Shown here: piece after piece, positions 1-35,006 of the stretch | Position numbering within the stretch: position 1 is the first letter of the stretch | How the letters are laid out: each line of letters opens with the position of its first letter | From: Pedosphaera parvula Ellin514 | Lineage (GTDB): Bacteria > Verrucomicrobiota > Verrucomicrobiia > Limisphaerales > JADJPG01 | Assembly (NCBI GenBank): GCA_945872975.1 | Contig: CAMCCU010000003.1 | Location: 1 to 35,006 of the forward strand | Direction: 5' to 3' | DNA length: 35,006 bases | Notes under the pieces: model-generated | What the model saw: the letters and a program-made list of their open reading frames with translations, nothing else | Database searches by the model: none | What the model was told of the DNA's origin: nothing | Made by a program: the position numbers and the translations under genes

Positions 1-272
1 TCGGACTCCTTCTCCGTGCGATAGAACGCGCAGAACTTGCAATAGACGTTGCAGACGTTCGTGTAGTTGACGTTGCGGTCCACGATGTAGGTGATGATCT
101 CGTTGCCGCGCCCGTCGTAAGCCTGCGCCTTCTTCAACTGCCGGCGATGATCCGCCAGCGCGCCAAGCTCCTCCAGCGGCAGCCGGTACAGGCGCAACGC
201 CTCAGCTTGGTCAATGCGCTTGCCATCCCAGACCTTCTGCAACAACTCATCCAACGACGCGTCGTGAATCAC
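1..272 (-). CDS. mqnC: Cyclic dehypoxanthinyl futalosine synthase MqnC (N-terminal part, runs off the window)
   Basis: This is the N-terminal ~90 residues of a radical SAM enzyme. From the GTG start the sequence has an alpha-helical lead (DASLDELLQKVWDG), then DRNVNYTNVCNVYCKFCAFYR, whose cysteines C74, C78 and C81 form the CX3CX2C motif that binds the radical SAM 4Fe-4S cluster. The DRN-NYTNVC context is typical of MqnC, which cyclises dehypoxanthine futalosine in the futalosine route to menaquinone; MqnE and CofH are the related alternatives. An in-frame TAA lies just upstream (282-284), so GTG at 270-272 (or a CTG two codons earlier) is the only reasonable start. A UbiX-type gene lies 50 bp upstream in the same direction, which fits a menaquinone context. 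The C-terminal three quarters is outside the window. Confidence 0.82.
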   Translation of the reverse strand, partial: MIHDASLDELLQKVWDGKRIDQAEALRLYRLPLEELGALADHRRQLKKAQAYDGRGNEIITYIVDRNVNYTNVCNVYCKFCAFYRTEKES

Positions 273-322
273 GGGCAGAGCTTAGGTTTCCAACGGCAAA
301 AGGCAAAACCGGTTTTGGCAGG

Positions 323-886
323 CTATCCACCCCACCGCTTCAACAGGTCATGCTCGATCTCGAACAAATCAAGCACGCGGCCGACGGTGTGGTTCACGAT
401 GTCGTCAATCGTCTTGGGCCGGCCGTAGAAGGCGGGAATCGGCGGCATGATGATCGCGCCGGCCTCGGTCGCCTCCAGCATGGCCTTGAGATGGCCTCGA
501 TGAAACGGCGTCTCCCGCACGACGAGCACGAGCTTGCGGCGCTCCTTTAGCATCACGTCGGCGGCGCGCGTCAGGAGATTGTCCGCCTGACAATACGCGA
601 TGGCCGCGACGGAATTGATCGAGCACGGCAGCACCACCATGCCCATCGTTTGAAACGATCCGCTGGCAATGCTCGCGCCAATATCCGCCGGCGAATGCAC
701 CACGCTGGCCAGCGCTTTCACGTCGTCTGTCTTCCAATCCGTCTCCTCGGCGATGGTGCGCTCGGCGGGCTTGGTGAGCACGAGATGCGTCTCCACGTCG
801 CCGCGCTGGCGCAACACCTCCAGCAACCGGATGCCGTAGATGACTCCGGACGCTCCCGAGATTCCGACGATGAGGCGTTGTTTCAC
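323..886 (-). CDS. ubiX: UbiX-family flavin prenyltransferase (possible MqnM-type role)
   Basis: This 187-aa protein is full length for UbiX/Pad1. It has the N-terminal flavin-binding loop GISGASG (residues 8-14), the central SGSFQTMGMVVLPCS segment and the C-terminal FYGRPKTIDDIVNHTVGRVLDLF signature. UbiX enzymes prenylate FMN to make the cofactor of UbiD decarboxylases. The gene sits directly upstream of mqnC on the same strand. In futalosine-pathway bacteria a UbiX/UbiD pair acts in late menaquinone synthesis, so a role there is likely, but it could equally serve a general UbiD enzyme encoded elsewhere. No UbiD gene is visible in this window. The start ATG gives the canonical MKQRLIVGISGASG N-terminus. 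Confidence 0.9.
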   Translation of the reverse strand: MKQRLIVGISGASGVIYGIRLLEVLRQRGDVETHLVLTKPAERTIAEETDWKTDDVKALASVVHSPADIGASIASGSFQTMGMVVLPCSINSVAAIAYCQADNLLTRAADVMLKERRKLVLVVRETPFHRGHLKAMLEATEAGAIIMPPIPAFYGRPKTIDDIVNHTVGRVLDLFEIEHDLLKRWGG

Positions 887-923
887 AATCGTTAAGCTAT
901 GCGGCCAGACGCGTTCGCAACTA

Positions 924-2570
924 TTACTTCCCGCCGAGCGAGCGCGTCACGATCTGCTGTGCCTCGTCCACGATGCGGTTGAGGTGCGACTGGTCTTTGA
1001 AACTCTCGGCGTAAATCTTGTAGATGTTCTCCGTACCGGACGGCCGCGCCGCGAACCACCCGTTCGCGGTCACCACCTTCAGCCCGCCGATGCTCGCGTT
1101 GTTTCCCGGAGCCTTCGTGAGCTTGGCGGTGATCTTGTCACCGGCCAGTTCGGTCGCGATCACGGCCTCGGGCGTAAGTTTCTTGAACGCGGCCTTTTGT
1201 TCGGGCGACGCGGGTGCGTCGATGCGCGTGTAGCAGGGCGCACCAAACTTCGCAGTAAGCTCCTGGTAATGCTGGCCGGGATCTTTGCCGGTGCGCGCGG
1301 TGATCTCCGCCGCGAGGAGGCCGAGGATCAGTCCGTCCTTGTCCGTGCTCCACGCCGAGCCGTCCATGCGCAAGAAGCTCGCACCGGCGCTCTCTTCGCC
1401 GCCGAAACAAATGGAACCATCGAACAATCCGGGCGCGAAGAATTTGAAGCCGACGGGCACTTCCAACAGCTTGCGGCCAAGATCCGCGACCACGCGATCA
1501 ATCATGCTGCTGCTCACCGCCGTCTTGCCGACCGCCGACGCGGTGGACCACTTCGGACGAAGCGCGAGCAGGTAGCGGATGGCCACGGCGAGGTAATGAT
1601 TCGGGTTCATCAACCCGACCGAGCGCGTGACGATGCCGTGGCGGTCGGCATCGGGGTCGTTGCCGAACGCGATGTCGAACTGATCCTTCAGCTTCACGAG
1701 CCCGGCCATTGCGAACGGACTCGAGCAGTCCATGCGAATCTTCCCGTCGTGATCCACCGTCATGAACGAGAACGTCGGGTCCACGTTCGGATTCACCACG
1801 GTCAGGTTCAGACCGTATTCGCGCTTCAGGGGCTCCCAATAATGCACCGCCGCGCCGCCGAGCGGATCGACGCCGATCTCCAGTCCCGCCGCGCGAATCG
1901 CCGCCATGTCGATCACCGAAGACAAATCCTTCACGTAGTCCGCGACGTAATCCTGCTGATGCGTGGTGCCCGCCTTCAGCGCAGATTCGTAGGCGATGCG
2001 TTTCACGTCCTTGTTGCCGGCGCGGAGCAGGACGTTCGCGCGATCCTGAATCCAAGTGGTCGCGTCGCTCTCGGCCGGGCCACCGTTGGGCGGATTATAT
2101 TTCATCCCGCCATCGGTCGGCGGATTGTGCGACGGCGTGATGATGAGTCCGTCCGCGAAGCCATCCTTCCGTCCGCGATTGTGAACGAGAATCGCGCGCG
2201 AGATGACGGGTGTTGGCGTGAAGCCGTCGTCCGACTGAATGATCGTCTCGACGCCATTCGCGGCGAGCACTTCGAGTGAGGTGCGCTGCGCGGGAGTGGA
2301 GGCGGCGTGCGTGTCCTTGCCCATGAAGAGCGGCCCGGTGAAGCCCTGGCCCTTGCGGTATTCGCAGACCGCCTGCGTGATGGCGAGGATGTGCGCCTCG
2401 GTGAAGGTGCCGTCGAGGGGCGTGCCGCGATGACCGCTGGTGCCGAAGGCAACGAGCTGGTTCGGGTTCGCGAGGTCCGGCTGGCGCGTGTAGTAATCGC
2501 GTTCGAGCTTGCTGAGATCGATGACGAGTTCGGCTGGGGCGGGTTTTCCGGCGAGTGGATGCGTGGCCAT
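924..2570 (-). CDS. pgm: Phosphoglucomutase (alpha-D-glucose-phosphate specific)
   Basis: The 548-aa protein matches the length of E. coli-type Pgm (546 aa), which interconverts glucose 1-phosphate and glucose 6-phosphate in the cytoplasm, linking glycolysis to glycogen and cell-envelope sugar synthesis. Visible motifs in order are GTSGHRG (43-49), the active-site phosphoserine loop TPSHNPP with Ser147, the Mg2+-binding loop [10 protein letters not shown] (303-312), the sugar-recognition loop GGEESAG (390-396), and the phosphate-binding C-terminal [13 protein letters not shown]. All catalytic positions are intact. It lies downstream of the two-component pair on the same strand, with a 46-bp gap. 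No specific regulatory site is evident. Confidence 0.96.
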
Positions 2571-2616
2571 AGTTCGTTAAAGTGTGCGAAAGTTGTATCC
2601 CCTGCCCCGCCGGATG

Positions 2617-4059
2617 TCACTCCGCCTCTCTCGCCTGCGTCCGCTCTTCCGGCGCTGCTGTGGTCGGCACTTCACCCGTCACCTTCGGCAGCACCACTGC
2701 GAACTCCGCGCCTTCGCCGGGCTTGCTCGTCACCGTCGCCTTGCCGTCGTGCGCTTCGACGACCGCCTTCACCAGGCTCAAGCCGAGACCGAGCCCGCGC
2801 TGCGAACGGCTCTTGTCGCCGCGATAGAGCCGCGCCCATATCTTGTCCTGCTCCTCAGCTGGAATCCCAATGCCCGTGTCGCGAAAGAGCACCACGACTT
2901 GCCCCGGCTCGTTGCGCGTGGTGATGGTGACGCGACCGCCCTCGGGCGTATACTTGATCGCGTTATCCAGCAGGTTCGCGAACACCTGCCGAACGCGATT
3001 CGGGTCCACCGACACTTCACACGGCTCCAGAAAATCTCCACGCACCCCGACTTTGCGCTCTTCCGCGACGTATTCGTAGAGCTCGATGACTTCGCGCAAA
3101 AGCTGGCAGAGATCGATGCGTTCTCGCCGGAGCTGCATCATGCCCGCTTCCGCCTCCGTGATGTCCATCAGCGTGCTGAGAATGCTCATCACGCGCTCGG
3201 ATTCCTCCACGCAATCCGCCAGAGCCTCCTGTGCTTCGCTCGAAACGGACGTGTTCTGCAAGGCGACTTCCGCCGTGGCACGAAGGCGCGTCAGCGGCGT
3301 GCGCAGGTCATGTGCGACGTTGTCGAGCGACTCGCGCATGGCGCGGATGAGCGATTCGTTCTTGTCGAGCATCGTGTTGAAGAGCAGCACCATCTCGTCG
3401 AGCTCATCGTCGGACTTTCGCGCCGGCACACGCGCATCGAGCTTGCCGGTTTGGATGATCGAGCGCGCCGTCTCGACGATCTGGCGGACTGGCAACATGG
3501 CGCGATGGGCCACGAACGCGCCTGCCACCAGGCTCATCAACAATACCGCGACACCGGCGGGAATGACGGTTTGACGGAGCGGCTGCCAGAGCGCGTCGCG
3601 ATTGCTCATGCTGCGGCCCACGAACATGGTGCCGCCGTTGGCGAGCAGCACCGGAAGGATCGCAATATCCTTCTGCGCGTCCTTCGGCACGCGGGTGATT
3701 TCCGCCTGCTGCCAGACACGCTTCACCCGGCTCTCGATGCGAAACGTGCCGAAGTCTTGCGGAACGACCACGGAGTCCACGACATCGAAAGGGGAGACCA
3801 CACTGACAAAGAACGCCTTCTCATCCGACGGATCGTTCTCCGCGAGCACGCGGCGTTTGAACTCGGCGTAGCCGCTCGTCTGGAAGAGCGAGGCGTATTC
3901 CTTGGCGCGGGAGCGGATGACTTCCTCTTCCTTGCGCGCCAGCTCCTGCGCGACGAGGTAATACACGAGGAACAATAACGACGCCGCACTGATGGCGAAG
4001 AGCCCCGTGTACCACAAACTCAGCCGGACGCTGACGCGGTTAAGCAGGCCGAAGGGCAT
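2617..4059 (-). CDS. Sensor histidine kinase (HAMP, HisKA, HATPase_c)
   Basis: This is a 480-aa membrane sensor kinase. Transmembrane segments are at about residues 14-38 and 165-187, with a ~125-residue periplasmic sensor region between them and a HAMP linker at about 186-240. The dimerisation/phosphoacceptor H-box is [10 protein letters not shown] with His250. The ATPase domain has the N-box [14 protein letters not shown] (361-374), G1 box DTGIGIP (393-399) and G2 box [10 protein letters not shown]. All catalytic residues are present. Architecture and pairing resemble CusS/HprS-type kinases, but the signal cannot be deduced. Its start codon overlaps the end of the response-regulator gene by 20 bases, so the two are translationally coupled and form one system. 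The C-terminus ends in a Glu/Ala/Thr-rich tail of unknown use. Confidence 0.93.
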
Positions 4060-4708
4060 ATCCTACTCCGCGAATGGTGTGCAGCCGCGTCTTCTCCGGA
4101 TCGATCTTCGCGCGCAGGCGATGCACCAGCACATCGACCACGTTCGTCTGCGGATCGAAGCTGTAGTCCCACACGTGCTCCAGCACCATCGTCTTCGTCA
4201 CCGTGCGGCCCATGTTGCGCATGAGATATTCGAGCAGGGCAAACTCGCGCGGTTGAAGATCCAGCGTCTCGCTCCCTCGCGTGACCTGGCGCGTAAACAA
4301 ATCGAGCGTGAGATCGCCAACGGTAAGCTTCGTCGGCTCGGTGGCCTGCGACGCGCGACGAATGAGCGCCTGAATGCGTGCGAGCAGCTCGGAGAACGCG
4401 AAGGGTTTCGTCAGGTAATCGTCGCCGCCCGCCTGAAGTCCCTTCACGCGATCGTCCACCGATGCCTTCGCGCTGAGGATGAGAATCGGCGTGCGAAGCC
4501 CCTTGCTGCGGAGCCGTTGAATGAGGCTGAGGCCATCGAGCTTCGGGAGCATCAGATCGACGACCGCCACGTCGTAAGGGGTGGTCTCGGCCATGACGAG
4601 CGCTTCTTCGCCATCGAGGTAGTGGTCCACCGCGAAGCCGCTTTGCTTGAGCCCGTTCACGACGAACGAGGCAATCTTCTTGTCATCTTCGACAACCAGG
4701 ATGCGCAT
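4040..4708 (-). CDS. OmpR/PhoB-family response regulator
   Basis: The 222-aa regulator begins [13 protein letters not shown] longer in-frame start at 4768 would add a 20-residue non-homologous leader, so ATG at 4708 is preferred. The receiver domain (1-115) has the acidic pair E7/D8/D9, phosphoacceptor Asp51 in [11 protein letters not shown], and the conserved Lys101 in DYLTKPF. The C-terminal winged helix (about 125-222) ends [30 protein letters not shown], which is characteristic of the OmpR/PhoB effector domain. It is encoded just upstream of, and overlaps, its cognate histidine kinase. It is probably a transcriptional activator responding to an envelope signal. The target genes are unknown, and autoregulation is only a guess. 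Confidence 0.94.
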
Positions 4709-4786
4709 GTCTGCGATAAGAATGAGACAAGGCGCGGGTGTTGTCCAATTGGCAATGAGCACGGCCAATCCGACGGGCGAACGCGC

Positions 4787-5710
4787 CTACGGCCGGAGCT
4801 TTTGGTCGAACCAGATTCCAAACTCGCGGATGTCCAACGGCATCGTCAGCCAGCCGTGGTCGCCGCCGGGATGCACCTTCACCTGAACCTCACGGCCAAC
4901 TTTTCGCGCCGCGACTTGGAACCATTCCGTCTGTTCGAGCGGCGTCAGCGTATCCGCGTCGCCATGATAAATGAGCACGGGAGGCAGGTTCGAAGTGACG
5001 TAATAGAGCGGCGACGTCTCGCGACCGACGACCTTCCACAACGCCATGTTCGTCGCGGCCGCCCCGAATCCTTTCACGAAACTCTTCGGCGGACCGCCAT
5101 CGCCGGGGTTCTCCCGGGACTTGCCGAGATTCAGCAAATCGGTCACCGGATAAAAAATAGCCACCGCCTGTACCGCGCTGCTCTCGCGGTCCGCCGGGTC
5201 CGTGGCATCTGGACGCCCCGGCCCTCCACGCGTCGCCAGCATCAGGCTCAGATGCCCGCCCGCACTCCCGCCAGTGACTCCAATCCGCTGCGGGTCGATG
5301 CCGTAATCCTTCGCGTGATGCCGGACGAATCGCACTGCGCGATGCATGTCGTCCGTGATTTCCATGATCGTCACCTTCGGCTGCGACACGTGATAGATGG
5401 GAAACACCGTGTAACCGCGACGGATCAACGGCGCCGCCATCCACTCACCAAACGAGCCGGGCTCGCCGGACTTCCATCCACCGCTCACGAGCAGCAGAAC
5501 GCCCACGCCATTCGGCTTCGCGGGCCGCAAGACATCAAGCGCCAGCGTCTCCCCGCCGCGCTTGCCGTAGGCGATGGCGTTCGTGCGTTGCACCGTGGGA
5601 TGGAAATACCACCACGCACTGCCAACGACCAACGCCACGAGCAGCACGACGGCGGCGATGGTCCAAAGCGTATTACGAAGCAGGCGTTTCCAGTTCATGA
5701 GTGTGGGCAA
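4787..5710 (-). CDS. Membrane-anchored alpha/beta hydrolase (BD-FAE/carboxylesterase type)
   Basis: This 307-aa protein has an N-terminal membrane anchor or uncleaved signal (residues 12-36) followed by an alpha/beta-hydrolase fold. The oxyanion region is VLLLVSGGWKSG (71-82). The nucleophile elbow is GVTGGSAGGHLS with Ser149, the acid is Asp253 in YHGDADTLTPLEQ, and the general base is His285 in HPGGDHGW. The elbow reads GGSAGG rather than the commoner GDSAGG, a frequent natural variant. The family includes feruloyl/acetyl-xylan and lipid esterases, so hydrolysis of an ester on the outer face of the inner membrane is likely. The substrate is unknown. It lies between the response regulator and a DJ-1 protein, all on the minus strand, with short gaps. 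Confidence 0.85.
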   Translation of the reverse strand: MPTLMNWKRLLRNTLWTIAAVVLLVALVVGSAWWYFHPTVQRTNAIAYGKRGGETLALDVLRPAKPNGVGVLLLVSGGWKSGEPGSFGEWMAAPLIRRGYTVFPIYHVSQPKVTIMEITDDMHRAVRFVRHHAKDYGIDPQRIGVTGGSAGGHLSLMLATRGGPGRPDATDPADRESSAVQAVAIFYPVTDLLNLGKSRENPGDGGPPKSFVKGFGAAATNMALWKVVGRETSPLYYVTSNLPPVLIYHGDADTLTPLEQTEWFQVAARKVGREVQVKVHPGGDHGWLTMPLDIREFGIWFDQKLRP

Positions 5711-5719
5711 AATGCTGGC

Positions 5720-6337
5720 TCAGGACGGAGACCGCCGCCAGTCATAATCCATCTGTCGCGCCGTCCGCAGCGCCAGTTCCTCGCCCTCCAATCGCTCGAC
5801 CAGATGCAGGCTCATGTCGAGGCCGGCGGAGATGCCCGCTGAGGTGACGATGCTTCCCTCGTCCATCCAACGCTGGTCGCCTCGCACAGGAACGTCAGGA
5901 AACATCGCGCGGAAATCCTCAATGTCCTCCCAATGCGTCGTGATGGTTTTGCCACGGAGCAATCCAGCCTTGCCCAGGAGAAACGCGCCGGTGCAAACGG
6001 ACGCCGTCAGCTCGGATTTGGCCGCAGTGCGCTTGATCCATTCGATGACGGGAGCGCGTTCCAATTCCGCCGTCACCACGCCGCCGGGAACGATGAGGAC
6101 ATCAATGGCCGGATGATTCGTGAGGTCGTAACCCGGCTGCACCATCAGCCCGCCCCGCGCGCGAATGGGCCGGATGGACTCGGCAATGGTGCAGACTTCA
6201 AATGGCCTGGCCGCGTCCGGCATCAGCCGAGCCTTCATGCGCGACGCCGTGGAGAACACCTCGAACGGCCCGCCCAAATCGAGCACCTCGATTTGATCGA
6301 AGAGGTAGAGGGCGATAACGCGAGTCATGATCGGCAT
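5720..6337 (-). CDS. DJ-1/PfpI-family protein (GATase1-like, isocyanide-hydratase/GlxA-N type)
   Basis: The protein is about 205 residues from the MPIMTRVIALYLFD start. AAGGA lies immediately upstream, and a second ATG nine bases further in is equally possible. A longer in-frame start would add 38 unrelated residues. Family features are DQIEVLDLGGPFEVFS near the N-terminus, IDVLIVPGG (78-86), and the nucleophile elbow ELTASVCTGAFLLGKAGLL with Cys115, followed by TTHW. The carboxy half VTSAGISAGLDMSLHLVERL also matches the family. There is no AraC-type DNA-binding domain, so this is a stand-alone enzyme-like member resembling isocyanide hydratase or a stress chaperone/glyoxalase. The actual activity is not predictable from sequence. 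Confidence 0.85.
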   Translation of the reverse strand: MPIMTRVIALYLFDQIEVLDLGGPFEVFSTASRMKARLMPDAARPFEVCTIAESIRPIRARGGLMVQPGYDLTNHPAIDVLIVPGGVVTAELERAPVIEWIKRTAAKSELTASVCTGAFLLGKAGLLRGKTITTHWEDIEDFRAMFPDVPVRGDQRWMDEGSIVTSAGISAGLDMSLHLVERLEGEELALRTARQMDYDWRRSPS

Positions 6338-6541
6338 GTTCCTTACAGGCTGGGTACGGGGTTGCCGACCGAAAATATTCCGCTCTGCCTGGTGAAAGGG
6401 AGCGCCGGGAAAATCCGGTTTCCAAAACGGGACGCTCGTCCAACGGCGCAATTTTTCAGGGTAGAATGAAGAGTTTTCGCATGAGCAATTAGTCCGAAAC
6501 TGAGGTTCTCCGCGGCCGTTAAAAAGGGGTAGGATTGCCGC
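6338..6541. other. Divergent intergenic region
   Basis: These ~200 bases separate the leftward DJ-1 gene from the rightward nuclease-transposase gene, so they should carry promoters for both. I see no convincing -35/-10 pair. I also see no IS66-type terminal inverted repeat here that would mark the left end of an insertion sequence. A purine-rich stretch (AAAAAGGGGTAGGA) ends 8 bases before the ATG at 6542 and may serve as its ribosome binding site. Confidence 0.4.
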
Positions 6542-9454
6542 ATGAAAATCACCCCCTCACTCTTCTACTCTTATCTGAAGTGCCCGACCAAATGCTGGCT
6601 CCATGCGGCAGGCGAACAAACTCCAGGCACCAGCTACTCTGAATGGCTCCAGTCCCAGGACGCATCGTATCGCACCACGGCTACGAGCCGACTGAGGGCT
6701 GACACGCCGCCAGAAGTATGCACCGTCGATCCGCCAGCCGACACGCTGAAGACTGCCCAGTGGCAACTCGCGATGGATGTGACCGTGGCGTCCGAACCTC
6801 GTCGCAGCCAAGGTAACGAGGCTCAAGCTTCTCCCTCTCCGGCATCGACGCACGCCTCCAGAAACAATGATCAGAGCCTCCTCACGTCGGCTGCTACCAT
6901 CATCGAGTCATGCCTTCACGCCGTGGAGCGCATCCCGTCAGAAGGCCGAGGCAAGGCCGCTCAGTTCGTTCCGATCCGTTTCATCTTCCGTAACAAGCTC
7001 ACTACAGACGACAAGCTGCTGCTGGCGTTCGACGCGTTCGTGCTCTCCCAGACACTCGGACGCGAAGTCAGCTTCGGCAAAATCATCCACGGCGACGACG
7101 ATGCCACGGTCAAGGTGAAGACCTCGGCCCTGGCTGGCGAGGTGCGGAAGCGCTTGGAGAAAATCACCGCGCTGCTCTCCAGCGCCGCACCGCCTGACCT
7201 CGTCCTGAACCGGCACTGCGCCGAGTGCGAATTCCAGGCCCGCTGTCGGAAGATCGCGGTGGAGAAGGACGACCTCAGCCTGCTGGCCAGCATGAGCGCG
7301 AAGGAGCGCCAGAAACTCCGCAGCAAAGGCATCTTCACCGTCACGCAACTCTCCTACACGTTCCGTCCCCGCCGCCGGCCCAAGCGCCAGCGCGACAAAC
7401 GGGAGAAATATCACCACTCGCTCAAGGCGCTGGCGATTCGGGAGAAGAAGATCCACATCGTCGGCAGCCCGGAACTCAAGATCGAAGGCACGCCCGTCTA
7501 TCTGGATGTCGAGGGCCTGCCCGACCGCGATTTCTACTACCTCATCGGCCTGCGCATCGGCCACGGCGACTCCGCCGTCCAGCACAGCCTGTGGGCGGAC
7601 ACCGTCGCGGACGAAGGGAAGATTTGGCAGGAATTTCTCGCCATCCTCGAAACCGTCGAGAAGCCGGTGCTGATTCACTACGGGAGCTATGAGACGAACT
7701 TCATGAAGCAGATGGAAGATCGTCACGACAGTCCACAGGCTGAATCGGTCGCGGCAAAAGCAATCGCCTCGGCTCTCAATCTCGTCTCGGTGATGTTCGC
7801 CAAAACATATTTCCCCACTTTCTCGAACGGGCTGAAGGAGATTGCTGGTTGGTTGGGCTACCAGTGGGCCGAGAACAGCCCTTCAGGGTTGCGCTCGATT
7901 AGTTGGCGACACGAATGGGAACAGGCGAGAGAGGAGTCCTCAAAGCAAAACCTGCTTACATACAACTCAGATGACTGTGACGCGTTGGAACTGGTCGCCA
8001 ACGTTATCATGCAGATGAGCCTCCAACCTCCGCTATCAATGACCGACGCCCGTCCGGCTCTCGAAATTGCTCATGCGGATGCCTTGGCGTCGCAAGACAC
8101 GATGTGGCCGAAGTTCGCTAGTCCCATCGACGCCTTTGAATCCATAAACAAAGCCGGCCGCTGGGACTACCAACGCCACAAAGTTTACGTCCGAACCGAT
8201 CAAGAACTGAAGTGCGCCACCAAAGCCGTCAACATGCGGAGTAAGCGAATCGAGCGCGTCAGCAAAGATGTCCAACCCGATCCCGTGGAGGTTTGTCCAG
8301 AATGCCTCCAGAAAACCAAATACACCAAACGAAGAACCAAGACGCTTTACGATGTGCGCTTCACAGAGTGCGGAATCAGAGGTTGGGTGGTTAGGTATCA
8401 AATCAAGGGGCATCTCTGCCGCAATTGTCATCGGTGCTTCGGCACTCCCAAGGAATTTTGGCGGCACGGCAAGTATGGCCGAAATTTGGTTGCGTTTGTC
8501 GTGTTCCAGATGATCGAACTGTGTATCCCCCAGCGCACCGTCGGATACAGCATAAACAGACTGTTCCGACTTGGGCTGGGTCAAGCCGTCATTTATAGTT
8601 TTAAGGCCAGTGCTGCTCTGCGCTACGACGAAACACGGCAGAAGATCATGGCTGTAATGGTGAAAGGAAACCTGATTCACGCAGACGAAACACGAATCTT
8701 GATCAAAGGCAAAGCGGCATACGTCTGGGTCTTCGCGACGTTCCGTGAGGTGGTATATTTCTACTCGGAAACGCGCGAAGGTGATTTGCTTGAAAAGCTG
8801 ATGAAGGAATTCAAAGGCGTTTTGGTGTCCGACTTTTATGCGGCGTACGACTCCATGCCGTGCGCGCAGCAAAAGTGCCTCATCCACTTGATGCGCGACC
8901 TCAACGACGCGGTGCTCGACCATCCATTCGACGAGGAGGTCCGGGGAATCGTGACGAAGTTTGCCGAGATTCTCAGAAGCATCGTGGCGACGATAGACCG
9001 GCGAGGTCTCAAGCGCCACTTTCTCCGAAAACACGGCCTAGAAGTCGAACGCTTTTACCGGCACATGCGGCGCACCACTTACCAGAGCGAAGCCGCATTG
9101 AAGTGCAAGGAACGATTCGAGAAGAATCGAGAAACGCTTTTCACTTTCTTGAACCATGATGGTGTGCCTTGGAACAACAACAACGTGGAACACGCCATCA
9201 AAGCATTCGCCAGGTTGCGTCGGGCAATCGAAGGGTTATCCACGCCGAAAGGCATTGAGGAATACCTGATTCTCTTGAGCGTCTGCCAAACCTGCAAATA
9301 CATGGGCGTGGACTTTCTGGATTTCCTCCGTTCGGGTGAGAAGGACATTCACGCCTTCGCGGAGAGCCGGCGTAAGCGCAAGCGCCGGTCACAAACCAGC
9401 CCGCCGCCCGCCTTGCCGCCGAACACAACCCCGGACAGCGAGGGGCAACCTTAA
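6542..9454 (+). CDS. Fusion protein: RecB/Cas4-like plus RNase H-like nuclease (TM0106 type) joined to an IS66-type DDE transposase
   Basis: The 970-aa open frame has two halves. Residues 1-500 resemble the TM0106/RecB-like putative nucleases. C14/C18 (YLKCPTKCW) and C226-x2-C229-x5-C235 (HCAECEFQARC) match the one-plus-three cysteine pattern of Cas4/AddB iron-sulfur nucleases. An RNase H-like exonuclease domain follows, with YLDVEGLPDRDFYYLIG (320-336) and LLTYNSDDCDALELV (471-485). Residues ~520-970 are an IS66-type transposase: zinc finger C585/C588 and C626/C629, then DDE residues D715 (HADET), D764 (SDFYAAYD) and E883 (NNNNVEHAIKAFARLRRAIEG), with a basic tail. No stop or frameshift separates the halves. 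Residues about 86-119 are encoded by an inserted REP-like palindrome. I found no terminal inverted repeats, so mobility is uncertain. Composition looks less GC-rich after about base 7740. Confidence 0.85.
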   Translation: MKITPSLFYSYLKCPTKCWLHAAGEQTPGTSYSEWLQSQDASYRTTATSRLRADTPPEVCTVDPPADTLKTAQWQLAMDVTVASEPRRSQGNEAQASPSPASTHASRNNDQSLLTSAATIIESCLHAVERIPSEGRGKAAQFVPIRFIFRNKLTTDDKLLLAFDAFVLSQTLGREVSFGKIIHGDDDATVKVKTSALAGEVRKRLEKITALLSSAAPPDLVLNRHCAECEFQARCRKIAVEKDDLSLLASMSAKERQKLRSKGIFTVTQLSYTFRPRRRPKRQRDKREKYHHSLKALAIREKKIHIVGSPELKIEGTPVYLDVEGLPDRDFYYLIGLRIGHGDSAVQHSLWADTVADEGKIWQEFLAILETVEKPVLIHYGSYETNFMKQMEDRHDSPQAESVAAKAIASALNLVSVMFAKTYFPTFSNGLKEIAGWLGYQWAENSPSGLRSISWRHEWEQAREESSKQNLLTYNSDDCDALELVANVIMQMSLQPPLSMTDARPALEIAHADALASQDTMWPKFASPIDAFESINKAGRWDYQRHKVYVRTDQELKCATKAVNMRSKRIERVSKDVQPDPVEVCPECLQKTKYTKRRTKTLYDVRFTECGIRGWVVRYQIKGHLCRNCHRCFGTPKEFWRHGKYGRNLVAFVVFQMIELCIPQRTVGYSINRLFRLGLGQAVIYSFKASAALRYDETRQKIMAVMVKGNLIHADETRILIKGKAAYVWVFATFREVVYFYSETREGDLLEKLMKEFKGVLVSDFYAAYDSMPCAQQKCLIHLMRDLNDAVLDHPFDEEVRGIVTKFAEILRSIVATIDRRGLKRHFLRKHGLEVERFYRHMRRTTYQSEAALKCKERFEKNRETLFTFLNHDGVPWNNNNVEHAIKAFARLRRAIEGLSTPKGIEEYLILLSVCQTCKYMGVDFLDFLRSGEKDIHAFAESRRKRKRRSQTSPPPALPPNTTPDSEGQP
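6797..6898. repeat. REP-like palindromic element, copy A (inside the nuclease-transposase coding sequence)
   Basis: The 24-base inverted arms are 6801-6824 (GTCGCAGCC...GAGGCTC) and 6874-6897 (GAGCCTCC...GGCTGCTAC), with 5 mismatches between arms. They are separated by a 49-base spacer. The element is read through in frame and encodes roughly residues 86-119 of the fusion protein (a segment rich in Ser, Ala, Pro, Asn and Gln). Total arm-to-arm length is 97 bases, identical to copy B, and the spacers are visibly homologous (about 36 of 49 positions match). Confidence 0.85.
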
Positions 9455-9458
9455 CCTC

Positions 9459-9555
9459 GTAGCAGCCGACGTCAGGAGGCTCAAACTTCTCCCCCTCCCG
9501 CATCAACGCGTGACTCGAAGCCAAATGATCAGAGCCTCCTCACGTCGGCTGCCAC
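9459..9555. repeat. REP-like palindromic element, copy B
   Basis: The inverted arms are 9459-9482 (GTAGCAGCCGACG...GAGGCTC) and 9532-9555 (GAGCCTCC...GGCTGCCAC), with a 49-base spacer that aligns with that of copy A without gaps. It starts a few bases after the stop codon of the nuclease-transposase gene. The preceding bases AACCTC are also shared with copy A, so the mobile unit probably includes them. The hairpin could act as a transcription end or mRNA-stabilising structure for the gene before it. Confidence 0.85.
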
Positions 9556-9578
9556 TGGGCGGGGACATTCACCTCCTC

Positions 9579-9650
9579 GTAGCAGACGAGGTGACGAGGC
9601 TCATTTCAATTTCCGGTTTTCAATTTGAGCCTCCTTACCTCGGCTGCTAC
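9579..9650. repeat. REP-like palindromic element, copy C (upstream of the REP transposase gene)
   Basis: The inverted arms are 9579-9602 (GTAGCAGACG...GAGGCTC) and 9627-9650 (GAGCCTCC...GGCTGCTAC), with a short AT-rich 24-base spacer (72 bases in all). It ends 15 bases before the ATG of the REP-associated transposase, so the hairpin lies in that gene's leader. It is probably one of the two flanking substrates typical of RAYT loci. Confidence 0.85.
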
Positions 9651-9665
9651 CATTCAGCCGTCGCC

Positions 9666-10247
9666 ATGAATGAACCCGACTCCAACCGTGCGTTCTATCT
9701 TCCCCGCCTGCCGCGCGAATATTATCAGGGCGACGCGGTGGTTCACTGGACGCTTCCCATTTCGCACCGTCGACGCGGCTGGCTGGACGAACGGTTTCAC
9801 GCCGCGTTCCGTGAACTGCTGCTGCACACCGCCGCGCGCGAGGGACTATTCTGCCCGCCGTATTGCCTCATGACGGATCATCTTCATCTGGTCTGGATGT
9901 GCTTGCGTCTGGATTCCGACCAGCGCAACGGCATGGCCTTCCTGCGCACGCATCTCGAACCGAAACTCGCGCCGCAGAAGTTCCAGCATCAGGCGCATGA
10001 CCATGTGCTCAAACCGGAGGAGCGCCGCCACAACGCGTTTGCCCGCACCTGTCACTACCTTCTCGAAAACCCGATCCAAGCAGAACTCGTGAAGCACCCG
10101 AACGAGTGGCCGTTCAACGGGGCGGTCATCCCCGGCTACCCGACGCTGCATCCGCTTCAGGACGATTTCTGGCCGAAGTTCTGGAGGCTCTACACGGCAG
10201 CAAAGTCGCCGAACGCAGGAAAGATTCTCCGCCCGCCCATCACGTAG
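9666..10247 (+). CDS. REP-associated tyrosine transposase (RAYT; Y1/HUH superfamily)
   Basis: The 193-aa protein starts at ATG 9666; an upstream extension in the same frame runs through two REP copies and is rejected. The HUH metal-binding motif is LMTDHLHLVW with His72 and His74. The candidate catalytic tyrosine is Tyr131 in RTCHYLLENPIQAELV, matching the family's Y-x-x-x-NP-x-x-A-x-LV motif. Such single-strand endonucleases cleave and mobilise REP palindromes and are normally flanked by them, as here (copy C before, copy D after). The TAG stop lies inside copy D. The N-terminal FYLPRLPREYYQGDAVVHWTLP is typical of the family. It is likely domesticated or self-limiting rather than an autonomous insertion sequence. 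Confidence 0.9.
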   Translation: MNEPDSNRAFYLPRLPREYYQGDAVVHWTLPISHRRRGWLDERFHAAFRELLLHTAAREGLFCPPYCLMTDHLHLVWMCLRLDSDQRNGMAFLRTHLEPKLAPQKFQHQAHDHVLKPEERRHNAFARTCHYLLENPIQAELVKHPNEWPFNGAVIPGYPTLHPLQDDFWPKFWRLYTAAKSPNAGKILRPPIT

Positions 10248-10326
10248 CAGCCGACGTGAGGAGGCTCAAGCTGATCGGGCCGCATCCTCGCGAAGGAGAT
10301 TTGAGCCTCCTTACGTCGGCTGCTAC
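10244..10326. repeat. REP-like palindromic element, copy D (overlaps the end of the REP transposase gene)
   Basis: The inverted arms are 10244-10267 (GTAGCAGCCGACG...GAGGCTC) and 10303-10326 (GAGCCTCC...GGCTGCTAC), differing at one arm position, with a 35-base spacer. The first arm supplies the TAG stop codon (10245-10247) of the transposase gene. The element ends 4 bases before the stop codon of the argG fragment on the other strand. Confidence 0.88.
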
Positions 10327-10330
10327 GAAA

Positions 10331-10455
10331 TCACAACCCCTTCAGATTCTTCGCCCCATTCACGGTCGAGTTCACGCGCAGGCGCAGGCCGTTCAGGCGG
10401 ATGAAGCCGGTGGCGTCGTTCTGTTCGTAGTCTTTGGTTCGGTCGGGTTCCATCA
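10331..10455 (-). pseudogene. argG 3'-end fragment (duplicated, diverged)
   Basis: Read on the minus strand, this stretch encodes VVMEPDRTKDYEQNDATG followed by [20 protein letters not shown] and LKGL-stop. It aligns with the last ~38 residues of ArgG encoded at 11110-11230, which has [16 protein letters not shown] and ends NLGN. It shares a perfect 73-base block with argG but differs on both sides of it. There is no upstream argG sequence; the toxin gene begins 8 bases further on. It is therefore a remnant, not a functional gene. It is either the original argG tail displaced by an insertion or a fragment carried in with the toxin-antitoxin module. Confidence 0.88.
10347..10419. repeat. 73-bp perfect direct repeat, left copy (within the argG fragment)
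   Basis: This is identical to 11123-11195 inside intact argG and lies in the same orientation. Together the copies bracket the toxin-antitoxin pair, giving a repeat unit of 776 bases. They mark the recombination limits of the duplication. Confidence 0.95.
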
Positions 10456-10463
10456 CGACGTTC

Positions 10464-10838
10464 CTACGTTGTCGGCTCATGTGGGCGGAAACGGACGCGC
10501 CAAGATTCCACGATGGCCAGCCGTCCGGCCAATCGTGCCAGAAGTTCCGGCTTGCTCACAAATGACCGCAAGACCTGGTTCACCTGCGCGGCAACAGCGT
10601 CGTCGGGGAGTTCCAGCACAATGATGCCGGCATAATCCTTCGGCGGATAATTGCGGATGTCGGCAAAATCAAAGTCGCGGGTGATGAGGGTGAGTTGCCG
10701 GGCTATGGCGTAGGCGGCAACAGTGGCGTCGTCCGCTCCGTTCGGGAGAACATCCCGGACATCTTCGACGTCGTGACTCAGATCGCGCAACAGGCTGCCT
10801 GAGGAGCGAGGCATGTTGGCATCGAGCAGGAATCTCAT
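10464..10838 (-). CDS. DUF5615-family PIN-like toxin
   Basis: The 124-aa protein begins MRFLLDANMP, the start typical of DUF5615 (Mut7-C/PIN-like) proteins. Acidic residues in PIN-type positions are Asp6, Asp36/Asp37 (GADDATVAAYA) and Asp55/Asp57 (TRDFDFADIRNYPP), consistent with a metal-dependent ribonuclease core. GIIVLELPDDA and the Arg-rich tail also fit. Its ATG overlaps the stop of the upstream DUF433 gene by one base (TGATG), the usual coupling of antitoxin before toxin. By family precedent it is the RNase toxin of a type II module. No RNA target can be inferred. It lies between the argG fragment and intact argG. Confidence 0.88.
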   Translation of the reverse strand: MRFLLDANMPRSSGSLLRDLSHDVEDVRDVLPNGADDATVAAYAIARQLTLITRDFDFADIRNYPPKDYAGIIVLELPDDAVAAQVNQVLRSFVSKPELLARLAGRLAIVESWRVRFRPHEPTT

Positions 10839-11065
10839 CAGGTCGCCGTGCCGAGCGGATGATGTTCTTCTTGCTCCACCAACTCACCGGCAAACTTGAG
10901 TGCGGCGCGGATTTGGACGCGGGTCAAACTGTATTCGCGTTCCACCTCCTCGAAGCCCATGCCGCCGGCCAGGCTGCCGACAATCAATGAGACAGGCATC
11001 CGCGTGCCCCGAATGACCGGTTTTCCGTGGCAGATGGTTGGGTCAATCACGATCTGGTCGTTCAT
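10838..11065 (-). CDS. DUF433-family antitoxin
   Basis: This 75-aa protein has the DUF433 signature: IVIDPTICHGKPVIRGTRMPVSLIVGSLAGG at the N-terminus, then EEVEREYSLTRVQIRAALKFAGEL. The fold is a small helix-turn-helix-like domain found as the antitoxin partner of DUF5615 toxins. It precedes the toxin in the operon with a one-base overlap. Only 44 bases separate it from the end of argG, which is upstream on the same strand, so the pair may have its own promoter in that gap or be read through from argG. It probably binds both the toxin and its own promoter, as is usual for such modules (inference). Confidence 0.9.
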   Translation of the reverse strand: MNDQIVIDPTICHGKPVIRGTRMPVSLIVGSLAGGMGFEEVEREYSLTRVQIRAALKFAGELVEQEEHHPLGTAT

Positions 11066-11109
11066 GGGTTCATCCTATCTGCGAATTCGCTTTTGACCAG
11101 CGGGCTATT

Positions 11110-12354
11110 TTAGTTTCCCAGGTTCTTCGCCCCATTCACGGTCGAGTTCACGCGCAGGCGCAGGCCGTTCAGGCGGATGAAGCCGGTGGCGTCGTCCTGA
11201 TTGTAGGCCTTGGTCGGGTCGGCTTCCATCGTGGCGATGTGCGGGTTGTACATGCTGAACTTCGACTTGCGACCGGCGACGTAGAGGCCGCCCTTGTAGA
11301 GCTTCACGCGCACGGTGCCGGTGACGTTCTTCTGGCTCTCCTCGACGTAGGCCTGGAGCGCAAGACGCTCGGGCGCATACCAGAATCCGTTATAGACTAG
11401 CTCGGCATACTTCGGGATGAACGAATCGCGCTGGTGCATGACTTCGCGATCCATCGTGAGGCTCTCCATCTGGCGATGCGCGTAGTGCAGGATGCTGCCG
11501 CCGGGAGTTTCATAGACGCCACGGCTCTTCATGCCGACGAAGCGGTTCTCGACCATGTCCACGCGGCCGACGCCGTGTTTGCCGCCGAGCTTGTTGAGGA
11601 ACTTCATGACCTGGAGCGGCGTCATAGACTTACCGTTCACGGCCACGCAATCGCCCTTCACGAAATCGAGTTCGACATACTCCGCCTTGTCCGGCGCGTC
11701 TTCGGGCAGCACGGAGAGCGTGGTGAAATAATCACGGTTCTTCTTCGGATCGAAGCTGTCATACCACGGGTCTTCGAGGATGCCGGCCTCGTAGGAGATG
11801 TGCAGAAGGTTGCGGTCCATCGAATACGGTTTCTTCGCGCTGGCCTGCACTGGGATGCCCTTCGCCGCGCAGTAATCGATCATCGCCTGGCGTCCAGGGA
11901 AGTCCTTGCGATACCGCTCGTCACGCCAAGGGGCGATGATCTGCAACTCGGGCGCGAGCGCGGCGGCGGTCAGCTCGAAGCGCACCTGGTCATTGCCCTT
12001 GCCGGTGGCGCCGTGGGCGATGGCGTCGGCTTTCTCGGCCTTGGCGATCTCGACCATGCGCTTGGCGATGAGCGGGCGGGCGATGCTGGTGCCGAGGAAG
12101 TATTGGCCTTCGTAAATCGCGCCGGCGCGGAGCATTGGGTAGATGAAGTCGCTGGCGAATTCTTCCTGGAGGTCGTCGATGTAAATCTTCGACGCGCCGG
12201 TCTTCTTGGCCTTGGCGTTGAGACCCTTGAGTTCATCTTCCTGGCCGATGTTGGCGCAGAAGCAGATCATCTCGGCATTGCCGTAGGTGTCTTTGATCCA
12301 GGAGAGGAGGACGGAGGTATCGAGGCCGCCGGAGTATGCGAGGACGATTTTCAT
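11110..12354 (-). CDS. argG: Argininosuccinate synthase
   Basis: The 414-aa enzyme has normal length for the bacterial type I family. It joins citrulline and aspartate with ATP to give argininosuccinate, the penultimate step of arginine synthesis. The N-terminal ATP-binding loop is AYSGGLDTS (6-14). [13 protein letters not shown] binds substrates and APWRDERY follows. [20 protein letters not shown] closes the C-terminal helix used in tetramerisation. The final ~24 codons include a 73-bp block repeated at 10347-10419. This intact copy ends NLGN, whereas the fragment ends NLKGL, so the C-terminus may have been exchanged by recombination. No other arginine gene is adjacent. Confidence 0.97.
11123..11195. 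repeat. 73-bp perfect direct repeat, right copy (within argG)
   Basis: This is the second copy of the 10347-10419 repeat, covering codons for the ArgG C-terminal helix. Identity stops abruptly at both edges. Confidence 0.95.
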
Positions 12355-12446
12355 GAGTCAGTAATTCGTGTTGCGTGAGGTGTAATCAACGGCCTGATGC
12401 CACAGGCCAAAATCAGGGGCGACTAAACGCGAACCAGCCCCGGCAG

Positions 12447-12476
12447 AAAAGAAAAAACCACCCGGAGTTCGGGTGG
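12447..12476 (-). terminator. Rho-independent terminator of the small basic protein gene
   Basis: On the minus strand CCACCCG-AACTC-CGGGTGG forms a perfect 7-bp GC-rich stem with a 5-base loop, followed by TTTTTTC and further T residues. It lies 22 bases after the stop of the gene at 12499-12612 and before argG, separating the two transcripts. Confidence 0.88.
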
Positions 12477-12498
12477 CAAGAGTGAAAGAGGGCGCAGG

Positions 12499-12612
12499 TT
12501 ACGCCTTGGTCTTCTTCTTCGCGGCCGGCTTTACTTTCGCGGCTTCTTTTTTGCGCTTCATGTAGGCGTTGGCGCGTTGACGTTTCTGAGTCTTGTTACT
12601 TTGTTGTCCCAT
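12499..12612 (-). CDS. Very small, highly basic protein (37 aa), unknown function
   Basis: From ATG 12612 the product is MGQQSNKTQKRQRANAYMKR followed by a Lys/Ala-rich tail ending PAAKKKTKA. A longer in-frame start at 12684 adds an unrelated hydrophobic leader and is rejected. About 40 percent of residues are Lys or Arg, like small ribosomal proteins or RNA-binding peptides. I do not recognise it as bTHX, bL34 or bL36. It has its own strong terminator, and its start faces a divergent lipoprotein gene across 46 bases, which argues for an independently transcribed real gene. A ribosome-associated or nucleic-acid-packing role is a guess. Confidence 0.7.
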   Translation of the reverse strand: MGQQSNKTQKRQRANAYMKRKKEAAKVKPAAKKKTKA

Positions 12613-12658
12613 AAGTCTCTTTACATTATGAATCCGATTCGGATGCTTGAGCGAGACT

Positions 12659-13192
12659 ATGATGATTCGAGTTTTGCGGTTCAATACCTATTTGTTGCTG
12701 GCTCTGGCGATCGGTCTCGGCGGCGGTTGCAAATCCAGCAAGCCGAAAGACCCGAACAAATACACCAAGAAGGACGAAGCCTCGTTGCGCTTGTACCTCG
12801 AGGTGAATCCCGACGGCTCCGAGAGCAATGGCCCGATAACCGTCGGCCGGCAAAGTCCATTCGAGTTGAACGTGCAGAAAATCCCGTTCCTGACGGAATT
12901 CCAGATCGAGAAAGCCGCCGTCGTCGAGGTGCTGGGCGGTTTTTCCATCTCGGTGCAATACGACAAGCAAGGCAGCATGCTGCTGGAGCAATACACCACG
13001 GGATCGAAGGGAAAACACATGGCCATTTCCGCTGAGTTCGGCCAATTGCGCTGGATCGCTGCCCCCGTGATCACGCAACGGCTCGGCGATGGATTGCTCG
13101 TCTTCACGCCCGATACTTCGCGCGAAGAGGCGGTGCGCATCGTCAGCGGACTGAATCGTGTCGCCGAACTCGTGCGTAAAGGACGGAAGTAA
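12659..13192 (+). CDS. Putative lipoprotein with a SecD periplasmic-head-like domain
   Basis: This is a ~177-aa exported protein. It has basic N-terminal residues and a hydrophobic core (YLLLALAIGLGGG), then Cys24 in LGGGC, an imperfect lipobox with Gly at -3. The mature part contains VQYDKQGSMLLEQYTTGSKGKH, AISAEF, RWIAAPVITQRLGDG and FTPDTSREEAVRIVSGLNRVAEL. The order and spacing resemble the SecD/SecDF P1 head subdomain (a D-x-x-G-x-x-x-F block, a strand ending in SAPxI, and an FTxEEAxxLxxxL helix). That link is by eye and unproven. It is followed by the M23 peptidase gene on the same strand, so an envelope role is plausible. TTG at 12647 is a less likely alternative start. Confidence 0.75.
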   Translation: MMIRVLRFNTYLLLALAIGLGGGCKSSKPKDPNKYTKKDEASLRLYLEVNPDGSESNGPITVGRQSPFELNVQKIPFLTEFQIEKAAVVEVLGGFSISVQYDKQGSMLLEQYTTGSKGKHMAISAEFGQLRWIAAPVITQRLGDGLLVFTPDTSREEAVRIVSGLNRVAELVRKGRK

Positions 13193-13291
13193 CCGGCAGA
13201 TGGACTTTGAACCACATCTCAAATGACCAATAACCAATTCACAAGGTTCGGGCGGGAAGAACATTCTCCAACCCGGCTCGCTATTTCTCCG

Positions 13292-14317
13292 ATGAGAACC
13301 CTCGGTCATTGGGCATTGAACATTGGGTGCTTCCTGGTGCTCCTCCTTCCTCTTGCACCCGCCACCGCCCAGCCCTTCCTCCTGCCCACCGCGAACCGGG
13401 CTATCCTGGAAACTGGCGGAGAAGAACGCTATTTCGTCGGCACCGTGGGCAAACCCTGGATGAGCGGCACCTTCGGCTGTGTCCGCACGGATGGCTGGCA
13501 ATTGCACGAAGGTCTCGATATCCGCTGCCTCGCACGCGACAAGCGCGGCGAACCGACCGACCCGATCCTTGCCACCGCCGACGGCACCGTGGCCTACATC
13601 AACAAGCGTCCGTCGCTCTCGAACTACGGGAATTACCTCATCCTTCGCCACTCGATTGAGGGCGTGGAAGTCTATTCGCTCTACGCGCACCTGCGGGAGA
13701 TCCGCACCAGCCTCAAGCACGGCGACACAGTGAAAGCCGGCGAGACGATTGCCGTCATGGGCCGCACGTCAAACACCGGGCAGGGCATCAGCAAAGACCG
13801 TGCGCACGTCCACTTCGAGCTCGATCTCGTGGTGAACGAACGCTTCCCCGACTGGTATCGAAAAACATTTCCCGGCCAGCGCAATGATCACGGCGGCTGG
13901 AACGGCCAGAACCTGATCGGGATCGATCCGTGGAAGGTCTTGCTGGAACAGCAGAGGCTTGGCGCAAGGTTCAGCCTCGTGGAGTTCATCCGGAGCCAGC
14001 CGGAGCTTTGCCGCGTCATCGTGCGCGACAGCAACTTCCCGTGGGCCCGGCGTTACCCGATGTTCGTGAAATCCAATCCAGTGGCGCAGAAGGAAGGCAT
14101 CGCAGGCTACGAGCTCGCGCTGAACTTCAACGGGCTGCCGATGGAACTAATCCCCCGCGCGGCGTCAGAGATTAAAACGAAGGCGAAATACCAGCTTCTC
14201 TCGGTGAACGAAGCGGAAAAGCAAAAGCATCCTTGCCGCAAGCTGGTGAATCAAAAAGGTGCCCGGTGGGAATTGGGGAACAACGGACTGCACCTGCTTG
14301 ATTTGCTGACGTATTGA
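13292..14317 (+). CDS. Secreted M23-family (LytM-type) metallopeptidase
   Basis: From ATG 13292 the 341-aa protein starts MRTLGHWALNIGCFLVLLLP with an Ala-x-Ala-type signal peptide cleavage near residue 26 (ATAQ). A start at 13223 would put 23 polar residues before the signal and is disfavoured. The M23 zinc site is complete: HEGLD with His72 and Asp76, and AHVHFEL with His172 and His174. YSLYAHL and DGTVAYI belong to the beta-core. A ~140-residue C-terminal extension (VLLEQQRLGARFSLVEFIRS onward) is not part of the core fold and I do not recognise it. It is likely a periplasmic peptidoglycan endopeptidase, 99 bases downstream of the lipoprotein gene and convergent with the next gene. Confidence 0.88.
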   Translation: MRTLGHWALNIGCFLVLLLPLAPATAQPFLLPTANRAILETGGEERYFVGTVGKPWMSGTFGCVRTDGWQLHEGLDIRCLARDKRGEPTDPILATADGTVAYINKRPSLSNYGNYLILRHSIEGVEVYSLYAHLREIRTSLKHGDTVKAGETIAVMGRTSNTGQGISKDRAHVHFELDLVVNERFPDWYRKTFPGQRNDHGGWNGQNLIGIDPWKVLLEQQRLGARFSLVEFIRSQPELCRVIVRDSNFPWARRYPMFVKSNPVAQKEGIAGYELALNFNGLPMELIPRAASEIKTKAKYQLLSVNEAEKQKHPCRKLVNQKGARWELGNNGLHLLDLLTY

Positions 14318-14338
14318 GCGGGCACTTGGCGAGAAAGC

Positions 14339-16024
14339 TCAACTAAACTTGGTCGAATCGCCGTTCTGGGGCTTGGCCTTCAGGGACTCGTTCAGCAATT
14401 TCTCCTTCTCTTGTAATTCCCGATCCATCTCAGCGATGCGCTGCTCTTGCGCAATCATCCGATCCTGAAACTGATCGCGTATCTTCCCCAACCGCTCCTC
14501 CAGGCCGAGAACCTGCGCCGTCCCGGTCTCGTGAGAATCGATGAGCTGGCTGCGCTGATTGCTGAGCCACAGGAAAAGCTTCTCACGCATGAGCTGGCGC
14601 AGGTGCGGCACCAAACCCGCACGGACGTCCTTCGACGGCCCTGACTCAGGCGTCCCAAGTCGAACCGAGGGAGTTTGCCACACGCCATTATGCGCATTGT
14701 CAGTGGCGGTGGTCGGCTCAGACAACACTGCGCCACGGGCAGACTCCGCCATCGTCCGCGACGAACGCGGCGAAGAGCTCATCTCGACAAACATCGGCCG
14801 ACCCAAGGCAATGGCCGTAGGGCGGCGCTTCGCAGCACGAGCGTTGAGAACGATCACAGCAATCAACCCAAGCGCACCGCCAGCCACGACCGGCCAGAAC
14901 CAAGGTTGAATCGATAAGGCGCGGCCCGCCAAAACCGGGCTCGCCGCATCGGTTGAGACCACATTCGTCTTCGCTTGAACCGGAGCTGGAAGCGGTGATG
15001 GGACGAGAGGCGCAACGGGAACTGGCGTCGGTGTCGCCGCAACCTGAACCGGAGCTGGAGCTGGCACGGGTGCCACCGGCGGCAGTTCCTCGATCGGCTC
15101 CGGCTTCGGCTTGGGAGCCAGAAGGCGCGCGGGCTTGGCCACCGAAGCGGAGCCCGACGGCTTGAGCGTGATTTCGCAAATCACCAGCGGCTGGTCAGGG
15201 GCGGGAACAGCTACCTGCCGCGTCGCCATAAAATCGACGTTGCGCGTGAATACGGGATCGAAGACACGGCTGAAGAGCGGGCCGTTGGTGACGGCGAACG
15301 GCGTGGTGTCCTGCGCCACACCGACGAGTACTGGTCGGAAACCCGCCTTCTCCAACAACGGTGCACAGTCGTCTTTCACCGGTTTCTTGGAGACAAGATT
15401 GATGTCACCGGTCAGGTAAGTTGCAAACGGCTGGTTCGTGTAAGTGGCGGCCATCCACGTCGCGTGATGCGTGAGAAACTCCGCCGCATAGTTCCGCTTA
15501 CGGCTGAAGTAACCGCCATCTGCCGATCCCACTCCATTGGTCAGGCTGCCCGGCATATTGGCCACGTAGAGGCACACGGCCCCGTTCCCGTGACGCATCG
15601 TGGCAAAGGTGAATCCGCCCGGCATTTCGATGCGGCCCGTGACATTCCACTCAATGTTCTTCGCGGTCATCTTATCGCGCCGCGTCAGGATGCCAAAAGG
15701 CTGGCCCACCACCGGTCCACGGTTACCGTTCTGGCGAAAGACGGAATGAATGCCCACGGAATACTTCTTCGGCTTCATGCTCTCGGCGATTCGCTTGAGC
15801 ACCTGGCCGTCCGTGATTCCGTACAGGATGATCGCGTCCGCGTCTGCAGAGCTGAGGGTATTGGCAATCTCCGCGATGCGTGCCGGTTCGACCGCCGCAG
15901 CGACATTGGTGGACTTCGGCATCAGCACATCGGCCACCTGCCAGGTGGCAATGCGAAACTGCTGGGCACGACCCGGAACAGCCGCCAGACCAATCACGAG
16001 GAGAACAGCAAGAAGAGTCCTCAT
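14339..16024 (-). CDS. Membrane protein with a periplasmic EEP (endonuclease/exonuclease/phosphatase)-like domain, probably degenerate
   Basis: The 561-aa protein starts at ATG 16024. It has a signal peptide (1-20), then an EEP-like region at ~22-290: FRIATWQVADVL, ADAIILYGITD, PFGILTRRDKM, and TYLTGDINLVSKKP at 204-215. The family's catalytic WN-x-EN, GDFND and SDH motifs are replaced or missing, so activity is doubtful. A Pro/Ala/Val-rich spacer (about 303-350), a transmembrane helix (about 374-394), a Ser-rich cytoplasmic stretch, and a coiled coil (about 500-550, LEERLGKIRDQFQDRM and onward) follow. The layout suggests an envelope-spanning binding or scaffold protein. It converges with the M23 peptidase gene, 21 bases away. 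Function unknown. Confidence 0.7.
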   Translation of the reverse strand: MRTLLAVLLVIGLAAVPGRAQQFRIATWQVADVLMPKSTNVAAAVEPARIAEIANTLSSADADAIILYGITDGQVLKRIAESMKPKKYSVGIHSVFRQNGNRGPVVGQPFGILTRRDKMTAKNIEWNVTGRIEMPGGFTFATMRHGNGAVCLYVANMPGSLTNGVGSADGGYFSRKRNYAAEFLTHHATWMAATYTNQPFATYLTGDINLVSKKPVKDDCAPLLEKAGFRPVLVGVAQDTTPFAVTNGPLFSRVFDPVFTRNVDFMATRQVAVPAPDQPLVICEITLKPSGSASVAKPARLLAPKPKPEPIEELPPVAPVPAPAPVQVAATPTPVPVAPLVPSPLPAPVQAKTNVVSTDAASPVLAGRALSIQPWFWPVVAGGALGLIAVIVLNARAAKRRPTAIALGRPMFVEMSSSPRSSRTMAESARGAVLSEPTTATDNAHNGVWQTPSVRLGTPESGPSKDVRAGLVPHLRQLMREKLFLWLSNQRSQLIDSHETGTAQVLGLEERLGKIRDQFQDRMIAQEQRIAEMDRELQEKEKLLNESLKAKPQNGDSTKFS

Positions 16025-16186
16025 ACCTTCAACCAATTATTTGCGTTAGTTTCGGTCGCATGTGCGCTAGGAAAGATGAACTTCGTGAGACTAGAAATCC
16101 TGTTTCCACCTGTAAAGAGGGATCGCAGCCACCTGCGTTGCGCCGTGGCGTTCGGTCTCGTGAAGAACCCCCGCCCGATGGGAACG

Positions 16187-16220
16187 AAAAAAGAGCAACT
16201 GAATCGCTTCAGTTGCTCTT
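16187..16220 (-). terminator. Rho-independent terminator ending the rpoBC-str transcript after fusA
   Basis: On the minus strand AAGAGCAACTGAA-GCGA-TTCAGTTGCTCTT is a perfect 13-bp stem with a 4-base loop, followed by six T residues counting the stem end. It lies 27 bases after the fusA stop codon and defines the 3' end of the large translation/transcription operon. Confidence 0.92.
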
Positions 16221-16247
16221 TGATAAAGTCCCAGTGGGGACGTTCAG

Positions 16248-18458
16248 TTAAGTTCGCGCTGCAGGGCGCTTCGCCGCAACGTCCAGGATGGTCTTCTCCA
16301 CTGAGCTCGGCACTTGCGCGAAGTTCAGCGGCTCCATGGAGTACGAGGCGCGGCCCTTGGAAAGGGAGCGGATGGCGGTGGCGTAGCCGAACAATTCCGC
16401 CAACGGCACTTGCGCGTTGAGAATTGTCTGCCCGTTCTTGGCGTCGATGCCGATGATGGTGCCGCGGCGGCGATTGATATCACCAAGGAGATCGCCCTGA
16501 TACTCGTCGGGCGTCGTCACTTCAACCTTCATGATCGGCTCGAGAATGATTGGACCAGCTTTCTTGACCGCTTCTTTGAAGGCAAAGATGCCAGCCATCT
16601 TGAACGCGAGCTCGTTGGAATCGACTTCGTGGAACGAGCCGTCAACGACCTGCGCCTTGACGTCAATCATCTGGTAACCCGCATACACGCCGCTGCGAAT
16701 GGCTTCTTCAATACCATCGATGACCGCCGGCACATATTCCTTCGGGATCGCACCGCCAACAACCTTGTTGATAACCTCGATACCTTTGCCCTTTTCATTG
16801 GGTTGAATCGTGATGCACGCGTGACCGTACTGACCACGACCACCAGATTGGCGAATGAACTTGCCCTCGCCGTCAGCATCCTTCGTGATCGTTTCCCGAT
16901 ACGCGATCTGCGGAGCACCAACGTTCGCTTCGACTTTGAACTCGCGCTTGAGCCGGTCGATGATGATTTCAAGGTGAAGCTCACCCATTCCAGCGATGAT
17001 CAACTGCCCCGTTTCCTCGTTGGTGAAGCAGCGAAACGTCGGATCTTCTTCCGCGAGGCGTTGCAAGCCTTCGGACATCTTGTCGCGATCCTGCTTGGTC
17101 TTCGGCTCGACGGCCATGCTGATGACCGGCTCCGGGAACGTCGGCGGTTCGAGCGTCACGTCGAAATCTTCGTTGCACAGAGTGTCGCCAGTAGTGATGT
17201 TGCGCAGACCGACGAGCGCGGCGATATCGCCGGCGTACACCTCGTTGATGTCCTTGCGTTCGCTGCCTTGAATGACCATCAGGCGGCTGACGCGTTCGCG
17301 CTTGCGTGTGCGCGGGTTGTAAATATTGTCACCCTTTTTGAGTTGGCCGGAGTAAACGCGGAAGAACACTAGCTTGCCTGCGAAGGGATCGGTCCAAAGC
17401 TTGAACGCGAGTGAGCAGAACTGCGCCTGATCGGTTGTTGGAACTTGGACGACGACTTCCGTGCCGAGTTCGTGACCTTCCGCGCTGGGAACGTCGAGCG
17501 GGCCGGGCAGGTAATCCACCACCGCGTCCACCAGGACTTGCACACCTTTTTTCTTGAAGGCCGAACCGCAGAGAACCGGAACCAATTCGATCTTGCAGGT
17601 GAGGCGGCGGATGGCGGCTTTGAGCGTGGGCGCGTCAATACGCTTTTCTTCGAGCACCATCTCTGCGATGGCATCGTCCTTGTTGGAGACGGCATCAATC
17701 AATTCCGTGAGCGCAGCCTGCGCGCGCTCCTGAAGTTCGGCGGGAATGTCTTTGATTTCGTAATTCAACCCTTCATTGGCCTCGGTTGGCCCCCAGAAGA
17801 TTATCTTTTGGTTGACCACGTCAATCACGCCCTCAAAGCCGCCAGTAACGGCCTTGCCTTCGGCTTCAGTCGGACCTTCGCCGAGGGGCAGGAAAATCGG
17901 GATGGCATACGCGCGCAACTTGGTGCGCATGTCATTCAGCGCGTTCGCAAAATTTGCGCCAGTGCGGTCCATCTTGTTCACGAACGCGATGCGCGGAACT
18001 TTGTATTTGGTCGCCTGTCGCCAGACTGTTTCAGACTGTGGCTGGACGCCGGCAACACCACAGAAGACAGCGACCGCGCCGTCCAGCACGCGCATGGAAC
18101 GCTCAACTTCGGCGGTGAAATCCACGTGACCCGGCGTATCAATGATGTTGATGCGATGCGCCACGTCCTTGAACGCCTTGTAAATCTGGTCTTCACCCGG
18201 CTTGGCGCATTTCTGCGTCCAGAAGCAGGTCACAGCGGCGGAGGTAATGGTGATGCCACGCTCCTTTTCCTGCTCCATCCAGTCGGTGACCGTGTTGCCG
18301 TCATCTACGTCACCGATCTTATGAATGAGACCAGTGTAAAATAGGATTCGCTCGGTGGTCGTGGTCTTGCCGGCATCAATGTGCGCGGCGATACCAATAT
18401 TGCGGGTCTGCTCCAGCGTATACTGCCGGTTTGGGGAATTAGGCGACTTTTCTTGCAT
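16248..18458 (-). CDS. fusA: Translation elongation factor G
   Basis: The 736-aa GTPase catalyses ribosomal translocation. From ATG 18458 the N-terminus is MQEKSPNSPNRQYTLEQTRN, then the G1 loop AHIDAGKTTTTERI (25-38), G2 RGITITSAAV, G3 DTPGHVDF (107-114) and G4 VNKMDRTGANF. The C-terminal domains contain GQLIIAGMGELHLEI and RQSGGRGQYGHA. A start at 18521 would add 21 residues translated from the upstream hairpin and is rejected. There is an ~11-residue longer loop between FW and HRINIID (TQKCAKPGEDQIYKAFKDVA) than in E. coli EF-G. It is the last gene of the str cluster, 74 bases after rpsG, with a terminator-like hairpin in that gap. Confidence 0.97.
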   Translation of the reverse strand: MQEKSPNSPNRQYTLEQTRNIGIAAHIDAGKTTTTERILFYTGLIHKIGDVDDGNTVTDWMEQEKERGITITSAAVTCFWTQKCAKPGEDQIYKAFKDVAHRINIIDTPGHVDFTAEVERSMRVLDGAVAVFCGVAGVQPQSETVWRQATKYKVPRIAFVNKMDRTGANFANALNDMRTKLRAYAIPIFLPLGEGPTEAEGKAVTGGFEGVIDVVNQKIIFWGPTEANEGLNYEIKDIPAELQERAQAALTELIDAVSNKDDAIAEMVLEEKRIDAPTLKAAIRRLTCKIELVPVLCGSAFKKKGVQVLVDAVVDYLPGPLDVPSAEGHELGTEVVVQVPTTDQAQFCSLAFKLWTDPFAGKLVFFRVYSGQLKKGDNIYNPRTRKRERVSRLMVIQGSERKDINEVYAGDIAALVGLRNITTGDTLCNEDFDVTLEPPTFPEPVISMAVEPKTKQDRDKMSEGLQRLAEEDPTFRCFTNEETGQLIIAGMGELHLEIIIDRLKREFKVEANVGAPQIAYRETITKDADGEGKFIRQSGGRGQYGHACITIQPNEKGKGIEVINKVVGGAIPKEYVPAVIDGIEEAIRSGVYAGYQMIDVKAQVVDGSFHEVDSNELAFKMAGIFAFKEAVKKAGPIILEPIMKVEVTTPDEYQGDLLGDINRRRGTIIGIDAKNGQTILNAQVPLAELFGYATAIRSLSKGRASYSMEPLNFAQVPSSVEKTILDVAAKRPAART

Positions 18459-18480
18459 GGCTGGTTGCGACGGATTGTTA

Positions 18481-18518
18481 CAAAAGAAACGCCCCGAGCG
18501 TTTCCGCATACGGGGCGT
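18481..18518 (-). terminator. Terminator/attenuator-like hairpin between rpsG and fusA
   Basis: On the minus strand ACGCCCCG (18518-18511) pairs perfectly with CGGGGCGT (18496-18489) across a 14-base loop, followed by TTCTTTTG. It sits 14 bases after the rpsG stop and 22 bases before the fusA start. The T-tract is interrupted, so partial termination or mRNA processing is more likely than complete termination. Confidence 0.6.
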
Positions 18519-18532
18519 CAAAAACTGTTATA

Positions 18533-19006
18533 TTACCAACGAAAATGAGCGAACGCTTTGTTTGCCTGAGCCATCTTGTGGACCTCGTCCCTCTTGCGAA
18601 TCGCGTTACCTTGGCCCTGATACGCTTCCATGATTTCAGCGGCGAGCGCCTTCATCATCGGAATACCCTTGCGACTGTCCGCAAAGTCCACCAGCCAGCG
18701 AAGCGCCAGCGAAGCTTGACGGTCGGAAGTTACTTCAAGAGGAATCTGATAAGTAGCACCACCCACACGGCGAGCCTTCACTTCAAGGCGGGGCTTGGCG
18801 TTGTCAACGGCTCGCTGGAGAATGTCCAGCGGGTTTGCACCAGCGTTCGTCTCGGAAAGCTGGTTGAATGCACCGTAAACAATTCGTTCAGCGGTGTTCT
18901 TCTTGCCACTGCACATGACAGTGTTGACCAACCGCGTGACCAAGGTGCTGCGGTACTTCGGATCTTCGGCCAATGGCCTTTTGCTAGCTTGACGGCGTCG
19001 TGACAT
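18533..19006 (-). CDS. rpsG: 30S ribosomal protein S7 (uS7)
   Basis: The 157-aa protein is the normal length. It starts MSRRRQASKRPLAEDPKYRS and has the conserved core VTRLVNTVMCSGKKNTAERIVY, with PRLEVKARRVGGATYQIPLEV in the 16S-binding region and the C-terminal RKRDEVHKMAQANKAFAHFRW. S7 nucleates assembly of the 30S head. In E. coli it represses its own operon by binding the rpsL-rpsG spacer. Here that spacer is 41 bases and I see no clear S7-type structure in it. It is co-directional with rpsL upstream and fusA downstream. Confidence 0.98.
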   Translation of the reverse strand: MSRRRQASKRPLAEDPKYRSTLVTRLVNTVMCSGKKNTAERIVYGAFNQLSETNAGANPLDILQRAVDNAKPRLEVKARRVGGATYQIPLEVTSDRQASLALRWLVDFADSRKGIPMMKALAAEIMEAYQGQGNAIRKRDEVHKMAQANKAFAHFRW

Positions 19007-19047
19007 GAGAGTCGGGGGATCGTATTAACGGTTAAAGGAACGGTTAC

Positions 19048-19434
19048 CTAGACCTTCTTGGCTGCTTTCGGCCGTTTCACTCCATACTTGGAGCGGCTGA
19101 CCCGGCGTTTTTCAACACCAGCGGCATCGAGGGCTCCGCGAACAATGTGATAACGGACACCCGGAAGATCCTTAACGCGACCACCGCGAACAAGGACAAT
19201 AGAGTGCTCCTGCAGGTTGTGGCCTTCATCCGGAATGTAGGCGATCACTTCAAAGCCATTGGTCAAGCGGACCTTGGCCACCTTGCGCATCGCGGAGTTC
19301 GGTTTCTTCGGCGTGCGCGTCATCACCTGCAAGCAGACGCCGCGGCGAAATGGCGAATTCTCCAAGGCCGGAGATTTCGATTTTGTTCGAATCTTCGTGC
19401 GGCCTTTCCGGACGAGTTGATTGATAGTCGGCAT
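19048..19434 (-). CDS. rpsL: 30S ribosomal protein S12 (uS12)
   Basis: The 128-aa decoding-site protein has [12 protein letters not shown] at the N-terminus and [21 protein letters not shown], with Lys at the position whose substitution gives streptomycin resistance (wild-type residue here). The universal [22 protein letters not shown] loop also carries the normal residues. It heads the rpsL-rpsG-fusA group, which follows rpoC by 109 bases, an arrangement known from many bacteria. The spacer upstream contains a possible promoter and a GCTCCG/CGGAGC hairpin in the leader. Confidence 0.98.
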
Positions 19435-19484
19435 TACTTTATGAATTGGCTCCGCGTTCGGAAACTTATTTAAACGGAGCGCGG

Positions 19485-19513
19485 ATTATTAGCAGTTAGA
19501 TTTTTGGTTGCAA
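19485..19513 (-). promoter_or_regulatory. Possible sigma70-type promoter for rpsL-rpsG-fusA
   Basis: On the minus strand TTGCAA and AATAAT are separated by exactly 17 bases in the rpoC-rpsL spacer, about 50 bases before the rpsL ATG. Two -35 positions and one -10 position deviate from consensus, so this is tentative. Confidence 0.35.
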
Positions 19514-19543
19514 CAAATATTTGCTCATTTCTCCGGACACTGA

Positions 19544-22500
19544 TCAGCCAGCCACAGGCTCTTCAGCAAGCGGAGAGACATCTTCCGCGATCAAATCTTC
19601 TTCGACCTGAACCAGCGGCTTCAATCTCACCTTGAGGTGATTTCCAAAGCCTGTTCCCGCCGGAATGATGTGGCCCATGATAACGTTTTCCTTGAAGCCG
19701 CGGAGATAGTCCACCCGGCTTAACGTCGCCGCCTCCGTCAGGACACGAGTCGTGTCCTGGAAGCTCGCAGCACTGAGGAATGATTCCGTTTCCAAAGATG
19801 CCTTCGTGATGCCAAGCAGCACTGGCTGTGCCTCTGCAGGCTTGCCACCCATCTTCTCAACACGTTGGTTTTCTTTATCGAACTCGATCTTATCGATCTG
19901 CTCACCCCAGAGGAAGATTGTGTCGCCAGGTTCAGTAATCCGAATCTTGCGCAACATCTGGCGAACGATGATTTCGATATGCTTGTCGTTGATCGTCACA
20001 CCTTGGAGACGATAAACTTCCTGCACTTCGTTAACCAAATGTTCCTGCAATTCCTGCGGGCCGGAGATGTCCAGAATTTCATGGGGATCGATCGGGCCTT
20101 CCGTGAGCTGCTGCCCCTTCTTGACGAAGTCTCCCTTGAAGACAATGACGTGCTTGCCGATCGGAATGAGGTGCTCCTCTTCCGTGCCAGTCTGCGCGTC
20201 CTTGATGACAATGCAGCGCTTGCCACGAACGCTCGGGCCGAAGTCCACCACACCGTCGATCTTGGAGATTTCGGATGCATCCTTCGGGTGGCGCGCTTCG
20301 AAAAGCTCGGCCACGCGTGGAAGACCTCCGGTGATATCCTTCGTCTTCGAGCTCTTACGCGGTGTTTTCGCCATCAATGTGCCAGCGACGATCTTGTCAC
20401 CCTCATCAACAACGACGTGAGCGCCCGACGGAATCGGATAACTGGCCACAGGCTCATTGTGATCATCAAAGATGATGATTTGCGGATGCAAATCCTCCTT
20501 GTGTTCGATGATCAAGATTGTCTCCTGACCGGTCGCCTGATCCAATTCCTGACGCATCGTGACACCATCAATGATGTCGTGGAATTTTACCTTACCCGCC
20601 TTTTCCGAGAGAATCGGAACGTTGTAAGGATCCCACTGAACGAGCATGTCGCCCTTCTTGACCTTCTCACCGTTGGCCACCGAGATGACGGAACCGATCA
20701 CGATGTTGTGGGTTTCCAGCTCTCTGCCATCTTCAGAATTGATGCTGATGGATCCGTTCTTGTTGAGAACGATGTTGTTTCCGTCCTCGAGTTCGACACA
20801 GCGAATCTCGTTGTAACGCACCACGCCGTCATGTTTCGGCTTGATCATGGGCTGCTTGAACTGGCCGGCCGCGACGCCACCCGTGTGGAACGTGCGCATC
20901 GTGAGCTGCGTCCCCGGTTCGCCGATGGACTGCGCCGCGATGATGCCAACCGCTTCCCCCAGCTTGATCATGCCACCGGTCGCGAGATTGCGTCCGTAAC
21001 AGTTTTTGCAAATGCCCTTCTTGCTTTCGCAAGTCAGCACTGAGCGGATCTTGACCTTCTCGATGCCGGCAACCTCGATGGCCTTCGACTTGATCTCATC
21101 AAGCTCGTCGTTGGCTCGCGCCAGGAACGTCTTGGGATTAAGCGGGTCGCGAACGTCGTCGCAAGAGCAGCGCCCGACCAACCGTTCGCTGAGCTTCACC
21201 GTTTCATCCTCGCCCTCGTAGACCGCCTGCACCCAGATGCCGTTGGAGGTTCCGCAATCTTCCTCGCGGATGATCACGTCCTGCGACACATCGACCAGCT
21301 TGCGGGTCATGTATCCCGAGTCAGCGGTTTTGAGCGCCGTGTCAGCCAGACCCTTACGGGCACCGTGAGTCGAAATGAAGTATTCGAGCACCGTCAGACC
21401 CTCGCGGAAGTTCGAAAGAATCGGCTTCTCAATGATCTCACCGCTGGGCTTGGCCATCAGCCCGCGCAAACCAGCAAGCTGACGAACCTGTTGCTTGTTA
21501 CCACGCGCACCAGAGTCCACCATCAAACTGATCGGGTTGTATTCCCGCTTGCCCTGGTTTTGGTCAAACGTGCGCAGCATGACGCCTGAAATCTGGTCTG
21601 TGCAATGCGTCCAGATATCGACGATCTTGTTGTAGCGCTCGCCAGAAGTGATGACACCCTTGCGATGCTGTTTCTCAACCTCAGCGATTTGCTTCTGGGC
21701 CATCTCGATCTCGTGGCTCTTCTCCTTCGGGATGATCATGTCATCGATACCGATGGAGACGCCCGCCTGAGTCGCTTCGCGGAAGCCAAGTTCCTTGAGC
21801 TTGTCGAGCGTGATGACCGTCTTTTCCTGGCCACAAATCTTGTAGCATTTCCAGATCAGGTTTCCGAGCTGCGCCTTGCCGACGACAATGTTCGGGAAGC
21901 CCATCTCTTCAGGCCAGATTTCGCTGAAAATGACGCGGCCAACCGTGGTTTCGATAGTTTTCTTGTCCATCGAACCGAAATCGGTCTTTTTTCCCAGATC
22001 CGGGTTCGCGAGAATGATCCGGTCGTGAGTGCGAAGCGCACCGTCCGCATGGGCGAACAATACTTCCTGCTTGGAACCGAACAGCATCAGGCGATCAGGC
22101 TTCTTGTGGCCAATCGTGCGAGGCTCGGCCGTCAGGTAGTAACAGCCGAGTGTGATGTCCTGCGTCGGCGTCATGATCGGCTTGCCGCTCGACGGGCTGA
22201 AAATGTTCAGCGGTGCCATCATTAGCAGGCGCGTTTCCATCTGCGCCTCGACCGACAGCGGCACATGCACAGCCATCTGGTCACCGTCGAAATCTGCGTT
22301 GTAAGCCGTGCAGACCAGCGGGTGAATGCGAATCGCCTCACCCTCGATCAGCAACGGTTCAAATGCCTGGATCGAGAGGCGGTGCAAAGTCGGAGCGCGG
22401 TTTAAGAGGACCGGATGGCCCTTGGTCACCTCTTCCAAGATGTCCCACACTTCTGGCGACTGACGTTCGATCATCTTCTTGGCACTGCGCACGGTATGCA

Positions 22501-23683
22501 CGTAGCCGAGTTCCTTCAAACGTCGAATGATGAACGGTTCAAACAGCACGAGCGCCATCTTCTTCGGAAGACCGCACTGGTTGAGCTTGAGCTCGGGGCC
22601 GATGACGATCACGGAACGGCCGGAGTAATCGACGCGTTTGCCGAGAAGGTTCTGACGGAAGCGGCCGGACTTGCCCTTGAGCATGTCAGACAGCGATTTC
22701 AGCGAGCGATTTCCCGCGCCGGTGACCGCACGACCGTGACGGCCGTTGTCGAAGAGCGCGTCCACCGCTTCTTGAAGCATGCGCTTCTCGTTGCGGATGA
22801 TGACTTCCGGCGTCTTGAGCTGGAGCAGGTTCTTCAACCGATTGTTGCGGTTGATGACGCGGCGATACAGATCGTTCAAGTCTGATGTCGCGAAACGTCC
22901 GCCTTCCAGCGGAACGAGCGGACGCAGATCCGGCGGAATCACCGGCAGCACCGTCAGGATCATCCATTCCGGACGAACCTTGTTGGCATGAAAGGCAGAA
23001 AGGAGCTTGATGCGCTTGGAAATCTTTTTGCGAATCTGTTTGCTCTTCGTTTCCGTCATCCCGATCTCGAGTTCTGCGACCGCCTTCGGCAAGTCAACCC
23101 GGGCGAGGGCATCACGCACAGCTTCAGCGCCCATCTTGGCGATGAAGGCGTCCGCGCCGTAGGTCTCACGCGCTTCACGGTATTCGTGTTCGCTGAGCAG
23201 TTGATGAAGCTTGAGCGGAGTGGAGCCCGGATCGATCACCAGATAATCCTCGTAATAGATCACGCGCTCGAGATTTCGCGCCGTGACGTCCACCACCAGG
23301 CCGATGCGGGACGGCATGCACTTGAAGAACCAGATGTGCGACACCGGCACCGCCAGTTCGATGTGGCCCATGCGCTCGCGACGAACGCGTGCCAGGGTCA
23401 CCTCGACACCGCAACGATCGCAGACGACGCCGCGATGCTTGATGCGCTTGTACTTTCCGCACGAGCATTCCCAGTCCTTGACGGGACCGAAGATGCGCTC
23501 GCAGAAGAGACCGCCCTTCTCAGGCTTGAACGTGCGGTAGTTGATGGTCTCCGGGTTCTTGATTTCACCCTTGGACCAGGAGCGGATGGACTCTGGGGAC
23601 GCGACGGAAATCGCCACGTGGTCAACCTGGTTGACCTTGTCGAGGCCGAGCAATTCGCGAGTGGATTCTTTAGTGTTGATCAT
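19544..23683 (-). CDS. rpoC: RNA polymerase subunit beta'
   Basis: The 1379-aa subunit is full length. Zinc ribbon 1 is [20 protein letters not shown] (C73, C75, C88, C91). The catalytic Mg2+ loop is [13 protein letters not shown] with the three aspartates D464, D466 and D468. [22 protein letters not shown] is the switch/lid-adjacent block. The second zinc site includes the cysteines in VGRCSCDD and [18 protein letters not shown]. The trigger-loop and bridge-helix region is recognisable ([17 protein letters not shown] and [20 protein letters not shown]). The gene follows rpoB by 31 bases and is translated from ATG 23683. No large lineage-specific insertion is obvious. Confidence 0.99.
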
Positions 23684-23714
23684 AGGTTCAACGAGGATTT
23701 TTATCCGCTGAGAA

Positions 23715-26700
23715 TTAGTTACCGAGATTTGCCAGTGCGGTCTGCGGTGTCGCCGGTTGGTCCGCCGGGTTGGTGTAACCTACGGTTACATCCATTCCGA
23801 GGGACTGCATTTCCTTCACCAGCACGTTGAAGGATTCCGGGATTCCAGCTTCGAGGCAATTGTCACCCTTGACGATGCTCTCGTAGATGCGCGTTCGGCC
23901 TTGAACGTCGTCCGACTTCACGGTCAGAAGTTCCTGCAGCGTGTAAGCCGCACCGTAGGCTTCCATCGCCCACACTTCCATTTCGCCGAAACGCTGACCG
24001 CCGTACTGCGCCTTGCCCCCCAGCGGCTGCTGGGTGACGAGCGAATAAGGCCCGACAGCGCGGGCATGAATCTTGTCCGCGACCAAGTGACCCAGCTTCA
24101 TCATGTAGATGTAGCCGACGACAATCTCCTGGTCGAACTGTTCGCCCGAGCGCCCGTCGGTCAACTTGACCTTGGCATGCTCCGGCAGCTTGGCCTCCTT
24201 GAGGTAGCCGCGAATGTCCTTTTCCTTCATGCCATCGAAGACAGGCGTGGCAAATTTCAAGCCGAGCAGTTTCGCCGCCCAGCCCAAATGCGTCTCCAGC
24301 ACCTGCCCGACGTTCATACGCGAAGGGACGCCCAGCGGGTTAAGCACGATGTCAACCGGAGTTCCATCCTCGAGGAATGGAAGGTCTTCCTCGGCGATAA
24401 TCTTCGCGACAACGCCCTTGTTACCGTGGCGTCCGGCCATCTTGTCACCGACCGAGAGCTTGCGCTTCGAGGCGATGTACACTTTGACCTGCTTGATGAT
24501 CCCGATGTCAACTTCGTCACCGGCTTCAGCGCGTTCGACCTCCTGGTCGTGCTGCATCTGAAGCTCGTCGAACTTTTTCTTAAACTGCCCGATGATCTCG
24601 TTGATTTTGTTGCGAATCGGCGACGGGTCGATCTCGATGCGATCATACACCTGGGCCAATTTGCGCAGCAGCGTCTTGGTGATCTTCCGGTTCGCGGGGA
24701 TGATAATCTCGCCGGTCTCGCTGTTCACCACGTCGAGCGGGATCTTCTCACCGAGAAGGATGTTCGAGAGCGCCTCAGTCAACTGCTCGCGCAGCTCGTC
24801 CATCTTCGACTTGTATTCTTCCTGCACCTGCTTCGACGCCTTCTTGACGTCTGAGGTGACCGGGACTTTTTCCTCGCGGATATCGCGTTCCTTCTTCGAG
24901 GAAACCTTGACGTCCATGACGATGCCGTAGGTTCCTGATGGAACCTTCAGTGAAGTGTCTTTCACATCCGCCGCCTTCTCACCGAAGATGGCGCGCAACA
25001 AACGTTCTTCCGGTGCGAGTTCAGTCTCGGACTTCGGAGTAATTTTGCCGACCAGGATGTCACCAGGCTTCACTTCTGCACCAACGCGGATGACGCCATC
25101 CGAGCCAAGGTTCTTCAACGCTTCATCGCCCAAGTTGGGGATGTCGCGGGTGATTTCTTCAGGCCCGAGCTTCGTGTCGCGTGCGCCCACTTCAAACTCG
25201 TCGATGTGAATGCTCGTGAAAATATCATCCTTCACGATGCGTTCACTGATAAGGATCGCGTCCTCGAAGTTGTATCCGTTCCAAGGCATGAACGCGCAGA
25301 GAACGTTGCGTCCGAGCGCGAGCTCCCCGCCTTGCGTACAAGGTCCGTCAGCAATGACCTGGCCCTTTTTGATCGTGTCACCCTTCTCGACCAGAATCTT
25401 CTGGTTGATGCACGTCGCGGCATTCGAGCGCATAAACTTGCGCACTTGATAGACATGGACGCCGTTGGCGGGATCGTGCTTGATCTTCTTTTTGCCTTCG
25501 GGGAGATCGCCCTTCTCCGTGATGATAATCTGATTGCCGGTGACTGAAGCGACCTTGCCAGCCTCTTCAGCAACAAGCACAGCACGGGAATCCCGGGCAA
25601 CGCGCTCCTCAAGACCGGTCGCCACAAACGGGGCTTCGGTGATCAGCAACGGCACAGCCTGGCGTTGCATGTTCGAACCCATCAGCGCGCGGTTCGCGTC
25701 GTCATGCTCCAGGAACGGAATCAGCGAGGCAGCGACTGACACGAGCTGCTTCGGCGAAACGTCCATGTAGTTCACCTTCTCCGGCTCGACATCAACGAAG
25801 TCGGTCTTTGCCCGGCAGGTCACGGTCTTGGTCGTGAAATAACCCTTCTCGTCGATGGGCGCGTTGGCCTGGGCGACGATGTATTGCTCTTCGCGGTCAG
25901 CGGTCAGGTAATCAATGTGATTCGTGACTCGTCCCTTCTCCGCTTTGCGGTAGGGAGTTTCGAGGAAGCCGAAATCATTGACGCGGGCGAACGTCGCCAG
26001 CGAGGCAATGAGTCCGATGTTTGGACCTTCCGGAGTTTCCACCGGACAAATACGACCGTAGTGAGACGGGTGAACGTCACGCACTTCGAAGCCGGCACGA
26101 TCTCGTGAGAGACCGCCAGGCCCGAGCGCCGACAAGCGGCGTTTGTGGGTTAATTCAGCGAGCGGATTAATCTGATCCATGAACTGGCTCAGTTGGCTCC
26201 GACCAAAGAAGTCACGAATGACCGCGCTCAACGCCTTCGGGTTGATCAGTTTCTGCGGGGTCATCGTCTCGAGACCCTGATCGAAGAGCGTCATGCGCTC
26301 TTTTACCAGGCGCTCCGTCCGCGCCAGACCGACGCGACACTGGTTGGCGAGCAATTCGCCAACAGTACGAATGCGGCGGCTGCCCAAGTGATCAATGTCA
26401 TCCAGCGATCCCTCGCCCTTCTTGAGGCGCAGGAGATATTTGGTTGCAGCGATCAAGTCCAGCTTGGTCAGAATGCGTGAATCATTCTTATCATCATGAC
26501 CGAGCTTCTGCTTGATCTTGTAGCGACCGACACGGCCCAAATCATAACGCTTCGGATCGAAGAAGAGGCGTTTGATGAGCGCACGCGCGTTCGCAGCAGT
26601 CGGCGGATCCCCAGGGCGGAGGCGACGATAGATATCTTTCAGCGCCTCCTCCTCGTCCTTGGTGGGATCCTTCTTCATGCACTTGATGATGATCCCGTCA

Positions 26701-27575
26701 TCCACAGTCGTATCGACGACCTTGATCTTGCTGACGCCCAGCTCGGCGATCTGCTTCACGACCGCCTTGGAAAGGGGTTCGAAGGCGCGCGCCATGACGA
26801 CGCCCTTGTCCGGGTCAATCGCATCCTCAATCAAAACCTTGTTGCCGATGTCCTCCAGCTTCTCGGCCTCTTTGACGGTCAACTCTTCAATGTCATAGAA
26901 CATCTTGAGAATATCCGCATCAGAACCGGTGCCCTTCTTCTTGTCGTCAGATTCGAGGAAGTTGAGCGCCCGGAAAAATGTCGTGGTCAGGAATTTCCGA
27001 CGGCGTTTTTTGCGATCCAGATAGACGTAAAGCAAGTCGCTGGTGTCAAATTGCGCCTCATACCACGAACCGCGATCAGGAATGATGCGGAAGCTATGGA
27101 GCATTTTACCGTTAGGATGTTGAGTGGCTTCAAACGCCAAACCAGGTGAGCGGTGAAGCTGGCTAACGATGACGCGCTCAGCCCCGTTGATGACGAAGGT
27201 CCCCTGCGGTGTCATCAGCGGAAGCTCGCCCATGAATACCTTTTCCTCCTTGGTTGCCTTCTCTTCTTTCAGCAAAAAGGTGACGTAGAGCGGCGCGCCG
27301 AAGGTAATGCCTTCGCGCAAGCATTCCAGCCAGTCGCTCTTCGGTTCCCCGATGTCGTAGCTGTGATAGTCCAACACGACCTTGCCATCGTAACTCTCGA
27401 TCGGAAAGACCTCCTTGAAGACCGCCTGGAGCCCGACATTTTTGCGCTTGGCCGGTGAGATTTCAAGCTGCAGAAACTCCACATAGGAATTGGTCTGCAA
27501 TTCAATGAGATTCGGCGGAGCAATGATCTCTTTGATTTTCCCGAAGTTAATACGTTCGTTGGCTCGCGATGGCAT
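23715..27575 (-). CDS. rpoB: RNA polymerase subunit beta
   Basis: The protein is about 1286 aa from ATG 27575 ([14 protein letters not shown]); a GTG at 27599 would add eight residues and is possible. The rifampicin-binding region [20 protein letters not shown] starts near residue 460 and continues [22 protein letters not shown] with drug-sensitive-type residues at the main resistance positions. [19 protein letters not shown] and the C-terminal [22 protein letters not shown] are family hallmarks. [14 protein letters not shown] lies in the catalytic half. It is preceded by a 247-base spacer from rplL that holds two RNA hairpins and is followed closely by rpoC. Confidence 0.99.
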
Positions 27576-27632
27576 TTTCTTTTCGAGTTTGGCTGGCACT
27601 CGCCAGACCGTTAATTATCTGAAACGACAGCA

Positions 27633-27664
27633 GGCAAGCGCCCCGCTTTCACGGGAAACTTGCC
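27633..27664 (-). promoter_or_regulatory. Hairpin in the rpoB leader
   Basis: On the minus strand GGCAAG (27664-27659) pairs with CTTGCC (27638-27633), enclosing a 3x3 internal loop and an inner CCCG/CGGG stem. It lies about 58 bases before the rpoB ATG. It may be a leader structure or an RNase III-type processing site. There is no T-tract, so it is not a terminator. Confidence 0.4.
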
Positions 27665-27782
27665 AAAATCCAAAATTGTTTTCTCTATTGTGAGTGTCCG
27701 TAGCGTTACACTGTCTAGCGGCTCGCCGGCCGCTTTTCAACTTCCCCGAGACACTCAGGCTGCAAGGGAAGATTGAATTAAG

Positions 27783-27810
27783 CGGGGCGGTGAGACATCT
27801 CACCGCCCCG
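27783..27810 (-). promoter_or_regulatory. Strong hairpin between rplL and rpoB, probable attenuator
   Basis: A perfect 13-bp stem (CGGGGCGGTGAGA with TCTCACCGCCCCG) with a 2-base loop begins 12 bases after the rplL stop. The following bases CTTAATTC are only weakly U-rich. Position and strength resemble the partial attenuator between rplL and rpoB in E. coli, which lowers polymerase output relative to ribosomal proteins. Confidence 0.65.
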
Positions 27811-27822
27811 ACATATTCAAAC

Positions 27823-28203
27823 TTACTTGATCGTCACTTTAGCGCCGGCTTCCTCGAGCTTCTTTTTGGCAGCATCAGAGTCAGCTTTGTTGGCACCTTC
27901 CAGCACCGGCTTCGGTGCGCCCTCAACGAGAGCTTTGGCTTCAGCCAAACCGAGCCCGGCTTTCACTTCCCGCACGGCTTTGATCACGGAGATCTTCTTG
28001 TCGGCTGGAGCGGATTCAAGAATCACATCGAACGAATCCTTGGCTTCTGCTGCCGGAGCAGCTGCACCAGCACCAGCGGCCGCGACGGCGACCGGAGCTG
28101 CGGCGGAAACGCCCCAAGATTCTTCAAGCTTCTTGACGAGTTCCGCGGTTTCAACCACGGTCAGTTTGCTCAGTTGTTCTACAATGTTGGCGAGATCAGC
28201 CAT
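27823..28203 (-). CDS. rplL: 50S ribosomal protein L7/L12 (bL12)
   Basis: The 126-aa protein has the standard three-part layout. The N-terminal dimerisation domain ([30 protein letters not shown]) is followed by an Ala/Gly/Pro hinge at about residues 33-55. The C-terminal factor-binding domain has [42 protein letters not shown]. It forms the stalk that recruits EF-G and EF-Tu and is present in several copies per ribosome, so it must be made in excess of the other proteins of the operon. The 198-base spacer upstream, unusually long, contains a candidate structured RNA ending 12 bases before the ATG. Confidence 0.98.
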
Positions 28204-28215
28204 ATTTATCTTTCA

Positions 28216-28320
28216 GTCTCGTCGCCAACCGAAGCCTCGGTTGATTTGAGTTCGCAGCCGCGAACCGACGATTCACTCTATTGTTGGTTGTTGTTTGTTA
28301 GTCCTGCCCGCCAACGAGAC
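28216..28320 (-). ncRNA. Candidate structured mRNA leader of rplL (three-way junction)
   Basis: Read on the minus strand, an outer 9-bp stem (GTCTCGTTG with CGACGAGAC, one G-U pair) encloses two perfect hairpins with the same tetraloop: GTTCGC-GGCT-GCGAAC (28265-28250) and CAACCGA-GGCT-TCGGTTG (28243-28226). A long A/C-rich single-stranded segment with repeated AAC lies on the 5' side of the first hairpin. The outer stem ends 12 bases before the rplL ATG, just upstream of the weak ribosome binding site (GAAAGA). I know of no named family with this shape. It may control rplL translation or mRNA processing. Confidence 0.5.
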
Positions 28321-28401
28321 GAGCTGGAAATTATGAGGCACCTGACGTTCGATGGTTGAGTACCGATGGCACCTTCATCGACGACCAGAAGCCGGAATTA
28401 G

Positions 28402-28911
28402 TCAGCCCTTGTCGGCTTTAGCCTGAAGGACACGAGCCAACTGGCTGGCAGGCGTATTGAGAATACGGACCAAGCTGGTCGCGGGAGTGTTGAGCATCCC
28501 CAAAAGAGTTCCACGAAGGACTTCGAGGCTGGGCAAGTCTGCCAGCATGATAAGTTCCTTGTTCTCGATCCGCTGGTTGTTCAGATAGCCGAACTTCAAT
28601 TTCGGCTTATCAAACTCAGATGAGAAGGTCTTGAGAGCCTTTGCAGCAGCAGAGACATCCTGCTTGCCCGTGACGATTGCGATTTGACCCGCCAAAGCCC
28701 CAGTCAGATCAGCAACGCCCGCCTCTTTGGCGGCGATGCGGAAGATCGAGTTTTTGACAACATGCAATTCGGCCCCCGCTTTGAGCAGGCGCTTCCGCAA
28801 TTCGGTAATTGGACCGACCTTCAAACCCTGGTAATCAACCACGATGAAGTACGGCGACGCATTGAGCCGGGTGATATACTCGGCGGAAATATTTTGCTTT
28901 TCGGCACGCAT
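28402..28911 (-). CDS. rplJ: 50S ribosomal protein L10 (uL10)
   Basis: This 169-aa protein, of normal length, begins MRAEKQNISAEYITRLNASP. It contains VVDYQGLKVGPITELRKRLLKAGAELHVVKNSIFRIA, typical of the rRNA-binding domain, and ends in the helical L12-binding tail TSLVRILNTPASQLARVLQAKADKG. L10 anchors the L12 dimers at the stalk base. In many bacteria it represses its own operon by binding a leader before rplJ. Here only 20 bases separate it from rplA, leaving no room for such a leader, while the space after it (before rplL) is long and structured. Confidence 0.97.
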   Translation of the reverse strand: MRAEKQNISAEYITRLNASPYFIVVDYQGLKVGPITELRKRLLKAGAELHVVKNSIFRIAAKEAGVADLTGALAGQIAIVTGKQDVSAAAKALKTFSSEFDKPKLKFGYLNNQRIENKELIMLADLPSLEVLRGTLLGMLNTPATSLVRILNTPASQLARVLQAKADKG

Positions 28912-28931
28912 GATAGTGAAAAGGTAGAGGA

Positions 28932-29630
28932 TTACTGGATCGCGGCGAATTCCTTCAAGTCAACACGCACGGGAGGACTCATCGTGGCGGAAATCGTGCA
29001 ACTGTTCATGTATGCACCCTTGGCACCGACAGGGCGCGCCTTGGCAACTGCCTCGATCACGGCGCGGGCATTCTCTTCGAGTTGCAAAGGATTGAAGGAC
29101 AGTTTTCCGACTGGGACATGAATATTTCCGGCTTTGTCGATCTTGAATTCAACTCGTCCAGCCTTCACCTCTCTGACCGCCTTGGCCGTATCATCGGTTA
29201 CGGTTCCGGTCTTGGGATTCGGCATCAAGCCGCGAGGTCCGAGAACCTTGCCCAATTTGCGGACCTCGCTCATCGCATCCGGGGTCGCGATGGCAATATC
29301 AAAATCAGTCCATCCATCGACGCACTTCTTGATCATGTCGTCAAAGCCGACAAACTCAGCCCCAGCAGCCTTGGCTGCATCAGCAGCAGGCCCGCTCTTC
29401 GCAAAGACAAGCACCTTGACCGTCTTGCCGCTGCCATGTGGAAGCGGAACGGTTCCACGAACCATTTGGTCCGATTGCTTCGGATCCACTCCAAGGCGGA
29501 ACGCCAAATCGACGGTCTCATTGAACTTGGCTTTTGGGAACTTTCCCAGAACTTCGACGGCGGACTTCAAGGGATAGGACTTCGTCGAATCCACTTGTTC
29601 CAATGCTTTTTTGTATCTCTTGCTAGGCAT
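28932..29630 (-). CDS. rplA: 50S ribosomal protein L1 (uL1)
   Basis: The 232-aa protein starts MPSKRYKKALEQVDSTKSYP. It has FNETVDLAFRLGVDPKQSDQMVRGTVPLPHG, a GKTVKVLVF strand, and the signature KLGKVLGPRGLMPNPKTGTVT (the conserved L1 block contacting 23S rRNA). It ends in the usual NSCTISATMSPPVRVDLKEF region. L1 forms the mobile E-site stalk and often autoregulates rplK-rplA. It sits 50 bases after rplK and 20 bases before rplJ on the same transcript. Confidence 0.98.
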   Translation of the reverse strand: MPSKRYKKALEQVDSTKSYPLKSAVEVLGKFPKAKFNETVDLAFRLGVDPKQSDQMVRGTVPLPHGSGKTVKVLVFAKSGPAADAAKAAGAEFVGFDDMIKKCVDGWTDFDIAIATPDAMSEVRKLGKVLGPRGLMPNPKTGTVTDDTAKAVREVKAGRVEFKIDKAGNIHVPVGKLSFNPLQLEENARAVIEAVAKARPVGAKGAYMNSCTISATMSPPVRVDLKEFAAIQ

Positions 29631-29680
29631 GTTTATTGAGCGGTAATGACGAGCGCAAGCTCTCCCGCGTTTAGTATTTG

Positions 29681-30106
29681 TTAAGCGAGGACTTCAATTC
29701 CCATGCTGCGGGCAGTGCCCGAGATGGTACGGAATGCAGCCTCTTCGCTAGTCGCATTCATATCGTTGAGCTTAATCTTGACGATCTCCATCACTTGCTT
29801 CCTGGTGACCTTGCCAACTTTATCCTTGTTGGGCGCCTTCGCACCCGACGCAATACCAGCAGCTTTCTTCAGGAGAATGGCAGCCGGAGAGGACTTGGTG
29901 ATGAAGGTAAAGGACTTGTCTTGATAAACAGTGATGACCACCGGAATGACCATGCCGGCGGCGTTCTTCGTTGCAGCGTTGAATTCTTTACAGAACGCCA
30001 TGATGTTCACGCCCTGTTGACCTAGAGCGGGACCAACCGGCGGAGCCGGATTCGCCTGACCACCGGGGATCTGCAACTTAATCTGTCCAGTAACTTTCTT
30101 AGCCAT
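29681..30106 (-). CDS. rplK: 50S ribosomal protein L11 (uL11)
   Basis: The 141-aa protein is standard length. It starts [20 protein letters not shown], then [22 protein letters not shown], the N-terminal thiostrepton/RelA-relevant region. The C-terminal rRNA-binding domain includes [40 protein letters not shown]. The genes nusG upstream and rplA downstream give the classic order. The 62-base gap to nusG shows no strong structure. Confidence 0.98.
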
Positions 30107-30168
30107 AACTCAAATTCGTTTAAAAACTCTTGATAAATGCGATACGAAAACCCGACTAACAACGAGCC

Positions 30169-30717
30169 TCAGGCCTTCTCGACCTGCCAGTACTCCAATT
30201 CGACCGGCGTGTTTCGCCCAAAGATATTGACAGTAACTTTCAACTTGCCGCGGTCTGGCTCAATCTCTTCGATCACTCCGCCGAAATTCAAGAACGGTCC
30301 ATCGTTAATCTTGATTGTTTCGCCAACTTCAAAATTGACCTTTGGCCGCTCGGTATCCTCAGATTCAGAAACCGTCGCCTTGATGACCGCGATTTCGTCA
30401 GGGGTCACCGCAATGGGCCGCTCTCCGCCCACAAAGCCGATGATTCCCGGCGTTTCACGGATGAAATACCAAGGCTTATCAAGTACCCGGCGGCTCTCAT
30501 CCAGCAACATTACATCGATGTAAACGTAGCCAGGGTGCAACTTGCGAGTGGTGACAGTCTTCTTGCCACCGCGAACTTCAGCCACCTTCTCCATGGGCAC
30601 CAACACCTCTTTGATGTATTCGCCCATCTCCTCGGCCTTGAGACGCTTTTCAATGCTGTCTTTGACCTTTTGCTCCTGGCCCGACAACGTATGGATGACA
30701 AACCACTGGCTTTGCAT
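30169..30717 (-). CDS. nusG: Transcription termination/antitermination factor NusG
   Basis: This 182-aa protein starts at MQSQWFVIHTLSGQEQKVKD; an ATG three codons upstream directly follows AAGGGA and is an alternative. The NGN domain (about 1-115) includes LHPGYVYIDVMLLDES, WYFIRETPGIIGFVGG and PIAVTPDEI. The C-terminal KOW domain carries FEVGETIKINDGPFLNFGGVIEEI and ends TPVELEYWQVEKA. It binds the polymerase clamp and links to Rho or ribosomal S10. It lies directly after secE (14-base gap) in the conserved secE-nusG-rplKA order. Confidence 0.97.
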   Translation of the reverse strand: MQSQWFVIHTLSGQEQKVKDSIEKRLKAEEMGEYIKEVLVPMEKVAEVRGGKKTVTTRKLHPGYVYIDVMLLDESRRVLDKPWYFIRETPGIIGFVGGERPIAVTPDEIAVIKATVSESEDTERPKVNFEVGETIKINDGPFLNFGGVIEEIEPDRGKLKVTVNIFGRNTPVELEYWQVEKA

Positions 30718-30731
30718 GACGATCATTTCCC

Positions 30732-30995
30732 TTAAATTTTGACCATCTGAGTCACCAGAAAAAAGATCACCTGATCAATCACGTAGGTAAATGCCCCGAG
30801 CAAAAAAATCGACAACACAACCAGCACAGTCGAACCGCGAAGCTCATCCCAAGAGGGCCAGGTGCATTTGCGCAATTCCTCGCGTGTCTCGATCACGTAA
30901 TTCCGGAGCTTCACGAGATTGCCCGTGAACCAGAGTACAAGAAACACGGCGGCGAAAACGCCGGCCCAAATTCCGATTTGTGTATAATTGTTCAT
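30732..30995 (-). CDS. secE: Preprotein translocase subunit SecE
   Basis: This is an 87-aa membrane protein with one early hydrophobic helix (about 8-27), the SecE amphipathic signature RNYVIETREELRKCTWPSWDELRGST and a C-terminal transmembrane helix (about 56-82). SecE clamps SecY in the translocon. It is somewhat longer than the single-helix minimal SecE and has two predicted membrane helices. The gene begins 6 bases after the 3' end of tRNA-Ser and is followed at once by nusG. Confidence 0.95.
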   Translation of the reverse strand: MNNYTQIGIWAGVFAAVFLVLWFTGNLVKLRNYVIETREELRKCTWPSWDELRGSTVLVVLSIFLLGAFTYVIDQVIFFLVTQMVKI

Positions 30996-31001
30996 TTTAT
31001 T

Positions 31002-31091
31002 TGGCGGAGGGGGAGGGATTCGAACCCCCGTTGGCCGTTAAGCCAAAGCGGTTTTCAAGACCGCCGCGATAGACCACTCTGCCACCCCTCC
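31002..31091 (-). tRNA. tRNA-Ser (anticodon TGA)
   Basis: On the minus strand the acceptor GGAGGGG pairs with CCCCTCC, followed by discriminator G and an encoded CCA. The anticodon arm is CGGTCT-TGA-AAACCG. An extended variable arm, typical of serine tRNAs, and the T-arm GGGGGTTCGAATCCCTC are present. Length is 90 bases including CCA. Confidence 0.95.
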
Positions 31092-31116
31092 GGCTACCGG
31101 AGCCGATTGGCCGAGC

Positions 31117-31192
31117 TGGCACGGCGTGAGGGACTTGAACCCACAACCAACGGTTTTGGAGACCGCTACTCTACCAATTGAGCTAACGCCGT
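31117..31192 (-). tRNA. tRNA-Trp (anticodon CCA)
   Basis: On the minus strand the acceptor ACGGCGT pairs with ACGCCGT, then discriminator G and encoded CCA. The D-arm contains AGCTCAATTGGTAGAG. The anticodon arm is GCGGTCT-CCA-AAACCGT. The T-arm has GTGGGTTCAAGTCCCTC. Its position just before secE-nusG is a common bacterial arrangement, here interrupted by tRNA-Ser. Confidence 0.96.
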
Positions 31193-31236
31193 ACTGACTG
31201 CGGTTTTTCATTTCACTGGCTCGATTTTCCAAGAGC

Positions 31237-31271
31237 AAAATAGAGGGCGGAAGCTTATGCCTCCACCCTCT
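31237..31271 (-). terminator. Rho-independent terminator after tuf
   Basis: On the minus strand AGAGGGTGGAGGC pairs with GCTTCCGCCCTCT (two G-T wobbles) around an ATAA loop, followed by ATTTTG. It lies 17 bases after the tuf stop and before tRNA-Trp. The short T-tract may allow read-through into tRNA-Trp-tRNA-Ser-secE. Confidence 0.75.
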
Positions 31272-31288
31272 GTTAAATGCAAGCGAAC

Positions 31289-32479
31289 TTAAGCGATGAC
31301 TTCAGCAACACGTCCAGCACCAACGGTGCGGCCACCTTCACGGATGGCGAAGCGTTGACCTTTTTCCATTGCGACCGACGCGATCACTTCAATTTCAACG
31401 GACACGTTATCACCAGGCATCACCATCTCAACCCCTGCAGGCAACGTCACGTTTCCAGTGACATCAGACGTGCGGAAGTAAAACTGCGGGCGATACTTGT
31501 TGAAGAACGGCGTGTGACGACCACCCTCATCTTTCGAGAGGACGTAAACTTCTGCTTTGAACTTCGTGTGCGGCTTAATGGAACCGGGCTTTGCGAGCAC
31601 CATTCCACGCTCAACCTCTTCCTTCTTCGTACCACGGAGAAGGACACCGACGTTGTCGCCGGCTGAAGCGTTATCGAGCAACTTGCGGAACATTTCGATG
31701 TCCGTTGCAGTGGTCTTGCGAGTCTCGCCGAGACCAACGATTTCAACTTCATCCATGCGGTTAAGAACGCCACGTTCAACACGGCCAGTAACCACTGTGC
31801 CACGACCTTCAATGTTAAAGACGTCCTCGACGCACATCAAGAAGGGCTTGTCGACTTCGCGCGGAGGCAGCGGAATAAAAGCGTCAATCGCCTCAAGCAA
31901 GTCAGCAATCGCCTTTTCACCTTCAGGCTTGCCAGCCATAGCCGCCGTAGCGCTACCGCGAACAATCGGGGTCGTTTCACCCGGGAACCCGTACTTGGTC
32001 AACAAGTCACGAATTTCCATGTCAACGAGATCCAGAAGTTCGGTGTCGTCCACGAGATCGACCTTGTTCAGGAAAACAACAATGGCCGGCACACCGACCT
32101 GACGAGCGAGCAGGATGTGCTCACGGGTCTGAGGCATCGGGCCGTCCGCCGCGCTCACCACCAGAATCGCACCGTCCATCTGAGCGGCACCAGTGATCAT
32201 GTTTTTCACATAATCAGCGTGTCCAGGGCAATCAATGTGGGCGTAGTGACGATTGGGGCTTTCGTACTCAACGTGCGAGACCGCGATAGTCACCGTCTTG
32301 GACTCGTCACGCACAGTGCCGCCCTTCGTGATATCAGCATAGCTGATCGCCGGGGCCATTCCCTTGCGATGCTGCACTTCCACGATGGCTGCCGTCAGTG
32401 TCGACTTACCATGGTCAACGTGACCAATCGTTCCGACGTTCACATGCGGTTTCGTCCGTTGAAAATTCTCTTTTGCCAT
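31289..32479 (-). CDS. tuf: Translation elongation factor Tu
   Basis: The 396-aa GTPase delivers aminoacyl-tRNA to the ribosome. It starts [20 protein letters not shown] with G1 GHVDHGKST (19-27), then G2 [15 protein letters not shown] (the effector loop, with small differences from the E. coli residues), G3 [12 protein letters not shown] and G4 NKVDLVDD. The C-terminal domains include [12 protein letters not shown] and the final [15 protein letters not shown]. It is cotranscribed with the upstream tRNA-Thr from the promoter at 32736-32764. This tuf stands apart from fusA, at the other end of the gene cluster; a second copy elsewhere cannot be judged from here. Confidence 0.99.
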
Positions 32480-32533
32480 TGCTATCTCCTGCGTTCGTTT
32501 AGTTGTTTTTCGTTTAAACTTTTACTTACAGTC

Positions 32534-32609
32534 TGGAGCCCATGATCGGGATCGAACCGATGACCTCGTCCTTACCAAGGACGTGCTCTGCCAACTGAGC
32601 TACATGGGC
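32534..32609 (-). tRNA. tRNA-Thr (anticodon GGT)
   Basis: On the minus strand the acceptor GCCCATG pairs with CATGGGC, then discriminator T and encoded CCA. The D-arm contains AGCTCAGTTGGCAGAG. The anticodon arm is GTCCTT-GGT-AAGGAC. The T-arm has ATCGGTTCGATCCCGAT. A tRNA-Thr-tuf pairing is a widespread bacterial arrangement. Confidence 0.96.
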
Positions 32610-32735
32610 GGAAGCCGGACTTTACTAAATGCCCGGACCAAACGACAAAACACCACGAACCCCGGTTTTCTTAAAACGGAAAACCAATAAGGGCTCACGG
32701 TCTTTTACTCTTTCCGGCCCAATGACTGGGGGGAG

Positions 32736-32764
32736 AAAGTAGAAAAGTTGCATCCAAGTGTCAA
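32736..32764 (-). promoter_or_regulatory. Sigma70-type promoter of the tRNA-Thr-tuf transcript
   Basis: On the minus strand there is a consensus -35 TTGACA (32764-32759), a 17-base spacer and a -10 TACTTT (32741-32736). It lies about 127 bases upstream of tRNA-Thr. It is the best promoter match I found in the window and could drive the whole cluster by read-through. Confidence 0.72.
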
Positions 32765-32989
32765 CGGTTTTCTCCGCCCTTGTTAAACCATCACGTCAAC
32801 CAACGTCGATCCACCCCGAATACAGACATTTAATGCTGAGGGAAAACGCGGCATTGACCACTCTCCGACTCCTGTAAAGCAGACTCAAACATAAGACCGC
32901 ACGGAGTGGCCTGTGGTCAAGAGAGAGCGGCTTCGCTAACGAACAACCCCAACAAGACGCGGACCGCAAAAAGCCCCAAAACTCACTAT
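32765..32989. other. Gene-free stretch left of the zinc-ribbon operon
   Basis: With the adjoining promoter region this makes a 380-base gap between tRNA-Thr and the next gene. I see no credible open frame, tRNA, repeat or canonical terminator for the zinc-ribbon gene that ends at 32990. Only short imperfect inverted repeats are present. Confidence 0.4.
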
Positions 32990-34093
32990 TCACTTCTGTG
33001 TCATGAAATACAACGCCGCCACGACCACCAACCCGAGCAAGACCGCGATCAAAATCTTCACCCAGCTCAGCGGATACTTGCCCGCAATCGCGCCCGTGTA
33101 GCCGTTGATGACGACCTGATACGTCTTCCGCCGGAACGCGTAGGTCAACAGCCAGAGCGGCACGAGGATGTGCTTGAAGGTCTGGCCCGAGTAATTCGGA
33201 TACACCTGCAAGTTGCGATGCGTGTCGCCCGGCACTTGCGACGCGCACATTGAGCGGAGTTCGGAATCCATCTGGTCGCGCGCGTGTTTGGCGGCGGCGA
33301 GCAGATCGATTTGGTAACGCTCCACCACCCATCCGGAGAGAAAGCCCGCTTTGTATGGCGCGAGATCCTTCGTCGGGAACGGTTCCACCTTGCGCAGCAA
33401 CTCCGAATTCACGCCGCGCGACGCCGGCACCAGTTCGTCATCGAAGAAATGCGAGAGACTGCCGCTGCTCCGATACCAGCGCACCTTCCGCACCTGACGC
33501 GACTGGCGTTTGCCCTGCGCGTCGGTGTAGTGCTCCGTCTCGTAATAATAATCACCACTCTCGGCCGTCCATGTCGCGTGGACCTGCGCGTCGAACGTCC
33601 AGTAGGGGATGTAAAGGCCGTGGACCTGATCGGTCATCGCCTTCGACTTGAGTTTGTTCGGCGCCCAGAACCGGCTGCCATACCACTTGCGAATCTCGTC
33701 GCGCACCTGCGGCTCGGCCAGCTTCATCGGCAGCAGGCTTTCCGGCCGGAACGCCTCCTTGATTTCCTCATACGGCACGAGCGCGGAGGAACCACAGAAA
33801 TCGCAGCGCTGCCCGACGCGCTCCGCATCGAAGACCGAGATGGCCTGGCAGCTCTGGCAGCGCACGGAAGTTTTCTTCGCCTGCCAGCCGCGCTGATCGT
33901 CCGGAATGCTCCGCAACGCCGTGGCGAGATCGAGTTCCCGGATGACCTCCTCGCCGCTCGCGTTCAGTTCCATCTGCGCGGGCGAAGTCGTGCCGCAGTA
34001 AGGGCAGACCAGCTGCTGCTTGCCCGGATTCCACTGTGCCTCCGCCCCGCAGGCCGGGCAGGAGAATTTATGTTGAGCGGTGGCGGAGGACAT
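32990..34093 (-). CDS. Zinc-ribbon membrane protein (YdjG-like, TFIIB/primosomal-type zinc ribbons)
   Basis: From ATG 34093 (MSSATAQHKFSCPACGAEAQ) the protein has 367 residues; a longer in-frame start adds 15 residues and is disfavoured. Two zinc ribbons come first: C12/C15/C30/C33 (CPAC, CPYC) and C79/C82/C97/C100 (CQSC, CDFC). A beta-rich domain follows with YIPYWTFDAQVHATWTAESGDYYYE, and there is a C-terminal transmembrane helix at about 344-363. The organisation matches the proteins annotated as zinc-ribbon or replication-like that accompany SPFH/YdjI genes, such as B. subtilis ydjG, which helps anchor a membrane-stress complex. The SPFH gene two genes upstream supports this. The biochemical role is unknown; a DNA role suggested by the ribbons is doubtful. 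Confidence 0.75.
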   Translation of the reverse strand: MSSATAQHKFSCPACGAEAQWNPGKQQLVCPYCGTTSPAQMELNASGEEVIRELDLATALRSIPDDQRGWQAKKTSVRCQSCQAISVFDAERVGQRCDFCGSSALVPYEEIKEAFRPESLLPMKLAEPQVRDEIRKWYGSRFWAPNKLKSKAMTDQVHGLYIPYWTFDAQVHATWTAESGDYYYETEHYTDAQGKRQSRQVRKVRWYRSSGSLSHFFDDELVPASRGVNSELLRKVEPFPTKDLAPYKAGFLSGWVVERYQIDLLAAAKHARDQMDSELRSMCASQVPGDTHRNLQVYPNYSGQTFKHILVPLWLLTYAFRRKTYQVVINGYTGAIAGKYPLSWVKILIAVLLGLVVVAALYFMTQK

Positions 34094-34104
34094 TTGCCTG
34101 TCTC

Positions 34105-34374
34105 TCAGCGGAGTTTTCGCAGAACGCGGCGATACCAACTTTCACGGCTTGCGGCACGAGAGCGATCGCTTCGAAAGACAACTACTCCGCACGCATCACA
34201 TTTGAATGACGGAGCAGAACATTGCGAATCAAGAAGCGGCAATTTGTCGACGGCTCCATCCGCGACGAAGAAGAGTCTCTGGTATCCTCCGCCATACACC
34301 AGATTCCCGAGCAACGTGTCGGTTAACAATATCTTTCCTGACGGCATCAATTGTCCACAGCCGGGGCATTTCAT
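34105..34374 (-). CDS. Small zinc-ribbon protein (DUF6487-like)
   Basis: This 89-aa protein has an N-terminal MKCPGCGQLMPSGKI and a C-terminal CDACGVVVFRSD. The two CxxC pairs probably bind one zinc ion, as in DUF6487 proteins. Between them is a stretch with YGGGYQRLFFVADGAVDKLP, and the C-terminus is Arg-rich. It lies 27 bases downstream of the SPFH gene and 11 bases upstream of the zinc-ribbon membrane protein, all on the minus strand, so the three form an operon. Function unknown. Confidence 0.7.
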   Translation of the reverse strand: MKCPGCGQLMPSGKILLTDTLLGNLVYGGGYQRLFFVADGAVDKLPLLDSQCSAPSFKCDACGVVVFRSDRSRAASRESWYRRVLRKLR

Positions 34375-34401
34375 CGGAATGATATTCCCACAATCAGCAG
34401 G

Positions 34402-35006
34402 TCAGCTCTTCAAAAACTCCTCCAACGCCGGCCGCGTGATCCGCCAGGTCGATCCGATCTTCTTGCCTTTGAGTGAGCCGTCCGTGAGCGAGGCCAGCAC
34501 GTCGCCTTCACTCACGCCCAAGGCATTGGCCACGTCTCCAGGGCTGAGCAGTTCGGGCAATCCGCTGCCAGCAGTTGCAGCGCCTGGCAATGGCGGCGGC
34601 GATCCGGCGGGCGGAGTTGTTTGCGCGGCACCCATCGCGGCCATCATCTGCTGGCCCATCGCGAGGCCGGCGCCGAGCTGCGCGGCGGTGTTCGCCATGC
34701 CGCCGCCGTCGCCGCCCTTGCCCATCGCCTCGGCCATCTGGAACTTCACGTAGTCGTTCAGGTTCCCAACCGCCGCCATGCTGGAACGCTTGTCGATCGC
34801 ACCCTCGACTTCAGGCGGGACGGAGACATTCTCGACGATGAAACTCGACATCTCGAGACCATACTTGCTGGTGAGCGCGGGATTGATGATCGGCAGCAGC
34901 GCATCGCCGAGCTCCGAGTAGCGCGACGCCACGTCGAGCACCGGCACCTTGGCGGACGCGAGCGCGTCAGTGAAGACGCTGACCATCCGCGAGCGCATGG
35001 TGTCGG
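34402..35006 (-). CDS. SPFH-domain protein (YdjI-like) with C-terminal excisionase-type HTH; 5' end outside the window
   Basis: The visible ~200 residues are the C-terminal part of a longer protein; the frame stays open to the window edge. The SPFH remnant (SRYSELGDALLPIINPALTS, then YGLEMSSFIVENVSVPPEVEGAIDKRSSM) matches YdjI-type virion-core-like SPFH proteins. It is followed by a Gly/Met/Ala-rich amphipathic stretch (GMANTAAQLGAGLAMGQQMM) typical of the same family, then a Pro-rich linker. The last ~50 residues (LLSPGDVANALGVSEGDVLA, then SLTDGSLKGKKIGSTWRITR and PALEEFLKS) form an HTH_17/excisionase-like fold in the place where relatives have a zinc ribbon or GYF-like tail. It probably assembles at the membrane with the two downstream proteins. 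Confidence 0.8.
   Translation of the reverse strand, partial: DTMRSRMVSVFTDALASAKVPVLDVASRYSELGDALLPIINPALTSKYGLEMSSFIVENVSVPPEVEGAIDKRSSMAAVGNLNDYVKFQMAEAMGKGGDGGGMANTAAQLGAGLAMGQQMMAAMGAAQTTPPAGSPPPLPGAATAGSGLPELLSPGDVANALGVSEGDVLASLTDGSLKGKKIGSTWRITRPALEEFLKS

Follow-up and report, generated by a model that had tools for sequence, protein, structure and literature searches.

The window, a 35,006-nucleotide stretch of the Pedosphaera parvula Ellin514 assembly, contains at positions 6542-9454 a reading frame that is open across all 970 codons, as the original prediction had stated (Table 1). Profile searches and fold matches agree on the domains of both halves, and the initial assignment of these domains is therefore retained. 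In Pfam, the protein matches Cas_Cas4 at residues 152-235 (29.1 bits, cut-off 22.7), RNase_H_2 (PF13482) at 319-488 (E = 1e-18), and DDE_Tnp_IS66 (PF03050) at 643-906 (E = 7e-32). In NCBIfam, the profile of the TM0106 RecB-like nucleases (TIGR03491) spans residues 6-487 (190 bits, cut-off 97), and the IS66 profile NF033517 spans residues 570-930 with 177.6 bits, just below its cut-off of 180. The predicted model has a pLDDT of 74.8 and a pTM of 0.43, the latter meaning that the placement of the domains relative to each other is unsure; in this model, the N-terminal half matches type I-C Cas4 (E = 3e-5) and the transposase half matches the ISCth4 transposase (E = 1e-8).

Table 1. Features of the fusion gene and of the DNA downstream of it (positions in the window)
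Feature	Position	Strand	Basis or remark
Fusion gene, 970 aa: degenerate Cas4/RecB-like part, DEDD-like exonuclease, and IS66-type DDE transposase	6542..9454	+	frame, profiles, alignment
Cas4/RecB-like domain, codons 1-236; Fe-S-type C14, C226, C229, C235; E-x-K absent	6542..7249	+	
In-frame REP-type insertion, codons 86-119	6797..6898	+	pLDDT ~34 (low model confidence)
Constant 5' block, codons ~217-385	7190..7696	+	
RNase_H_2/DEDD-like exonuclease domain, codons 319-488 (D322, E324, Y474, D478)	7496..8005	+	profile, alignment
Exchanged cassette, codons 385-911 (remaining exonuclease and transposase)	7694..9274	+	
Zinc-ribbon cysteines C585..C629 of the IS66-type half	8294..8428	+	alignment
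DDE_Tnp_IS66 domain (D715, D764, E883); ISCth4 transposase-like fold	8468..9259	+	profile, alignment, fold
Constant 3' block, codons 912-970	9275..9454	+	solo form adjoins toxin-antitoxin genes in other genomes
47-nt core common to solo and gene-borne 3' ends	9327..9373	+	single copy in the window's genome
REP-type repeats directly past the fusion stop codon	9455..9650		
Likely REP-associated tyrosine (Y1) transposase gene	9666..10247	+	NF047646, E = 1e-10, below cut-off
DUF5615 (PIN-like), toxin-type partner	10464..10838	-	
DUF433, antitoxin-type partner	10850..11065	-	

The gene sits in the chromosomal backbone. A DJ-1/PfpI gene lies upstream; downstream are the likely REP transposase gene, the DUF433/DUF5615 pair, and the gene for argininosuccinate synthase, followed at a greater distance by those for EF-G and rpoC. 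The neighboring frames tested (DJ-1/PfpI, the REP-associated transposase, and DUF433/DUF5615) include neither TnpA nor TnpB of IS66, in agreement with what had been noted for this locus. REP-type repeats are also present at positions 10240-10330, around the likely RAYT gene. The DUF433/DUF5615 pair (10464-11065, opposite strand to the fusion) is related to the pair that separates 3'-end copies of the fusion gene in other genomes.

The conservation of individual residues was read from an alignment of 22 full-length or near-full-length homologues from several phyla. Because these sequences align end to end, an error at the junction of the two halves can be ruled out, and the fused family, with its active-site residues kept, is genuine. 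The exonuclease residues D322, E324, Y474, and D478, together with N475, and the zinc-ribbon cysteines C585, C626, and C629 are invariant or nearly so; D715 and D764 are invariant and E883 is nearly so. The exonuclease-like domain, the IS66 zinc finger, and the DDE triad of the original prediction are thus upheld, and by this alignment both the exonuclease and the transposase sites look intact. The proposed cysteine set stands in part: the Fe-S-type residues C14, C226, C229, and C235 are invariant, whereas some homologues have Y, S, or A in place of C18. The designation of the N-terminal part as a Cas4-type nuclease has to be dropped, since the PD-(D/E)-x-K motif is missing. The 22 sequences contain no conserved column of D or E-x-K in the Cas4-like part, and the E-x-K of 'PVEYK' in a solved Cas4 (8d3l) aligns to 'PIRFI' in the family profile, a weak match (E = 0.03) in which the cysteines fix the placement. 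Replacement of the E-x-K throughout the family indicates that the Cas4-like part is probably a DNA-binding domain, and nuclease activity, if any, would then reside in the RNase_H_2 domain. With the Fe-S cysteines alone left, trimming of ends by the Cas4-like part is unsupported, and any such trimming would have to be done by the exonuclease domain.

When one genome per species was scanned by pattern, 31 loci emerged, mostly with both halves. Full-length homologues of the fusion that keep the catalytic residues were found in Verrucomicrobiota, Acidobacteriota, Kiritimatiellota, Proteobacteria (including an isolate of Bradyrhizobium), and a Thermoplasmatota archaeon. The fusion is also present on two plasmids of cyanobacteria, where its annotations are 'TM0106 family RecB-like putative nuclease' (the Acaryochloris copy) and 'transposase IS66, putative'. 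Databases thus name the protein after either half, which explains why the fusion has been overlooked; ordinary IS66 proteins are only 20-26% identical to it. The fragmented assembly of the window's genome, judged 76% complete, contains one copy, and other genomes usually contain one to three. A phage origin was considered and set aside, as neither INPHARED nor IMG/VR contained a match. A literature search covering few subscription journals returned nothing on the TM0106 nuclease and nothing relevant on an IS66-Cas4 fusion or on non-integron toxin-antitoxin cassettes, and a phylogenomic study of Cas4 mentions neither transposases nor IS66 (PMC5704561). On the evidence of its homologues, the fusion is a real and widespread protein that moves between unrelated microbes.

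The gene itself is a mosaic. At four-fold degenerate sites, 11 copies of the Verrucomicrobial set show 62-89% identity over codons 120-385, ~30% over codons 385-900, and 54% over codons 900-940. Across families of the host's order, DNA identity amounts to 87-97% at codons ~217-385 and ~912-940; codons 385-911 are saturated, and their closest relatives belong to other phyla. The 5' change-point falls at codons 375-394 in 69 of 78 pairs, with DNA identity dropping from ~0.9 to 0.5, and the 3' change-point falls at codons 910-917 in 30 of 36 pairs, with identity rising from 0.6 to 0.95. The 5' boundary lies within the exonuclease domain and therefore is not a simple domain border. The closest relative of the window's cassette comes from Acidobacteriota, and other cassettes pair with those of Opitutaceae, Betaproteobacteria, Kiritimatiellota, and Bradyrhizobium. 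In the tree of cassettes, a single clade of the chassis copies, i.e. those bearing the constant blocks, is rejected (AU p 1.9e-66; at least nine label changes), whereas in the tree of constant blocks it is not (p 0.26; two label changes). Paralogues within one genome have a 90% common N-terminal part and a divergent middle, and five copies (the window, L004, L010, L016, and L034) have the REP insertion at codons 86-119 despite their differing cassettes. These profiles and trees show that codons 385-911 have been repeatedly replaced by divergent versions between constant 5' and 3' blocks.

In some copies, the constant blocks enclose IS630-type transposases, an ankyrin protein, or a VapBC pair in the opposite orientation rather than an IS66-type middle. 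A weak match to a 5'-3' exonuclease was seen beside an IS630-type transposase between constant blocks (L123:3939-4769). Other copies contain a second IS66 subtype that terminates at a stop codon of its own and is followed by the constant 3' end as a leftover. About 0.7 kb downstream of one such subtype-B hybrid and its leftover 3' end, there is a tyrosine recombinase gene, a frame of 337 codons (L126:2611-3621, genome G075); as a general partner of the fusion, a tyrosine recombinase was discarded, being present at few loci only. The chassis copies derive from assembled metagenomes, and individual hybrids could be wrong. Chimeric assembly as the source of the mosaics was rejected by argument: each divergent cassette would have had to possess a chassis-like N block beforehand, and mis-joining could shuffle only copies that already bear the constant blocks, and thus does not explain the pattern.

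Among 320 genomes that represent the order, the constant 5' block turned up in 23, at 76-95% nucleotide identity (mostly 89-95%). The recA genes of the same genomes are 75-83% identical to that of the window's genome, and this control rules out vertical descent as the cause of the identity of the block. The block has thus spread horizontally, and recently relative to its hosts; the comparison with recA shows that DNA of the fusion gene was transferred between families of the order.

The lack of terminal inverted repeats, noted originally for this locus, was confirmed in ~35 loci, where nothing exceeded shuffled controls except REP repeats and chance-level matches. The ends are resolved only for two cyanobacterial copies on complete plasmids. 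Plasmid5 of Aulosira laxa NIES-50 contains an internally deleted copy of the fusion gene of Calothrix PCC 7716, and the two have in common exactly GTCATGAGT...AAGAGAACG(T/A)AG and nothing beyond, the common start being GTCATGAGTACCGAAATTATCATTA and the common end AAATTTAAGAGAACG(T/A)AG. As identity stops at these ends, the unit there consists of the reading frame plus ~3 bp. Its ends are not inverted repeats, and no target duplication, such as the 8-bp one of IS66 elements, was recognized at either copy. In Calothrix NIES-4101, the gene upstream of the fusion is likewise present but the fusion itself is missing, and homology stops a few bases before GTCATG; no clean empty site for the element was found. 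Close to the Aulosira solo copy are genes for a PIN-domain protein and a tyrosine recombinase. A small cyanobacterial plasmid gene that precedes the Calothrix PCC 7716 fusion recurs near integrase genes in other plasmids (L196:3063-3617, L195:5000-5572, L054:5149-5688). In other lineages, the shared DNA starts further upstream, by about 25 to 113 bp. At L013:1889-2100 (L067), a fusion gene has apparently been inserted into codon ~188 of another copy, with the left junction (G)GCGTTTGACC ~95 bp before its ATG and the right junction beyond the contig.

The constant 3' end also occurs alone, with up to four such ends in series on one contig. A 28-nt core pattern has 39 matches in 24 of 320 genomes, at most five per genome, and its reversed control has none. 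Toxin-antitoxin genes lie between the 3'-end copies: DUF433-DUF5615 in four genomes, MazF in three, and ParDE in two. They recur in different genomes, in differing order and combination, and are mostly oriented like the fusion gene. As read off alignments, with events that are not all independent, the starts of 24 of 25 solo ends fall in codons 912-936, with unrelated DNA adjoining them, and four are exactly at TG|AGC. Such clustering, in ~25 of 550 codons, would be very unlikely under uniform truncation, and the boundary at codon ~912 coincides with the 3' boundary of the exchanged cassette. Solo cores have lost coding constraint, and constraint at the DNA level was not clearly shown for them. 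A hairpin that seemed likely by eye was rejected: folding gave no common structure for the 3' core, its two arms showed no co-variation across the cores compared, and Rfam contains no match. Integrons were also ruled out as the explanation of the arrays. Although an integron integrase scored above the cut-off in 8 of 13 genomes tested, 3'-end repeats were not found near these integrases, and a scan for attC sites (RYYYAAC...GTTRRRY hairpins), which recovers four from the positive control L188, detected none in eight array loci. The latter (G003:C66) is a genuine integron with canonical attC sites, and the same genome, G003, also holds a 3'-end array. The leftover 3' ends beside toxin-antitoxin genes suggest an undescribed kind of mobile gene cassette.

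We consider it probable that the fusion is the single gene of a horizontally spreading, low-copy mobile element that lacks terminal inverted repeats and exchanges its transposase module. In such an element, the DDE domain would cut and join the ends, one of which would lie at the gene's 3' end; DNA binding would fall to the Cas4-like domain, and the exonuclease would trim or remove a strand. The middle would be exchanged by recombination, homologous or enzyme-driven, within the constant blocks, and 3'-end copies next to cargo, for example toxin-antitoxin modules, could be the remains of abortive or one-ended events. The failure to find inverted repeats, target duplications, or a clean empty site speaks against a mobile element, and so does the low copy number, unlike that of an active insertion sequence. 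Low copy number, together with the conserved active sites, the Cas4-type matches in a defence library, and the toxin-antitoxin neighbors, would suit a domesticated DNA-repair or defence protein. This possibility, raised in the original prediction, is nevertheless improbable, given the patchy distribution (23 of 320 genomes) at unrelated locations with unrelated flanks, the DNA similarity between families far above that of recA, and the internally deleted copies with defined ends. REP/RAYT elements could also drive the rearrangements, the fusion gene being merely their frequent target. Several homologues tolerate in-frame REP insertions, at the same or other sites, and REP-RAYT DNA lies directly downstream of the fusion in the window, L004, L010, L034, and partly L018. 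However, a downstream RAYT is missing from many of the mosaic or array copies, no REP sequences were noticed at the cyanobacterial solo 3' end, and we regard this scenario as very improbable.

Two further readings are sub-models of the exchange itself, and both are compatible with the mobile element preferred here. The simplest route is homologous recombination within the constant blocks. If it acted alone, copies living in shared populations would recombine through their conserved stretches, old copies would fragment, and toxin-antitoxin genes would arrive by chance or by their own mobility. No new enzyme is required, identity peaks beside both boundaries as expected from repeated flank exchange, and the solo 3' ends, among fragments whose left edges vary widely, resemble decaying relics. 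Still, uniform decay would scatter the starts of relics that are in fact clustered, the junctions with the IS630 transposase, the ankyrin gene, and ParDE DNA are not homologous, and between 3' ends the DUF433 cassette recurs in four genomes and the MazF cassette in three; recombination and decay as the entire explanation is plausible, with somewhat less than an even chance. The clustered junctions and recurrent cassettes suggest enzyme-driven recombination at the 3' end. In an integron-like system of this kind, the 3' end (~100-215 bp) would be the recombination site, the fusion would be the recombinase, and toxin-antitoxin genes with a copy of the site would be the cassettes. The same cassettes in varying order in different genomes, the serial 3' ends, the shared boundary with the exchanged middle, and the absence of attC are consistent with this proposal. 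Against it stand the small number of core copies per genome, the lack of coding or clear DNA-level constraint on solo cores, the folding results, and the fact that no precise insertion of a single cassette was caught, and we consider it rather unlikely. The complete version, in which an exonuclease-fused DDE transposase with its own 3' site builds arrays of toxin-antitoxin and other genes and swaps its own transposase half at that site, is a doubtful proposal.

Several known systems resemble parts of the fusion. IS66 TnpC (NF033517, DDE_Tnp_IS66) is alike in the DDE domain, the zinc ribbon, and the profile match, but the fusion has an additional Cas4-like/exonuclease part of 500 residues and lacks inverted repeats and adjoining TnpA and TnpB; the ISBst12 subgroup of IS66 is also devoid of tnpA and tnpB. 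The N-terminal half matches the full length of the TM0106 profile (TIGR03491), and differs from that family in the C-terminal transposase and the loss of the Cas4-type catalytic motif. Cas4 of CRISPR adaptation complexes (PDB 8d3l) has a similar fold and Fe-S cysteine pattern; however, the fusion has no catalytic E-x-K, and no CRISPR proteins were noticed at the loci examined. The closest solved fold of the DDE half is the transposase of ISCth4 from the IS256 family (PDB 6xgx). Elements of the IS256 type have terminal inverted repeats and are not known to carry a fused nuclease. The arrays resemble those of integrons in their serial toxin-antitoxin cassettes, repeated separator, and order varying by genome, but here the separator derives from a DDE transposase gene, whose 3' end it is, rather than being attC, and the integrases of the same genomes lie elsewhere.

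Neither the swapping of the transposase half nor the recurrence of the 3' end was part of the original prediction. Transposases are usually viewed as units inherited together with their ends. Here, a transposase module is swapped across phyla, with junctions inside a protein domain, while the nuclease start and the end of the gene stay constant on either side of it. If only homologous recombination is responsible, the family is still a clean natural case of modular transposase evolution. If the 3' end is a recombination site, it would provide bacteria with a second, DDE-based route to arrays of toxin-antitoxin cassettes, a new cassette system in which the work of the integron would be done by different enzymes.

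Follow-up and report, generated by a model that had tools for sequence, protein, structure and literature searches.

An in-frame GTAG-type REP dimer in a nuclease-transposase gene of Pedosphaera, and unrelated palindromes at the same loops of its homologues

Introduction

REPINs are inverted pairs of REP sequences that are accompanied by a RAYT gene, and they have been named as extragenic elements. The element described here has the same components, an inverted REP pair and a RAYT gene, but unlike REPINs its copy in the window (the whole analysed stretch of 35,006 nucleotides from Pedosphaera parvula Ellin514) is coding. The source genome is a draft of 5.37 Mb in 632 contigs which is 76% complete.

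Palindromes that are integrated in frame into many unrelated genes have been reported as Rickettsia palindromic elements (RPEs; Ogata et al. 2000, 2002), as related in PMC10969869 and PMC3733652. Two of them, RPE-4 and RPE-6, are described in PMC3733652 as CGTC repeats without a dedicated transposase. The REP of the window differs from them in having a GTAG rather than a CGTC end and a linked RAYT; the element works like an RPE and is not one.

The closest described case is that of the GTAG REPs (Di Nocera, De Gregorio and Rocco 2013, PMC3733652). According to the main text of that paper, such REPs occur in frame inside genes, including genes of Verrucomicrobia and repair genes, and intragenic repeats, most of them in Opitutus terrae (Verrucomicrobia), encode 20-30 residues. 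Different REPs were found at about the same recB site in two Xanthomonas species, and loops were proposed as insertion-tolerant sites. Because in-frame GTAG REPs were published in 2013 and RPEs even earlier, the kind of element is already known. Our locus shares with these REPs the GTAG end, the organisation as head-to-head dimers, the REP-flanked RAYT and the insertion into an ORF. It differs in that members of several unrelated palindrome families alternate at several sites of one gene, and in that this host gene is linked to the RAYT unit. The sections of PMC3733652 consulted here mention neither the host gene nor the REP sequences of the window, and no listing of the host gene with palindromes was found in the open-licence papers searched. 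Judged by these papers, the recurrent presence of several unrelated palindrome families in the same loops of one gene looks new.

The host gene and its insertion loop

The host gene (6542-9454, forward strand) is assigned by profile scores to a 970-residue fusion of a TM0106 RecB/Cas4-like nuclease, an RNase H-like domain and an IS66-type transposase. The protein scores 190.3 bits with TIGR03491 (TM0106 RecB-like nuclease; cut-off 97.45), 68.1 bits with PF13482 and 111.3 bits with PF03050 (IS66 transposase; cut-off 23.1). With NF033517, another IS66 transposase profile, it reaches 177.6 bits, which is under the cut-off of 180. The predicted structure of residues 1-500, based on 32 aligned sequences, has a mean pLDDT of 81.7, and its best fold matches are Cas4 chains.

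In this model, the insert is located between predicted strands 76-83 and 120-131, with pLDDT below 50 at residues 90-98 and 100-115. It forms the turn of a predicted beta hairpin, modelled with low confidence, and the loop is probably disordered. The gain of new protein sequence that had been proposed from the sequence alone is real, and it is confined to this probably disordered loop. Ahead of the insert, a low coding score of 0.03 was obtained.

Nuclease-IS66 fusions are spread over many phyla, and some of the records are labelled as Thermoplasmatales archaea or as cyanobacteria. One locus (L058, G083:C56:102119-102493) retains host residues 1-67 and 906-945, the middle being missing, and resembles a deletion derivative. 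Short pieces of host residues ~906-967 occur in several genomes. When the surroundings of the host gene were inspected by eye, no conserved transposon ends were seen.

The REP dimer within the coding region

The in-frame insert (6797-6898, forward strand) adds ~34 residues (PRRSQGNEAQASPSPASTHASRNNDQSLLTSAAT) that are missing in insert-free homologues. Its palindrome (6801-6897) has a total length of 97 bp, with two arms of 24 nt and a spacer of 49 nt, and the ORF is stop-free across it, just as the sequence-only reading had stated. In the arm scan, the 5′ arm (6801-6824, forward strand) was recognised as a B-type REP unit with the GTAG tag changed to GTCG; it has 3 mismatches to the search pattern and 2 to the B-type sequence. 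The 3′ arm (6874-6897, reverse strand) is an A-type unit with a GTAG tag and 0 mismatches to the search pattern. The organisation of the sequence, two GTAG-type REP units arranged head to head, makes the element REPIN-like.

The window copy is decayed. Its hairpin is weak (RNA fold of -30.6 kcal/mol, z = -2.27) because the arms differ from each other at 5 of 24 positions. Any influence on mRNA translation, as suggested by the sequence-only reading, would have to come from this weak fold. Consensus REP arms begin with GTAG, which is unpaired in folds. The putative stem of a REP unit comprises 4 bp in the A and B types and 5 bp in the C type, where an A-T pair is replaced by a matching C-G pair; stems of 5-13 bp are given in PMC3733652. 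Fold energies of single arms are not clearly better than those of shuffled sequences (z from -0.15 to -1.69).

A second dimer, copy B (9459-9555, forward strand), also has 97 bp, and the spacer homology that had been noted is confirmed: identity to the window dimer is 84% overall and 80% in the spacer, and a separate alignment of the two elements gave 82% over 103 nt. It had been called intergenic, and it does lie outside the ORF. However, it follows the stop codon of the very same gene at a distance of 4 nt and is therefore not an unrelated intergenic copy.

Dispersal of REPs in the source genome

When up to 3 mismatches are allowed, the arm pattern has 91 matches in the 5.37-Mb genome and 0 in a reversed-pattern control, so the palindrome of the window is not due to chance. 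The matches form 66 clusters on 56 genome stretches, and most of these clusters are dimers with GTAG outward, of either the A/B or the C kind. Head-to-head dimers predominate, with 52 dimers counted in these clusters.

Frames that are open through a REP element number 43, several elements giving more than one frame; besides the window's own, 20 of these were scanned with Pfam and 10 with NCBIfam. In nine scanned frames, domain matches were found on both sides of the REP or spanning it, so that together with the window 10 of the 66 clusters are affected. The genes are DUF1549/DUF1553 (C98), MFS/spermidine synthase (C106), DUF7133 (C410), a carbamoyltransferase (C89), a PVC-type cytochrome (C259), DnaE (C580), a helicase (C103) that is presumably HrpA-like, judged from its domain set, and, with single REP units, MutL (C543) and a DHDPS-like protein (C113). 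The genome-wide arm search that had been suggested thus shows that in-frame copies recur: nine or more further genes carry one, either between recognised domains or within them. The DnaE, MutL and helicase copies fit the bias to replication and repair genes published in PMC3733652. Codon-usage scoring of in-frame REPs was also tried; it flagged 8 of the 66 clusters and was given up in favour of domain matches on both sides because it missed the window element.

For DnaE, 91 of 97 genomes were matched, and the linker was readable in 20 of 30 fetched loci. Among these 20, only the window's genome has a C-type REP in the linker. The linker varies in length among genomes of the order (L188-L217) and holds different hairpin-forming inserts, L208 being one such case. 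Linker tolerance is therefore enough to explain much of the pattern.

A RAYT-like gene linked to the host gene

Copy B is followed by a third REP dimer (72 bp, 9579-9650), which is directly upstream of a gene for a RAYT-like tyrosine transposase of 193 residues (9666-10247), and by a fourth dimer of 83 bp (10244-10326) downstream of it, all on the forward strand. The assignment uses profile NF047646 and the flanking REPs; we name the gene RAYT-like because its NF047646 score (39.5-40.4 bits) is under the curated cut-off of 80. The protein has the motifs DHLHLV and YLLENPIQ, which we take to indicate a RAYT. Other RAYT-family matches in the genome score 59.8 (C382), 57.9 (C295) and 88.7 bits (C245). 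A- and B-type REPs flank the gene in the window and C-type REPs flank the C382 gene, which suggests one RAYT per REP type; near the C245 and C295 matches, no such REP arms were found.

The stop codon TAG of the RAYT-like gene is supplied by the GTAG tag of the next REP (10244-10247), and the C382 ORF likewise ends at its REP. Further downstream, two 112-nt copies (10343-10454 and 11119-11230) are 92% identical. The latter represents the end of ORF 11110-12354, and the former may have arisen by movement or duplication of this gene end.

Thirty RAYT loci, drawn from 196 genomes, were compared. Eight of them show at least 74% identity, and all of these (8/8) have A/B REP dimers on both sides. The host gene is directly upstream in four of these eight. 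In the set of 83 host-gene loci, a RAYT follows the host gene in L038, L111, L131, L133 and L143, and a remnant does so in L155; L131 and L143 are apparently identical with two of the four loci from the RAYT set. Nuclease-IS66 gene, REP dimer and RAYT thus constitute one linked unit in five loci, with the unit of the window extending from 6542 to 10326. The gene stop is only 4-5 nt from the next REP in L038, L111, L131 and L143, and a similar distance was obtained for L133 by reading of the sequence, the automated ORF end lying elsewhere. More generally, palindromes occur ~70-124 nt upstream of the host gene (L043, L111, L135, L143, L148, L174) and 4-36 nt behind its stop (L038, L044, L111, L131, L143). 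These flanking palindromes belong to a family which is held by the respective genome.

Filled and empty sites in homologues

A scan of genome contigs revealed 80 host-gene loci in many phyla. Among the 83 host-gene loci considered, 58 could be assessed, 18 lacked a motif-bearing ORF (regular expression) and 7 had a partial N terminus. The assessed loci comprise 24 that are insert-free at every site, 27 with at least one insert, and 7 with apparent inserts that were judged to be artefacts (distant homologues or upstream reading).

All 24 insert-free homologues lack residues ~86-119. They comprise 7 records labelled Verrucomicrobiota and 17 labelled as other phyla (Acidobacteria, Proteobacteria in the wide sense, Nitrospira, Parcubacteria or relatives). 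As insert-free homologues are found in other phyla, the peptide of the window is an insertion, and together with the dispersed family this bears out the proposal that a mobile palindrome has been inserted in frame. That it is recent and unique does not hold, nor are the residues absent from all other homologues: L111, L133, L135, L143, L148 and L151, which include homologues in other families, carry a peptide of this type (SRGNEAQ...SLLTSAAT or closely similar) in the same position.

In other homologues, the place is taken by unrelated sequences, and three more insertion sites exist near residues 63, 185 and 214, between predicted strands or helices (for site 3, between strands 178-183 and 188-193). 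The inserts were named after their peptides. The GTAG REP type is found in L038, L111, L133, L135, L143, L148 and L151, and the HVRES type (GGAGCGCGGAC...) in L043, L114, L116, L141, L155, L169 and L183. A GC-rich type occurs in L113 and L121, and an ASSPA type in L140 and L174, the latter being a record without a phylum. REP and HVRES inserts come from records labelled Verrucomicrobiota at various ranks (one Akkermansia), besides the window and loci of its order. The inserts of L108 (Deltaproteobacteria), L123 (Acidobacteria), L122 and L153 (both Hydrogenedentota) have no clear palindrome or a decayed REP. A fold z below -3 was obtained for 9 of 49 inserts versus 1 of 98 controls; not every insert is a clean hairpin, and old or split inserts dilute the signal.

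Matches per genome were counted including the gene's own copies, with genomes paired to loci by deduction (e.g. G044 with L143). On this basis, HVRES carriers have 18 (G003), 38 (G025), 10 (G075) and 81 (G148) HVRES matches, and there are 0 in G000 and G005 and 15 in G046, whose gene has another type. REP matches amount to 56 (G000), 32 (G044), 370 (G110) and 126 (G187) in genomes with a REP in the gene, to 42 (G005) and 0 (G106) where the gene is empty, and to 23 (G051, another insert), 101 (G025) and 39 (G148, like G025 with HVRES) where it is otherwise occupied. Wherever this was tested, the REP or HVRES in the gene belongs to a family resident in that genome, but residence does not force occupancy.

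Origin and fate of the inserts

We consider it very probable that a dispersed, RAYT-associated GTAG REP dimer has entered a tolerant beta-turn loop in frame and is translated and tolerated. The mobility of these dispersed REP dimers is most likely provided in trans by the RAYT-like protein, whose gene is just downstream of the host gene. One copy would have landed in the nuclease-transposase gene where two beta strands are joined by a turn. As its length kept the frame and this frame has no stop, it would be translated as a flexible loop of 34 residues, which the protein appears to tolerate. The arms would have diverged over time and the hairpin would have weakened. In related genomes, the same few loops may have taken up palindromes because they tolerate insertion, with the physical linkage of the gene to RAYT and REPs as a possible added cause of recurrence.

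Alternatively, a single ancestral insertion may have been inherited, with the other occupants as later replacements or nested insertions. We regard this as possible, if doubtful. The site-2 dimers of L111, L135 and L143 also have 97 bp, spacer identity to the window copy is 67% for L143 and 65% for L135, and the short distance between gene stop and REP is shared by several loci. In L141, another palindrome seems to be nested in what remains of an HVRES insert. To follow the inserts, a core tree of 33 rows was computed, which leaves out L174, L169 and 20 other rows without a site-2 insert; it replaced a first quick tree of 55 rows whose support was low and in which one row (L174) was faulty. 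With site-2 labels assigned by eye, 14 label changes are required on the 33-row tree versus 16-22 in 200 shuffles, so some inserts have been inherited. Against a single origin, one clade is rejected by the AU test for both main types, REP (7 rows, p = 0.0007) and HVRES (6 rows, p = 0.0028). In addition, L111 groups with the insert-free L117, L119 and L112. Branches inside the group are poorly supported, however, and a similar picture could arise by loss or by recombination between N terminus and core.

Two further explanations give the inserts or their host a role. The nuclease-IS66 fusion, whose gene is bracketed by resident palindromes, holds them at fixed loops and is linked with a RAYT in five loci, might be a partner of the palindromes rather than a passive target: a second enzyme, combining Cas4-like nuclease and transposase, that processes or targets hairpin DNA and whose own gene is repeatedly hit. 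We think this rather improbable. Adoption of the insert for a function, e.g. for tuning nuclease or transposase activity, is similarly unlikely, perhaps slightly more so. It would agree with the repeated filling of the same loops and with the three palindromes per gene in L151, L043 and L169, for which even scatter gives Poisson chances of 1.2e-4, 9e-7 and 6e-6 (0.035 for the one palindrome of the window gene), in a test whose genes were picked for carrying inserts. However, unrelated sequences serve equally, the predicted order is low, and the insert-free L110, L117 and L119 have intact frames.

That the element is removed or skipped at the RNA or translation level, like an intron or a bypassing element, we hold to be very improbable. 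Several copies do form stable hairpins, but all nine REP dimers detected in the host gene by arm scan (window included; open frames only) have a length of 1 mod 3, which would be needless if they were removed. "All in frame" is in part true by construction because inserts were found only inside open frames. In L140 (= L049), the frame is broken upstream of the inserts, which are still in frame with their flanks. 

A frame filter on dimer lengths bears on the REP insertion described above. In the source genome alone, 5 of 7 genic A/B dimers (three with one-sided evidence only) versus 5 of 21 elsewhere have a length of 1 mod 3, which is not significant (p = 0.063). Adding the host-gene homologues (8/8), which share ancestry and are not mutually independent, leads to p = 0.0005 (Fisher). 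The commonest A/B dimer size outside genes, 65 bp (13/21), is absent among genic dimers.

Finally, we give next to no credence to an ordinary ancestral peptide that looks palindromic by accident: distant homologues do carry the peptide, six of them at the same place, but 24 of the 58 assessed homologues are insert-free at all sites, the DNA family to which the element belongs is scattered over the genome in 66 clusters, and unrelated palindromes occupy the place in other homologues.

Entry of mobile REP dimers into tolerant loops thus remains our preferred reading. It takes in-frame insertion of REPs to species outside the 2013 survey. In different genomes, a recurring small set of loops in one protein is marked by unrelated mobile palindromes, and this amounts to a natural experiment on insertion tolerance. 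As the nuclease-transposase fusion is linked with a RAYT unit, local hopping or targeted insertion becomes testable. We consider the occupation of one gene by multiple families, together with its RAYT linkage, to be the part that is worth following.

Follow-up and report, generated by a model that had tools for sequence, protein, structure and literature searches.

Of all ribosomal proteins, L12 alone occurs in several copies, and the way in which its dose is matched to that of L10 is, to our knowledge, poorly known outside E. coli and Bacillus. The question is raised by a contig of Pedosphaera parvula Ellin514 (order Limisphaerales, phylum Verrucomicrobiota), where the window (the whole stretch of DNA that was analysed, 35,006 nucleotides) carries on its minus strand the genes rplK, rplA, rplJ, rplL and rpoB in that order, named here from the encoded protein sequences and the operon order and not from an annotation record. 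The gap between rplA and rplJ is 20 bases, as the preliminary description of this DNA had given it, and rplJ and rplL are separated by a spacer of 198 bases (28204-28401, minus strand). What RNA does this spacer encode, and could it bear on the supply of L12?

The spacer had been called unusually long; long it is, but not unique, as 9 of 169 Limisphaerales loci have a spacer of at least 198 bases (median 140, range 89-226). In the predicted fold its 5' part (28329-28401, minus strand) forms an additional long hairpin, which accounts for the length of the spacer and for which relatives with spacers of about 140 bases have no room. The whole spacer folds at -78.6 kcal/mol, compared with a mean of -66.1 kcal/mol for dinucleotide shuffles (z -2.90; 1 of 200 shuffles as good), and 28216-28320 folded alone gives a z of -2.29 (4 of 200 dinucleotide shuffles as good). 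The rplL-rpoB spacer also folds far better than shuffles (z -4.90); directly 3' of rplL it holds a near-perfect, GC-rich hairpin of 11-12 bp (27783-27810, minus strand), possibly an attenuator or a processing site.

In the part of the spacer next to rplL, two perfect hairpins with GGCU loops had been described within a 9-bp closing stem. The hairpins hold, with 6 bp at 28250-28265 (P2) and 7 bp at 28226-28243 (P3, with a possible additional U-G pair 28244/28225), and so does the distance of 11-12 bases between the end of the structure and the rplL start codon of the window. The 9-bp stem (28312-28320/28216-28224) is not the conserved closing stem: it is part of the centroid fold of 28216-28320 taken by itself, but folding of the full spacer places 28312-28320 in a hairpin further upstream (HP0, 28302-28328), and the comparative P1 (28266-28271/28219-28224) has a mean pair probability of 0.92 in the window. 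At least eight consecutive pairs of the 9-bp-stem kind occur in 3 of 116 spacers, the window included, while shuffles give a mean of 0.56 and a maximum of 3. The 9-bp stem was rejected as the conserved P1, as the short P1 is found in nearly all relatives and the longer stem in hardly any; on comparative grounds, the conserved P1 consists of UCGUCG/CGACGA and, outside it, a clamp of 3 bp. The three-way junction so defined (P1a, a 3x1 internal loop, P1b, P2 and P3; Table 1) takes up about 62 bases and ends about 7-27 bases 5' of the rplL AUG, with a median spacing of 14.

Table 1. Features of the rplJ-rplL region, in coordinates of the window.
Feature	Position	Strand	Relations and evidence
rplJ (uL10)	28402..28911	-	ORF; relatives by protein search
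HP0, upstream hairpin, 10 bp around an A/A mismatch	28302..28328	-	contains the 5' strand of the 9-bp stem described earlier
CAA-rich linker, predicted unstructured	28278..28301	-	separates HP0 from the core motif
Core motif, three-way junction with predicted kissing loops	28215..28277	-	adjoins the rplL ribosome-binding region on its 5' side; model R1 and covariation
P1a, 5' strand AGU	28275..28277	-	pairs with 28215-28217; outer pair covaries
3x1 internal loop, three-base side GAA	28272..28274	-	opposite G28218; alignment A1
P1b, 5' strand UCGUCG	28266..28271	-	pairs with 28219-28224
P2 hairpin, 6 bp	28250..28265	-	double changes at 6/6 pairs
Loop 1, GGCU	28256..28259	-	predicted kiss with loop 2 (28233-28236)
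Junction strand J2/3, UCAAA	28245..28249	-	alignment A1; relatives
P3 hairpin, 7-8 bp	28225..28244	-	double changes at 7/7 pairs
Loop 2, GGCU	28233..28236	-	predicted partner of loop 1
P1b, 3' strand CGACGA	28219..28224	-	pairs with 28266-28271; alignments A1 and A2
P1a, 3' strand ACU	28215..28217	-	pairs with 28275-28277; outer pair covaries
Shine-Dalgarno-like GAAAGA	28209..28214	-	GAAAG conserved near the AUG
rplL (bL12)	27823..28203	-	ORF of 126 aa; relatives by protein search; gene 3' of the motif

The comparison drew on rplL neighbourhoods gathered from the order, from named contigs and from the wider phylum, out of which the spacers were excised; nine loci (six and three in two sets) had no usable gene pair. 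The seed alignment A1 of covariance model R1 comprises 68 sequences, ten of 78 diverse sequences having been omitted for odd loops or ends, a choice that favours the consensus. In A1, 94.5% of the cells are paired vs 81.0% in shuffles, and the covariation score, with the loop-loop pairs counted in, is 0.408 as compared with 0.149 in shuffled alignments; none of 500 shuffles reaches it, and every slid control scores 0.112 or less. The number of pairs changed on both sides is less telling (14, for a shuffle mean of 11.8; 29 of 500 shuffles as high); the six pairs of P2 and the seven of P3 are all changed in this way. When the structure is not supplied, RNAalifold recovers P1b, P2 and most of P3.

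P1b is invariant in the 68 sequences of A1 save for one cell. In the wider CM alignment A2, 3 of its 6 pairs are doubly changed, and the covariation score rises to 0.626 against 0.150, a value that leans towards the structure in that A2 was fitted to it. All 93 matches enter the main count of A2; the picture for P1b is alike on the 83 of 93 rows that are left when ten opposite-strand second matches of a locus are dropped. The outermost pair of P1a is A-U in 66, C-G in 24 and an A.G mismatch in 23 of 118 sequences, and it is paired in 92 of 118, compared with a mean of 62.8 and a maximum of 80 in 5000 shuffles. The three-base side of the internal loop is GAA in the window and mostly AAA in relatives (AAA/G is the commonest form in the order, as seen in A1), and the J2/3 strand is A-rich both in A1 and in the relatives. 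The covariation that the preliminary description proposed to look for in related spacers is therefore found at every pair of P2 and P3, while P1 is nearly invariant within the order and covaries across the class. These alignments show P2 and P3 to be free in sequence and fixed in pairing and, judged by them, the fold is real and conserved.

The loops of the two hairpins appear to be coupled as well. In the window both read GGCU, and could pair with each other as G.U, G-C, C-G and U.G; their identity, which had been pointed out earlier, holds for the window, but the loops of relatives differ and tend to complementarity, loop 1 being mostly GGC followed by a base and loop 2 mostly a base followed by GCC or GCU. 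At the three core kissing pairs the variation is too small for a test (70, 78 and 79 paired cells vs shuffled means of 69.6, 77.1 and 79.0), and two of the three do no better than shuffles. In loop shuffles, all of which ignore relatedness, the fourth loop pair is formed by standard pairs in 56 of 81 cases, a count that 2 of 5000 shuffles reach (mean 42.7), and by strict Watson-Crick pairs in 38, reached by 6 of 5000 (mean 25.5). Among 97 distinct loop pairs, from a set of 194 parsed rows of which 26 were removed by a score and junction rule, the mean complementarity lies above all 2000 re-pairings; very strong matches number 21, which is within the range of the shuffles (mean 15.4, up to 26), and the level of the 30 non-canonical loop pairs is reached by 39 of 5000 re-pairings. 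Compensated loops are found as GGCG/CGCC (L004, L054, L058, L064, L146), AGCG/CGCU (L085, L089, L090) and GCCC/GGGU (L080, L208, L221, L225, L226), and L186 has GCA/UGC vs GCG/CGC in L187, L189 and L192. A kissing contact between the tips of P2 and P3 is probable; since the core pairs are nearly constant, the case for it comes from the fourth loop pair and about a dozen exceptional loop pairs. No good loop match is present in L028, L040, L161, L163 and L188, and Opitutales-like, AUACGU-type loops are at odds with loop-loop pairing. In seven members of the class (L222, L255, L257, L258, L260-L262), an invariant first-hairpin loop AUACGU, possibly a UNCG-type tetraloop, replaces kissing loop 1 and is followed by UUAAACGC.

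As to its distribution, R1 matches the window at 28213-28276 with 75.1 bits (E 4.4e-20), and the second-best match in the same genome, which is 76% complete, reaches 16.6 bits among the 150 of 6909 candidates that were scored. In Limisphaerales, 100 of 100 and 23 of 24 loci are matched, with L198 as the one miss; 50 of these 124 loci supplied sequences to R1, and locus counts are not genome counts, some of the loci L031-L079 sharing genomes with other loci. From outside the order, 26 of 42 loci are matched at E up to 0.1, and the 16 without a match include the Opitutales loci L088, L091, L094 and L095 and several families. Some of the loci missed by R1 (e.g., L085, L089, L208, L221, L225) were parsed as a three-way junction by a script, which gave no parse for L088, L213 and L214. 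On this comparative evidence, the three-way junction RNA is conserved across the class Verrucomicrobiia. None of 48 loci outside the class is matched by R1 at E up to 1; across the phylum, with 18 candidates per genome scored by the filter, 22 of 288 genomes are matched, the own genome included. Of 146 genomes of the order, 73 contain a single copy of an exact-core pattern, which coordinate comparison places directly 5' of rplL in all 73 cases; the pattern is strict, and little can be read from the lack of it in the remaining 73. The motif stands 5' of rplL alone, therefore a ligand, if there is any, would act on rplL.

Other conserved stretches precede rplL elsewhere. All five spacers of the Spirochaetes loci L105-L109, whose rplA-rplJ gaps are also short (4-12 bases), share a different one, GUCAGGCUUCG...CUG(C/U)CGUUCCUGUC, which may be the Treponema candidate HMP2_2105 as described in the main text of PMC8040213. 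The spacers of L228-L231, L233 and L265, from another class, and of L272 have GUGUCGUAAAA..CCG and CGGUU(A/G)CAC in common, which could close another three-way junction 5' of rplL and have no R1 match.

The surroundings of the core are conserved as well. A hairpin stands at the place of HP0 in 122 of 122 distinct upstream segments, with a stem of at least 10 pairs in 113 of them vs 307 of 1220 shuffles, and [AC]UUUC is found there in 84 of 122 segments vs 8.5 on average in shuffles. HP0 was rejected as an intrinsic terminator, there being no U-run 3' of it in the sequences inspected, and a competition of its loop GCC for loop 1 was likewise rejected: GCC falls in a predicted hairpin loop in 29 of 129 upstream segments (shuffles, 97 of 1290), but this is confined to some lineages. 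A recurrent HP0 loop, (U)UAAGCC (e.g., L012, L016, L021, L026, L161), could pair with the GGC of loop 1. In 117 of 123 cases the 20 bases preceding the motif include CAA, and the linker has an A+C fraction of 0.803 vs 0.55 in whole spacers. On the 3' side, GAAAG lies at most 22 bases from the AUG in 107 of 144 spacers. The Shine-Dalgarno region is unpaired in the predicted ground state to 0.84 in the window and to 0.69 on average (n=116), and no sequestration of it is evident in the predicted folds of the 116 spacers; as the region is mostly unpaired, repression would need a bound factor.

A structured cis-element 5' of rplL, strongly conserved and covarying, is supported by these comparisons, and the motif probably helps to control the amount of L12 made. 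In the reading that we prefer, to which we give about an even chance, it is a cis-acting RNA of the rplL message, namely a ribosomal-protein leader that acts on rplL alone, with feedback by binding of a ribosomal protein. Two features by which leaders are recognized are found here, a consistent place in the untranslated region 5' of a ribosomal protein gene (73/73 places; 123/124 loci) and a conserved secondary structure with covariation. The kissing contact would clamp P2 and P3 side by side, and the clamped junction would expose the sequence-conserved P1 together with the internal loop as the surface that a ribosomal protein recognizes; that P1 is fixed while P2 and P3 vary within the order is the pattern expected if a ligand reads P1. 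Our best guess for this ligand is L10(L12)n of the same operon, with L11 or L1 as alternatives. Protein in excess would bind the junction, and the resulting complex, placed at the 5' edge of the 30S site, would act as a block that lowers rplL translation; with the protein not bound, the Shine-Dalgarno region would be open and rplL would be read at its own high rate, independently of rplJ. The supply of L12 would be controlled at rplL, within the operon, and not 5' of rplJ. More tentative, and in itself somewhat doubtful, is the idea of a new class of leader, placed inside the operon and serving rplL alone, in which a kissing-loop junction that lacks a kink-turn recognizes the stalk complex, or else L11, for a class-wide L12:L10 feedback.

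The main rival is a constitutive, ligand-free element that sets the dosage, which fits the data almost as well. HP0 would insulate rplL from ribosomes ending on rplJ, the CAA linker would be the landing site of the 30S subunit, and the junction would bring the linker beside the Shine-Dalgarno sequence, with a fixed high initiation and several L12 per L10 as the result. The conservation of HP0 and of the CAA linker along with the junction, the open Shine-Dalgarno region of the predicted folds and the occurrence of the motif 5' of rplL only are all in keeping with it, but it leaves unexplained why the sequence of P1 and of the internal loop is fixed while P2 and P3 drift within the order, and we hold it to be unlikely. 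The same difficulty with the conserved P1 sequence is met by an RNA processing or stability element, in which a cleavage in the CAA linker would split the operon message; with rplKAJ protected at its 3' end by HP0 and rplL at its 5' end by the junction, the rplL message would outlive the rest. The layout of hairpin, unstructured linker and compact 5' end, seen in almost every spacer of the order, agrees with such a role; the short spacing between junction and AUG (median 14) suits a translation element, and processing seems to us quite improbable.

A small-molecule riboswitch would find a precedent in the tuning-fork shape of the purine riboswitch, with its three-way junction and two docked hairpin loops, but no Rfam riboswitch matches and the only target is a single gene, for a ribosomal protein, which makes this reading very improbable. 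Perfect hairpins do arise by chance, and the near invariance of P1 within the order is what a DNA-level feature could give too; a chance fold or a DNA-level feature is contradicted, and its probability is negligible, in view of a covariation that greatly exceeds that of shuffles and slid controls, at all pairs of P2 and P3 and, when the whole class is considered, in P1.

The preferred reading, a ribosomal-protein leader on rplL, has one of its closest known counterparts in the L10 leader (RF00557) of E. coli and Bacillus rplJL. Both would be leader RNAs of a stalk-protein operon, and L10(L12)4, the ligand of the L10 leader, is also the best guess for the Verrucomicrobial motif; the L10 leader stands 5' of rplJ, whereas the motif lies between rplJ and rplL. 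The rplA-rplJ gap is at most 60 bases in 166 of 169 Limisphaerales loci (the exceptions are L018, L072 and L192), which supports the conclusion that in this order a leader would not fit 5' of rplJ. In the rest of the phylum the rplA-rplJ gaps are short too, and the motif is absent; the loss of an rplJ leader thus extends beyond the motif, and the move of control to rplL, suggested in the preliminary description, is something that we infer. The Rfam L10_leader model gives no match at its gathering score in the window or in any of 20 scanned loci, of which 15 belong to the class; as a positive control, a locus of Anaerolineaceae with a rplA-rplJ gap of 201 bases (L097) is matched with 48 bits, and two further long-gap loci (L100 and L103) are not, so that the control succeeded in one of three. 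No family of Rfam 15, riboswitches with the purine model included, matches the window or the scanned loci, and no obvious motif of the L1 type is shared before rplK, where sequences were compared by eye.

The kink-turn consensus is a three-base loop followed by tandem sheared G.A pairs. Known L10(L12)4 sites have a kink-turn and an unpaired UAA, according to PMC4538822, and the kink-turn of L10(L12)4 targets is also described in PMC10931766. Against a leader of this type, the motif has no recognizable kink-turn. A kink-turn at the 3x1 loop was rejected by inspection, the flanking pairs being Watson-Crick and covarying (C-G to U-A in 7 rows of A2), and no conserved tandem G.A was seen beside the 3x1 loop when the core motif was inspected in A1 and A2. 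As regards the UAA, a GUAAA internal loop is found in most Limisphaerales and GUUCC in many other members of the class.

Two other RNAs have a similar topology. The purine riboswitch is a three-way junction in which the loops of P2 and P3 dock; the junction and the docked loops are similar, whereas the gene context differs and there is no Rfam match. In 23S rRNA, helices H42-H44 of the GTPase-associated centre, the site of L11 and L10, form a three-way junction in which an A-rich strand runs between two docked hairpins. A likeness to this rRNA of the same order was rejected beyond topology, as the hairpin and loop sequences differ by eye. The GTPase-centre pattern was found in the 23S rRNA of 17 of 58 Limisphaerales genomes, and all 17 read UUAGAGGCAGCC and UUUAAACA, with two differences from the query pattern.

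Comparative genomics with covariation has previously given 20 ribosomal leaders before r-protein genes (Eckert et al., 2020; PMC7247131), none of them listed for L10 or L12 in the main text, from which Verrucomicrobia are absent. The motif before rplL is not found in the main texts of PMC7247131, PMC11109978, PMC8632094, PMC2864571 and PMC8040213, and literature searches on rplL, Verrucomicrobia, leaders and structured RNA returned no description of it. Candidate RNAs 5' of L7/L12 are given in PMC8040213 as possible ribosomal protein leaders, namely HMP2_2105 (Treponema, 86 bp) and HMP2_254 (Collinsella, 51 bp), the main text naming no Verrucomicrobia. Like the motif, they are conserved RNAs directly 5' of rplL; they belong to other phyla and differ from it in length. 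Going by the main text, the kind of element is already known from these candidates, and the architecture and the lineage appear to be new. With an RNA of about 62 bases at nearly every locus of the order, absent from Rfam, the question of L12 dosage becomes testable in cultured Verrucomicrobia and, were L10(L12)n indeed its ligand, the motif would be a second, unrelated RNA solution for recognition of the stalk complex.
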